Shown here in pieces: positions 1 to 48,012 of a DNA stretch of 48,012 nucleotides; position 1 is the first letter of the stretch; every line of letters begins with the position of its first letter. The translations under genes were made by a program, and so were the position numbers. This DNA is from Sulfurovaceae bacterium. GTDB taxonomy: Bacteria; Campylobacterota; Campylobacteria; Campylobacterales; Sulfurovaceae. The stretch spans positions 1 to 48,012 of the forward strand of contig JAQTLE010000006.1 of the NCBI GenBank assembly GCA_028715055.1. The letters run 5' to 3'. The notes under the pieces are model-generated. The model had not been told where the DNA came from and ran no database searches. It saw only the letters and a program-made list of their open reading frames with translations.

Positions 1-256
1 CCGAACGCTTGTCTATCAAAACAACATCGATCTTCGGATTGCCTTTTTTGATATATTTTGCGATTGTAAGACCTGATGGTCCAGCTCCAACAATAACAAC
101 TCGTTTGCCTTTTGGTGCAGGAACCGGGGCTGGGGCTAAAAGAACTCTTTTTGACGCGGTTGTTACACCGTTACTATCCGCATGTACACTTACTGTTGTG
201 GCCGCAATTGCCGCCAAGCCAGAAAACTTTATTGCATCTCTTCGTGATATTGCCAT
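1..256 (-). CDS. Tat-exported FAD/NAD-binding flavoprotein, FccB-like (partial, 3' end cut off)
   Basis: Only the first 85 codons are inside the window; the frame runs open off the left edge. The N-terminus has a twin-arginine signal (SRRDAIKFSG at residues 4-13, followed by an Ala-rich hydrophobic stretch and HAD), so the protein should be exported folded with its cofactor. After a Pro/Ala linker comes a dinucleotide-binding fold with GAGPSG near residues 63-68 and an acidic strand end (VVLID). This layout matches the flavoprotein subunit of flavocytochrome c sulfide dehydrogenase, and the small cytochrome c encoded upstream on the same strand fits the FccA partner. A periplasmic sulfide:quinone reductase-type or other FAD oxidoreductase cannot be excluded without the rest. 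The start has a good AGGAGA site 8 bases upstream. Confidence 0.75.
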   Translation of the reverse strand, partial: MAISRRDAIKFSGLAAIAATTVSVHADSNGVTTASKRVLLAPAPVPAPKGKRVVIVGAGPSGLTIAKYIKKGNPKIDVVLIDKRS

Positions 257-508
257 CGTAAAACTCTCCTAATATAAATTTTTGTTACAAATAAAATGAT
301 ATAAAAAATAAACTTAATAAATAATAAATAATGAAATAATAATATTAATAATATTTATAAATAAACATAAATATAACACAGTTTAATTACTTGCAGAAGG
401 TATAAACATAGATAAAAGGTTTCTATAAATATTAAAAATAGTATAAAGAAGATAAACAAAACTAAATGATTTATTTGATATGAAAAGAAAAATTGATTGA
501 AATTGATT

Positions 509-530
509 AGTCTCCACTCGAGTGAAGACT
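509..530 (-). terminator. Hairpin between cytochrome c and flavoprotein genes
   Basis: A near-perfect 22-base palindrome (AGTCT-CACTC/GAGTG-AGACT arms, one mismatch that becomes a G-U pair in minus-strand RNA) lies just after the cytochrome c stop codon. The downstream U-tract on the minus strand is weak (TAATCAATTT). It may be an attenuating terminator or an RNA-stability element that lets cytochrome and flavoprotein levels differ. Confidence 0.45.
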
Positions 531-537
531 AAAAAGA

Positions 538-840
538 TTATTTTAGTTTAGAGATGTAAGCAGCTACATCAGAAAGTGTTTTTGCATCCATAGCAGCAAC
601 ATTGCCTTTCATAACTGCACCCATACCATTAGTATTTAGTGTGCCTGCTTTATAACCTTGAAGTTTTTTCAACAATACTGCAGAACTTTGTCCAGCTATA
701 ATAGCTGATTTGCCTAGAGCCGGAGTTTTGCCGTTAGCACCGTGGCAGCTTGCACATTTAGTGTTAAATGTTGCTGCACCGTCAGCCATTAAGATTGATG
801 AAGTTGCCAAAATAAGGGCAGAGATTGCCAATTTTTTCAT
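538..840 (-). CDS. Small periplasmic cytochrome c (c553 type, possible FccA)
   Basis: This 100-residue protein begins with a Sec signal peptide (MKKLAISALILATSSILMADG) and has one class I haem-binding site, CASCH near residues 29-33, with candidate Met ligands in NGMGAVMKG. It would carry electrons in the periplasm. It lies upstream of the exported flavoprotein on the same strand, 281 bases away, so it could be its haem subunit. The wide gap and intervening hairpin mean it could equally be a soluble c553 carrier used by other enzymes. AAGGAC precedes the start at normal spacing. Confidence 0.85.
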   Translation of the reverse strand: MKKLAISALILATSSILMADGAATFNTKCASCHGANGKTPALGKSAIIAGQSSAVLLKKLQGYKAGTLNTNGMGAVMKGNVAAMDAKTLSDVAAYISKLK

Positions 841-882
841 AATTTGTCCTTTAAATGTATTCGTGATTTTTTAATCGGGAGT

Positions 883-890
883 ATTTTATA
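883..890 (-). promoter_or_regulatory. Putative -10 element of the cytochrome c gene
   Basis: TATAAAAT on the minus strand, about 40 bases upstream of the cytochrome start, in an AT-rich stretch. No clear -35 is visible, as is usual for sigma70 promoters of this phylum. Confidence 0.45.
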
Positions 891-1037
891 TTATGTAAGC
901 TAATTTAATCTTTAAATTAATAATTTTGAGTGATTAATTATTATAATACAATTTAAACTTTATCATCTTTTATAATTAAGTTCCAAAAAGATTAATAAAA
1001 CATGCATAATTGTAATTGTATTTAATTTTATAGATTA

Positions 1038-2009
1038 TCAAAATGGCAAATATATTTTTCTTGTCATCTCTTCATATTCGCTTTGGCAGTCACTATCCAA
1101 TGTAATCCCCCCACCGCTTTTGTAATACAGCTTTCCGTCTTCTTTTTCTATATAACGAATAATAACCGCAGAATGGAGAGATGAACCATCATATATGCCA
1201 AATATACCGGTGTACCATCCTCTATTATAATCTTCAATTTTTTCTATAATATCAACTGTGCTTTTCTTTGGGGTGCCGCTTATAGATCCTGCCGGAGTAA
1301 GATTATCAAGTATATCCCCGATTTTAGAATGCCAATTATTTTGCATTTTCCCCGTGATATGCGAACTGACTTGGAGCAATTCCTCGGTGCCGGCCTTGAT
1401 GCTATCGATGTATCTAAACTTTTTTACTTTTATATCATTTGCTACGATACCTAGATCATTTCGCATAAGATCAACTATCATTATATGTTCGGCCATTTCT
1501 TTGACATCAGATAAAATCTGTTCCTCTGCATTTTGCAATGATGCATCGATCGTACCCTTCATTGGATAGGTTGAAATAATATTATCTTTTATATCTATAA
1601 ATTTTTCAGGAGAAAAGCATATAAATCTATTTTTAAAATATAGTTTGTATTTGGCTTTGGATGCGCCGAATATTTCAATTAAGCTCAAATCAGTTTCAAT
1701 TTGCGTACGAAATGTTAGATTGAGCAGATATGTATTACCTGATTTTATCTCTTCTATAATTTGATCAAATGCTTTTTTATACTGCATGAAGTCTATCAAA
1801 TTTCGTTTTAGATAATATGACTTACGTATGGGTGTTTCTGGGCAATTGTAGATCGATCCAAGTTTATAAAAAATATCATTATCCAATTTATCGAGAGCAG
1901 AAGTAAAAATATCTTGCTTATCATATGATATGATGAATAAAAATGGTGTTTTAGAAGCACCAAGGTCATTAATTGTTTTAATTCCCTCGGCATATGAATA
2001 ATGCGGCAT
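1038..2009 (-). CDS. pabB: Aminodeoxychorismate synthase component I, short form
   Basis: Aminates chorismate to 4-amino-4-deoxychorismate for folate synthesis, normally with a glutaminase partner. The 323 residues cover the chorismate-binding catalytic domain, with TYPMKGTI near the middle, AGTEELLQVSSH, GSISGTPKKSTVDIIEKIE and the C-terminal KSGGGITLDSD signature. It lacks the N-terminal region of about 120 residues found in the enterobacterial enzyme, as is common for Campylobacterota PabB. The start overlaps the pyrB stop by one base (TAATG), so the two are probably translationally coupled. No pabA or pabC lies next to it. TrpE is unlikely because of the small size and the absence of trp neighbours. 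Confidence 0.88.
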   Translation of the reverse strand: MPHYSYAEGIKTINDLGASKTPFLFIISYDKQDIFTSALDKLDNDIFYKLGSIYNCPETPIRKSYYLKRNLIDFMQYKKAFDQIIEEIKSGNTYLLNLTFRTQIETDLSLIEIFGASKAKYKLYFKNRFICFSPEKFIDIKDNIISTYPMKGTIDASLQNAEEQILSDVKEMAEHIMIVDLMRNDLGIVANDIKVKKFRYIDSIKAGTEELLQVSSHITGKMQNNWHSKIGDILDNLTPAGSISGTPKKSTVDIIEKIEDYNRGWYTGIFGIYDGSSLHSAVIIRYIEKEDGKLYYKSGGGITLDSDCQSEYEEMTRKIYLPF

Positions 2010-2890
2010 TATGAATCAAGCAAAAGCATTTTAAGTACAGCCATGCGTACAAACACACCATTGGTTACTTGCGTGAGCACTTTGCATCTGTTGTCATTAA
2101 GTATTTCATCTGATATGTCTATATTTCTCATTACAGGACCTGGGTGCATTATTATAATATCACGATCACCTAAGACTTTTGGCGTGATGCAATAATGAGA
2201 AGCGTACGTATCGTAATCTTCAAATATCGGTGTTTTGTGGCGTTCTAATTGTGCTCTTAGACTCATGATAACATCGACTTTATCTATTACGTCTTCTAAT
2301 TTTTCATAATGAGTTAATTTAGTCTCGATCGGCATGAATGGAGCAGGAGCGACCAAGCTGACTTTCACGCCGAATCTCGGTAGCAAGCTTATGGCAGAAC
2401 TAGCTACTCTTGAGTTTGCGATATCGCCTACTATGGCTACATGTTTTCCTTCAAGCGAACCAAAATGCTCTTGAAGTGTAAACAGATCAAGTAAGGCTTG
2501 AGTAGGATGAGCATAATTCCCGGCTCCCGCATTAATGACAGGGGCCATATTCATGTCCGCCAAAGCTTGCGGTATTTCATTGGAAGAATGTCGAATAATT
2601 ACACCGTTTGGATGCATTGCTCCAAGATTTACAAATGTGTCTTCTATTGTTTCACCTTTGCTGGTTGAGCTTTTTGACGGATCTAAATGAATAACAGATG
2701 CGCCTAGTTTTTTTGCAGCCACTTCAAATGAACTTCTCGTTCGCGTTGAGTTTTCAAAAAATAAAGTAAAAAGCAGTTTATTACGAAGCAGCGCTGGCAT
2801 ATAACCATTATTTTTAAATCGTGCGGCATCTTGCAAAATATTATTGATTTGTTCTATGCTGAAATCATTGGTTGCTATGAGGTGTTGCAT
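2009..2890 (-). CDS. pyrB: Aspartate carbamoyltransferase catalytic subunit
   Basis: Condenses carbamoyl phosphate with aspartate, the first committed step of pyrimidine synthesis in the cytoplasm. The 293 residues show the carbamoyl-phosphate signature FFENSTRTRSSFE near residues 44-56, the HPTQALLD segment and the MHPGPVMRN motif near the C-terminus. No regulatory subunit (pyrI) is present nearby. A strong AAGGAGG site 5 bases before the ATG and a TATAAT box support this start. It is followed by pabB with a one-base overlap. Confidence 0.95.
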   Translation of the reverse strand: MQHLIATNDFSIEQINNILQDAARFKNNGYMPALLRNKLLFTLFFENSTRTRSSFEVAAKKLGASVIHLDPSKSSTSKGETIEDTFVNLGAMHPNGVIIRHSSNEIPQALADMNMAPVINAGAGNYAHPTQALLDLFTLQEHFGSLEGKHVAIVGDIANSRVASSAISLLPRFGVKVSLVAPAPFMPIETKLTHYEKLEDVIDKVDVIMSLRAQLERHKTPIFEDYDTYASHYCITPKVLGDRDIIIMHPGPVMRNIDISDEILNDNRCKVLTQVTNGVFVRMAVLKMLLLDS

Positions 2891-2915
2891 AGTGCCTCCT
2901 TATAAATATTACAAG

Positions 2916-2921
2916 ATTATA
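2916..2921 (-). promoter_or_regulatory. -10 box of pyrB-pabB
   Basis: TATAAT on the minus strand, about 26 bases before the pyrB ATG, with a TTTTGA context upstream. No convincing -35. Confidence 0.5.
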
Positions 2922-2959
2922 TCAAAATAGGGGTTAGTTTTGGTTTTGGAAGTTTGTTT

Positions 2960-2975
2960 TCCGCCCAAAGGCGGA
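2960..2975. other. GC-rich hairpin between malic enzyme and pyrB
   Basis: TCCGCC-CAAA-GGCGGA forms a 6-bp perfect stem with a 4-base loop, standing out in AT-rich DNA. It is downstream of the malic enzyme stop and upstream of the pyrB promoter. It has no U-tract on the minus strand, so it is not a classic terminator; it may stabilise the malic enzyme mRNA end. Confidence 0.5.
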
Positions 2976-3005
2976 TAAGGTTTGTTTTGAGTATTAAGCT
3001 TTGGT

Positions 3006-4283
3006 TTATGAGTTGGCAAGTCTTTTTAGTCTTTCTTTGTAAGCTGCCATGTCAAAGTCTTTAACACCTGCAACATCATCAGCGATCGCAGCTTCAGCTA
3101 CAGCATAAGATACCCATTCCATAAGTCTTTTGTCGAAAGGCGAAGGAATGATATACTCCGGCCCGAAAACCATATCAGTTCTATTGTGGGCTTTTGCTAC
3201 ATAATCTGGTGTTGGTTCTTTTGCAAGAGCTGCAAGAGCACGAGAAGCAGCCATTTTCATATTTTCAGTGATTTTTGTTGCTCTTACATCAAGTGCGCCA
3301 CGGAATATGAAAGGGAATCCAAGTACATTATTTACTTGGTTAGCAAAGTCGCTTCTACCGGTTCCTATGATCAAATCATCTCTAACTGATTTTGCAAGAT
3401 CAGGCATGATCTCAGGTGTTGGGTTCGCACAAGCAAAGATTATAGGATTAGCTGCCATAGAAGCAACCATTTCTTTGCTGATCTGCTCAGGACCTGAAAG
3501 ACCTAGTATCATATCTGCATTTTTTGCCGCATCTTCAGGAGTTCTATCTTCAGTATCGATAGCAAAAGATTTTTTTTGTTCGTTAAGGTCTGTTCTACCA
3601 GTATGGATTACACCTTTAGAGTCAAGCATAGTGATATTTTTAACACCAAGTTGTCTATACATATTTGCGCACGCTATACCGCTAGCTCCTGCTCCGATAA
3701 CTACTACTTTAAGCTCCTCAGCTTTTTTGCCGCTCATTTCAAGAACGTTGATAAGGCCAGCAGTTGTGATAACTGCTGTTCCATGTTGGTCATCGTGGAA
3801 TACAGGAACATTACAGATCTCTTTTAGTCTTTCTTCGATCTCGAAACATTTAGGAGCACCAATGTCCTCAAGGTTGATCCCGCCGAATGTATCAGCGATC
3901 GCTGCAACAGTTCTGATGATTTCTTCTGTATCTTTTGTGTTTAATTCTATATCAACAGCATCAACTTTTGCAAAAGTTTTGAAAAGTACGCATTTACCTT
4001 CCATTACAGGTTTGCCTGCAAGGTGACCGATATCCCCAAGTCCAAGAACTGCTGTTCCGTCAGAAATTACAGCAACAAGATTTCCTTTATTTGTGTAATC
4101 ATATGCTTTATTTATATCTTTTTCGATTTCCAAACAAGGATATGCAACACCAGGGCTATATGCCATAGAAAGTTCTTTTACAGTGTCACATGGTTTTGTG
4201 ATAAGTGTTCCGATTTTACCGTTTGTATCAAATTCGTTTTTTGCTTTATGATAATCTAATGATTCTTGTTCAAAAGTCGACAT
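3006..4283 (-). CDS. Malic enzyme (oxidative decarboxylating malate dehydrogenase), short form
   Basis: Converts malate to pyruvate and CO2 with reduction of NAD(P). The 425 residues contain the N-terminal malic domain (LSMAYSPGVAYPC, then ISDGTAVLGLGDIG and EDIGAPKCFEIEERL, then FHDDQHGTA) and a C-terminal NAD(P)-binding domain (VVIGAGASGIACANMY near residues 194-209). It lacks the phosphotransacetylase-like extension of the long MaeB enzymes. Cofactor choice cannot be read reliably from the sequence. The gene is monocistronic, with AGGAGG before the ATG. In an autotroph or mixotroph it would supply pyruvate or NADPH. An inverted repeat sits at its promoter (separate entry). Confidence 0.93.
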   Translation of the reverse strand: MSTFEQESLDYHKAKNEFDTNGKIGTLITKPCDTVKELSMAYSPGVAYPCLEIEKDINKAYDYTNKGNLVAVISDGTAVLGLGDIGHLAGKPVMEGKCVLFKTFAKVDAVDIELNTKDTEEIIRTVAAIADTFGGINLEDIGAPKCFEIEERLKEICNVPVFHDDQHGTAVITTAGLINVLEMSGKKAEELKVVVIGAGASGIACANMYRQLGVKNITMLDSKGVIHTGRTDLNEQKKSFAIDTEDRTPEDAAKNADMILGLSGPEQISKEMVASMAANPIIFACANPTPEIMPDLAKSVRDDLIIGTGRSDFANQVNNVLGFPFIFRGALDVRATKITENMKMAASRALAALAKEPTPDYVAKAHNRTDMVFGPEYIIPSPFDKRLMEWVSYAVAEAAIADDVAGVKDFDMAAYKERLKRLANS

Positions 4284-4312
4284 AATATCCTCCTAATTTA
4301 ATTGTTTGATCG

Positions 4313-4318
4313 ATTATA
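4313..4318 (-). promoter_or_regulatory. -10 box of malic enzyme
   Basis: TATAAT on the minus strand, 30 bases before the malic enzyme start, in the context GATATAATCG. The expected -35 zone (about 4336-4341) overlaps one arm of the inverted repeat at 4339-4382. Confidence 0.5.
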
Positions 4319-4338
4319 TCTCTTTATTTCAAGAGGTT

Positions 4339-4382
4339 CACATAAATTGGAGAAAAGTTTTAGACACAAACTAATTTATGTG
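4339..4382. promoter_or_regulatory. Inverted repeat upstream of malic enzyme, possible operator
   Basis: CACATAAATT (4339-4348) and AATTTATGTG (4373-4382) are perfect 10-base inverted arms with centres 34 bases apart, about three helical turns. The proximal arm lies over the -35 zone of the malic enzyme promoter. The element is also just downstream of bioD, so a weak AT-rich terminator hairpin is the alternative. Confidence 0.4.
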
Positions 4383-4413
4383 TATAGTTGAAACACTTTA
4401 AATAGGATTTTGC

Positions 4414-5052
4414 TTAGGATATGAGAGTTTTTGTGTATATTTGTAGTTCATTTTGTACACTCCACCATTCTGGAAAGATTGCATCATAATAAGGTTTTGT
4501 TACTTTTTTGAAAGTATCTAGCTCTTTATGCATATTTACACACCAATCGAAGACCAATTTTTTTGATCTTAAAGCTTCAATAGATAGTAATGTTTCATTG
4601 ATACATCCAAGACCTGATGGAGTAACTAGTAATGTCTTGGCATCAAATATCGAAATCAGATCTATCATTTTTATATCTTCTGTGATTGGAGTCATCAATC
4701 CACCGGCGCTTTCTATTATAAGTATGTCGCATAACGATTTGAGTTCTTTGTATTTTGATATGATTGTGTCGATGTTTATGATTTTATCAACATCAGCACA
4801 AAATGGAGCAGCGGGCAGGCTGAAGGTATAAGCAGTGATATCGTGCGGCTTTAGTAATGAAAAATTTTTATTATATTTTTTGCATTTTTCAAGCATCGAT
4901 GAAGCATCAAGCGGTTCGTTTATAACCCCCGTCTCTATAGGTTTAAACACTCCGGTTTTTATACCTAGTTTGCCAAATTCGTCTATGAGTTTGAGTGTAG
5001 TAAAAGTTTTACCTACATTAGTACCGGTAGCTGTTATAAAAATGGGTTTCAC
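4414..5052 (-). CDS. bioD: ATP-dependent dethiobiotin synthetase
   Basis: Closes the ureido ring of dethiobiotin from diaminopelargonate, CO2 and ATP, the penultimate step of biotin synthesis. The protein starts KPIFITATGTNVGKT, with the family P-loop ATGTNVGKT within the first 15 residues, followed by KPIETG and IIESAGGLMTPI. I choose the GTG at 5052, with GGA about 10 bases upstream. The longer frame reaching 5106 adds 18 residues that no BioD needs and would put the shared promoter region inside the gene. No other bio gene is adjacent. It diverges from clpS. Confidence 0.9.
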   Translation of the reverse strand: MKPIFITATGTNVGKTFTTLKLIDEFGKLGIKTGVFKPIETGVINEPLDASSMLEKCKKYNKNFSLLKPHDITAYTFSLPAAPFCADVDKIINIDTIISKYKELKSLCDILIIESAGGLMTPITEDIKMIDLISIFDAKTLLVTPSGLGCINETLLSIEALRSKKLVFDWCVNMHKELDTFKKVTKPYYDAIFPEWWSVQNELQIYTKTLIS

Positions 5053-5073
5053 TTGCAATTTTTCCGTGATTTT

Positions 5074-5081
5074 AGTATAAA
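5074..5081. promoter_or_regulatory. Overlapping divergent -10 elements of bioD and clpS
   Basis: AGTATAAA reads as TATAAA (5076-5081) toward clpS and as TATACT (5074-5079, minus strand) toward bioD. Each is correctly placed for a short leader before its gene, within a spacer of only 69 bases. Neither has a clear -35. Confidence 0.4.
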
Positions 5082-5121
5082 TAGTAAATAAAAAATATTT
5101 TACCATAAAAAAGGAAAAGCA

Positions 5122-5418
5122 TTGCCAAAAACCGATGTATCCCTAGAAACTATATACGCTCTTGATGATCCGAAAAAATATAAAGTGATATTGCATAATG
5201 ACCACTATACCTCTATGGATTTTGTGATACACGTCCTTACGAGCATATTTCATAAAAATGCCATGGAAGCGCAAGAAATCATGTTGCAAATTCACGAAAA
5301 AGGCAAAGGAACATGTGGTATATATACATATGAAATAGCTCAAACAAAAGTAGCCCAAGTATCTAGACTGGCAAAGCAAAATGGTTTTCCATTGCTTGCC
5401 ACGATGGAGGAGGAATAA
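5122..5418 (+). CDS. clpS: ClpS adaptor, N-degron recognition
   Basis: Binds proteins with bulky hydrophobic N-terminal residues (Leu, Phe, Tyr, Trp) and delivers them to ClpAP. The 98 residues show the family signature around HNDHYTSMDFVIHVL, with the Asn-Asp pair that contacts the substrate alpha-amino group, and the HEKGKGTCGIYTYEIA segment with the conserved His and the surface that meets the ClpA N-domain. The start is TTG with AAGGA 6 bases upstream; no ATG fits the conserved length. clpA begins two bases after its stop. Confidence 0.95.
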   Translation: MPKTDVSLETIYALDDPKKYKVILHNDHYTSMDFVIHVLTSIFHKNAMEAQEIMLQIHEKGKGTCGIYTYEIAQTKVAQVSRLAKQNGFPLLATMEEE

Positions 5419-5420
5419 TT

Positions 5421-7610
5421 ATGTATAGTAGGTCGCTAAAAGAAGTATTTGAAAATGCATTGGAATTTGCCACCTCTAATAGACATGAATATTTGACTGT
5501 TGAACATATTATGTTGTCTATTGTAGATAGTGTCGAAGGCAAGGAGATATTAGAGGCTTTAGATATTGAAACAGAGGAGTATGCTAAAAATTTACTGAAC
5601 TATATAATACAAAATACTCCTCTATTACCAGAAAATGGAGAGCCCACTCAAACTATTTCGCTTTCACGTGCACTTAATGATATGGTATCTCATATTCATA
5701 GTTCAGGCAAGAGCGAAGCAGATATCGGAGATATGCTTGCAGCTATTTTATTGCAAGAAGAGATATATGCAGTTTACCTATTGGAAAAAGAGGGGATCGA
5801 TAGAGTTGATGTATTGGAAATTATTTCGCATGGCGGATTTGATGCATCGCTAGAAAATCAATCTGAGGATAGTGATGCAGAATCGCCTTTGGCTATTTAT
5901 TGTCAAGATTTGATCGAACTTGCAAAAAATGGCAGTATAGATAAAGTAATAGGCAGAGAAAATGAGATAGAAAGAGTCATGCAAACTCTTTGTCGCAGAA
6001 AGAAAAATAATCCTTTGCTTGTCGGAGAAGCTGGAGTTGGAAAAACAGCTATAGTAGAAGGATTGGCTTTAAAGATCGTAAACAATGAAGTTCCCGAGAT
6101 ATTGCAAAATGCTCAGATCTTTGCTCTTGATATGGGTGCTTTGGTAGCCGGCACTAAATACAGAGGAGACTTTGAAAAACGGCTCAAAGGGATTTTAAAA
6201 GAAATAGAAGGCATTAAAGATGCGATATTATTTATTGATGAGATTCATATGATAGTAGGAGCCGGAGCAACAAGCGGCGGAAGTATGGATGCTTCAAACC
6301 TTCTTAAGCCTGCACTTGCAAGAGGCGAGTTTAAATGTATAGGCGCTACCACATTTGCTGAGTATCGCAATTTTTTTGATAAAGACAAAGCATTATCAAG
6401 AAGATTTGCAAAAATAGATATTAATGAGCCAAGCGAAGAAGATACACTAAAGATTCTAAAAGGTGCGAAAGCCAAATATGAAGAATTTCATCATATCACA
6501 TTCACAGATGATGCCCTCAAAAGAGCTATAGATCTATCAGTGCGATATATACATGATAGATTTTTGCCAGATAAAGCCATGGATATAATAGATGATGTTG
6601 GCGCTAATTGTGTGCTAAAAGGCAAACGAGACATTGTTATTACTTCACATGAAATAGAAGAGAGCGTTTCAAAATCTCTTTCATTGCCGTCTAACGTCGT
6701 AAGCGGCGATGATTTATCTAAACTTGCTTCTTTACAAAATGATTTAAAATCAAATATCATAGATCAAGACAAAGCCGTAGATGCTGTATCTAATGCTATC
6801 AAACGTTCTTATGCCGGATTGAGCGGAGAGCATAAACCAATTGGTAGTTTTTTGTTTGTAGGACCTACAGGAGTAGGTAAAACTGCGCTTGCCATAGAAC
6901 TTGCCAAAACAATGCAGATGCATTTTGCAAGATTTGATATGAGTGAATACATGGAAAAACATACAGTGAGTCGCTTGATAGGAGCACCTCCGGGGTATGT
7001 AGGGTTTGAACAAGGAGGGTTGTTAACCGAAACTATTAAAAAACATCCTCACACCGTGCTATTGCTTGATGAAATAGAAAAGGCCCATCCTGATATTATG
7101 AATATTTTGTTGCAAGTAATGGATAATGCCAAACTTACTGACAATAATGGAATAGTAAGTGATTTTAGTCATGTAGTACTCATAATGACATCAAATCTAG
7201 GAACTAAAGAAGCTAATGTCATGGGATTTACCAAGGATACTAGTTCAAAAACCGACACAGCCTTAAAAGAGTTTTTTTCACCCGAGTTTCGCAATCGCTT
7301 GAGCGCTGTTATTGAGTTCGCTCCTCTTTCTGTGGAGAGTTTGGAGCATATAGTAATGCTTGAGATAGCCAAGTTGAATATTATTCTTGCAGCTAAAAAT
7401 ATTAAACTATCTTTAACACCTAAAGCCAGAGAATATTTGGCAAAAGAGAGTTATGACATCAGATATGGAGCCAGACATATAGCCAGGGTGATAGATGAGA
7501 AAATCAAAGAGCATTTGAGTAATGAAATATTATTTGGCAGACTCAAAAATGGAGGCAAAGTAACTGTTGGATTTAAAGCAAATCATCTGGAGTTTACATT
7601 TGGAGCATAA
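5421..7610 (+). CDS. clpA: ClpA, AAA+ unfoldase of the ClpAP protease
   Basis: A two-ATPase-domain unfoldase of 729 residues. An N-terminal Clp repeat domain (about 1-145) binds ClpS. The first AAA+ module has Walker A GEAGVGKT at 202-209 and Walker B ILFIDEIHM. The second has GPTGVGKT near 481-488 and LLLDEIEKAHPD. MGF in the NVMGFTKD segment, ahead of FFSPEFRNRL, sits where the ClpP-docking IGL/IGF tripeptide is found. There is no ClpB-type middle coiled coil. It lies between clpS and aat, so substrate tagging, recognition and unfolding are co-expressed. ClpP is not in the window. Confidence 0.96.
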   Translation: MYSRSLKEVFENALEFATSNRHEYLTVEHIMLSIVDSVEGKEILEALDIETEEYAKNLLNYIIQNTPLLPENGEPTQTISLSRALNDMVSHIHSSGKSEADIGDMLAAILLQEEIYAVYLLEKEGIDRVDVLEIISHGGFDASLENQSEDSDAESPLAIYCQDLIELAKNGSIDKVIGRENEIERVMQTLCRRKKNNPLLVGEAGVGKTAIVEGLALKIVNNEVPEILQNAQIFALDMGALVAGTKYRGDFEKRLKGILKEIEGIKDAILFIDEIHMIVGAGATSGGSMDASNLLKPALARGEFKCIGATTFAEYRNFFDKDKALSRRFAKIDINEPSEEDTLKILKGAKAKYEEFHHITFTDDALKRAIDLSVRYIHDRFLPDKAMDIIDDVGANCVLKGKRDIVITSHEIEESVSKSLSLPSNVVSGDDLSKLASLQNDLKSNIIDQDKAVDAVSNAIKRSYAGLSGEHKPIGSFLFVGPTGVGKTALAIELAKTMQMHFARFDMSEYMEKHTVSRLIGAPPGYVGFEQGGLLTETIKKHPHTVLLLDEIEKAHPDIMNILLQVMDNAKLTDNNGIVSDFSHVVLIMTSNLGTKEANVMGFTKDTSSKTDTALKEFFSPEFRNRLSAVIEFAPLSVESLEHIVMLEIAKLNIILAAKNIKLSLTPKAREYLAKESYDIRYGARHIARVIDEKIKEHLSNEILFGRLKNGGKVTVGFKANHLEFTFGA

Positions 7611-7612
7611 AT

Positions 7613-8329
7613 ATGACATCGCAGGATGACTATCCTATATATCAATTAGGAGAAGATCATATTTTCCCAGATCCCAGAAATGCTTCCGATGAAGGTCTTT
7701 TAGCTTTTGGCGGAGATCTATCTTCAGAGATGATACTTACGGCTTATCAGAAAGGAATTTTCCCATGGTTCAGCAAAAGCGACCCGGTTCTTTGGTGGTC
7801 GCCAAATCCAAGACTTTTACTTTATCCATCTCAATTCAAAGTATCCAAATCATTCCGCAAAACACTTAAAGGCAATCGTTTTGAAGTGAAATTTGATACC
7901 AATTTCAGCAATGTCATTAAAGCTTGTGCTTTTACACCCAGAGAAGGCCAAAACAGTACTTGGATATTGCCGCAGATGCAAGAAGCATATATAAAACTTC
8001 ACAATATGGGATTTGCACACAGTGTTGAGAGCTATATAGACGGTAAATTGGTTGGCGGATTGTATGGAATTGCTATTGGCAAGGCATTTTTTGGCGAATC
8101 AATGTTTTCCCATGTAAGTGATGCGTCCAAAGTTGTTTTTAAGGCACTAAGTGATGTTTTAGCTCTGAGAGGTTATGATTTCATAGATTGTCAAATGCCA
8201 ACAAAACACTTGATGAGTTTAGGGGCGGTGATAGTATCTAGAGATGATTTTTTGGATTCGCTTGAAATTACTATTAAAAAGCCTAGCGATTTAGGCTCTT
8301 GGCAAGAATTTAAATGGGAGCATCTATGA
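7613..8329 (+). CDS. aat: Leucyl/phenylalanyl-tRNA-protein transferase
   Basis: Transfers Leu or Phe from aminoacyl-tRNA to proteins with N-terminal Lys or Arg (and some Met), creating N-degrons for ClpS-ClpAP. The 238 residues have the family landmarks FPDPRNASDEGLLAFGGDLS, AYQKGIFPWF, WWSPNPRLLL, and the GNAT-like VGGLYGIAIGKAFFGESMFS and DCQMPTKHLMSLGA. The start follows the clpA stop by two bases and its stop overlaps tal by four (ATGA). The complete recognition arm of the pathway in one operon is a clear functional grouping. Confidence 0.96.
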   Translation: MTSQDDYPIYQLGEDHIFPDPRNASDEGLLAFGGDLSSEMILTAYQKGIFPWFSKSDPVLWWSPNPRLLLYPSQFKVSKSFRKTLKGNRFEVKFDTNFSNVIKACAFTPREGQNSTWILPQMQEAYIKLHNMGFAHSVESYIDGKLVGGLYGIAIGKAFFGESMFSHVSDASKVVFKALSDVLALRGYDFIDCQMPTKHLMSLGAVIVSRDDFLDSLEITIKKPSDLGSWQEFKWEHL

Positions 8330-9330
8330 TATTAGATAAGGACATACCTTTCTCTTTATGGCTGGATTTTGTAGAAAGAGATTTTATAAAAACCGAGTTT
8401 ACCAAGCTCATAGAAAACGGGATCATCAATGGAGCGACAAGCAATCCATCCATATTTGCATCGGCTATTATGACCTCACCTGCTTATAAAGAGCAGTTAG
8501 TTTCTTTGAAAGGCAAAAGCCCGAAGGAAAAATATGAAGCATTGGCTATTGAAGATATAAAATCAGCAGCACAAGCACTTAGGCCTTTATATGACGAAGG
8601 ACATGACGGATATATCAGCATAGAAGTAGATCCGTTTTTGTCCCACGATACCAAAGCTACAGTGCGAGAAGCCAAGAGACTTTTCAAAGCTATTGGTGAG
8701 CCCAATGTCATGATGAAAATACCTGCCACTCCAGAGGGATATAGTGCGATGAGACAACTTTTGAGCACAGGAATTTCAGTTAATGCTACTCTTATTTTTT
8801 CTTCGCTTCAAGCCAAAAGGTGTCTTAGAGCCATGAAAAAAGGACTCAATGTATTTGAAAATAGTGGAGGCAGGAGAGCCAGAGGAGTTATCTCTGTATT
8901 CGTTAGCCGTTTTGACCGCATGCTTGATCCTAAGCTAGAAGCTCTTGGCATAGAAACAGCCAAAACAGGTATTTATAATGCTGCTAGAATTTATAATATT
9001 ATTGAAGAGAGCCATACTCCAAGCGTGAGAGCACTATTTGCAAGCACCGGAGTCAAAGAAGGAAGTAATCTTCCGGAAGATTATTACATCTCCGAACTTT
9101 ACGGCAGTCACGCAGTAAATACCGCTCCGTTACATACTATCAATGCTTATATCAAGCAACCACAAGAATCTTTCGTATTGCCTATTGATAAAAGTATTAT
9201 TTCTGCACACTTTGCCAAGCTTAAAAATGCTGGCATCGTAATGAGTGAAGTTTACGAAACGCTGCTTGAAGAAGGACTTAGATCATTTGAAGTTTCTTTT
9301 GGACAAATGTTGGATAGCTTGAAAGATTAA
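8326..9330 (+). CDS. tal: Transaldolase
   Basis: Transfers a dihydroxyacetone unit between sugar phosphates in the non-oxidative pentose phosphate pathway. The protein is about 334 residues with NPSIFASAI near the start and the Schiff-base lysine region NVMMKIPATPEGY. I choose the ATG at 8326 because GGGAG lies 5 bases upstream and it gives the ATGA overlap with aat; an in-frame ATG at 8314 adds four residues but lacks a better site. It is the metabolic odd one out at the end of the clpS-clpA-aat operon. A 10-bp hairpin spans its stop codon. Confidence 0.92.
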   Translation: MILDKDIPFSLWLDFVERDFIKTEFTKLIENGIINGATSNPSIFASAIMTSPAYKEQLVSLKGKSPKEKYEALAIEDIKSAAQALRPLYDEGHDGYISIEVDPFLSHDTKATVREAKRLFKAIGEPNVMMKIPATPEGYSAMRQLLSTGISVNATLIFSSLQAKRCLRAMKKGLNVFENSGGRRARGVISVFVSRFDRMLDPKLEALGIETAKTGIYNAARIYNIIEESHTPSVRALFASTGVKEGSNLPEDYYISELYGSHAVNTAPLHTINAYIKQPQESFVLPIDKSIISAHFAKLKNAGIVMSEVYETLLEEGLRSFEVSFGQMLDSLKD

Positions 9331-9344
9331 TTGGCTTTCAAGCT
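9316..9344 (+). terminator. Hairpin spanning the tal stop codon
   Basis: AGCTTGAAAG (9316-9325) and CTTTCAAGCT (9335-9344) are perfect 10-base inverted arms with a 9-base loop that contains the TAA stop. No U-tract follows, so this is a terminator-like or 3'-protective structure rather than a standard intrinsic terminator. Confidence 0.5.
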
Positions 9345-9413
9345 TGGGCATTAAATAAATAAGAAATACCTTTCGACTTTGTCCTTATAAGCTATAATTT
9401 TAAAGAATTTGGA

Positions 9414-9419
9414 TATAAT
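9414..9419 (+). promoter_or_regulatory. -10 box of rplY operon
   Basis: TATAAT in GGATATAATAATCGCC, 30 bases before the rplY ATG. A second TATAAT at 9393-9398 could be a tandem promoter. No clear -35 for either. Confidence 0.5.
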
Positions 9420-9448
9420 AATCGCCTAATTTTATAAAAAGGAATCCA

Positions 9449-9985
9449 ATGTTAGAAGGTATCGTTAGAGAGAGTATCGGTTCAGGCAGCGCAAAACGCC
9501 TAAAAAGAGATGGTTATCTAATTGCCAATATTTATGCACAAGGCGTAGAAAGCGTATTTGCAGCATTTAAAAAAGGTGATTTTATCAGGGCAGCAAGAGC
9601 TAAAACAACTCTTACATTGCCAGTAAAAGTTGACGGCAAAGAATATAATGCTGTCATCCAAGAGTATCAATTTCATCCAGTAACTGGTGACATCACACAC
9701 GTAGATTTGCGTGTAGCACTTCCAGGCGTTGTTACAGATTATTTGGTGCCGGTTAAAACTACCGGAACACCAAAAGGCCTTAAAAATAAAGGTGTTCTTA
9801 TCCAATCTAAAAAAAGATTGAAACTAAGAGGTGCTATTGAGGATATGCCTGCAAATATCACTCTTGATGTATCAGAACTTGATCGTGATGATTCTATATT
9901 GGTACGCGATATAGAAGTTCCTGCAAACACTCGTATCATGGATAGAAGCCATGTTGCGATTTGTGGTGTAATTAAGTCTAAATAA
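9449..9985 (+). CDS. rplY: 50S ribosomal protein L25, general stress protein Ctc type
   Basis: Binds 5S rRNA in the large subunit. At 178 residues it is the long Ctc/TL5 form, with the N-terminal L25 domain (RESIGSGSAKRLKRDGYLIANIY, about 5-90) and the C-terminal beta domain (about 95-178, DYLVPVKTTGTPKGLKNKG). GG-containing site AAAAAGGA precedes the ATG. Its stop shares one base with the pth start, forming a translation-related rplY-pth unit. Confidence 0.94.
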   Translation: MLEGIVRESIGSGSAKRLKRDGYLIANIYAQGVESVFAAFKKGDFIRAARAKTTLTLPVKVDGKEYNAVIQEYQFHPVTGDITHVDLRVALPGVVTDYLVPVKTTGTPKGLKNKGVLIQSKKRLKLRGAIEDMPANITLDVSELDRDDSILVRDIEVPANTRIMDRSHVAICGVIKSK

Positions 9986-10554
9986 TGTGGCTTTTTGTAG
10001 GTCTAGGCAATCCAGGTCAGGCTTACGAAAAGACCAGACACAATATAGGCTTTATGGCCATAGATGTGCTTTTGGCACATCATTCTTACCAAGAAATTTC
10101 CAAATCTTCATTTCAAGGCAAATTGTTTAAATCAGCAAATGCTTTATATCTTAAACCAACTACATTTATGAATCTATCTGGCAAAAGCGTGCAAACTGTT
10201 GCAAATTTTTACAAGATCGATTTGGATCATATAATTGTAATACATGACGATCTGGATTTACCATTTGGCGCTGTGCGTTTCAAAAAAGGAGGAGGAGATG
10301 GAGGCCATAACGGACTCAAATCCATTGACTCTATGATAGGCAAAGACTATCTACGTTGTCGCATCGGAATTGGCAAGCCGTTACATAAATCTGAAGTATC
10401 CAGCTTTGTTTTAAATCCATTTGATAATTTGCAAGAGGGTGCATTGGATAGATTATTAGATCATGTATCCAATGCGCTGTCACAAATTGACAAAATACCA
10501 ATTAACCAGATACAATCTCTTTATACACTCAAAAGTATAGAGGATTTTAAATGA
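9985..10554 (+). CDS. pth: Peptidyl-tRNA hydrolase
   Basis: Releases peptides from tRNAs dropped off the ribosome. The 189 residues show FVGLGNPGQAYEKTRHNIGF with the catalytic His in TRHNIG, the LKPTTFMNLSGKS segment, HDDLDLPFG and GGGDGGHNGLKS, all typical of bacterial Pth. The ATG overlaps the rplY stop (TAATG) and the stop overlaps the next gene by four bases. Confidence 0.96.
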   Translation: MWLFVGLGNPGQAYEKTRHNIGFMAIDVLLAHHSYQEISKSSFQGKLFKSANALYLKPTTFMNLSGKSVQTVANFYKIDLDHIIVIHDDLDLPFGAVRFKKGGGDGGHNGLKSIDSMIGKDYLRCRIGIGKPLHKSEVSSFVLNPFDNLQEGALDRLLDHVSNALSQIDKIPINQIQSLYTLKSIEDFK

Positions 10555-11618
10555 GATCAAAGCTTTATTTTTGGTATCTAGTCAGACTCTATGCGAAAAA
10601 TTTTTTAGCTTTATTGTCTGGAATGTCTTTTATGTTTGTCTTAATCGATTATTTAGGATATACCAATAGAATTAACGGTTCAACCAATCAGCATATCATG
10701 TATGCATATTATTCGTGGCAAGGTGCATTGGCCCTGCTTTATCCTTTGGCATTAGTATTCGCAGTTATTGTAACCAATATGAGTTTGGTCAAAAACAACA
10801 CAATGGGTGCATTACATTCTTTCGGTTACAGTAAACGCAGACTTTTTGCTCCTATCTTAATATTTGGTTTAGTCATTTATTTTATTTTTGTTTATCTCCA
10901 AACCACGTCTTTTGCGTATGCGAAAGATGATGCAAATGCACTTCTAGGAAACAGCAGTGCTAGAGACTCAAAAAATCTTTTTTTTAAATACAATGATACT
11001 TTTGTTTATATACAAAAGCTGGATCCGGTTGCTAAAAAACTTATTGGGGTTTCATTATTTAAAACAGACAAAGATCATATATTATATACTCTAAAAGCAC
11101 CTTATGCTTTATTTAATGGCAAAGCCTGGGATGTGCATGATGCTATTATGCATCGCAATTATTATACTAATGGTTTTTTAGATAAATATTCTATAGAAAA
11201 ACATAAAATTATGACTACATTGGATGGATACAAACCAGCCGTTATGGAGTCATTATATGAAGGCGCTTCGTTAACTTTGATCGATGCTTTTGATACGTGG
11301 AAACTTTTTAAAGAACAAAATTTAAATTCGGATAAGATCCGAGCAGGCATATATGACAAACTAATATTCCCGCTTTTTGCTTTTGGGCTTATGGTGTTAT
11401 TATTTTTTAAAATACCTTTTTTAGGTCGTTTCGGAAGTATTACTAAAATTACTACAATGGCACTTGGCGGAAGCTTGTTGACTTGGGGAGTAATTATGGG
11501 TCTTTCTCATTTGGGGGCTAACGGAGTTGTGATCCCAGAGCTATCATCTTTTGTTCCAATAGTGCTTTTAAGCGTTTATGCGTTGATAGTATATTTTTCA
11601 AAAGAAAAGGCCATATAG
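10551..11618 (+). CDS. LptF/LptG family permease of LPS transport
   Basis: A 355-residue inner-membrane protein of the YjgP/YjgQ family, with hydrophobic spans near 15-35, 55-80, 98-120 and three more after about 270, and a large central periplasmic beta-rich domain (about 125-265). Such proteins pair in an LptB2FG ABC exporter that extracts lipopolysaccharide from the inner membrane. The short central domain and single copy here do not let me choose F or G with certainty; the order of features leans to LptG. It is the last gene of rplY-pth-lptG and fits the LOS locus further right. Confidence 0.85.
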   Translation: MRSKLYFWYLVRLYAKNFLALLSGMSFMFVLIDYLGYTNRINGSTNQHIMYAYYSWQGALALLYPLALVFAVIVTNMSLVKNNTMGALHSFGYSKRRLFAPILIFGLVIYFIFVYLQTTSFAYAKDDANALLGNSSARDSKNLFFKYNDTFVYIQKLDPVAKKLIGVSLFKTDKDHILYTLKAPYALFNGKAWDVHDAIMHRNYYTNGFLDKYSIEKHKIMTTLDGYKPAVMESLYEGASLTLIDAFDTWKLFKEQNLNSDKIRAGIYDKLIFPLFAFGLMVLLFFKIPFLGRFGSITKITTMALGGSLLTWGVIMGLSHLGANGVVIPELSSFVPIVLLSVYALIVYFSKEKAI

Positions 11619-11649
11619 ACTATTAAACCAAATAGAGGCAATATTTGGG

Positions 11650-11655
11650 TAAAAT
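11650..11655 (+). promoter_or_regulatory. Putative -10 box of the lysA operon
   Basis: TAAAAT in TGGGTAAAATCGC, about 30 bases before lysA, in a 67-base spacer. It partly matches an extended -10 (TGG). Moderate support only. Confidence 0.35.
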
Positions 11656-11685
11656 CGCACATTAAATAAATTAGGAATTTAAGAT

Positions 11686-12894
11686 ATGGCACTTGATTTT
11701 TTGGCACTTTCAAATAAATATGATACTCCTTTGTATGTATACGATTTTGATTATATAGAAAATAGATACCATGCACTCAAAGAGGCATTTAGCGGACAAA
11801 AATCACTTATAAATTATGCTATCAAAGCTAACTCAAATCTATCTGTGATAGCTCATTTGGCACGGATGGGAGCAGGGGCTGATTGTGTGAGTATTGGTGA
11901 AGTGAAAAGAGCTCTTACTGCAGGAGTGGATAAATATAAGATAATATTCTCAGGGGTTGGTAAAAAAGACGAAGAGATAACCGAAGCTTTAAAACATGAT
12001 ATTCTACTTATCAACTTAGAGAGCGAAGCTGAGATGAAAAGAGTAGAAAACGTAGCTGTGTCTCTTGGCAAAGAAGCTAGGATCTCAATCAGGGTCAATC
12101 CAAATATTGACCCAAAAACTCATCCTTATATTTCAACGGGATTACATGATAATAAATTTGGGGTAGAAATAGACACAGCTAAGCGTATGTATATATACGC
12201 CAAAAAATCAGCTCATCTAAATCCAGTAGGCATACATTTTCATATTGGTTCACAATTAACCGAGCTTGATCCGATAGCCGAGGCATGCGGTATAGTGGCA
12301 GATTTAGCTAGAACACTAAAGGCTTTGGAAATAGATATAAGATTTTTTGATGTAGGTGGTGGACTTGGTGTGGTTTATAATAATGAAACTACTATAAATG
12401 TACAAGATTATGCTAACATGATAAAAGAAAAAACAAAAGGGTTGGATGTAACTCTTTTATGCGAACCAGGTCGATATATGGTAGCAAATAGCGGATATTT
12501 TTTGACAAAAGTATTGTACGAGAAAAATAATGATACCAAGAGATTTGTTGTGGTGGACGGAGCTATGAATGATCTATTACGTCCTAGTCTTTATAGTGCT
12601 TATCATAAAATTGAAGCATTAAACAATGAAGGTGAACAAACGTCTGCCGATGTTGTAGGACCAGTATGTGAAAGTGGTGATTTCTTAGGCAAAGGTGTTT
12701 TGTTGCCACAATTAAAACATAATGATCTGCTTGTGGTACATAGTGCAGGAGCTTATGGATTTAGTATGTCAAGCAATTACAATACTAGAAATCGTGCTGC
12801 AGAAGTTGCTATTCAAGACGGTAAAGATAGATTGATTAGAGCTAGAGAGACTTTTGAGGACTTGATAGCACTTGAAAAAGAGTTTTTGATATAA
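11686..12894 (+). CDS. lysA: Diaminopimelate decarboxylase
   Basis: Decarboxylates meso-diaminopimelate to lysine using PLP. The 402 residues contain the alpha/beta-barrel with the PLP lysine in INYAIKANSNLSVI (about residue 48), the glycine loop FDVGGGLGVVY, CEPGRYMVANSG, and the C-terminal VVGPVCESGDFLG. It heads an amino acid and isoprenoid operon and is followed 19 bases later by pheA. Confidence 0.96.
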   Translation: MALDFLALSNKYDTPLYVYDFDYIENRYHALKEAFSGQKSLINYAIKANSNLSVIAHLARMGAGADCVSIGEVKRALTAGVDKYKIIFSGVGKKDEEITEALKHDILLINLESEAEMKRVENVAVSLGKEARISIRVNPNIDPKTHPYISTGLHDNKFGVEIDTAKRMYIYAKKSAHLNPVGIHFHIGSQLTELDPIAEACGIVADLARTLKALEIDIRFFDVGGGLGVVYNNETTINVQDYANMIKEKTKGLDVTLLCEPGRYMVANSGYFLTKVLYEKNNDTKRFVVVDGAMNDLLRPSLYSAYHKIEALNNEGEQTSADVVGPVCESGDFLGKGVLLPQLKHNDLLVVHSAGAYGFSMSSNYNTRNRAAEVAIQDGKDRLIRARETFEDLIALEKEFLI

Positions 12895-12913
12895 TTAAGG
12901 CAAAGGATATATC

Positions 12914-13990
12914 ATGGATATAGAATCATTGCGTAAACAAATTGATAGCATAGACGATGAGATCTTACGCCTATTAAATCAAAGAATGGTATACGTGAAT
13001 CATGTTGGAGAGATCAAGACCAAAATAGGTGGCGCCATTTATAGACCTGAAAGAGAACAAGCCATAATCAATCGTCTTGTTGAAAAAAGCAAGGAGCAGA
13101 ATGGCGCATTGGATAGAAAAACTATTGAGGCTATATTTTATGAGATCATTGGAGTAGCCAAGGATCTAGAAAGAGCAGAAAAGGTTGCTTATCTCGGTCC
13201 AAAAGGCACTTTTACTCATCAAGCAGCTGAGATGCGTTTCGGATCTATCAAAGAATATCTACCTTTGGCATCTATAGCATCTGTATTTAAAGCAGTTGAT
13301 AGCAATCGTGCAGCTTACGGCGTAGTTCCTATTGAGAATTCCACAGACGGCGTTGTGGGAGAAACATTGGATCTGCTTGGCGAGTATGATCTCAAAATTT
13401 TAGCCGAAATATATATGCCTATCCATCATTCTTTATGTTCATTAGCTATGTCTTTGGATGATATTACAAAGATATATTCAAAAGATATTGCTTTTGGACA
13501 ATGTCGTAAATTTTTGAGCGAACACAGACTAGACAGCATAGAACTTATCCCTGTAGAATCTACTGCAAAAGCTGCTGAACTTGCAAAAGCTGATCCGACA
13601 AGTGCTGCGATATGTCCACATATAGCTGCCAAGTTAAATAATTTACCGGTTATTTTTGACAATATAGAAGATATGCATGACAATAAAACCAGATTTGTTA
13701 TCATTGGCAAATTTGACAGCAATCCAAGTGGACACGATAAAACATCTATTTTGGCTAAATTAAAAAATAAACCAGGTTCGCTTGTTGAGTTTTTGAGAGA
13801 ATTCGAAAAAGAAGGTATCAATCTAACAAAAATAGAAAGTCGTCCAGCCAAAGAAAATAAGGCATTTTCATATTGGTTTTATATAGATTTTGATGGACAT
13901 TTCAAAGACAAAAAAATCGAAAATCTAATAGGAGATAGAGCCGACATAAAATGGCTTGGAAGTTACGTAAAGGCAAATGATGAAGTTTAA
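12914..13990 (+). CDS. pheA: Chorismate mutase / prephenate dehydratase (P-protein)
   Basis: A bifunctional 358-residue enzyme leading from chorismate to phenylpyruvate. It has an N-terminal AroQ-type chorismate mutase helix bundle (about 1-85, IDSIDDEILRLLNQRM), prephenate dehydratase (about 92-268, AYLGPKGTFTHQAA and GVVPIENSTDG), and a C-terminal ACT domain (about 278-355) with the phenylalanine-sensing ESRP motif, so feedback inhibition by Phe is expected. It overlaps hisC by 14 bases. Confidence 0.96.
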   Translation: MDIESLRKQIDSIDDEILRLLNQRMVYVNHVGEIKTKIGGAIYRPEREQAIINRLVEKSKEQNGALDRKTIEAIFYEIIGVAKDLERAEKVAYLGPKGTFTHQAAEMRFGSIKEYLPLASIASVFKAVDSNRAAYGVVPIENSTDGVVGETLDLLGEYDLKILAEIYMPIHHSLCSLAMSLDDITKIYSKDIAFGQCRKFLSEHRLDSIELIPVESTAKAAELAKADPTSAAICPHIAAKLNNLPVIFDNIEDMHDNKTRFVIIGKFDSNPSGHDKTSILAKLKNKPGSLVEFLREFEKEGINLTKIESRPAKENKAFSYWFYIDFDGHFKDKKIENLIGDRADIKWLGSYVKANDEV

Positions 13991-15080
13991 TAAAACACTA
14001 GAAGATATAACACTATATGAAGCAGGTAAACCAATAGAATTGGTAGTAAGAGAATTTGGCATAGATTCAAAAGATGTTGTTAAATTGGCATCCAATGAAA
14101 ATCCGCTTGGTACATCACCGGCAGTCGCAAGTATAATAAGTGAACACGCTTCAAAAGCACATTTATATCCAGATGACAGCATGTATGCTCTCAAAGATGG
14201 TTTAGCAAAAAAATTCGGCGTGAATAGCAATGAAGTAATTATTGGTGCAGGAAGCGATCAAATACTTGAGTTTATTGCTAGATCTTTACTTTCTCCACAA
14301 GACTCTGTTTTAATGACTAAGATCACTTTTGCAATGTATGAGATCTATGCAAAGCAAATGGGAGCTACGATTATTCGAACTCCAAGTTATGAACATAAGG
14401 CAGATGAGTTTATAGAAGCATACAACAAATACAAACCAAAAATCGTATATTTGTGTATCCCAAATAATCCAATAGGCGACTGCATGACAAAAGCTGATGC
14501 TCTAAAAGTCATTGATGCTGTTGATAAAAGCACATTGGTAGTAATAGATGGGGCCTATATGGAATACGCTTCTTTTAAAGACAAAGCTTGTGAAGTTACT
14601 CCAAAAGATATATTAAAATATTCAAACGTTATATATCTTGGAACCTTTTCTAAAGCTTATGGATTAGGCGGTATGAGGGTAGGATATGGTATAGCTAATG
14701 AAGCACTTATAAGTCAGATTGCAAAAATGAGACCGCCTTTTAATATCGCTTCTCTTTCTTTGGCAGCTGCAATAGCAGCTTTGAATGAAGATGATTTTAT
14801 AGCTAGATCACTTACTCTCCATGCGGAACAATTAATTCGTTATGAAGAGTTTGCTATACAAAAGAATATTAGTTTCATCCCTAGTTATACCAATTTTATA
14901 ACTTACCTATTTGATGATTCATTAAATTCTACAGAAATAGCTGATGCATTGCTCAAAAAAGGTGTGATTATACGCAATCTAGCTAGTTATGGTCTCAATG
15001 CTATTCGTATTACTATCGGAACTGCTAATCAAAATGATAAATTTTTCCACTATTTTTCAGAGTTGATCGCTTCTAAGTAG
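13977..15080 (+). CDS. hisC: Histidinol-phosphate aminotransferase
   Basis: A PLP aminotransferase of 367 residues, fold type I. Landmarks are ASNENPLG near residue 38, GAGSDQILEFIAR, IPNNPIG, and the PLP lysine in GTFSKAYGLGGMRVGYG. In this position behind pheA it may also transaminate phenylpyruvate or related aromatic keto acids, a known side activity of HisC-family enzymes. Two ATGs (13977, 13980) are both possible starts. The other his genes seen in this window are hisH and hisA near 32 kb. Confidence 0.94.
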   Translation: MMKFNKTLEDITLYEAGKPIELVVREFGIDSKDVVKLASNENPLGTSPAVASIISEHASKAHLYPDDSMYALKDGLAKKFGVNSNEVIIGAGSDQILEFIARSLLSPQDSVLMTKITFAMYEIYAKQMGATIIRTPSYEHKADEFIEAYNKYKPKIVYLCIPNNPIGDCMTKADALKVIDAVDKSTLVVIDGAYMEYASFKDKACEVTPKDILKYSNVIYLGTFSKAYGLGGMRVGYGIANEALISQIAKMRPPFNIASLSLAAAIAALNEDDFIARSLTLHAEQLIRYEEFAIQKNISFIPSYTNFITYLFDDSLNSTEIADALLKKGVIIRNLASYGLNAIRITIGTANQNDKFFHYFSELIASK

Positions 15081-15085
15081 AGAAG

Positions 15086-16906
15086 ATGGAAAACATTAAA
15101 AATTATTCTTTCCTTCAATTGGATGAATTGGCTAGTCAAATTAGGGATAAAATATTAGTTACTGTAAGTGCCAATGGCGGGCATCTAAGTTCAACACTCG
15201 GCGCTACTGATATAATTGTGGCGATGCATTATGTATTTGATGTTAATAAAGATCCATTTATATTTGACGTCAGTCATCAAGCTTACGCTCACAAACTTCT
15301 TACAGACAGATGGGATGAGTTTGATACTCTACGCCAATTTAATGGTATAAGCGGATATACTAAACCCAGTGAATCCAAGTATGATTATTATGTGGCAGGA
15401 CACAGTTCTACTTCTATATCGTTGGCAGTCGGGGCAGCTAAAGCTATTGCTATAAAAGGTGAAGATAGGATACCGGTTGCTTTGATCGGTGACGGAAGCA
15501 TGAGTGCCGGCATGGTTTATGAAGCGATCAATGAGTTGGGAGATCGAAAATATCCGGTAGTGATCATACTTAATGATAATGAAATGAGTATATCCAAGCC
15601 GATAGGAGCAATAAGCAAACTGCTTTCACAAACAATGGCTAGTTCTTTTTATCAAAAATTTAAACGCTATGTAGAAAAAGCTTTGGATCATTTACCTGAT
15701 AGCGCTATGTATATGGCAAGACGATTTGAAGAATCATTAAAGCTTATTACCCCAGGAATTTTATTTGAAGAGATGGGGTTAGAATATATAGGGCCAGTCA
15801 ATGGACATGATATAGTAGGACTTATTGAGACACTTCAAATAGCAAAGGAACTTGGCAAGCCGGTCATTGTTCATGTTCAAACCACCAAAGGAAAAGGCTA
15901 TGAGATAGCAGAAGGAGTTGGCAAAGAACATTGGCATGGTGTAGGCTCCTTTGATATATTGACAGGCAAGGCAAATAAAAAAAGAAGCGATAAAAATGCT
16001 ACAGAAATTTTTGGTGAAACGCTATTATTTCTTGCTGATGAGGATGAAAAAGTTGTCGGAGTAACTGCAGCTATGCCAAGTGGTACGGGATTGAGCGCAG
16101 CAATGAAAGCGTATCCAAAACGTTTTTGGGATGTGGCAATAGCCGAGCAACACGCAGTTACATCCATGGGACCATTGGCTAAAGAAGGATTTAAGCCGTT
16201 TTGCGCGATTTATTCTACGTTTTTACAGCGCGGTTATGACCAAGTTGTTCATGATATTGCTCTTATGAATGTCGGCGTTGTATTTGCGATAGACAGGGCA
16301 GGAATTGTCGGTGAAGACGGAGAGACCCATCAAGGAGCATTTGATATATCTTTTTTAAGAGCTATACCAAATATGACCATTTTTGCTCCATATAATGAAA
16401 CAACGATGAAGCTTGCTATGTCATTTGCTAAAGACTTTTCTACACCATGTGCTTTTAGATACCCTAGGGGAGCATTTATAGCAGCAGATTGTCCATCTGT
16501 GCCTTTTGAACTAGGCAAGTCAAATATCATAGCTTATGGGGAAAAAGTAGCATTTATTGGATATGGCAACGGAGTAGGCCGTGCTTTAGAAGTTGCTGAG
16601 AAAGTAGATTTTTCTCCTACGGTTGTAGATTTGAGATTTGTAAAACCTCTTGATGAGGGTATGCTAACCAATCTTGCCGGCACACACAAAAAATGGTTTG
16701 TTTTTAGTGATAGTGCAAGAATGGGCGGAGTAGCGTCCGCAATACTAGAATTTATATCACAAGCAAAGATACAAGGCGTAGATTTAGTAACTTTTGAGTA
16801 TGATGATGCTTTTATTACTCATGGATCTACCAAAGAAGTAGAAGAGTCACTTGGTTTAATACCACAACAATTAGCCACAAAAATAAATCAACTATTAGGG
16901 GAATAA
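15086..16906 (+). CDS. dxs: 1-deoxy-D-xylulose-5-phosphate synthase
   Basis: First enzyme of the MEP isoprenoid pathway, condensing pyruvate and glyceraldehyde 3-phosphate with thiamine diphosphate. The 606 residues show GGHLSSTLGATDI, the TPP motif GDGSMSAGMVYEAIN ending in ILNDNEMSIS, the second-domain VAIAEQHAVT and DRAGIVGEDGETHQGAFD. It lies 5 bases after hisC and 3 bases before metK. Confidence 0.97.
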   Translation: MENIKNYSFLQLDELASQIRDKILVTVSANGGHLSSTLGATDIIVAMHYVFDVNKDPFIFDVSHQAYAHKLLTDRWDEFDTLRQFNGISGYTKPSESKYDYYVAGHSSTSISLAVGAAKAIAIKGEDRIPVALIGDGSMSAGMVYEAINELGDRKYPVVIILNDNEMSISKPIGAISKLLSQTMASSFYQKFKRYVEKALDHLPDSAMYMARRFEESLKLITPGILFEEMGLEYIGPVNGHDIVGLIETLQIAKELGKPVIVHVQTTKGKGYEIAEGVGKEHWHGVGSFDILTGKANKKRSDKNATEIFGETLLFLADEDEKVVGVTAAMPSGTGLSAAMKAYPKRFWDVAIAEQHAVTSMGPLAKEGFKPFCAIYSTFLQRGYDQVVHDIALMNVGVVFAIDRAGIVGEDGETHQGAFDISFLRAIPNMTIFAPYNETTMKLAMSFAKDFSTPCAFRYPRGAFIAADCPSVPFELGKSNIIAYGEKVAFIGYGNGVGRALEVAEKVDFSPTVVDLRFVKPLDEGMLTNLAGTHKKWFVFSDSARMGGVASAILEFISQAKIQGVDLVTFEYDDAFITHGSTKEVEESLGLIPQQLATKINQLLGE

Positions 16907-16909
16907 AAT

Positions 16910-18067
16910 ATGCCAAAATCATATATTTTTACAAGCGAATCAGTCACAGAAGGCCATCCAGACAAAATGGCAGACCAGATAAGCGATGCTATACTAGATG
17001 ATATTTTATCCAAAGATGCAAATGCCAGAGTGGCTTGTGAGACGTTGGTCAGCAATGGTTTTTGTGTAATCGCGGGCGAGCTTAAGACTACAGCTTATTG
17101 TCCAATGCAAGATATTGCCAGGAAAGTTGTGCAAGAGATAGGTTATACTGATGCTAGCTATGGATTTGACTATAGAAGCGCAGCAGTACTTAACGGCATT
17201 GGCGAGCAGAGTCCGGATATAAATCAGGGAGTTGATCAGGCATCAGGAGAGATAGGCGCAGGGGATCAAGGACTTATGTTTGGGTATGCTTGTACTGAAA
17301 CCCCAGAGTTTATGCCTCTTCCAATTTCTTTGGCACATAAACTTACATCTAAATTAGCAGAAGTTCGTAAAAATGGAACCATTCCTTTCCTTAGACCGGA
17401 TGGTAAAGCGCAAGTAAGCGTAAGATACGTTGACGGTAAACCGGTTAGCATAGACACCATAGTAATTTCGGCTCAACATCATGATGATATACCTGAAAAC
17501 ATCATCAAAGATGCCATACTCCAAGAAGTTATAAAAGAGGCGATCCCTTCGCATCTAATCCATGATAATATTACTTATCATATCAATCCGACAGGAAGAT
17601 TTGTAATAGGCGGCCCTCAAGGAGACGCTGGACTTACAGGACGCAAAATCATAGTAGATACCTATGGTGGTTCATGTCCTCATGGCGGTGGAGCATTTTC
17701 AGGCAAAGACCCGACAAAAGTAGATAGATCAGGAGCTTATGCAGCAAGACATATAGCCAAAAACCTAGTAGCTGCCGGCGTATGTGAGAGAGCAACTATA
17801 CAGATTGCTTATGCTATAGGCGTAGCTCATCCGGTATCTATATATGTTAATACTCACGGTACTTCATCTGTGAGTGAAGAGAGTATTACAAAATGTGTAG
17901 AAGATCTATTTGATCTTACGCCAAAAGGTATCATTACTTCACTAAACCTTTTACAACCGATATACCGCAAAACAGCAACATACGGACATTTCGGTAGAGA
18001 AAATCAAGGTTTCGGATGGGAATTATTAGATAGAGTAGAAGATATCAAGGCATATTTTAATAAATAA
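16910..18067 (+). CDS. metK: S-adenosylmethionine synthetase
   Basis: Makes SAM from methionine and ATP. The 385 residues contain [20 protein letters not shown] at the N-terminus, the signature [12 protein letters not shown] and [16 protein letters not shown], which carry ligands for ATP, Mg and K. It closes the lysA-pheA-hisC-dxs-metK run. No SAM riboswitch is visible upstream because dxs ends only 3 bases before it. Confidence 0.97.
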
Positions 18068-18209
18068 TTTTTATGGTTTTTTTTGATTGTTGGGCTGTAA
18101 AATAAATTTATAATAAAATATTTTCTATCTCAAGCTAAATCTTTGTAACAAAATATATAAAATCAAAAACTATTTTTGTGAATAAAGAAAAGATTTAAAA
18201 AACTTTTGA

Positions 18210-18215
18210 TATAGT
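18210..18215 (+). promoter_or_regulatory. Putative -10 box of the ferredoxin gene
   Basis: TATAGT in TTTTGATATAGTCACA, about 31 bases before the ferredoxin ATG in a 178-base AT-rich spacer. The rest of the spacer (18068-18200) shows only poly-A/T tracts and no clear metK terminator. Confidence 0.4.
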
Positions 18216-18245
18216 CACAATGAAATAAAATCAAGGAGAAAAACA

Positions 18246-18518
18246 ATGGCTGTAATGATTACAGATGTATGCATCAATTGCGCTGCATGTATTGATGAGT
18301 GTCCAGTAGAGGCGATCGTAGATGAGGATGAAAACCCAACTGGCGAAGAAACTTATTATGTCTACGCAGATAAATGTGTAGAATGTGTAGGTTATCATGA
18401 TACTCCAGCATGTGCTGAAGCTTGTCCTACAGAGGGTTGTATCCAATGGAGTGATGTAGTAGAAGGTATGCCTTCTTCTGAAAACAGAAAATCAAAAGGT
18501 ACTCCTGTAGTAGAGTAA
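18246..18518 (+). CDS. 2[4Fe-4S] ferredoxin, Alvin (Allochromatium) type
   Basis: A 90-residue acidic electron carrier. Cluster ligands are Cys 9, 12, 15 and 19 (CINCAACIDECP) and Cys 44, 47, 56 and 60 (CVECVGYHDTPACAEACP). The 8-residue insert between Cys 47 and 56 and the C-terminal extension are the marks of the Alvin-type ferredoxins, which have very low and split potentials. Likely partners are pyruvate or 2-oxoglutarate:ferredoxin oxidoreductases, but none is in the window. AAGGAG stands before the ATG and it is monocistronic, with a terminator following. Confidence 0.95.
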   Translation: MAVMITDVCINCAACIDECPVEAIVDEDENPTGEETYYVYADKCVECVGYHDTPACAEACPTEGCIQWSDVVEGMPSSENRKSKGTPVVE

Positions 18519-18532
18519 TACTATACTTAAAA

Positions 18533-18553
18533 ACCATCGGTATCACCGATGGT
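18533..18553 (+). terminator. Intrinsic terminator after ferredoxin
   Basis: ACCATCGGT / ACCGATGGT forms a perfect 9-bp stem with a 3-base loop, 15 bases after the ferredoxin stop. It is followed by a T-rich stretch (CCATTCTTCTTTT). The best terminator candidate in the window. Confidence 0.8.
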
Positions 18554-18590
18554 CCATTCTTCTTTTAATACTTTTTTAACATTTTTTCGA

Positions 18591-18596
18591 TATAAT
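18591..18596 (+). promoter_or_regulatory. -10 box of the ndk-DUF177-rpmF-plsX-fabH run
   Basis: TATAAT in TTTTTTCGATATAATCCCC, 66 bases before the ndk ATG. A T-run precedes it, as in many Campylobacterota promoters. Confidence 0.55.
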
Positions 18597-18661
18597 CCCC
18601 GCCTACATAACTAAGATTGCCTACGCAATACATAGTAAATTTATATGAGGGACCAATAATT

Positions 18662-19075
18662 ATGGAACAAACATTATCAATCATCAAGCCTGACGCGGTA
18701 GTTAAAAACGTAGTCGGTAAAATTTTGAGTCGTTTTGAAGACGCGGGACTTAGAATTGCAGCAACTAAAAAAATCCAACTCAGCCGCGCAGATGCTGAGG
18801 CTTTTTATGCAGTTCACTCTGAGAGACCTTTCTTTAAAGATCTAGTAGATTTTATGATCTCAGGCCCAGTTGTGGTATCTGTGTTGGAAGGCGAAAATGC
18901 TATGGCTAAAAACAGAGATCTTATGGGTGCAACAAATCCAAAAGAAGCAGCAGCCGGCACTATAAGAGCTGATTTTGCTGACAGCATTGATGCAAATGCA
19001 GTTCATGGTAGTGATTCTTTGGAAAATGCAAAGATCGAGATAAACTTTTTCTTTGCTACAAGAGAGATTTGCTAA
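18662..19075 (+). CDS. ndk: Nucleoside diphosphate kinase
   Basis: Transfers the gamma-phosphate of ATP to nucleoside diphosphates through a phosphohistidine. From ATG 18662 the protein is 137 residues, the normal family length, starting [16 protein letters not shown]. The catalytic His is in NAVHGSDS near residue 115. The open frame extends upstream to 18617, but that adds 15 residues and lacks support, while GAGG lies about 12 bases before the chosen ATG. Confidence 0.95.
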
Positions 19076-19087
19076 CTAGGAGTTCTT

Positions 19088-19459
19088 ATGCAAATCGCAT
19101 TTGATAAGCTATCTTCCACTCCAAAATCATTTGAGCTTTCACTTTCAGGAGTGAATTTGAGTGGTACACTTAACAAGCAACATCACAATACAGTGATGTT
19201 GGACGGAGTACTTTCTGGAGTATTGGAAGTGAGCTGCGATAGATGCGGTGTCTTGTTTGGCGTCAGCATAGATCAGCCGTTAAAACTAGAGTTGAGCCAG
19301 AGCACGAGACAAAACAAGGATAATTTAGATATAATTGAGTTTTTAGATGGGGTCATGGATTTGGAGTATGTTCTTCAAAGTGAAATAGATTCTATCAAAA
19401 GTGCCTATCACTATTGCGAAAAGTGTGAGGGCGTCGACAATTTTGAAGTTGAAATTTAA
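19088..19459 (+). CDS. DUF177 (YceD-family) protein
   Basis: A 123-residue member of the YceD/DUF177 family that is encoded before rpmF in many bacteria and is linked to 23S rRNA processing or large-subunit maturation. Two Cys pairs are visible, CDRC near residues 50-53 and CEKC near residues 113-116, which could jointly bind a metal. It is separated from rpmF by 16 bases, and this adjacency is the strongest support. Confidence 0.85.
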   Translation: MQIAFDKLSSTPKSFELSLSGVNLSGTLNKQHHNTVMLDGVLSGVLEVSCDRCGVLFGVSIDQPLKLELSQSTRQNKDNLDIIEFLDGVMDLEYVLQSEIDSIKSAYHYCEKCEGVDNFEVEI

Positions 19460-19475
19460 ACAAAAAGGATAAAAA

Positions 19476-19628
19476 ATGGCAGTACCAAAGAGAAGAGTAA
19501 GTAAAACTAGAGCAGCAAAAAGAAGAACACACTACAAAGTGACTCTTCCAATGCCTGTAAAAGACAGTGATGGAACATGGAGAATGCCACACCACATGAA
19601 TATGACTACTGGCGAATATAAAGCTTAA
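19476..19628 (+). CDS. rpmF: 50S ribosomal protein L32
   Basis: A 50-residue basic protein starting [20 protein letters not shown], the typical L32 N-terminus, and ending [10 protein letters not shown]. The zinc-binding Cys pairs of the C+ form are absent, so this is the Cys-free type. AAAAGGA lies 5-10 bases before the ATG. It ends 3 bases before plsX in the conserved ribosome-lipid operon. Confidence 0.95.
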
Positions 19629-19631
19629 TTT

Positions 19632-20621
19632 ATGATAAAAGTAGCCATAGATGCTATGGGCGGGGATTACGGTCCCGAGCCTATTATAGAAGGTGTAGTA
19701 CAAGCACTCGAAGAGATATCATTTACCCCGATATTAGTGGGCGATAGAGATAGAATTCTTGCATTTTTACCACAATACTATCATGATAAAATAGAAATCA
19801 TACAAGCTAGTGATGTGATAAGCATGAGCGATTCATCAACAGATGCTCTTAAACGCAAAGACTCATCTATATACAAAGCAGTTGAACTCGTAAGAGAAAA
19901 ACATGCTGACGCCGTCGTGTCTGCAGGTCATAGTGGAGCTACAATGACTTTAGCAACTCTACGGATCGGCAGATTACCTCATATATCCAAGCCGGCACTT
20001 GCAACATTAATGCCAAGTCTTGGTAAAAATAAGACTCTAGTTTTAGATGTAGGTGCGGTTGTAGAGTGTAAAGCACAAAACCTTTATGAATTTGCCGTAA
20101 TGGGCGAAGCTTATGCAAAGAGCGTTATGGGTATTTATAGACCAAGAGTAGGACTTTTGGCTAATGGCGAAGAAGAAAGCAAGGGTAATGATCTTACTAA
20201 AGAAGCATTCAAACTCATCAAGGGGTTTAAATGGTTTATTGGAAATGTAGAAGGTAGAGATATCTTCAACGGGCATGTTGATGTAGTAGTATGCGATGGA
20301 TTTACAGGAAATATATTGCTTAAAACCAGCGAAGGAGTTGCATCAACTATCTTTGCAATGATGAAGCAATATATACGTAAATCACTTCCAGCCACAATCG
20401 GTGCTATGCTTATGAAAAGAAAAGTTTTTGCCAATATTAAAAAACAAATTGATTATGCAGAGTACGGCGGAGCACCACTTTTGGGTATTGATGGATGTGC
20501 GATTATCGGACATGGAAGTTCAAATGCCAAAGCTATAAAAAATGCAATTTTCCAAGCAATCAATTATAGTAATTCAAATGTCAATAGCGTGATAGAATCG
20601 CTAATGACAAAACCACATTAA
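19632..20621 (+). CDS. plsX: Phosphate acyltransferase PlsX
   Basis: Converts acyl-ACP to acyl-phosphate for phospholipid synthesis by the PlsX/PlsY route. The 329 residues begin [19 protein letters not shown], with [13 protein letters not shown] near residue 95 and [15 protein letters not shown] near 223, and [12 protein letters not shown] toward the end, all family landmarks. It is followed by fabH 24 bases later. Confidence 0.96.
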
Positions 20622-20645
20622 ATTATAGAATTAAAAGGATATATT

Positions 20646-21650
20646 ATGGCACAATATGCAGCAATGAGATCTATCGGAGCTTATGTGCCTAAAAAGATTT
20701 TGTCAAATACCGATCTTGAAAAGATGGTAGATACTACAGACGAGTGGATCGTCAAACGAACCGGTATAAAAGAAAGACATATAGCAGCAGAACATGAAAG
20801 CACAAGCGACATGGGAGCAAAAGCTGCTAGTTTGGCCATAGAGCGGTCCGGCATTGCTAAAGAAGATATCGATCTAGTATTGTGTGCTACCGTAACTCCT
20901 GATTATTTCAATATGCCTTCGACCGCATGTATTATTTCTAAAAAATTAGATATTACTAATGTTCAAGCATTCGATATATCAGCTGCTTGTAGCGGGTTTG
21001 TGTATCTTCTTTCTATTGCCAAAGCTTTTATTGAATCCGGGATGAAAAAAAATGTTCTTATTATCGGAGCTGAAAAGTTTTCATCTATTGTGGATTACAC
21101 TGATCGTGGTACTTGTATATTGTTTGGTGATGGTGCAGGAGCAGCAGTAATTAGTGCTACTTCAGACAAAAAAGAAGCCATTGTAGACATTCATGCAAGT
21201 GCAGACGGTACATATGCAGACTTTTTGGTTACCCCAGCTCCAGGAAGCGTGCATCCTGCAAACCAAAAGATGCTTGACAAGAAGTTGAACTTCGTGCAAA
21301 TGAAGGGCAATGAGACATTTAAACTTGCGGTTAAAACTTTGACACAAGATGTTATAGAGATACTTCATACGAATAATCTTCAAGCTTCAGACATTCCTCA
21401 TTTTATACCGCATCAAGCCAATTATCGTATAATTAAAGCAGTTGGCGATGCTCTTGGTATGAAAGATGAGCAAGTAGTGCTAACTGTACAAAAATACGGT
21501 AATACATCAGCAGCTTCTATTCCTATGGCTATTAATGATATTTATGAATCAGGAAGATTAAAAAAGGGTGATTTGATGTTGCTAGATACTTTTGGCGGCG
21601 GTCTTACATGGGCTAGCGCCTTGCTTCCTTTTGCCGGCGCATCTAAATAA
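20646..21650 (+). CDS. fabH: 3-oxoacyl-ACP synthase III
   Basis: Starts fatty acid synthesis by condensing acetyl-CoA with malonyl-ACP. The 334 residues have the catalytic triad of the family: Cys in [10 protein letters not shown] (about 114), His in PHQANYRI (about 258) and Asn in KYGNTSAAS (about 288). AAAAGGA lies before the ATG. The next gene begins 6 bases after its stop. Confidence 0.96.
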
Positions 21651-21656
21651 GGGGTC

Positions 21657-22478
21657 ATGATGACCATCGGTTTTATCGGTGATATCATAGGTAAACCAGG
21701 AAGAGATATAATAGCTCAGTATTTGCCGAAATTGAGATCAGAATTCGGCATAGATTTTGTTATAGCCAATTATGAAAATGCCAGTCACGGTTTTGGATTA
21801 AGCGCCAAAAATGCTGAAGAATTGTTTGCATACGGCATAGATATGATGACTGGCGGTAATCATAGCTTTGATAAAAAAGAAATCATTCCGTTGTTTGAGA
21901 CGCAACCCATCATTCGTCCGCTTAATTATCCAGAAGCTATGCCTGGAAACGGAATTTTTCATACTACTGTATTGAATACCTCTATGGCTATCGTTAATCT
22001 CATGGGGCATTACGCCATGCCAATGGTGGACAATCCATTTACTATAATAACTAAAACAATACAACAACTGCAATACGAAGGTATAAAACATATAATTATA
22101 GATATGCATGCAGAAGCCACAAGCGAGAAACAAGCTCTCCTTCATTTGCTTAAAAATAAAGTAAGTGCAATAATGGGTACACATACCCACGTAGGTACAG
22201 ACGATTTGAGCATATTTGATGGGTGTTGTTATGTGACAGATGTTGGATTGAGTGGATGTCGCGATGGAGTAATCGGTATGGATATCAAAGCCCCGCTTAA
22301 TCGCTTTTTGACCGGCATTGGAGAGTATTTTGATGTACCAAAAGATTGTAAATCCATACTACAAATGATAGTATTTACCCTTGATGACTATGGGCGTTGC
22401 ATAGAAGCCAAGAAAATAAAATATTATGATAGCGGTGAACGTATCATAACGCAAGCTTTTATGGAAATTAGCAACTAG
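21657..22478 (+). CDS. YmdB-like metallophosphoesterase (TIGR00282 family)
   Basis: A 273-residue calcineurin-like phosphoesterase. The N-terminal IGFIGDIIGKPGR gives the Asp metal ligand, ANYENASHGFGLS the Asn/Glu region, TGGNHSFDK the GNH motif, and MGTHTHVGTDD the C-terminal His pair. Characterised relatives hydrolyse 2',3'-cyclic nucleotides and affect RNA turnover and biofilm formation. The substrate here is not provable from sequence. Starts at 21657 and 21660 are both possible. Confidence 0.88.
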   Translation: MMTIGFIGDIIGKPGRDIIAQYLPKLRSEFGIDFVIANYENASHGFGLSAKNAEELFAYGIDMMTGGNHSFDKKEIIPLFETQPIIRPLNYPEAMPGNGIFHTTVLNTSMAIVNLMGHYAMPMVDNPFTIITKTIQQLQYEGIKHIIIDMHAEATSEKQALLHLLKNKVSAIMGTHTHVGTDDLSIFDGCCYVTDVGLSGCRDGVIGMDIKAPLNRFLTGIGEYFDVPKDCKSILQMIVFTLDDYGRCIEAKKIKYYDSGERIITQAFMEISN

Positions 22479-22532
22479 CAATAAAGAATTTGTAACTAAT
22501 AACCAACAACTAAAAACCATAAACTAATTAGA

Positions 22533-22538
22533 TATAAT
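22533..22538 (+). promoter_or_regulatory. -10 box of the unrecognised gene at 22558
   Basis: TATAAT in TTAGATATAATAC, only 19 bases before the ATG, so the leader would be very short (about 12 bases) and still include the AAAGG ribosome site. Confidence 0.45.
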
Positions 22539-22557
22539 ACAATAATAAAGGCATTTC

Positions 22558-23049
22558 ATGTACCATCTTATAAATCAATTATCACAAGAATCCAAAAATG
22601 AATTAAAGCAAAAACTAGATAGTTATGCAACTGCCATGGGCGGCAAGAATGCATTCTTAAAACTATTGGAAGCTATTCGCAATACCTCTCCTCATCCATT
22701 GGTTTCCAAAAAGACGGCTTTAGAGTTTTCCGGCGGGCTTATGAAATGGAATAAGCAAATACATAGAAATAATCTCTCAATGCTAAGTGTACAAATGAAT
22801 GAGAGAACAGAAGATAATGCAAACCTTATGCCAGAACGTGATCACAAATCATATAAGAATATATCGAATATGCTTCGTACTTTGTCACCTTTGACTATTT
22901 CTGTCGCAATGAATAGCGATAAAAGTAAGGTAATATTTGAAGAAAAGGCATTCAAGATAGTAGATGCCGATACAACGATTATGGAACCATTTTTTGAGTT
23001 ATTGTTTTTTGCGCCGATATCACTAACAAAAAAGCTGATCAATAGCTAG
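22558..23049 (+). CDS. Conserved-looking protein of unknown function
   Basis: I do not recognise this 163-residue protein. It has no signal peptide, no membrane span and no cysteine motif. It is rich in Lys, Asn and Ser, with a predicted helical N-terminal half (INQLSQESKNELKQKLDSY). The C-terminal hydrophobic patch EPFFELLFFAPISLTKKL may be a docking segment. It has its own -10 box and an AAAGG site, so it is probably real. Its stop lies one base from the stop of dnaX on the opposite strand. Confidence 0.7.
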   Translation: MYHLINQLSQESKNELKQKLDSYATAMGGKNAFLKLLEAIRNTSPHPLVSKKTALEFSGGLMKWNKQIHRNNLSMLSVQMNERTEDNANLMPERDHKSYKNISNMLRTLSPLTISVAMNSDKSKVIFEEKAFKIVDADTTIMEPFFELLFFAPISLTKKLINS

Positions 23050-23050
23050 G

Positions 23051-24739
23051 TTATACCTTTTGTACAACCCTGACTTTTGAAGGGCTAAACAGCTCAATAG
23101 CTTCTTTTATCATAGGATCTTCCAAAAGAGATGAAGGATCCTTTTCTTTTTCGGCTTCGTTTGCAGCTTCGGGCATAATACAAGAGCTTGACATCTCAAC
23201 CTCTTCTATCATAGAACCAGTTTGGCATTCTTGTGCCGTAGAAGATTTTGGCTCACTTGTAGATATAGACTCTTCCATTGTAGTTTCTGGTCCGTTTTTT
23301 TCGTTAGATTCCATGGGTAGATTTTTAATTTGTATATTTGTGCCAAATACTTCATCGGCAAATTTCTTGATAACTCCAAAACCGGCTCGAAGTTTATCTT
23401 TGTCTTCATTATTGGCATTGGAATGCCAATATAATATTCCGTTTTCAAAGCGATTAAATGTCGTAGTTCTTTCAAAACAACTACCAAGAAGATAATCTCT
23501 ATCATATATCTTTTGTACCAATTTCACAAATAATTTTTGATCATTTATCTCAGTTTTTATTTCTTGCTGAGGTATATCCGGTGTTGTTTGAATAATATTA
23601 TCGGACGCCTGAACAGTTGAAGATACTATCTGAATAGAAGGTGGATTTTGCGGCATATTAATTGTTGATTGTGTAATATTGAGTTCTTTTTCCAGATTTT
23701 TAATAAGAGTATCAATATCTTTAATTTCTAATGATTCCATCATTTTAAAAAATGTCAAGGACAATACAAATGTACCATCGCTACCCATCTTGAGTAATTC
23801 TTTTGAGCTTGCAATGACCCGAAAAAATCTTTCTATAATGAGCGGAGATAATAATTTGTCTTGAGCAAACATTAAATCTTTGATGTAAAGTGACAATTCA
23901 TCTAATATCATCTCGGTTTCATATTCTGAAGCCAAGGAAATAAAGTCAAAAACTTTATTATGGTCCTTTGCAATAATTGCCGAAATAAGATTTTTTAGAT
24001 GTGATGGCTCGATAATTCCTAACATATGTGTAATAGTAGCAACATCAACAAAATTTTTAGAATATACGATAGCCTGGTCAAGCAATGTAAGAGAATCTCT
24101 CAAGCTTCCAGCCCCGCTACGTGCTATTATTTCCAATGCTTCTTTTTCGTATCCTATATTTTCTAGGTTCAATATGTATTCTAAATGATTAAATATCATT
24201 TTTTCAGGGATTTTTTTGAATCTAAAATGTTGTGTACGAGATAGTATAGTAGCCGGGATTTTAAGTGGATCGGTGGTTGCTAATATAAATTTAACAAAAC
24301 TAGGCGGTTCTTCTAGAGTTTTTAAAAGAGCATTATGCGCCTGCGGTGTGAGCATATGGACTTCATCTATAATGAATATTTTGTATCTAGCGCTACTTGG
24401 TCTATATTTGGTATGTTCGATAAGTTCTTTTATATCGTCAATACCGCGATTACTTGCAGCATCCATTTCGATGATATCCATATGACGATTTTCGTTGGCC
24501 ATCAGACAATTGGCACATATATTGCAAGGAGTTGAAGTTTCTCCAATTTCGCATAATAAAGCTTTTGCAAATATACGTGCAGTAGAGGTTTTTCCACTTC
24601 CTCTTAACCCGGAAAATAGATATGCATGTGATAATCTTTTTGAATCAAGTGCAAGAGATAATGTTTGAGATATGGACTCTTGTCCTATAAGATCTTCAAA
24701 TAGATTGGGACGATATTTGCGTGCAAGAGCTAATGACAA
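23051..24739 (-). CDS. dnaX: DNA polymerase III subunits gamma/tau
   Basis: Clamp-loader ATPase of the replisome, 562 residues. Domain I has Walker A GLRGSGKT at 44-51, a zinc site of Cys 63, 72, 75 and 78, and IIDEVHML; then domains II-III to about residue 350; then a low-complexity Glu/Ser/Pro-rich tail. The start is TTG with GGAAG 6 bases upstream, matching the conserved LARKYRPNLFEDLIGQ beginning. Codons 480-482 contain an A AAA AAC heptamer (separate finding). The tail ends in ELFSPSKVRVVQKV, as seen in relatives. Confidence 0.95.
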   Translation of the reverse strand: MSLALARKYRPNLFEDLIGQESISQTLSLALDSKRLSHAYLFSGLRGSGKTSTARIFAKALLCEIGETSTPCNICANCLMANENRHMDIIEMDAASNRGIDDIKELIEHTKYRPSSARYKIFIIDEVHMLTPQAHNALLKTLEEPPSFVKFILATTDPLKIPATILSRTQHFRFKKIPEKMIFNHLEYILNLENIGYEKEALEIIARSGAGSLRDSLTLLDQAIVYSKNFVDVATITHMLGIIEPSHLKNLISAIIAKDHNKVFDFISLASEYETEMILDELSLYIKDLMFAQDKLLSPLIIERFFRVIASSKELLKMGSDGTFVLSLTFFKMMESLEIKDIDTLIKNLEKELNITQSTINMPQNPPSIQIVSSTVQASDNIIQTTPDIPQQEIKTEINDQKLFVKLVQKIYDRDYLLGSCFERTTTFNRFENGILYWHSNANNEDKDKLRAGFGVIKKFADEVFGTNIQIKNLPMESNEKNGPETTMEESISTSEPKSSTAQECQTGSMIEEVEMSSSCIMPEAANEAEKEKDPSSLLEDPMIKEAIELFSPSKVRVVQKV

Positions 24740-24772
24740 AAATTACTTCCTTTGTTTGGTATATTTATATCT

Positions 24773-24778
24773 ATTATA
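24773..24778 (-). promoter_or_regulatory. -10 box of dnaX
   Basis: TATAAT on the minus strand within TTGACTATAATAGA, 34 bases before the dnaX TTG start. A TTGAC element directly touches it, too close to act as a -35. Confidence 0.5.
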
Positions 24779-24840
24779 GTCAATTTTTACTTTTAAAAAG
24801 CAATTTGATATACATATCTTTGACTATGGTGATAATAATA

Positions 24841-26061
24841 TTATACTATCAAAGTTACCAATAAATAACTACTCAGTAATACAAAAACTGTTATAGCATT
24901 AAAAATAGCAAAGTATTTGAAGTTCTCTTTGCTTCCTAGAAAAAAACTATAAATTAATTTTGCTATTTGATTGGTCAAAGCAGCGATTATTATAGAAAAC
25001 CCTGCAATTGAAAGGGTTATATTTTTCATTTCACTTAAGGCAATAGTAATGGCATCAACATCATTTACACCGGCAATAATAGAAACTATATAAAGTCCAT
25101 TATTGCCTAGATAGTCATACCCCAATTTAATTGCTACAGAAATAATCCAGAAAAGCAGACCAAATTTTATGGATTCAAAAATATCAAAAGGATTTATAAA
25201 ATCTATTTTTTGTTTTATGTTTTTGGCTCCCGCTGAAACAGTATAAAGATATAAAAAACCGCTAAGTGATGCTAAAAGAAAAGGACCTATTATTAACTTA
25301 ATTAAAGATATATTAAAAATCAATACCAATAAAAATATCCTAAAAAACATCATTGAATTAGCGAGACCGATCCCAATGGCTGTTTCTTTGGATAGCAATT
25401 CATTGTCTTTGCTTCTTTTTGATAATATTACTGTTGTTGCGGTTGAAGAAACAAGTCCTCCAAGAAAACCTGTCAGATAAATTCCTTTATCGCTGTATAT
25501 TTTGCTGAGTATATATCCGACAAAAGATATCGAAGATACCAAAACCACAAAAAGCCATAGTTTATATGGATTTATCAAATCCCACATGTCAATGGTTTCA
25601 TTTGGCAAAATTGGCAAAACAGTCAATGTAATTAAAAGAAAAATAACAGTGGCATTGACCTCTTCTTTGTCTATTTTTTCTTCTATTTTAATTAATTTAT
25701 CTTTGATATTTAAAACGAATACTATTAAAACAGCGACAAAAACCGTTAGAACTTCATCTTTTGCAATCAAAATTCCTAATAGATAGGTCAATATAAGCGA
25801 AACCTCTGTTGTGATTCCTTTATGATCATCTTTTTTTGCATTTAGATAATAGCCTATACCTATCAATACGACAACACCTAAAAATATATCAATATTCAAA
25901 AAAATACTTAGATATCCCAGAAGAGCAACAAGTGCAAAAGTTCTTGAACCGGCTAAATCTTTTCTATTTCTATAGATATTGTTCAATTCTCTTTGAAGTC
26001 CTATAATAAAGCCTATAACAAGAGAAAGAATAATATGGCTTACTATGGTATACTCTATCAT
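24841..26061 (-). CDS. MgtC-like / DUF4010 integral membrane protein
   Basis: A 406-residue polytopic membrane protein with about 11-12 hydrophobic spans. The N-terminal third is MgtC-like (GFIIGLQREL at 17-26, then AGSRTFALVALLGYLS), and the rest is the DUF4010 domain (YLTGFLGGLVSSTATTVIL, IVSIIAGVNDVDAITIAL). MgtC proteins act in magnesium stress and membrane-potential control; the function of DUF4010 fusions is not established. It diverges from the cation antiporter across 218 bases, which may point to shared ion homeostasis. GGAT lies 7 bases before the ATG. Confidence 0.85.
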   Translation of the reverse strand: MIEYTIVSHIILSLVIGFIIGLQRELNNIYRNRKDLAGSRTFALVALLGYLSIFLNIDIFLGVVVLIGIGYYLNAKKDDHKGITTEVSLILTYLLGILIAKDEVLTVFVAVLIVFVLNIKDKLIKIEEKIDKEEVNATVIFLLITLTVLPILPNETIDMWDLINPYKLWLFVVLVSSISFVGYILSKIYSDKGIYLTGFLGGLVSSTATTVILSKRSKDNELLSKETAIGIGLANSMMFFRIFLLVLIFNISLIKLIIGPFLLASLSGFLYLYTVSAGAKNIKQKIDFINPFDIFESIKFGLLFWIISVAIKLGYDYLGNNGLYIVSIIAGVNDVDAITIALSEMKNITLSIAGFSIIIAALTNQIAKLIYSFFLGSKENFKYFAIFNAITVFVLLSSYLLVTLIV

Positions 26062-26242
26062 TCAGCAAATCCTTTAAATATCAATGACCATGCGCTACGC
26101 TAAATGGTTTTTGCGACCGTTCGTTCCAAAATAATGTTGATTCTTGATAGATTCAATAGCTATTTTAGCACCAATTTCCTAAAAAGTCTATCTTATAATT
26201 TTCCTTAAAATTATCGCATTTTTTATTAAATTGTATTTATGC

Positions 26243-26248
26243 TACAAT
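26243..26248 (+). promoter_or_regulatory. Putative -10 box of the antiporter gene
   Basis: TACAAT in TATGCTACAATTCCC, 32 bases before the antiporter ATG. The 218-base divergent spacer otherwise holds only short AT tracts. Confidence 0.4.
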
Positions 26249-26279
26249 TCCCACCAAATTAACATAGCTAGGAGAGTTT

Positions 26280-27680
26280 ATGCGTAGTTTGATTTTTTAT
26301 ATTAGCACGTTGGTACTTTTTTTTGTAGGCATCGCTGGTACCCTGTTTGTCGGATATGAAACATTACCTAAAGCAGTAATGTCTATTGCTACGCAAGCAT
26401 CTTTTGCATCAGAAGATTCTATTTTGGGAAGTTTGCTTGATATTGTAATAAAACAATTTCACCACCCTCTAGCATTACTGCTTTCGCAAATTATTATCAT
26501 TATGATTGCTACACGCGCATTCGGATTTATTGTGACCAAAATAGCATTACCGGTTGTTGTAGGAGAAATAATAGCCGGTATTTTTTTAGGCCCTTCTTTT
26601 TTTGGAGCCTTCCTCCCGGAATATTCGGCTTTACTTTTTCCTATAGACTCTCTTATGAATCTTAGCATGATAAGCCAAATTGGACTTATCTTTTTTATGT
26701 TTGTTATAGGAATGGAACTTGATTGGCACAACTTAAGAAATCAAACCCATTCTTCTGTTGTAATCAGTCATATTAGTATTATTTTCCCTTTTTTCCTGGG
26801 CGTGGTTTTGGCACTCTTTTTATATAATGACTTTGCGCCTGCCAATGCCTCATTTATTCCGTTTGCGCTTTTTATCGGTATTTCTATGAGTATCACAGCA
26901 TTTCCTGTATTGGCACGTATTATTAAAGAAAAAGGACTGACTAATACAAAATATGGTGCAATGGCTTTAACGTGCGCCGCAGCAGATGATGCAACTGCTT
27001 GGTATATTCTGGCAGTTATTATCGCAGTTGCCTCTTCGGCTTCTCTAGCCGCATCAGCACTTTCTATTGCACTGATCGTTCTTTATTTATGTATTATGAT
27101 ATTTATAGTACGTCCTTTTCTAGCTTTTATAGGAAGATACTATGCAAAAGATGAGACTCTTAGTATGGCGTCTGTTTCTATTATTTTAATTATTCTTCTT
27201 TTATCTTCATTGGCTACTGAAGTCATTGGCATTCATGCACTATTTGGAGCATTTATGGCGGGAGCAATGATGCCTTCTAATAATGAATCAAAACTCAGAG
27301 AACGACTTGCGCCGAAGCTTGAATATGTGAGTATTTTGGTGCTGCTCCCGTTATTTTTTGCACTCACGGGACTTAGAACTCAAATCGGATTGATGGAAAA
27401 TAGTTTTCAATGGATAGCCTGCGGTTCTATCATTGTTTTTGCCATTATAGGCAAACTTTTTGGCGCTGCTTTTTCAGCAAAATTTATGGGATTTTCATGG
27501 CGAGAATCGCTCTCTTTGGGTGCGCTTATGAATACAAGAGGGCTGATGGAGCTTATTGTTTTAAATATTGGATTTGAACTTAAGATCATTGGACCGGAAC
27601 TTTTTGCGATGTTTGTTATTATGGCTTTGGTGACTACTGCAATGACAGGTCCATTGCTTCGATTAATAGAAAAATATTAA
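26280..27680 (+). CDS. Cation:proton antiporter, CPA2 (Kef/Nap) type
   Basis: A 466-residue transporter with an extra N-terminal hydrophobic span (4-26) and a loop to about residue 58 ahead of the Na/H exchanger domain of 12 or so spans. Family landmarks include PVVVGEIIAGIFLGPS, the ion-site segment CAAADDATAWYILA with the Asp pair, HALFGAFMAGAMMP and LMNTRGLMELIVLNIG. It has no C-terminal TrkA-N domain, so it is closer to the Nap-type exchangers than to KefB/C. GGAGAG lies before the ATG. Its stop codon overlaps that of pssA. Confidence 0.92.
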   Translation: MRSLIFYISTLVLFFVGIAGTLFVGYETLPKAVMSIATQASFASEDSILGSLLDIVIKQFHHPLALLLSQIIIIMIATRAFGFIVTKIALPVVVGEIIAGIFLGPSFFGAFLPEYSALLFPIDSLMNLSMISQIGLIFFMFVIGMELDWHNLRNQTHSSVVISHISIIFPFFLGVVLALFLYNDFAPANASFIPFALFIGISMSITAFPVLARIIKEKGLTNTKYGAMALTCAAADDATAWYILAVIIAVASSASLAASALSIALIVLYLCIMIFIVRPFLAFIGRYYAKDETLSMASVSIILIILLLSSLATEVIGIHALFGAFMAGAMMPSNNESKLRERLAPKLEYVSILVLLPLFFALTGLRTQIGLMENSFQWIACGSIIVFAIIGKLFGAAFSAKFMGFSWRESLSLGALMNTRGLMELIVLNIGFELKIIGPELFAMFVIMALVTTAMTGPLLRLIEKY

Positions 27681-28381
27681 GATGTGAGTTTTTTAATTAA
27701 ATAATAAAAACCACGAGCAGGACCATATGCAACATAGACAAAAATAAGCAATGCAAGCACCTCTATGCTGTATACATATATCAAAGACGCCATAATAGTC
27801 AATACTACCAACAGTCTGTAAAAAAAGCGGTGGTTTATCTCTATTTTTTTAAGTGATGGATATCTGATATTACTAACCATTAATATACCCAATAATAGTG
27901 TCATGAACAAAAATATAACTTTATAGGAGTCACAACCATAGTCTAACGCAAACAAAACACTCATAGATACAAGTGAAGCTGCAGCAGGAATAGGGAGTCC
28001 TATAAATACGGAAGGATCAGAAATGGCCAATGTGCTATTAAATCGTGCCAATCGTAAAGCACCAAATATGACATACAAAGCAGATGCTAAAAATCCAAAT
28101 CTACCAAAATCTTGTCCCACAAAAAAAAATATAAGCATTGCAGGTGCTACCCCAAATGCTACAATATCGGCTAACGAGTCAAATTCGGCTCCGAATTGAC
28201 TCATAGTTTTTGTAGCTCTTGCTATGCGACCATCTAAACCATCAAAAATCATTGCTATAATTATAAACCATGAAGCGACTACAAATTCACCTTGACTAGC
28301 TCTCGTGATACTTTGCATACCCAAAAATATACTCGAGGCAGTAAAAAAATTAGGCAGTATATAAGCTAATCTGTGTTTCAT
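27677..28381 (-). CDS. pssA: CDP-diacylglycerol-serine O-phosphatidyltransferase
   Basis: Makes phosphatidylserine, the precursor of phosphatidylethanolamine, in the inner membrane. The 234 residues include the CDP-alcohol phosphotransferase motif, starting DGLDGRIARATK near residue 47 and ending in EFDSLAD, and about seven hydrophobic spans. The start overlaps the ftsH stop by four bases. The stop codon shares two bases with the antiporter stop on the other strand. Confidence 0.94.
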   Translation of the reverse strand: MKHRLAYILPNFFTASSIFLGMQSITRASQGEFVVASWFIIIAMIFDGLDGRIARATKTMSQFGAEFDSLADIVAFGVAPAMLIFFFVGQDFGRFGFLASALYVIFGALRLARFNSTLAISDPSVFIGLPIPAAASLVSMSVLFALDYGCDSYKVIFLFMTLLLGILMVSNIRYPSLKKIEINHRFFYRLLVVLTIMASLIYVYSIEVLALLIFVYVAYGPARGFYYLIKKLTS

Positions 28382-30321
28382 GATGCGGAGCTACCCTCAT
28401 TTTTATGTGCCAGCAGACTAGGAAGTCCTTTTTGTTCTTCATAGGCTTTGATTATTTCTCTAACTTTTTGACCTTCTATAACCTCAGTTTCCAAAAGAAC
28501 TTTAACCATTTCTTCTATTGCTTCTGCATACTTTGTAAGTCTATCTTTTATAATACCATAATGTTTATCAAGCATATTTTTGACAGCATTGTCTATTTGT
28601 TCGGCTGTTTTCTCACTATAGTCTTTGATGGTTTGCCCTCCGCCCAAAAATGTGCTGCCTTGTGATTTTTCAAGTACCATAAGACCAGCTACGTCGCTCA
28701 TTCCATATACAGAAATCATTGCTTTTATAATATCCGTAGCTCTTTGCAAATCGTTCGCAGCTCCTGTGCTGATTTCTTTTAAGAATACATCTTCTGCTGC
28801 ACGACCTGCTAAAAGAACATCTATCTCGGCTAGAAGCTCATGCTTTTGCTTCAAAAAGCGATTTTCTTCTTCAGGAAGATGCAAAGTATATCCTAGAGCA
28901 CCAAGTCCTCTTGGGATAATAGAAACTTTAGTAACCCTGGTTGCGCCACGTGTAAGTTCAGCGATAAGTGCATGTCCGCTTTCGTGATACGCAACTATTT
29001 TTTTCTCGAGATCATTAATTTTTCTATTTTTTTTCTCCAAGCCCACAAAAGCTCTTTCGATCGCTTCCATAAGATCGCTTTGATCGATCTCTTTTTTGTT
29101 GTTTCTTCCAGCAAGCAGTGCTGCTTCATTTATGATGTTTGCTAAATCAGCCCCAGCTAATCCGGCTGTCGCTTTTGCTACAGCCTCTAAGTCTACTTTT
29201 GAACCAAGCTTGACATCTTTTATATGAACTTTAAGTATGGCTAATCTGCCTTCATAGTCCGGTTTATCTACAAGCACTTGTCTATCAAATCTTCCGGCAC
29301 GAAGCAAGGCAGCATCTAGCACTTCAGGTCTATTCGTGGCCGCAAGAACTATTACAGGAGTATTTGATCCAAAACCATCCATTTCTGCCAATAATTGATT
29401 GAGTGTTTGTTCTCTTTCATCGTTCCCACCCATTGGACCGCCGGCGTTACGGCTTTTACCAATAGCGTCGATCTCATCTATAAATATTATTGAGGGTGCT
29501 TCTTTTTTAGCTTGTTCGAATAAATCTCTTACACGACTCGCACCTACTCCAACGAACATTTCTATAAAACTAGAACCGCTTACAGAGAAAAATGGCACAC
29601 TCGCTTCACCGGCTACTGCTTTAGCAAGCAATGTTTTACCGGTACCAGGAGGGCCTACTAGCAGCACGCCTTTTGGAATCTTTGCTCCAAGCTCTATATA
29701 TCTTTCCGGATATTTTAGAAAATCAACAATTTCTTTGACTTCTTCTTTTGCTTCTTCGGCTCCTGCTACATCATCGAACTTGGTTTCCGGTTTTTCAGAA
29801 TTTATAAGTTTGCCATTTTTGCCGACCCCAAGTATTCCGCCGCCCATACTTTTACTCATACGTTTAGCCAAGAACATCCAGATTGCAAAAAATATTAAAA
29901 TAGGCAAAATCATACCTATGAGCTCTGACATAAATCCGCCACCCATTATGCCTTCATATGTTACTTTTTTTTCTTCTAGCAATGGTACAAGTTCTCTGTC
30001 TCCGGTCGGTACAAGCTGAGCAACAAGTCTGATTTGTTTTCCGCCCTCGGTGCTTATGGCTTCTATTGTATCAGGTGTGATTTTTACGCTCTGGACTTTG
30101 CCGTTTTTTATAGCATCTTTAACATCTGAGTATTTTACTTGTTTTGTTTGTGATACGCCATTATTAAGCAAATTCCCTATTTTTGATGTTTCACCATCTC
30201 CGCCTACAAAAGATTTGAAAATAAGTATTATTACTATTGCAAAAATTGCAAAAACAAGAAGTGGATTGTTATTAAAAAAGTTATTATCGTTATTTTTTTT
30301 ATTATTATCGTTATTTGACAT
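28378..30321 (-). CDS. ftsH: FtsH, membrane AAA+ zinc metalloprotease
   Basis: Degrades misfolded membrane and short-lived cytoplasmic proteins; in other bacteria it controls LPS synthesis. The 647 residues have an Asn-rich N-terminus, membrane spans at about 20-37 and 133-152 bracketing a periplasmic domain, Walker A GPPGTGKT at 223-230, Walker [12 protein letters not shown], the SRH region around [16 protein letters not shown], and the zinc motif HESGH at 446-450. The start overlaps the end of prmA by 11 bases. Being next to prmA and pssA, it sits in a mixed operon. Confidence 0.97.
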
Positions 30322-31138
30322 TTATTTCCTTTTGATAAACTAGTGTTACCCATTCATCTTTTAATTTTCTATTCAATAGTTTTAGATCGTTATATGCTTC
30401 GGTAACTAAAGTCTCTTTTTTATCTAAAATACCCGAAAGAATTAATAAACCATTTGTTTTAGTTATTTTTTTTAAGTCTTTTGCTATCATAACCAAAACG
30501 TCAGCTATTATATTGGCTATGGTAATATCATACTCTTTTGATGCTTTATTGGCCGAACCTTCCCAGATGGAATCATAAGTTTCGTTATTGATTTGAAAAT
30601 TTTCTTTACAACTTTCAACAGCTAGTGGATCAGTGTCGCAAAGATCTACACTTAAGGCACCTTTTTTCTTAGCTGCAAGTCCAAGTATGCCGCTTCCGCA
30701 TCCTACATCAATGACACTATCATTTTGTTTTACATACTTTGTTATCATTTCCAGACAACTAGCTGTAGTAGCATGATGACCAGAGCCGAATGCTAGGGCA
30801 GGGTCGATTGTGATATTGATTCTATCATTTTTTGGCTCATGCCAGCTAGGAAATATATAAAATTCTCCAGCTTCAATAGGCTCGATGGATGCTTGATATT
30901 GTGCCATCCAATCAGCATTAGCTTTTTTGGAATAATTAAAAGTTACATTTATTTTTAGTGGAGTTGTTATATCTTCAAGTTGTGTCTGTAAATACGATAA
31001 GTCATTTTCGCTTCTTACTATAATATTATTACCATCTATCTCTATGCCATCATCACAAAGCATAGCTACCGCATCAGATAGTGCATCTACATAGTTTTCA
31101 TTTGTTTTTATTATTAGTTCGTAATATTCTTCGTTCAT
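30311..31138 (-). CDS. prmA: Ribosomal protein L11 methyltransferase
   Basis: SAM-dependent methylation of L11 lysines and N-terminus. The 275 residues contain an N-terminal substrate-recognition domain (about 1-75), the segment [18 protein letters not shown], and the SAM-binding motif [18 protein letters not shown] near 138-155, followed by ANIIADVLV. It overlaps hisA by four bases and ftsH by eleven. Confidence 0.93.
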
Positions 31139-31851
31139 CTGTTCTCTTTTGCTAATTTAAATGCTTCTTTCAAATCAAGCGTTCCTTCATAGAAAGCTTT
31201 ACCTACTATGGTTCCATCTATTTTTGCATCTAGTAATTTTTTTATATCGTTAATATCTCGCAATCCGCCACTCGCTATAGTTTCTAAGCCGCTAGCTTCC
31301 TTGATTGATAATGTAAAATCAATATTAACTCCGGTCATCATTCCATCTCTTCCGACATCAGTGCAAATGATAGCTTCTACTCCAGCATTGGCAAACTCAT
31401 GAGCCAGATCAGTCGCTTTCATATTGCTAAGTTCGCTCCACCCTTCTACGGCAACCATTCCATCAATTGCATCTATGCCTACAACAATAGGATAACGAGA
31501 AGCCATATCTTTGACAAAAGCTGGATCTTTGACAGCAATTGAGCCAAGGATGAGTCTATCTACTCCAAGGTCAAGATACATTTTGATAGTTTCTTCATCA
31601 CGAATCCCACCGCCAAGCTCTAGCTTGAGATTGCAATTTTCTCTTATTTTTTTTATCTGTTCAAGATTTTGAGGGGATCCAGCGAATGCCCCATTTAAAT
31701 CAACCAAATGAACCCACTGGCTTCCCAGCTCTTCAAATCTTTTAGCCACCTGCCATGGCTCGTCACTATATATCTTTGCGCTTTCCATTAGTCCTTTTGA
31801 TAGTCTTACTGCTTTACCATCTTTAAGATCTATGGCCGGTAATATAGTCAT
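31135..31851 (-). CDS. hisA: ProFAR isomerase of histidine synthesis
   Basis: A 238-residue TIM barrel that isomerises ProFAR to PRFAR. The two half-barrel active-site Asp residues are in [13 protein letters not shown] (D7 region) and [12 protein letters not shown], with phosphate loops [11 protein letters not shown] and [12 protein letters not shown]. It lies 12 bases after hisH, which uses the product of this reaction together with HisF (not in the window). Confidence 0.96.
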
Positions 31852-31863
31852 ATTTTTCCTTGT

Positions 31864-32475
31864 TTATAATTTTGCAAAATTTGTCAGGATTTTTAGTCCA
31901 TTATTGTGACTTTTTTCCGGGTGCGGCTGTATGCCATAGATATTATCTTTTTGTACCGCACTTACAAATTCATATCCGTAATGGGTTTTGCCGATAGCAT
32001 ATGCATTATCACAAACGACATGATAAGAGTGTACAAAATATAGATAAAAATCTTTTGGCATTCCATCAAAAATAGGACTGTTTTTTTGTACAAATAATTC
32101 ATTCCAGCCCATATGAGGAACTTTGAGAGGGTGGTCAAATTTTGTCTCATCAAATTTAACTACCTTTCCCTCAATAAGCCCAAGTCCTTTGTGTGAACCA
32201 AATTCTTCGCTGCTATCAAATAACAGCTGCATGCCAAGACAAATCCCCAAAAGCGGTTTGCCGCTTTTAGCAAATTGCATAACCGCCTCATCCATCCCGT
32301 TGCTTTTTAGATGTTCCATTGCATCTCCAAATGCGCCTACGCCAGGGAGTAAAAGCTTATCATATTGTGCTATTTTATTCGGATCGCTTTGTATCTGAGC
32401 ATCTATGCCGAGCTTGGTAAATGCATTTATGACTGAAGCCAGATTGCCCATATTGTAATTTACAATACCTACCAT
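31864..32475 (-). CDS. hisH: Imidazole glycerol phosphate synthase, glutaminase subunit
   Basis: Class I glutamine amidotransferase that feeds ammonia to HisF. From the ATG at 32475 (VGIVNYNMGNLASV) it is 203 residues, the family length. The catalytic Cys is in GICLGMQLLF, and the His-Glu pair in IQPHPEKSHN. The frame stays open to 32520, but a TATAAT box at 32509-32514 lies within that extension and AAGG sits 5 bases before 32475, so the shorter start is preferred. Confidence 0.95.
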   Translation of the reverse strand: MVGIVNYNMGNLASVINAFTKLGIDAQIQSDPNKIAQYDKLLLPGVGAFGDAMEHLKSNGMDEAVMQFAKSGKPLLGICLGMQLLFDSSEEFGSHKGLGLIEGKVVKFDETKFDHPLKVPHMGWNELFVQKNSPIFDGMPKDFYLYFVHSYHVVCDNAYAIGKTHYGYEFVSAVQKDNIYGIQPHPEKSHNNGLKILTNFAKL

Positions 32476-32508
32476 GGATACCTTTTGTATTATTTTAAAG
32501 TTATTGTG

Positions 32509-32514
32509 ATTATA
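32509..32514 (-). promoter_or_regulatory. -10 box of the hisH-hisA-prmA-ftsH-pssA operon
   Basis: TATAAT on the minus strand in GTTATAATCAC, 34 bases before the hisH ATG. It stands back to back with the lpxL -10 at 32555. Confidence 0.5.
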
Positions 32515-32554
32515 ACACATTAAGCTTTATAGAGTACGCTTTAGAGTATTGCGA

Positions 32555-32560
32555 TATAAT
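32555..32560 (+). promoter_or_regulatory. -10 box of the lpxL glycan operon
   Basis: TATAAT in TTGCGATATAATTACC, 27 bases before the lpxL ATG. It is the only clear promoter before the nine-gene block ending at 41151. Confidence 0.55.
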
Positions 32561-32586
32561 TACCATAATATATTAATTGGAAATGC

Positions 32587-33468
32587 ATGAGAGAAAAAAT
32601 AGAGTATTTTGCAGTCAAATTTTTACTTTGGTGTGCAAGTTGGATGCCAAAGAGTTGGGTATACAGTATAACTAAAGCCATAGCAATGATTCTGTATTAT
32701 ATATTACCAAAGCGACGATCGCTTGTGTATATAAATCTTAAAAATTCATTTCCTAACCTTGGACAAGACCAGATAGATAAATATACAAAAGAAGTATATG
32801 ATAGTTTATCTCAGAGTATAGCAGAGATACTACTCATGTTTGTAAATAGGTTTGATATAGATAAGGCTATAATAAATCTACATGAATCTATAAATAAAAT
32901 AAATGAAATAAATGAGCAAAAAAAAGGTGTAATACTCTTTACAGCACATTTTTCTAATTGGGAACTTTTGGCTCATTTTTTAGCAAAACATGGTTTATCA
33001 TTTGTAGTAGTTGGGCGAGAAGGTGATAATAAAATTATAGATAAAAATATTACCATACCGTTTCGCAATAAATACGGCAATAGAGCCATATACAAAAACA
33101 AGGCGATGATTTCTATGGCGAAAGCTATTAAAAATAAAGAAGCTGTCGGAATGCTGATAGATCAAAAAACAGGCGGCACGCATAGTGCAAAGATAGAATT
33201 TTTTGGGCATAAAGCCAGTACTACTTTATCGACGGCTGCATTGAAATTAAAATTTGATCCACTTGTAATCCCTACCAGTTTGGTTAGAGAAAGCAAGGGG
33301 CGTTATAGAATGTACTTTGACCAACCTCTTGAATATATTGCAAACGAAATAGATGATGAAAAAGAAAAAATAAAAGCTATGACTTTGCGTTATAATCAAG
33401 CTTTAGAAAGAATGATACTTAGAGCACCAGGACAATGGTTTTGGATGCACAATAGGTGGAAATATTGA
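32587..33468 (+). CDS. Lipid A late acyltransferase (LpxL/HtrB family)
   Basis: Adds a secondary acyl chain to lipid A at the inner membrane. The 293 residues have an N-terminal membrane anchor (about 8-42), the catalytic HX4E motif at His121-Glu126 (HFSNWE) and the family segment GMLIDQKTGG (normally QxxG). The C-terminus ends in RAPGQWFWMHNRWK, typical of the family. As first gene of the glycan operon it parallels htrB in the Campylobacter LOS locus and is the best evidence that the locus makes LOS rather than capsule. Confidence 0.92.
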   Translation: MREKIEYFAVKFLLWCASWMPKSWVYSITKAIAMILYYILPKRRSLVYINLKNSFPNLGQDQIDKYTKEVYDSLSQSIAEILLMFVNRFDIDKAIINLHESINKINEINEQKKGVILFTAHFSNWELLAHFLAKHGLSFVVVGREGDNKIIDKNITIPFRNKYGNRAIYKNKAMISMAKAIKNKEAVGMLIDQKTGGTHSAKIEFFGHKASTTLSTAALKLKFDPLVIPTSLVRESKGRYRMYFDQPLEYIANEIDDEKEKIKAMTLRYNQALERMILRAPGQWFWMHNRWKY

Positions 33469-34415
33469 AGCAAATTTTAATTATAAGTGATGGGCGCAAA
33501 GGTCATGTCAATCAGTCTATCGCTTTTTGTAATTATAAGGGATTAGAATATGATATCGTAGAAGTTCATTTCAAATACAAAATATATAAGATGTTTTCTT
33601 ATCTCTTTGATAGAGTTGGTTTTTATACGATAACGCTCTTTGGTTTAGAAGAGAGATTCAAAAACAAGCTCAGAATGACAAATAACAATCATCCTGAGCT
33701 TGTTACAGGATCTATTGATAAACATTATCTTATCGTATGCGCAGGATCAAGCACTTACTATGCTGCAAAAGTTATAGCAAAAAAGCTTAATACAAAATCT
33801 GTAGCAATGATGTTGCCGAAAGGATATAGATATAATTTTGATGTTATTTTTGCACAAACTCACGATAATTCGCCAAATCTACCAAACATAATAAAAATCC
33901 CAGCAAATTTTTCTTATATGGAGCCAGGTCACATATACCATGCTAAGAAAAAATCCATAGGCATCATTATAGGTGGAAATAATAAGATATTGTTGATGTC
34001 AAGTCAAACTATAAAAAAGCAATTAGATGCCATAGCGGTCCAATATCCTGATTATGAAATAGCTATTACTACTTCTCCTAGAACACCCAAAGAGATAGAA
34101 GAGCTTGTGCAAACATATAATTTTGATTATGAACTTATATATTCAAAAAGTCAACTTAATCCGATATCTGATTTTTTATATGAGTGTGAAACAGTGTTTA
34201 TTACAAGTGACAGCACATCTATGATAAGCGAAGCTGTATCTTATGGAAAATCGAATGTAGTAGTTTTGCCGCTAGACGGAATGAAAAATAGTAAATTTGA
34301 AAGACTTATTACCTTTTTAGAGTATGAAAACTATATCTATATTTTTGACGGTAAAATAAAACATAAAAATCGAAAAATAGATTTTATATCCTTTGCTCAA
34401 AAGGTAGGATTATGA
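33456..34415 (+). CDS. ELM1-family GT-B-like protein, copy 1
   Basis: A 319-residue protein of the Mito_fiss_Elm1 (DUF1022) family, named for plant ELM1. Visible signatures are the N-terminal SDGRKGHVNQS near 11-21, TTSPRTPKEIEE in the second half, and FITSDSTSMISEAVSYG near 250-265, which resembles the nucleotide-sugar end of GT-B enzymes. Bacterial members lie in LPS loci and are suspected glycosyltransferases; I know of no proven reaction. It overlaps lpxL by 13 bases and the next gene by 4. Confidence 0.8.
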   Translation: MEILKQILIISDGRKGHVNQSIAFCNYKGLEYDIVEVHFKYKIYKMFSYLFDRVGFYTITLFGLEERFKNKLRMTNNNHPELVTGSIDKHYLIVCAGSSTYYAAKVIAKKLNTKSVAMMLPKGYRYNFDVIFAQTHDNSPNLPNIIKIPANFSYMEPGHIYHAKKKSIGIIIGGNNKILLMSSQTIKKQLDAIAVQYPDYEIAITTSPRTPKEIEELVQTYNFDYELIYSKSQLNPISDFLYECETVFITSDSTSMISEAVSYGKSNVVVLPLDGMKNSKFERLITFLEYENYIYIFDGKIKHKNRKIDFISFAQKVGL

Positions 34416-35494
34416 GAATAGTACAATTGTTGCCAGAACTTAATGAGGGCGGAGTTGAGAGAGGAACGGTTGAGCTTAATCGCGAATTTGTAAAATTGGG
34501 ACATGAGAGCATCATTATTAGTTGCGGGGGCAAGTTGGTATCACAAATAGAATTAGATGGAGGAGAACATGTTAAGTTTGATGTATGTCTTAAAAATCCA
34601 TTTACCGCCATATTTAGAGTTTATAGGTTGCGAAAATTATTGAGAGAATTAAAACCGGATGTCGTTCATGTACGAAGCAGGGTACCGGCATGGCTTATTT
34701 ATTTTGCCAAAAGAGGATTGGGTCTAAAAGTTGTAAGTACGGTGCATGGGTTTAATTCTGTCAATTTTTATAGCAGCGTAATGACCAAAGCAGATGCTGT
34801 TATTTGTGTTAGCGGCAGCATAAAAGAATATATTCAAAAGCATTATAGTACTTTAGAGGAAAAAATTACAGTAATTTCAAGAGGCATTGATTTAGATAAA
34901 TTTAATCCTCAAAATATTGATCATGAATTTATCAGCAAATTTATAAAACAATACAATTTAGAAAATAATTTTATTATTACCACTGTTGGACGAATTACCC
35001 AGCTAAAAGATATCGAGACATTTATTAAAGCTATAGCTATTACCAAAGAAACGATACCAAATATAAAGGGACTTATTATCGGCGGTATACATAAGGATAA
35101 ACAGAATTATTTCGATAGTTTAAAACAGTTAATCCGTGAATTAAAATTAGAAAATGAAATAGTTTTTACGGGCAGTCAGAGCAATGTAGCAGAAATTTAC
35201 ACTCTTAGTGATGTGATAGTGAGTGCTTCTAAAAAACCTGAAAGTTTTGGCAGAAGCGTAGCTGAAGCTATCGCGATGAATACACCTGTAATTGCTACTA
35301 ATCATGGTGGTGTAAAAGATATTATCATTGAAGGCAAGAATGGCTATTTCTTTGGAGTTGGGGATCAGGTAGAATTGGCAAATAAAATCATTCTTGCTAA
35401 AGTTTTGTCATTCGATGGATATAGTTATATAGAAAGCAATTTTTCATTGAAACAAATGGTAGATAAAACTTTGCATGTTTATGAGCGTTTATAA
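34412..35494 (+). CDS. GT4-family glycosyltransferase
   Basis: A 360-residue retaining GT-B enzyme. The N-terminal half starts LPELNEGGVERGTVELNR (acceptor side), and the C-terminal half carries TVGRITQLKDIETFIKAI and the EX7E donor motif in KPESFGRSVAEAIAMNTPVI. Donor and acceptor are unknown. It probably adds a core sugar at the cytoplasmic face. Its stop shares one base with the deacetylase start. Confidence 0.9.
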   Translation: MRIVQLLPELNEGGVERGTVELNREFVKLGHESIIISCGGKLVSQIELDGGEHVKFDVCLKNPFTAIFRVYRLRKLLRELKPDVVHVRSRVPAWLIYFAKRGLGLKVVSTVHGFNSVNFYSSVMTKADAVICVSGSIKEYIQKHYSTLEEKITVISRGIDLDKFNPQNIDHEFISKFIKQYNLENNFIITTVGRITQLKDIETFIKAIAITKETIPNIKGLIIGGIHKDKQNYFDSLKQLIRELKLENEIVFTGSQSNVAEIYTLSDVIVSASKKPESFGRSVAEAIAMNTPVIATNHGGVKDIIIEGKNGYFFGVGDQVELANKIILAKVLSFDGYSYIESNFSLKQMVDKTLHVYERL

Positions 35495-36312
35495 TGTTTT
35501 ATTTTTTTATTTTTTTAATCATTTTGCTTCTTTACTTTTCATGGAGATATGCTTGGTGGAGCAAACCAATCAATTATAATTATCCTAGGATATTAATGTA
35601 TCATATGGTCAGAGAACATATTAATGGAAAAAAGTTTAATTCGTTAAGAGTATTTCCAGCTATTTTTGATAAACAAATAAAATATTTGAGCGAAAATGGA
35701 TGGCATTCTTTTACCATGCATGAAGCGATAACAAATAAAGACAAACTTCCTGAAAAAAGTGTAGTAATTACCTTTGATGACGGTTATAAAGATAATTTGA
35801 CAAATGCTTTGCCAATATTAAAAAAATATAATTTTAAAGCAACTATTTATCTTGTAAACGACAGACATGATCGTGATTGGTCCGGCTATAGAAAAACAAA
35901 AAACAAAGGCGCAGGACTGAAAGATGAACCAAAGTTGAGCGACGATGAGGTTAGAGAATTAATTAAAAGCGGATTGATCGAAATTGGAGCACATACTTTA
36001 ACGCATGTAAATCTTTCCGCTTTAGGAAAAGATGAAAGCTATAAAGAGATTTGCAAATCAAAATTGTTGATAGAAAAAGAATACAATATAATATGCGATA
36101 GTTTTGCTTATCCGTTTGGACTATATAAAAATAGCGATGTTTTTGATGTTGTGAATTGCGGATATACTAATGCAGTAACAACAAAAACCGGTATTGCAGA
36201 TTTGAAAAATTGCAATTTATTTGAAATACCTCGTATTACGATTAGTGGTAAAGACAATATGTTAGCTTTTAAGATAAAGTTAAAAAGAGGACTAAGAGGT
36301 TGGAAAAAATGA
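35494..36312 (+). CDS. Membrane-anchored polysaccharide deacetylase (NodB domain)
   Basis: A 272-residue carbohydrate esterase family 4-like protein. A single N-terminal membrane span (about 2-17) is followed by the NodB fold with TFDDGY at 93-98 (catalytic and metal Asp), HTLTH at 167-171 (metal His pair) and FAYPFG at 204-209. It could remove an N-acetyl group from a GlcNAc-type residue of the nascent chain, giving a positively charged amine. Whether the domain faces the periplasm or cytoplasm is not decided by the sequence alone. Confidence 0.9.
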   Translation: MFYFFIFLIILLLYFSWRYAWWSKPINYNYPRILMYHMVREHINGKKFNSLRVFPAIFDKQIKYLSENGWHSFTMHEAITNKDKLPEKSVVITFDDGYKDNLTNALPILKKYNFKATIYLVNDRHDRDWSGYRKTKNKGAGLKDEPKLSDDEVRELIKSGLIEIGAHTLTHVNLSALGKDESYKEICKSKLLIEKEYNIICDSFAYPFGLYKNSDVFDVVNCGYTNAVTTKTGIADLKNCNLFEIPRITISGKDNMLAFKIKLKRGLRGWKK

Positions 36313-37322
36313 AAATTTGTCAAATTCTAGCTGGAAATGAAGAAGGTGGATTAGAGAAGCATTTCGAAGAGTTATGCAACCAAATCTCTTATCACCATCA
36401 AGTACATGTGATAGCTCATGAAAAGTATAAACATCGTTTCACAAGTAGTATTATTTTTCATCCTTTTGATCTGTCTAAAGGTCGTAAAAATATCTTTATG
36501 CTGTATAAGTTATTTCGAACAATCAATCGCATTAATCCAGATATAGTACATGCACATGCTAACAAAGCTGTAGATATGGTGGCTTCAATAAGATATTTTT
36601 TGCATTCATCCATAAAAACAATAGCTACACTCCATAGCAAAAAGAGAAAACTTAGTAGTTTCGAAAAATTTAATCACGTTATAGGAGTGTCCCACGAAGT
36701 ATTAAAAGGATTAAAAAATCCGCACAAGGATGTTGTCTATAATGGCATACAATTCCAATTATTAACAAAAGACCCAAGCTATCTTTTGCAGTTTGGTGTC
36801 AATAAGGATGAGTTTTCGATTTGTGCCGTAGGCAGACTAGAAGCTGTCAAGAATTTTTCTATATTGATTCATGCAATTAAAAATTTGGATGTGAAGCTTT
36901 TAATTGTAGGTGAAGGCAGTCAAAAAGAAAAACTTCTGGCACTTGTGCATAGCCTCTCTCTAGAGAATAAGGTTATATTTACAGGCTTCAGGAAAGATGC
37001 ACAAGAAATCATTAATAATGTAAATCTGTGTGTAATAAGTTCAGATAAAGAAGGTTTTCCATATGTTATGGTAGAAGCTCTTCTTTTGCGTACACCTATT
37101 GTATCAACTGATGTCTCGGATATGAAACTAATTTTACCATCTTCATATATAGTGCCGATAAATGACTTAGATCATTTAACTAGAACAATACAATATGTTC
37201 AACAACATTATGCGGACGCGCTGATGAATTTTGAAGAAAGTTTTGAATTTGCTCAAGAGCATTTTACACTCAATGTAATGATAGATGATACATTAAAAAT
37301 ATATGAAAAGGTTATATTATGA
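36300..37322 (+). CDS. GT4-family glycosyltransferase
   Basis: A 340-residue GT-B enzyme with AGNEEGGLEKHFEELCNQ at the N-terminus, AVGRLEAVKNFSILIHAI at the start of the donor domain, and the EX7E motif in KEGFPYVMVEALLLRTPIVS. It overlaps the deacetylase by 13 bases; the second Met (36309) is an equally good start. It is one of four GT4 enzymes in the operon. Confidence 0.9.
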   Translation: MEKMKICQILAGNEEGGLEKHFEELCNQISYHHQVHVIAHEKYKHRFTSSIIFHPFDLSKGRKNIFMLYKLFRTINRINPDIVHAHANKAVDMVASIRYFLHSSIKTIATLHSKKRKLSSFEKFNHVIGVSHEVLKGLKNPHKDVVYNGIQFQLLTKDPSYLLQFGVNKDEFSICAVGRLEAVKNFSILIHAIKNLDVKLLIVGEGSQKEKLLALVHSLSLENKVIFTGFRKDAQEIINNVNLCVISSDKEGFPYVMVEALLLRTPIVSTDVSDMKLILPSSYIVPINDLDHLTRTIQYVQQHYADALMNFEESFEFAQEHFTLNVMIDDTLKIYEKVIL

Positions 37323-37984
37323 AAATTTTAGCCTTAGGAGATTGCAATACTTTTGGCAATGTTGATTATAAAAATAATTCTTTTCCGGAAAGATTTGCAA
37401 AGAAGATGAATGCTCATATAAAAAATTGTGGTTATACTATGTCTACAACTAGAGAAATGAAATATTTTGCAGAAGAAAACATTGATGAAGCAGACATTAT
37501 TTTAATTCAATATGGTCTTGTAGATTCATGGAAAACATTTAAATATGCCCCATATGTTTTGTATTATCCGGATAACAAATTAAGAAAATTATATCGTAAA
37601 ATTGTAAAAAAATATAAAAAAATAGCAAAGAAGCTCACATTAAATTCCTTATTGGGTACAGAAAATGTTGTTCCAAAACAAGAATACAAAGGCAATATAG
37701 AACAATTAATATTGAAATATCCAAATAAAAAATTTATATTGATTGACACTATACCCAATAAAGAATTATCAAGAAATCATGAAATTATAAAATATAATTT
37801 CATTTTAGAGCAATTGTCTATACTGTATTCAAATTGTTATTATGTAAAAATATATGATCTGTTTTTAGAAAAGTTTGATGAATATTATTTGGATAATACT
37901 CACATTAATAATAAAGGATATGATGTGATTGCATTGGAGCTTTTTAAAAAAATTAAAACAATATATGAAAATCTTAATATATGA
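37319..37984 (+). CDS. SGNH/GDSL-type hydrolase-like protein with Cys at the nucleophile position
   Basis: A 221-residue protein with the SGNH layout: LALGDCNTFG at residues 4-13 (usually GDSNT), a block-III-like QYGLVD at 64-69, and a C-terminal LDNTHINNKGYDVIA at 191-205 that supplies Asp192 and His195. The nucleophilic Ser is replaced by Cys9 (codon TGC), and the usual block III Asn is not obvious. It may be an O-acyl esterase or transferase acting on the glycan, a thiol variant, or a catalytically dead relative. A very AT-rich, Lys-rich middle section (85-107) is unusual. It overlaps both neighbours by four bases. Confidence 0.7.
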   Translation: MKILALGDCNTFGNVDYKNNSFPERFAKKMNAHIKNCGYTMSTTREMKYFAEENIDEADIILIQYGLVDSWKTFKYAPYVLYYPDNKLRKLYRKIVKKYKKIAKKLTLNSLLGTENVVPKQEYKGNIEQLILKYPNKKFILIDTIPNKELSRNHEIIKYNFILEQLSILYSNCYYVKIYDLFLEKFDEYYLDNTHINNKGYDVIALELFKKIKTIYENLNI

Positions 37985-39006
37985 AAACAATTTTAATTAT
38001 TACTGACAATAAAGCTGGACACGAAAGTGTTACTAACGGACTTGTAAGTCAATTAGAAAGATATATAGAAATAAAAGTTATAAAACTTTCTGTAAATTTA
38101 AAATATAATATTTTTAAATTTATTCTTAAAATATTACTCAATAATAATTTTTTTATCAAACATATATCTTTTAAATTGATTAAATTTTTTTATTCTTTTT
38201 CGAATGAAAATATCAATTATTCAAAAATAGACCTTATTATATCTACTGGCGGAAAAACATCTTTTATTAATATAATGCTTGCCAAATTATATGATATTAA
38301 AAATATATATTGTAGTTCATTAAGGGGTTTGAATCCATTATTATTTACATATCTAGTAACAATAAACAAAAAAGATTTATATCCAAATGCTCTGTATTTT
38401 GAGCTTGCTCCATTAAAAATAAAATATGATAAAACAAAAACTTTTGATTTTTTAGAAAAATTAGATTTTAAAAATCAAATTATATGGTCTATTTTAATAG
38501 GAGGGGCAACCAAAGAATATCCATTCACAGATAAGGAATTGTTAGAACTAATAGAAAAACTGCTTCAAAAAGCTAAACTAGAAAATAAAAAAGTCCTACT
38601 GACAACTTCAAGAAGAACCTCAAAAACAGTTGAAAAAGGAATAGAAACATTTAAAAATAAATATGACAATTTAGCATATTGTGTATTATTTAATAAGTTT
38701 CCAGAAAAAATTATATTAATTTATCTAAAAGTCTCTGATTTGGTTTTTATAACTGAAGATAGCGGCTCTATGATTACAGAATCAATATATGCTTTGAAGC
38801 CAACAATAACAATTCGTCCAAATTCAAACAAACCTCAAAAAATATATAAACAATTTATTCAAAATAATATTAGAAAAAAATATCTTTATTCTTGCAACAT
38901 AGATGAGATTGATAATATTGATATTAATAATTTAAAATTTAATATTTATAATAATGAACAAGATAAATCAAATCTTCACAAAATAATTAATTTATTAAAG
39001 GTATAA
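37981..39006 (+). CDS. ELM1-family GT-B-like protein, copy 2
   Basis: A 341-residue second member of the ELM1/DUF1022 family in this operon. The same marks are present: ITDNKAGHESVTNG near 7-20, TTSRRTSKTVEKG near 203-215, and FITEDSGSMITESIYALKP near 255-273. It has diverged strongly from the first copy and is much more Lys/Asn/Ile rich, in line with the AT-rich DNA here. Predicted role: an unproven glycosyltransferase adding a sugar to the LOS. Confidence 0.8.
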   Translation: MKTILIITDNKAGHESVTNGLVSQLERYIEIKVIKLSVNLKYNIFKFILKILLNNNFFIKHISFKLIKFFYSFSNENINYSKIDLIISTGGKTSFINIMLAKLYDIKNIYCSSLRGLNPLLFTYLVTINKKDLYPNALYFELAPLKIKYDKTKTFDFLEKLDFKNQIIWSILIGGATKEYPFTDKELLELIEKLLQKAKLENKKVLLTTSRRTSKTVEKGIETFKNKYDNLAYCVLFNKFPEKIILIYLKVSDLVFITEDSGSMITESIYALKPTITIRPNSNKPQKIYKQFIQNNIRKKYLYSCNIDEIDNIDINNLKFNIYNNEQDKSNLHKIINLLKV

Positions 39007-39007
39007 A

Positions 39008-40084
39008 ATGAAGTCTAAAAACATAGCAATAGTGGTAACAAATCTGGCAGGGAGCGGGGCAGAGAAAGTTGCAATTACACAAGCTAAGCTATTTATGGAG
39101 AAAGGACACAATGTCATTTTGTTTTTACTTGAAGATATACAAAATTATAATACAAGTGATTGTGATTTTCCCATAATACCTTTAACAAAACGAAAAGATA
39201 CGTATAAATTTTTAAGTAAAATAGGTGATTATATATATGCGCAAATTTTACAAAACAAAATAAAGTCTCTTAACATAAAATTTGATATTGTTTTTTCTCA
39301 TTTGCCCAGAGCTGACAGGGTAATTAAATTATTAAAACATCCAAATAAATACTTTGTCATTCATATGTCATACAAAGCAGAATTAGACAAATTTAACGAA
39401 AAAAGGGGTAGAAAGAAATTAAAACTTTATAGATATTTGTATCAAAATGAAAATATCATAACAGTATCTCAAGCAATGATACAAGATTTTGATGAATTAA
39501 ATATAAATTATAGAAATGCTAAAATGATTTATAATCCATTTTACATTGATGAAATTCGAAAAAAAGGAAATGAACCAGTTGAAATAGATTTTCAATATAT
39601 CATTTCTCCATCTGCTTTTAGAGAACAAAAAAGATACGATGTAATGTTGGATGCTTTTAAAATGTTGGAACATAATATTAAACTTGTTATTTTAGCAAAA
39701 AATGATGACAAACTCACTCAGATGATCAAAGATCGATATTTAGAAGACAAGGTCATTATTTTGGGTTTTCAACAAAATCCATATAAATATATTAAAAATG
39801 CTTCATTGTTAGTTTTGTCATCCGATAGAGAAGGTCTCCCCACTATTGTAATAGAATCTTTGATTTTAGATACTCCCGTGGTAAGCACAGATTGTCCCAC
39901 TGGACCAAGTGAAATTTTAACAGATGACTTAGCTTATTGGCTTGTGCCTGTGCAAAATCCAAGTATTTTGGCTGCCAAAATAGACGAAGCGCTCGATATA
40001 AAAATAAATATACAAGATAAAGATATTTACAAATTTGATAAAGAATATATATACCAGGAATATAAAAGATTATGGGAAAAATAA
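39008..40084 (+). CDS. GT4-family glycosyltransferase, tandem copy A
   Basis: A 358-residue GT-B enzyme starting AIVVTNLAGSGAEKVAITQA. The donor domain has SPSAFREQKRYDVMLDAF and the EX7E motif in REGLPTIVIESLILDTPVVS, followed by TDCPTGPSEIL. The last signature is shared with the next gene, and the two are clear tandem paralogues. It starts one base after the second ELM1-like gene. Confidence 0.9.
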   Translation: MKSKNIAIVVTNLAGSGAEKVAITQAKLFMEKGHNVILFLLEDIQNYNTSDCDFPIIPLTKRKDTYKFLSKIGDYIYAQILQNKIKSLNIKFDIVFSHLPRADRVIKLLKHPNKYFVIHMSYKAELDKFNEKRGRKKLKLYRYLYQNENIITVSQAMIQDFDELNINYRNAKMIYNPFYIDEIRKKGNEPVEIDFQYIISPSAFREQKRYDVMLDAFKMLEHNIKLVILAKNDDKLTQMIKDRYLEDKVIILGFQQNPYKYIKNASLLVLSSDREGLPTIVIESLILDTPVVSTDCPTGPSEILTDDLAYWLVPVQNPSILAAKIDEALDIKINIQDKDIYKFDKEYIYQEYKRLWEK

Positions 40085-41151
40085 AAGTAGCCCATTTTAT
40101 ATGTGATTTACTTCCAGGCGGAGGGCAGAGAAGCACTATTGATTTAATCAGAAGTACTAGCAGTGAAGTTGATAATTATCTTATTTTATTGGAAAATAAG
40201 AAAGCTTATGGGGTAGAAGATATTAAAACATTGTCAATCTGTGAAGATAAAAAATTATACAAAAGATTAGACATTGCAGGAGATTATCTGCTTTCTAGGA
40301 AATTAGATAAAATTTTAAAAGAATTGCAAATAGATATAGTGATTTCGCACATGGAAGTAACTGCAAAAGTTTTAAGATTTATCAATATACCAAAAATATA
40401 TTATATGAGAGTAGATATTACTCAAGAACTTCGATCGTTTAAAGAAAAGTCATTTATGAGATATCAAAAAAGAAAAAATATTTACAATAAAGTCTTTGGC
40501 GATCAAAATATAATTACTATTTCTCAAGATACTGAAAAAAATCTATTAAATTTTTTATCCCCCAAAAAGATCCAAACAATATATAATCCTTTTGATGCAG
40601 AAAAAATTCTTCAATTAGCAAATGAAAAAGTTGATTCACCAAGCAACGATTACATTATCCAAATAGGTTCTGGAATAAAGAAAAAGAGACAAGATATCTT
40701 ATTGGAAGCTTTTTCCAAAATAAAAAATAAAAAAATAAAATTGTTGCTTTTGGGCACAGAAGAAAACGAAGAAATTTTAGATCTAATCGAAAAATTTAAT
40801 ATTCCAAAAAACAGAATACTATTTCACGCATTTGCTACAAATCCGTATCCTTTTATAAAAAATGCAAAAATGCTTGTCATGAGTTCGGAGAGAGAAGGGC
40901 TTCCTAGGGTTATTGTTGAAAGTTTGATTTTAAAAACTCCTGTTGTAAGTACAGATTGCGACACAGGGCCTAGAGAAATATTGGTTGATGAACTTAAAAA
41001 ATATTTAGCCAAAGTAAATGATCCTGATGATTTGGCAGAAAAAATTGATCTAGCACTTCAAAGCTATCCGGAAATTACAAATAAATATATTCAAAAATTT
41101 GACAAAAAAGAAATTATTAAAAAGTTTTTATTATTTATGAAAAATTTATAA
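40072..41151 (+). CDS. GT4-family glycosyltransferase, tandem copy B
   Basis: A 359-residue GT-B enzyme starting FICDLLPGGGQRSTIDLIR. The donor domain has QIGSGIKKKRQDILLEAF, the EX7E motif in REGLPRVIVESLILKTPVVS, and TDCDTGPREIL. It overlaps copy A by 13 bases and ends the plus-strand block. Compared with copy A the N-terminal acceptor half has diverged more than the donor half, which suggests the same donor sugar but a different acceptor. Confidence 0.9.
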   Translation: MGKIKVAHFICDLLPGGGQRSTIDLIRSTSSEVDNYLILLENKKAYGVEDIKTLSICEDKKLYKRLDIAGDYLLSRKLDKILKELQIDIVISHMEVTAKVLRFINIPKIYYMRVDITQELRSFKEKSFMRYQKRKNIYNKVFGDQNIITISQDTEKNLLNFLSPKKIQTIYNPFDAEKILQLANEKVDSPSNDYIIQIGSGIKKKRQDILLEAFSKIKNKKIKLLLLGTEENEEILDLIEKFNIPKNRILFHAFATNPYPFIKNAKMLVMSSEREGLPRVIVESLILKTPVVSTDCDTGPREILVDELKKYLAKVNDPDDLAEKIDLALQSYPEITNKYIQKFDKKEIIKKFLLFMKNL

Positions 41152-41271
41152 TTCTACAATATATAAGTTTCCCCATTTAGCTTATAATTTGTAGGAAGAC
41201 TTGCACGCCTTGTAGCCAAAAGAAAAAATCATATATATACTAAACACCTTAATATAGAATGGAATTAAATC

Positions 41272-42000
41272 TTATTCAATCCAATATTTTTCAATCCATG
41301 GAGATGGTTTAATATACCTGTACCATTTTCCGCTTATTCCTTTTATTGCTTCAGGAGGATTAGGTAAACCATGAAATAATATGATTTTGGCACCTTTGGG
41401 AATTGATGGAGCTTTAAACCACGACTTTACCCATGATGGAACACAATGGTATTTAAAACTTGGAACCCAAGCATCATTCCAAAATTGCAGTTTCCCCATT
41501 TTTTTGATCTCGCGTGTCAGATAGGCTTGTTCATGCCTTACTTCGTTTCTTACTTTATTAAAATTTTTTACAAAGTATTCTAAAATATACGGATACTTGC
41601 CTATCTCAAAACGAAAAACCGAAGAATTTCCTTCCATTTTTTCAGGTTTAAGTTTATCATGTGCGATAAGAAATTCACCTGACGCATTAAAAAAATCATC
41701 AATATTGTCAACAATCACAACATCCAAATCAAGAAATAGTGTTTTGCCTGATAATCCTCCAAAATCTTTGGCAAAAACACTAAGTTTTCTCCAGCCTCTT
41801 TCAGGTATATTTTTTGGAATGTCGAGTTCCGGTAATGGTTGGATTTCTACTTCTGGGCGTATATTATTTTTATTATCAGTAAAACATACAAATCTAAAAG
41901 GAATAGTAATATTTCTTTCTACCATACCATATAGTCTGTTGACATATTCTGGGGGAAATTTATCCCCCCATTTCATGCATATTATATTTACTTTTTCCAT
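41272..42000 (-). CDS. GT-A-like glycosyltransferase with DLD motif
   Basis: A 242-residue protein resembling GT-A transferases of the GT8/GT32 sort. It begins VNIICMKWGDKFPPEYVNRLY, has FRFVCFTDNK near 37-46 and the metal-binding DxD as FLDLDVVIVDN near 88-98, and a late His in ILFHGLPNPPEA. It has no signal peptide. It is transcribed toward the plus-strand block and separated from it by 120 bases. The donor is unknown. Confidence 0.75.
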   Translation of the reverse strand: MEKVNIICMKWGDKFPPEYVNRLYGMVERNITIPFRFVCFTDNKNNIRPEVEIQPLPELDIPKNIPERGWRKLSVFAKDFGGLSGKTLFLDLDVVIVDNIDDFFNASGEFLIAHDKLKPEKMEGNSSVFRFEIGKYPYILEYFVKNFNKVRNEVRHEQAYLTREIKKMGKLQFWNDAWVPSFKYHCVPSWVKSWFKAPSIPKGAKIILFHGLPNPPEAIKGISGKWYRYIKPSPWIEKYWIE

Positions 42001-42141
42001 TTTTTGGTGTACCTTAATTTCTTTTAAAATGCTTTATGATTATAACTAGTTTTTTAAAATTTGCATTTAAAGTGTAGTTTTTTATACAGGTATTTAGAAA
42101 CTGTTTTTATATATTTTTTATGTTTATATGGCGTTGTGTAT

Positions 42142-42951
42142 TTATTTTAAGTAAGAAGGGAATGATTGATAAAGTTTTTCGCACAAAGTATCAACATAGG
42201 CTTGATACGAAAAATCAGAATTTGAAATGATTTTTAAGATATCATTTTTTGTATCTTGGGTAGTTATCTCTAAAATATTTCTATCAAGCGAGGAATAATA
42301 ATCATTAAATTTAAAATCGCCCCCTTTCAATTCTTGTGAAGTTTTCAATCTGATATTGGGAATTCCGAAAGAATCCGCACAAATCAATCCATGCAAACTT
42401 GAAGAAATGACAATCTCCGAAGAGGATATCTGCCTTAAGATTTCTATCGGATCTCCTGTCAGATCGGCAACCTGACAATTTGAAAAAGAATTTATAAATT
42501 GTTTTATTTCGGGCAATGCTCTATGCATAATATGGGGAATAATTAATATTTTAATTTTTTTATTTTGTGGTTGTATGAGAAATTTTGACAATAAACCAGG
42601 ATCGCCATACGATAAATTATTAATGTTTATCATTTGCTGTGTTAGTTTGCCTCTTATGCTATGGACTACAAAGTTTTTCTTGATCAAATTTTTATTAATT
42701 GGTTTATCTTGGATGAATCCGCTACCCCAAACATGTATCGGATTAGTATTAAAACTTAGTTTCCTCTTCCATAGTTTTTTTAAAACACCATCAAAAATAC
42801 TACCTAATCCTATCAACTCACATTTTTCTATTGAGCAATATCGGACCTTTCTTTTAGAAACAAGTTCAACCAAAATAGGCGACAATTCATCCCCAAAATT
42901 CTTTATTCCACTATGAGAGCGAAAATAGTGCAACTTAATCGAATCATTCAA
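42142..42951 (-). CDS. Polysaccharide pyruvyl transferase family protein
   Basis: A 269-residue member of PF04230. It shows the N-terminal NFGDELSPIL near 17-26, HVWGSGFIQD near 73-82, VHSIRGKLT, YGDPGLL and the C-terminal SSSLHGLICADSFGIP near 197-212. These enzymes add a ketal pyruvate from phosphoenolpyruvate to a sugar, giving an acidic group. Some family members have other substrates, so the reaction is probable, not certain. It overlaps the PP-loop gene upstream by eight bases, suggesting coupled synthesis. Confidence 0.85.
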   Translation of the reverse strand: MNDSIKLHYFRSHSGIKNFGDELSPILVELVSKRKVRYCSIEKCELIGLGSIFDGVLKKLWKRKLSFNTNPIHVWGSGFIQDKPINKNLIKKNFVVHSIRGKLTQQMININNLSYGDPGLLSKFLIQPQNKKIKILIIPHIMHRALPEIKQFINSFSNCQVADLTGDPIEILRQISSSEIVISSSLHGLICADSFGIPNIRLKTSQELKGGDFKFNDYYSSLDRNILEITTQDTKNDILKIISNSDFSYQAYVDTLCEKLYQSFPSYLK

Positions 42952-44167
42952 TTTTTTTTGCTTTTTTTAAGAAATTTTTTAATATTTTTATCAAGGATTT
43001 TAATTTATAAAAAATATAATATATGTATGATTGTAGTGGAAAATGTAAGTTCTTCTGTCTCGAGAGACGATATATCGATTTAGCAGAAGGATAATCATGG
43101 ACAAGTACTCTTCCTAAAAATTTACTTCGGTTTTTTTTATATTTTTTTAGATCAAATGATTTATCATATAGTTCTAATTTGCCTAATAATTCAAAAGTCG
43201 TTAACACTCCTAAACACTTCACACAAGAAGAACAATTTATTCGATTTTTTTCATTTCTTGTGCAAACGTCCAGATATTCATAACTATCTTTTATATTTGA
43301 AACAATTTCCGTTTTTTCGACCCTATTGTACTCTGAACCAATACTGATTATCTCAACATTTTCATTAGATAGCATTTGCAAGACTAGAGGTTCAGCATAT
43401 GCAAGTTCTTCTTTATCATTATTTAACCCTAGGAAGGCATATGGATATGTTGATGAATATAAAAATTTCCTAATTTTATTTTGCAGCAATAATGCAACAG
43501 ACGCATTTCTAATGATCGCGGTTTTTTGAAAATCCAACTTTTTACTTTCATAAAAATCATCGAGATTGGAATTGATCTTTATAAATGGCATTCCTATCTT
43601 TTTTGCAGCAGGTTCAAGTTTATTGTATCTTTTTAAAAATAGTTCATGCCCTTTTTCTTTGCTTCCATGAGATCCTACATTATTAAATGTCAGCATTGTT
43701 ATCTTGGAAGATCTCGGACATTTTGGATTATAAAAATAATCAGCTAGCGTAGTAAATGAATCAATTCCTCCCGAAAAACCAGTCGCACATTCACTGCCTT
43801 GCTGCATAAGCCCGTTATTCGGAGCAATTTCATCAGTATGGATATTGATCATTTTTAAAAATGGCATAATTGTCTGTATTAGCTTTTGAAGTTGATAGGA
43901 TATATTATAATAAAGTCTTTCAGAAACCTTTCCTTCAAGATATATATCTTCCCCATAATACATTGCGGGCAATAATAAACCTACCAAGGCTGCATCAGAT
44001 GAATCTGACATCATATCAGCATACTTTTTATCTAATTCGAAATAGAGTTTTGTAGTATTGATATGCTTTGAGTAGACATCCACCTCATATCTTATAAGGT
44101 CATTTTGTTCAATAAGTTTAGGAATAGAAATTTTCAAATTATGTTCCCCTGCTATCCGATGTTTCAA
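42944..44167 (-). CDS. PP-loop ATPase with QueC-like four-Cys site, unknown function
   Basis: A 407-residue protein. The PP-loop motif SGGIDS is at 132-137, after GSECATGF, and is the mark of N-type ATP pyrophosphatases that adenylate a carboxyl or carbonyl oxygen. Cys 302, 312, 315 and 318 form C-x9-C-x2-C-x2-C, as in the zinc site of QueC. Residues 1-125 are an extra N-terminal domain and the C-terminus (about 385-405) is strongly basic. No queuosine gene is nearby; it lies between GT25 and pyruvyl transferase genes, so a sugar or LOS precursor is a likelier substrate, for example amide or nitrile formation on a uronic acid. The function is inferred, not known. Confidence 0.75.
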   Translation of the reverse strand: MKHRIAGEHNLKISIPKLIEQNDLIRYEVDVYSKHINTTKLYFELDKKYADMMSDSSDAALVGLLLPAMYYGEDIYLEGKVSERLYYNISYQLQKLIQTIMPFLKMINIHTDEIAPNNGLMQQGSECATGFSGGIDSFTTLADYFYNPKCPRSSKITMLTFNNVGSHGSKEKGHELFLKRYNKLEPAAKKIGMPFIKINSNLDDFYESKKLDFQKTAIIRNASVALLLQNKIRKFLYSSTYPYAFLGLNNDKEELAYAEPLVLQMLSNENVEIISIGSEYNRVEKTEIVSNIKDSYEYLDVCTRNEKNRINCSSCVKCLGVLTTFELLGKLELYDKSFDLKKYKKNRSKFLGRVLVHDYPSAKSIYRLSRQKNLHFPLQSYIYYIFYKLKSLIKILKNFLKKAKKIE

Positions 44168-44202
44168 TATTTACATCAATAAAATCATTATACCATTCCA
44201 AT

Positions 44203-44934
44203 CTAAAAACATAACAAATTCATAATAATTGTTTTTGTTCTATAAAACGGGCGTAAAAATTCTCTACGTAATTTGGTTTTTAAATCATGATCTTTTATCT
44301 GAATTGTACTGCCGCCTAAATTTTCAGAATGGTGTTTGACATATGCTCTATTGGTTGTCCATATCGGAATTTTATGTTTGTAAGCAAGTTGCTTCATATT
44401 ATCAACTGGCATAGTGTATGCAGGAAAAGTATCTATAAGTTTTTGAGCCGCGATTTTGCCAATCATGGTACCCATAAAACCCAGTCCACATGTGGAATAG
44501 TGCGTTATTGATAGTTTATCTATTATCGATTTTTTTTCTGATGCCCAAAACCCCTTTTTACCTGAAAAATCTACAATTTCGGATGAGCTGACATTTTGAC
44601 AAATTAAATTTATATCTTCAAATAGCTTTTCATCAATGAGGACATCATCCTCTAGTATTAATGCAAATTTTTCTTCCTGATCGGCAATTTTTCGCCAAAC
44701 ATCCATATATGTTAGATATATTCCGATCTCGCCAGCTTTTGGTAAAGTATAGTGTTCATTTTTTTCTTGAAGTCTAGCATAGATAGGTTTCGTGATCAAT
44801 GCATCGAGCATTTGCCCATCTACTGCTGGAATCCTGATGTATGAAATACCAAATTTATCAAGCTGTTCTTCCATAAATTTTCTACGTTCGGTCGATCTGT
44901 CAAGATTGATAAAATATATTTTTATATCATGCAT
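44203..44934 (-). CDS. GT25-family LOS glycosyltransferase
   Basis: A protein of about 243 residues related to the beta-1,4-galactosyltransferases of LOS synthesis (LgtB/LgtE type). It starts IYFINLDRSTERRKFMEEQL, has KAGEIGIYLTY near 67-77 and the acidic triad in LILEDDVLID near 92-101. The ATG at 44934 is chosen with GGAA 8 bases upstream; a TTG at 44958 adds eight residues without a ribosome site. The sugar is not fixed by sequence. Confidence 0.85.
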   Translation of the reverse strand: MHDIKIYFINLDRSTERRKFMEEQLDKFGISYIRIPAVDGQMLDALITKPIYARLQEKNEHYTLPKAGEIGIYLTYMDVWRKIADQEEKFALILEDDVLIDEKLFEDINLICQNVSSSEIVDFSGKKGFWASEKKSIIDKLSITHYSTCGLGFMGTMIGKIAAQKLIDTFPAYTMPVDNMKQLAYKHKIPIWTTNRAYVKHHSENLGGSTIQIKDHDLKTKLRREFLRPFYRTKTIIMNLLCF

Positions 44935-45119
44935 TATTATATTCCAATATTTTGTCAAATAAAATAGGATTCAAATTTGGACATACTTTTTATTTTATAA
45001 ATTATACTATGGTTTTTTAATTTTTATCTAGAGATTTCTGTGGCTCTCCAAAAAAGTTGACAGATCATATAAGGTTGACATGAAATTTCTAACATTCCTA
45101 ATATAAGTATGGGAGATGC

Positions 45120-46007
45120 TCAACACTTAATACTTAATGCCTTTGCATATGCATAAAGCGCTTCACTTATATATTCTGACAAGGATGCTCCCATTCTGGC
45201 ATTGATCTCAAATATTTTTGTGTATCCATTTTGTAATTTATAATCGATACAGCATACTCCATCATATTCGATAGCATTTAATATATTTTTGAAGCGATCT
45301 AGAAAATGACCATGGTCTACAATTTCTTGAGAATATTGTTTGAATCTTTCTCCTTTTACAAAGTTTTTTTGTGCAAATGTATATTTCATAGTTTTATAAA
45401 AAACTATTTCACCTTGATACATTATAATATGCATGGCATATTCATCTTGTCCTTCTATATATTCTTGCACAAAAAACTCATTAGAATGCAATTCATTTTT
45501 AAATTGGTATTCTGATGCTTCATCATATATGATTATGGTTTTTGAACCATTTTCATCAATTCGTTTTTTGAGTATATATGGATATTGCAAATTTTTAGGT
45601 TTCTTGATCGCACAGTCTTCAAATCCATTTTTTAGAAGAAAATCAGTGAATATTTTTTTATCTAAGCATATTTCGATAGCTTTATTTGACGGCACAATTG
45701 CTTTTTTATAATTTAAATAAGAATAATGTTCGTTAAAATAGTTAGATGCATTTTCTGTCAAAGGAAAGATTAGATAAAAGTTATTGAGGTTTACTTTTTT
45801 AAAATTTGAAAAGCAAGGAAAGCAAGTATTGACATTTTTGATGATTTGATGTTCTCTTGAATATCTTCTGGAAAAAAGGATAGTCTTTTTATAAAAAAAT
45901 TTGCCAATCAATACTCTTAGTCTATTGTTTATTTTCATTAAAATCAATCCTGGCACACGAAAATAGTGAAAAAGTTTTTCTGATAATAAATAATTCAAGA
46001 ATTTCAT
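45120..46007 (-). CDS. ATP-grasp ligase-like protein
   Basis: A 295-residue enzyme of the ATP-grasp superfamily. The first 115 residues are a poorly conserved, basic N-terminal domain. The grasp proper has PYILKKRIDENGSK near 143-156 (nucleotide lysines), VQEYIEGQDEYAMHI near 180-194, CIDYK at 253-257 and the metal site FEINARMGASL at 266-276. It would activate a carboxylate as an acyl phosphate and join it to an amine or thiol. In this locus a sugar-linked amino acid or amide is plausible; the real substrate is unknown. Gaps on both sides are 36 and 185 bases. Confidence 0.8.
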   Translation of the reverse strand: MKFLNYLLSEKLFHYFRVPGLILMKINNRLRVLIGKFFYKKTILFSRRYSREHQIIKNVNTCFPCFSNFKKVNLNNFYLIFPLTENASNYFNEHYSYLNYKKAIVPSNKAIEICLDKKIFTDFLLKNGFEDCAIKKPKNLQYPYILKKRIDENGSKTIIIYDEASEYQFKNELHSNEFFVQEYIEGQDEYAMHIIMYQGEIVFYKTMKYTFAQKNFVKGERFKQYSQEIVDHGHFLDRFKNILNAIEYDGVCCIDYKLQNGYTKIFEINARMGASLSEYISEALYAYAKALSIKC

Positions 46008-46043
46008 TTTTCTTCTTTGGTTGCTATATATAGATAATTTGGT

Positions 46044-46553
46044 TTACATATTAATGGGAATCAAATTTCCATTTTTCACTAATATGTTATCCGGTATATC
46101 TTTATCAATTTTTTCTCCAGCAGAAATAACACATCCTTGACCAATTGTTATTCCTGGAAATACAATTACACCTGCTCCAAGCCAGCAATTATCTTTTATT
46201 GTCGTTACCATCCGCTTATCCTTGCCGCATCGAACAATATTCCCAATATTATGAGATGATGACAATATCATACAACGCATGCCTATGGCAACATTCGAAC
46301 CTATGGATACCATTGAAGAATGATCAATAAAGCATTCTTCGTTGATAAATGAATTCTCGCCAATTTCAACCATTCCTTTACATGAATGACCGCCATAAAA
46401 ATTTATATTACGTCTTAATTTAACATTACGTTTGACTATTAAATTTGGATAGGCAGCCCCAAGAAAAATAGCTCTTCGTCTATCATTTAAAATAAATATA
46501 TTACTAAACCAAAATAGCCATGAAAAATAGAAAAATCGCAAATGGTATTTCAT
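46044..46553 (-). CDS. Left-handed beta-helix acyltransferase (hexapeptide repeat)
   Basis: A 169-residue protein of the WcaF/NodL-type acetyltransferase group. Hexapeptide-type repeats run from about 55 to 155 (VEIGENSFINEECFI, VSIGSNVAIGMRC, CWLGAGVIVFPGITIGQG), and the likely catalytic His lies in SSSHNIGN near 93-100. It probably O- or N-acetylates a sugar of the chain. It starts 5 bases after the epimerase stop. Confidence 0.88.
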   Translation of the reverse strand: MKYHLRFFYFSWLFWFSNIFILNDRRRAIFLGAAYPNLIVKRNVKLRRNINFYGGHSCKGMVEIGENSFINEECFIDHSSMVSIGSNVAIGMRCMILSSSHNIGNIVRCGKDKRMVTTIKDNCWLGAGVIVFPGITIGQGCVISAGEKIDKDIPDNILVKNGNLIPINM

Positions 46554-46558
46554 AAAAA

Positions 46559-47566
46559 CTATCCTATAAAATCATAATATTGCATATACCACTTCACAAA
46601 TTTTTCTATTCCATCTGCTAAAGTCGTATCGGGTTTGTAGTTGAAATCTCTTATCAGATCATCTATGTCTGCATAGGTTGATTTCACATCACCTGGCTGC
46701 ATATCCATGAATATCTTTTTGGCCGTTTTACCAAAACTATTTTCAAGTGTTGCTATAAAATCAAGTAATTGCACAGGAGTATTGTTGCCGATATTATAGA
46801 TGCTATATTTTTCTGCCGGATTGTCTATGACATTGATAATGCCATCAACGATATCATCTATATAGGTAAAATCCCTGCTCATATCTCCATGATTAAATAC
46901 TTTTATCTCTTTATCTTGAGTAATAGCATCTGCAAAAAGTATTGGAGACATATCAGGTCTTCCCCATGGACCATATACGGTAAAAAATCTAAGCCCGGTT
47001 GTTTTGATGCCGTATAAATGACTGTATGTATGAGCCATAAGCTCATTTGATTTTTTGGTAGCAGCATATAGGCTTATAGGAGTATCTGTTTTGTCTGTCG
47101 TTCTAAATGGTTGTTCTGTATTTAGCCCATATACTGAAGAGCTAGAAGCATAGCATAAATTTTGTACATCATAATGACGGCAACATTCCAAGATGTTAAT
47201 AAATCCGACAATATTGCTTTGGATGTATGCATCAGGGTTTTCTATGGAATAGCGCACACCAGCTTGTGCTGCTAGATTGCACACGGCATCGAACTTTTGT
47301 GTTTTAAAAAGTTCTTCCATTGATTGCTTATCAGCTAGATCCATCTTTACAAACTTATGATTTGGGAATTTGGAAGATTGTATTATTTCATTACTTTTAG
47401 AATGACGCGCATCAATGCCAAGTTCATCAAGACGGGCGTATTTGAGATTGACATCATAGTAATCATTGATATTGTCAAGTCCAATTACTTCATCACCACG
47501 TTCGAGTAGTTTTTTTGCTAGATGAAATCCTATAAATCCCGCTGTACCTGTTACTAATATTTTCAT
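46559..47566 (-). CDS. NAD-dependent sugar epimerase, UDP-glucuronate 4-epimerase type
   Basis: A 335-residue extended SDR. It has the NAD-binding GTAGFIG at 7-13, catalytic YAATK at 167-171, and the segment NLAAQAGVRYSIENP (97-111) typical of UDP-glucuronate 4-epimerases (LpsL/Cap1J type), which make UDP-galacturonate. The adjacent UDP-sugar dehydrogenase upstream would make UDP-glucuronate, its substrate. UDP-glucose 4-epimerase is less likely because of the signature and pairing. Confidence 0.9.
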   Translation of the reverse strand: MKILVTGTAGFIGFHLAKKLLERGDEVIGLDNINDYYDVNLKYARLDELGIDARHSKSNEIIQSSKFPNHKFVKMDLADKQSMEELFKTQKFDAVCNLAAQAGVRYSIENPDAYIQSNIVGFINILECCRHYDVQNLCYASSSSVYGLNTEQPFRTTDKTDTPISLYAATKKSNELMAHTYSHLYGIKTTGLRFFTVYGPWGRPDMSPILFADAITQDKEIKVFNHGDMSRDFTYIDDIVDGIINVIDNPAEKYSIYNIGNNTPVQLLDFIATLENSFGKTAKKIFMDMQPGDVKSTYADIDDLIRDFNYKPDTTLADGIEKFVKWYMQYYDFIG

Positions 47567-47575
47567 AAATTACCC

Positions 47576-48012
47576 TCAATCATTCCCAAAAAGATCTCTG
47601 CTATAAACTTTGTCTGCTACATCATCCAGCACATCCGCGTGGCGGTTTGCGATGATGACGTCCGACATGGCTTTGAACTTTTTAAGATCACGAATTACAC
47701 GCGAATGAAAAAATTCTTCTTCATGTAGTGTAGGTTCATAAATGACTACTTCTATGCCTTTGGCCTTAATTCGCTTCATAATCCCTTGTATCGCAGAAGA
47801 ACGAAAATTATCTGATCCTGCTTTCATGACTAGGCGATAAATTCCTACTACTTTCGGATTTCTTTTTAGAATACTCTCGGCGATAAAATCTTTTCTTGTG
47901 CTATTTGCATCTACAATCGCACGTATGATGTTGCTTGGTACGTCAGCATAATTGGCCAATAATTGTTTAGTATCTTTTGGCAAACAATAACCGCCATATC
48001 CAAATGACGGGT
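47576..48012 (-). CDS. UDP-glucose 6-dehydrogenase family, C-terminal part (5' end cut off)
   Basis: The frame is open off the right edge. The visible piece starts [16 protein letters not shown], which holds the catalytic Cys of the UDP-glucose/GDP-mannose dehydrogenase family, and continues through the UDP-binding domain ([20 protein letters not shown]). An apparent TTG start at 47983 is just a Leu codon within the conserved motif, so the gene is longer than it looks. It would oxidise UDP-glucose to UDP-glucuronate for the epimerase that follows 9 bases later. GDP-mannose or UDP-ManNAc dehydrogenases are less likely alternatives. Confidence 0.88.

Follow-up and report, generated by a model that had tools for sequence, protein, structure and literature searches.

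The PP-loop enzymes of the QueC fold use ATP to activate carboxyl or carbonyl groups, with the release of pyrophosphate (PMC13329287, PMC10607449). QueC converts a carboxylate to an amide, and then to a nitrile (PMC13329287), and the QueC motifs used here, such as YPDC, YxQxHxxE, and VPxRN, are taken from the same source. NASAT, a PP-loop enzyme of glycan synthesis with the motif CxxC-xn-[GN]xCxxC, is held to convert an N-acetyl sugar into an amidine (PMC10607449), while PesC is an example of the asparagine-synthase-like amidases and nitrile synthetases (PMC13060819). The literature searched yielded no description of the family considered here, or of its pairing with polysaccharide pyruvyl transferases (PPTs).

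The window, that is, the whole stretch of DNA analysed (48,012 nucleotides of a contig of a Sulfurovaceae bacterium), includes a run of minus-strand genes, which is listed here from 48010 down to 41272.

47576-48010, minus strand: UDP-glucose 6-dehydrogenase, C-terminal part, extending past the end of the window (PRK15057, E 2.7e-75)
46559-47566, minus strand: NAD-dependent sugar-nucleotide epimerase of the GalE/TviC/UDP-glucuronate 4-epimerase type (PF01370, E 1.9e-58)
46044-46553, minus strand: hexapeptide-repeat acetyltransferase (PF00132, PF14602)
45120-46007, minus strand: ATP-grasp carboxylate-amine ligase-like protein (PF02655, above the cut-off)
44203-44958, minus strand: glycosyltransferase family 25 (GT25), the next gene upstream of the PP-loop gene (PF01755, E 4.8e-21)
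42944-44167, minus strand: QueC-like PP-loop enzyme, open reading frame of 407 amino acids from a TTG, probable true start at 44137
42142-42951, minus strand: PPT of 269 amino acids, the downstream partner (PF04230, E 7.9e-16, 59 bits against a cut-off of 25.3)
41272-42000, minus strand: 242-amino acid protein at the end of the run (no Pfam or NCBIfam match)

The UDP-glucose 6-dehydrogenase is the predicted supply of UDP-glucuronate in this operon and, together with the epimerase, the putative source of a uronic acid, and the PPT would provide a pyruvyl carboxylate, so that two carboxylates would be open to an ATP-dependent enzyme. The 242-amino acid protein, which is perhaps an unrecognised glycosyltransferase, has a homologue in the glycan locus of a congener (G008; L028 2038-2823). 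Relatives of the window PPT are found in three plasmid matches (H13, H14, and H16) inside genes annotated as family 2 glycosyltransferases, as apparent fusions.

The preliminary description had placed the PP-loop gene at 42944-44167, with SGGIDS at residues 132-137, the cysteines C302-x9-C312-x2-C315-x2-C318, a part of approximately 125 residues N-terminal to the PP-loop, a basic C-terminus, and an eight-base overlap with the pyruvyl transferase gene. The open reading frame, both motifs, and both terminal parts are recovered in the translation, on the minus strand, which had not been stated, whereas the overlap holds if the PPT begins at the TTG at 42951, an alternative in-frame TTG at 42933 leaving a gap of approximately 10 bases instead. 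The in-frame TTG at 44137 (residue 11) is a better start for the PP-loop gene, as it is preceded by AGGGGA, a Shine-Dalgarno-like stretch, and agrees with the start of the homologue in a second congener (G004), so that the protein is probably 397 rather than 407 amino acids long. The predicted domains are an N-terminal domain (11-115), the PP-loop and zinc core (approximately 125-335), and a basic, helical C-terminus. The gene is found in three of 11 genomes of the genus, and the window protein is 58-59% identical to those of the two congeners. The dN/dS ratio against these congeners is 0.14-0.23, with dS near saturation in the pairs that involve the window, and 0.19 between the congeners themselves, which points to the maintenance of the gene by purifying selection. 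The GC content of the gene is 29.7%, and that of its flanks approximately 36%, an AT richness that fits an accessory glycan island.

The window protein reaches the threshold in no sequence match to Pfam, NCBIfam, PADLOC, or the PDB. The QueC profile PF06508 is found at E<=0.01 in four of the 57 family members (best 0.00051), with the displayed scores below the gathering cut-off of 22 bits, and without a match to the window protein. When the family is compared with QueC by hhalign, the whole core is aligned (probability 80, E 1.5e-5), with retention of SGGxDS, RN, the KxEI stretch, and the four cysteines, and loss of YxQxHxxE, YPDC, and the tyrosine after the first cysteine. The region aligned with YPDC, the deazaguanine-recognition motif, is LNNDKEELAYAEPL, and that aligned with YxQxHxxE is FNNVGSHGSKEKG. 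At the VPxRN site of QueC, the window protein has the RN at 217-218 (AIIRNASVA against VPFRNGIFL) without the VP, and most family members lack the RN pair. The zinc motif of QueC, C(x)8CxxCxxC, is represented by C-x9-C-x2-C-x2-C, one residue longer, and a zinc site is predicted.

The AlphaFold models of the window protein (pLDDT 87) and of a homologue from Kiritimatiellales (L031; pLDDT 94) both have the SGGxDS loop on a Rossmann-like core, as in the PP-loop ATP pyrophosphatase superfamily, and most of the high-probability Foldseek matches listed are PP-loop enzymes. For the L031 model, QueC 3bl5 has the top probability (1.00) and target-normalised TM-score (0.64) among the matches listed, none of which has an E-value below 0.001, and QueC 2pg3 has a TM-score of 0.59; for the window model, the Cap9 structure 9nto reaches 0.62. 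The N-terminal domain, of approximately 110 residues, has no solved-structure counterpart among the Foldseek matches listed. The alignment over the full core and the match to 3bl5 bear out the likeness to QueC that had been claimed, in the fold and in remnants of the active site, and the models support the placement of the core of the window protein with QueC and Cap9. A comparison with the WbpG type had also been suggested; NASAT is not among the Foldseek matches listed, and membership of QueC or of WbpG is not supported.

The window protein is not a QueC ortholog, given the loss of the substrate motifs and the presence of the true QueC elsewhere in the genome, as a separate gene on contig C2. 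Tgt lies on the same contig, QueD/QueE on C1, and the window on C6, in agreement with the earlier observation that no queuosine genes are nearby.

A search for two conserved peptides in 84,980 species genomes recovered 74 loci. Plasmids add further loci, including haloarchaeal, Priestia, and Pseudobutyrivibrio examples, and dereplication at 70% identity gave 68 groups. The phage collection searched contains no match to the family. This family, which is spread through many bacterial phyla and the haloarchaea, is essentially without a name in Pfam, NCBIfam, or PADLOC. Alignments of 57-88 homologues show little or no variation at the glycine and aspartate of the PP-loop and at the four cysteines, and G165, N201, R282, and K285 are also conserved throughout the family. 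The window protein deviates at many other conserved positions (W100, D167, W213, D263, H275, D276, E316, R320, and T321).

The members of the family vary in their copy number and architecture. Two to four copies share a locus in L044, L061, L036, L045, L032, and L129, with four in Tomitella, three each in Omnitrophota and Nitrospirae, and two in Priestia. The homologue in G214 (L025 7691-8934), which adjoins an AAA ATPase gene, is split into two frames, and is a decaying accessory gene, while a related copy in G148 (L023 7286-8545) is intact. A member from Paracoccus yeei (P0002; L004 9455-11131) has an extra N-terminal part of 180 residues, PPT-like by eye (SNSIGVRGEITYRYL), and including the stretch SIGVRGEITYRYL, although neither the PPT profile nor Pfam supports the PPT identity of these residues. 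A Woesebacteria member (L056 6857-8650) has a C-terminal extension of approximately 230 residues, which resembles a HAD phosphatase by eye. On large haloarchaeal plasmids, family members have sugar-modifying genes nearby (L128 and L133).

The commonest specific neighbour of the PP-loop gene is a PPT. A clean PPT profile, seeded largely with adjacent PPTs, which it may favour, was run over six-frame translations of the fetched flanks (mostly 7 kb on each side), and recovered a PPT in 31 of the 68 groups. In 22 groups (21 without L086), it lies within 400 bases of the PP-loop gene, whereas random placement within the same loci gives an expectation of 4.0 groups at this distance, with no simulation above 12. 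In 29 of the 31 groups, the PP-loop gene and its nearest PPT share a strand, and Pfam upholds the identity of the PPT in every tested case except L086. A whole-genome search with PF04230, free of the seeding bias, detected just 1-4 PPT genes in the majority of carrier genomes, which makes chance adjacency improbable; five of the 39 carrier genomes, including that of the isolate Thalassotalea mangrovi, lack any detectable PPT. The neighbouring PPT is the sole one detected in five genomes (L037, L047, L056, L076, and L088), the two genes form a lone pair in Azospirillum, A. brasilense included, and the pairing is met again in Priestia and Gemmobacter. On the family tree, the adjacency label needs 18 changes, with scattered pairings, and the paired PPTs belong to several types, so that the association probably arose, or was preserved, on many occasions. 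The two congeners, whose proteins are closest to that of the window, have the gene in a glycan locus with no PPT next to it. The coupling of a PPT to an unnamed, widespread QueC-fold family is a new element.

Glycosyltransferase, PPT, or other glycan genes lie nearby in 40 of the 68 groups, while the other 28, some of them on short contigs, have no PPT or glycosyltransferase in the vicinity. The role in glycan synthesis that had been proposed in the preliminary description is supported for most, but not all, relatives, with strong PPT adjacency. A consistent position of homologues next to genes for tRNA or nucleotide modification had been named as evidence against this role, and the outcome favours the role, since none of the 85 loci examined by tblastn matches the QueC, QueD, QueE, or Tgt of the window genome; a single member, L024, does lie between tadA and a moaB-like gene. 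Standalone copies are known from Sulfuricurvum (L024), G148 (L023), Paracoccus (L004), and Actinobacteria, which indicates that the role may not be uniform.

Asparagine-synthase-like (AsnB-like) genes are recurrent neighbours of the family, with these or GATase genes within approximately 520 bases in eight groups, and in one locus with a PPT in L026, L036, L039, L058, L063, L066, and L072. The ATP-grasp genes recur in the window, L026, L060, L071, L130, and L133, and a relative of the window ATP-grasp gene sits near a PP-loop gene in G169. The genes concerned are as follows.

L063 5034-6833, L066 4804-6606, L039 835-2619, L072 4888-6747: asparagine-synthase-like (GATase plus PP-loop) genes
L060 5219-6856, L058 8084-9724, L026 6637-8430: asparagine-synthase-like (GATase plus PP-loop) genes
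L036 2675-3490: lone GATase domain gene close to the PP-loop gene
L026 8517-9362, L060 9078-11440, L130 8172-9344, L133 7955-9163, with window 45120-46007: ATP-grasp genes

These neighbours suggest that the chemistry of carboxylate to nitrogen recurs around the family, and the ATP-grasp proteins could be ligases for the addition of an amine or amino acid to a glycan carboxylate.

The reading preferred here, at a probability of roughly 45%, is that of a family of QueC-fold enzymes that has an N-terminal domain of its own, shares a pathway of surface-glycan assembly with the PPT, and activates a carboxylate with ATP to form an amide. By analogy with the superfamily, the chemistry would take ATP to AMP, and the substrate, the nitrogen donor, and the product are those that we infer below. 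The PP-loop would bind ATP and adenylate a carboxylate on the glycan, or on a lipid- or nucleotide-linked precursor, with the release of pyrophosphate, and ammonia or an amine, as the nitrogen nucleophile, would then displace the AMP to give an amide, which could conceivably be converted on to a nitrile, as by QueC. A glycan carboxylate appears the likeliest substrate, given that the deazaguanine recognition residues are gone and that the PPT is such a frequent neighbour. The likeliest carboxylate would be the pyruvate ketal from the neighbouring PPT, as the element shared by the different PPT subfamilies and hosts, and the main alternative, a uronic acid, would apply in loci that encode UDP-glucuronate synthesis, such as the window. 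If the substrate is a carboxylate that all pyruvylated sugars share, the pairing of one enzyme family with very different PPTs would be accounted for. Since the recurrent partner is a PPT, the pyruvate carboxylate appears to be at least as good a target as a uronic acid. The narrower proposal, that the family converts this ketal carboxylate into an amide, nitrile, or amine conjugate, a modification of surface glycans not described before, is rather unlikely. The members in non-glycan settings, the genomes with no PPT, the nearest relatives with no adjacent PPT, and the departures of the window protein at conserved residues also indicate that there may be several specificities in the family, with the window subgroup maybe having its own.

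The uronic acid may be the actual substrate, in which case the enzyme would amidate the carboxyl group of GlcA or GalA in a surface glycan, and the PPT, acting on another sugar, would be a mere co-traveller. This is possible because the window operon encodes both a UDP-glucose dehydrogenase and an epimerase, and nucleotide-sugar dehydrogenases are also present in L027, L052, and L058, and on a Priestia plasmid, but the PPT adjacency is well above what co-residence in the same locus would give (22 groups against 4.0). In addition, the lone Azospirillum pair has no adjoining uronate-making genes save a tagaturonate reductase of sugar catabolism. This reading is unlikely, and the uronic acid is perhaps not the main target of the family. 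A small-molecule or nucleotide-level enzyme (sulfur transfer included), carried as a frequent passenger of glycan islands with no direct link to the PPT, would fit the copies that stand alone outside glycan settings (L023, L024, L004, and Actinobacteria) and the 28 groups with no glycan genes nearby, although the immediate, mostly same-strand adjacency recurs across distant lineages and also as lone pairs. This explanation is quite unlikely.

The conversion of a sugar N-acetyl group into an acetamidino group, as by WbpG or NASAT, is improbable. The superfamily, the zinc-cysteine site, and the glycan setting are held in common (PMC10607449), but the cysteine order of NASAT is absent from the window protein, for which membership of the WbpG/NASAT group is rejected on this basis, and its structure is missing from the Foldseek matches listed. 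The hisH and hisA genes of the window were considered as an ammonia supply of the WbpG type and rejected, since they flank lpxL, as in the congener G008, and look like ordinary histidine genes. A protein-modifying enzyme of the QatC/Cap9 kind, perhaps serving defence against phages and acting on the PPT or another neighbouring protein, is highly improbable. QatC has N- and C-terminal extensions, a basic C-terminus, and no YPDC (PMC13279940, PMC13329287), and a weak NCBIfam similarity to QatC is found in three of the 57 members (best E 0.0011), but no PADLOC model is significant in any of the 57, for which a defence identity is rejected. The zinc pattern of QatC, C(x)19CGxCxxRR, is also not that of the window protein, the QatC structures 9vlk and 9zee are not among the 50 Foldseek matches listed, the MGTS/MGGS motif is absent from the PPT N-termini inspected, and the neighbours, which were inspected and clustered, are glycan genes.

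If the preferred reading of carboxylate activation in the PPT pathway is correct, the QueC fold gains one more use beyond tRNA bases and phage defence. If the ketal itself is the target, part of the annotated pyruvylation would end as a neutral or conjugated group and, if the two enzymes share a glycan as substrate, an additional, overlooked carboxyl modification may be present on pyruvylated polysaccharides, and would alter surface charge and recognition. The lone two-gene form of Azospirillum makes the coupling directly testable.

Among the known systems, DUF6395 (PF19932) is weakly and partially matched by 12 of the 57 members, at the cysteine region, and the best E-value of 7e-6 indicates that its cut-off may be reached by one or a few of them, although it covers a fragment only, the displayed scores are under the cut-off, and the window protein is unmatched. 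The asparagine-synthase-like amidases and nitrile synthetases, such as PesC, share the PP-loop activation of a carboxylate for ammonia, but belong to another subfamily, with an N-terminal glutaminase domain. NASAT (WbpG, LpNASAT) is likewise a PP-loop enzyme, takes part in glycan synthesis, and has a zinc site of four cysteines, and differs in its cysteine order and in not being recovered by the sequence search. QatC (qatABCD) and Cap9 (type IV CBASS) are also QueC-core enzymes serving outside queuosine synthesis, and the Cap9 core superposes on the window model; extensions on both sides of the core, known from QatC, are also predicted for the window protein, with no QatC structure among the 50 Foldseek matches listed; they differ in their zinc spacing, partners, and models. 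In comparison with QueC, the window protein has an additional N-terminal domain and C-terminus and lacks queuosine neighbours, YPDC, and YxQxHxxE, but has in common with it the PP-loop SGGxDS, the four-cysteine zinc site, the core fold, the lysine of the KxEI stretch and, in the window subgroup, the RN pair.
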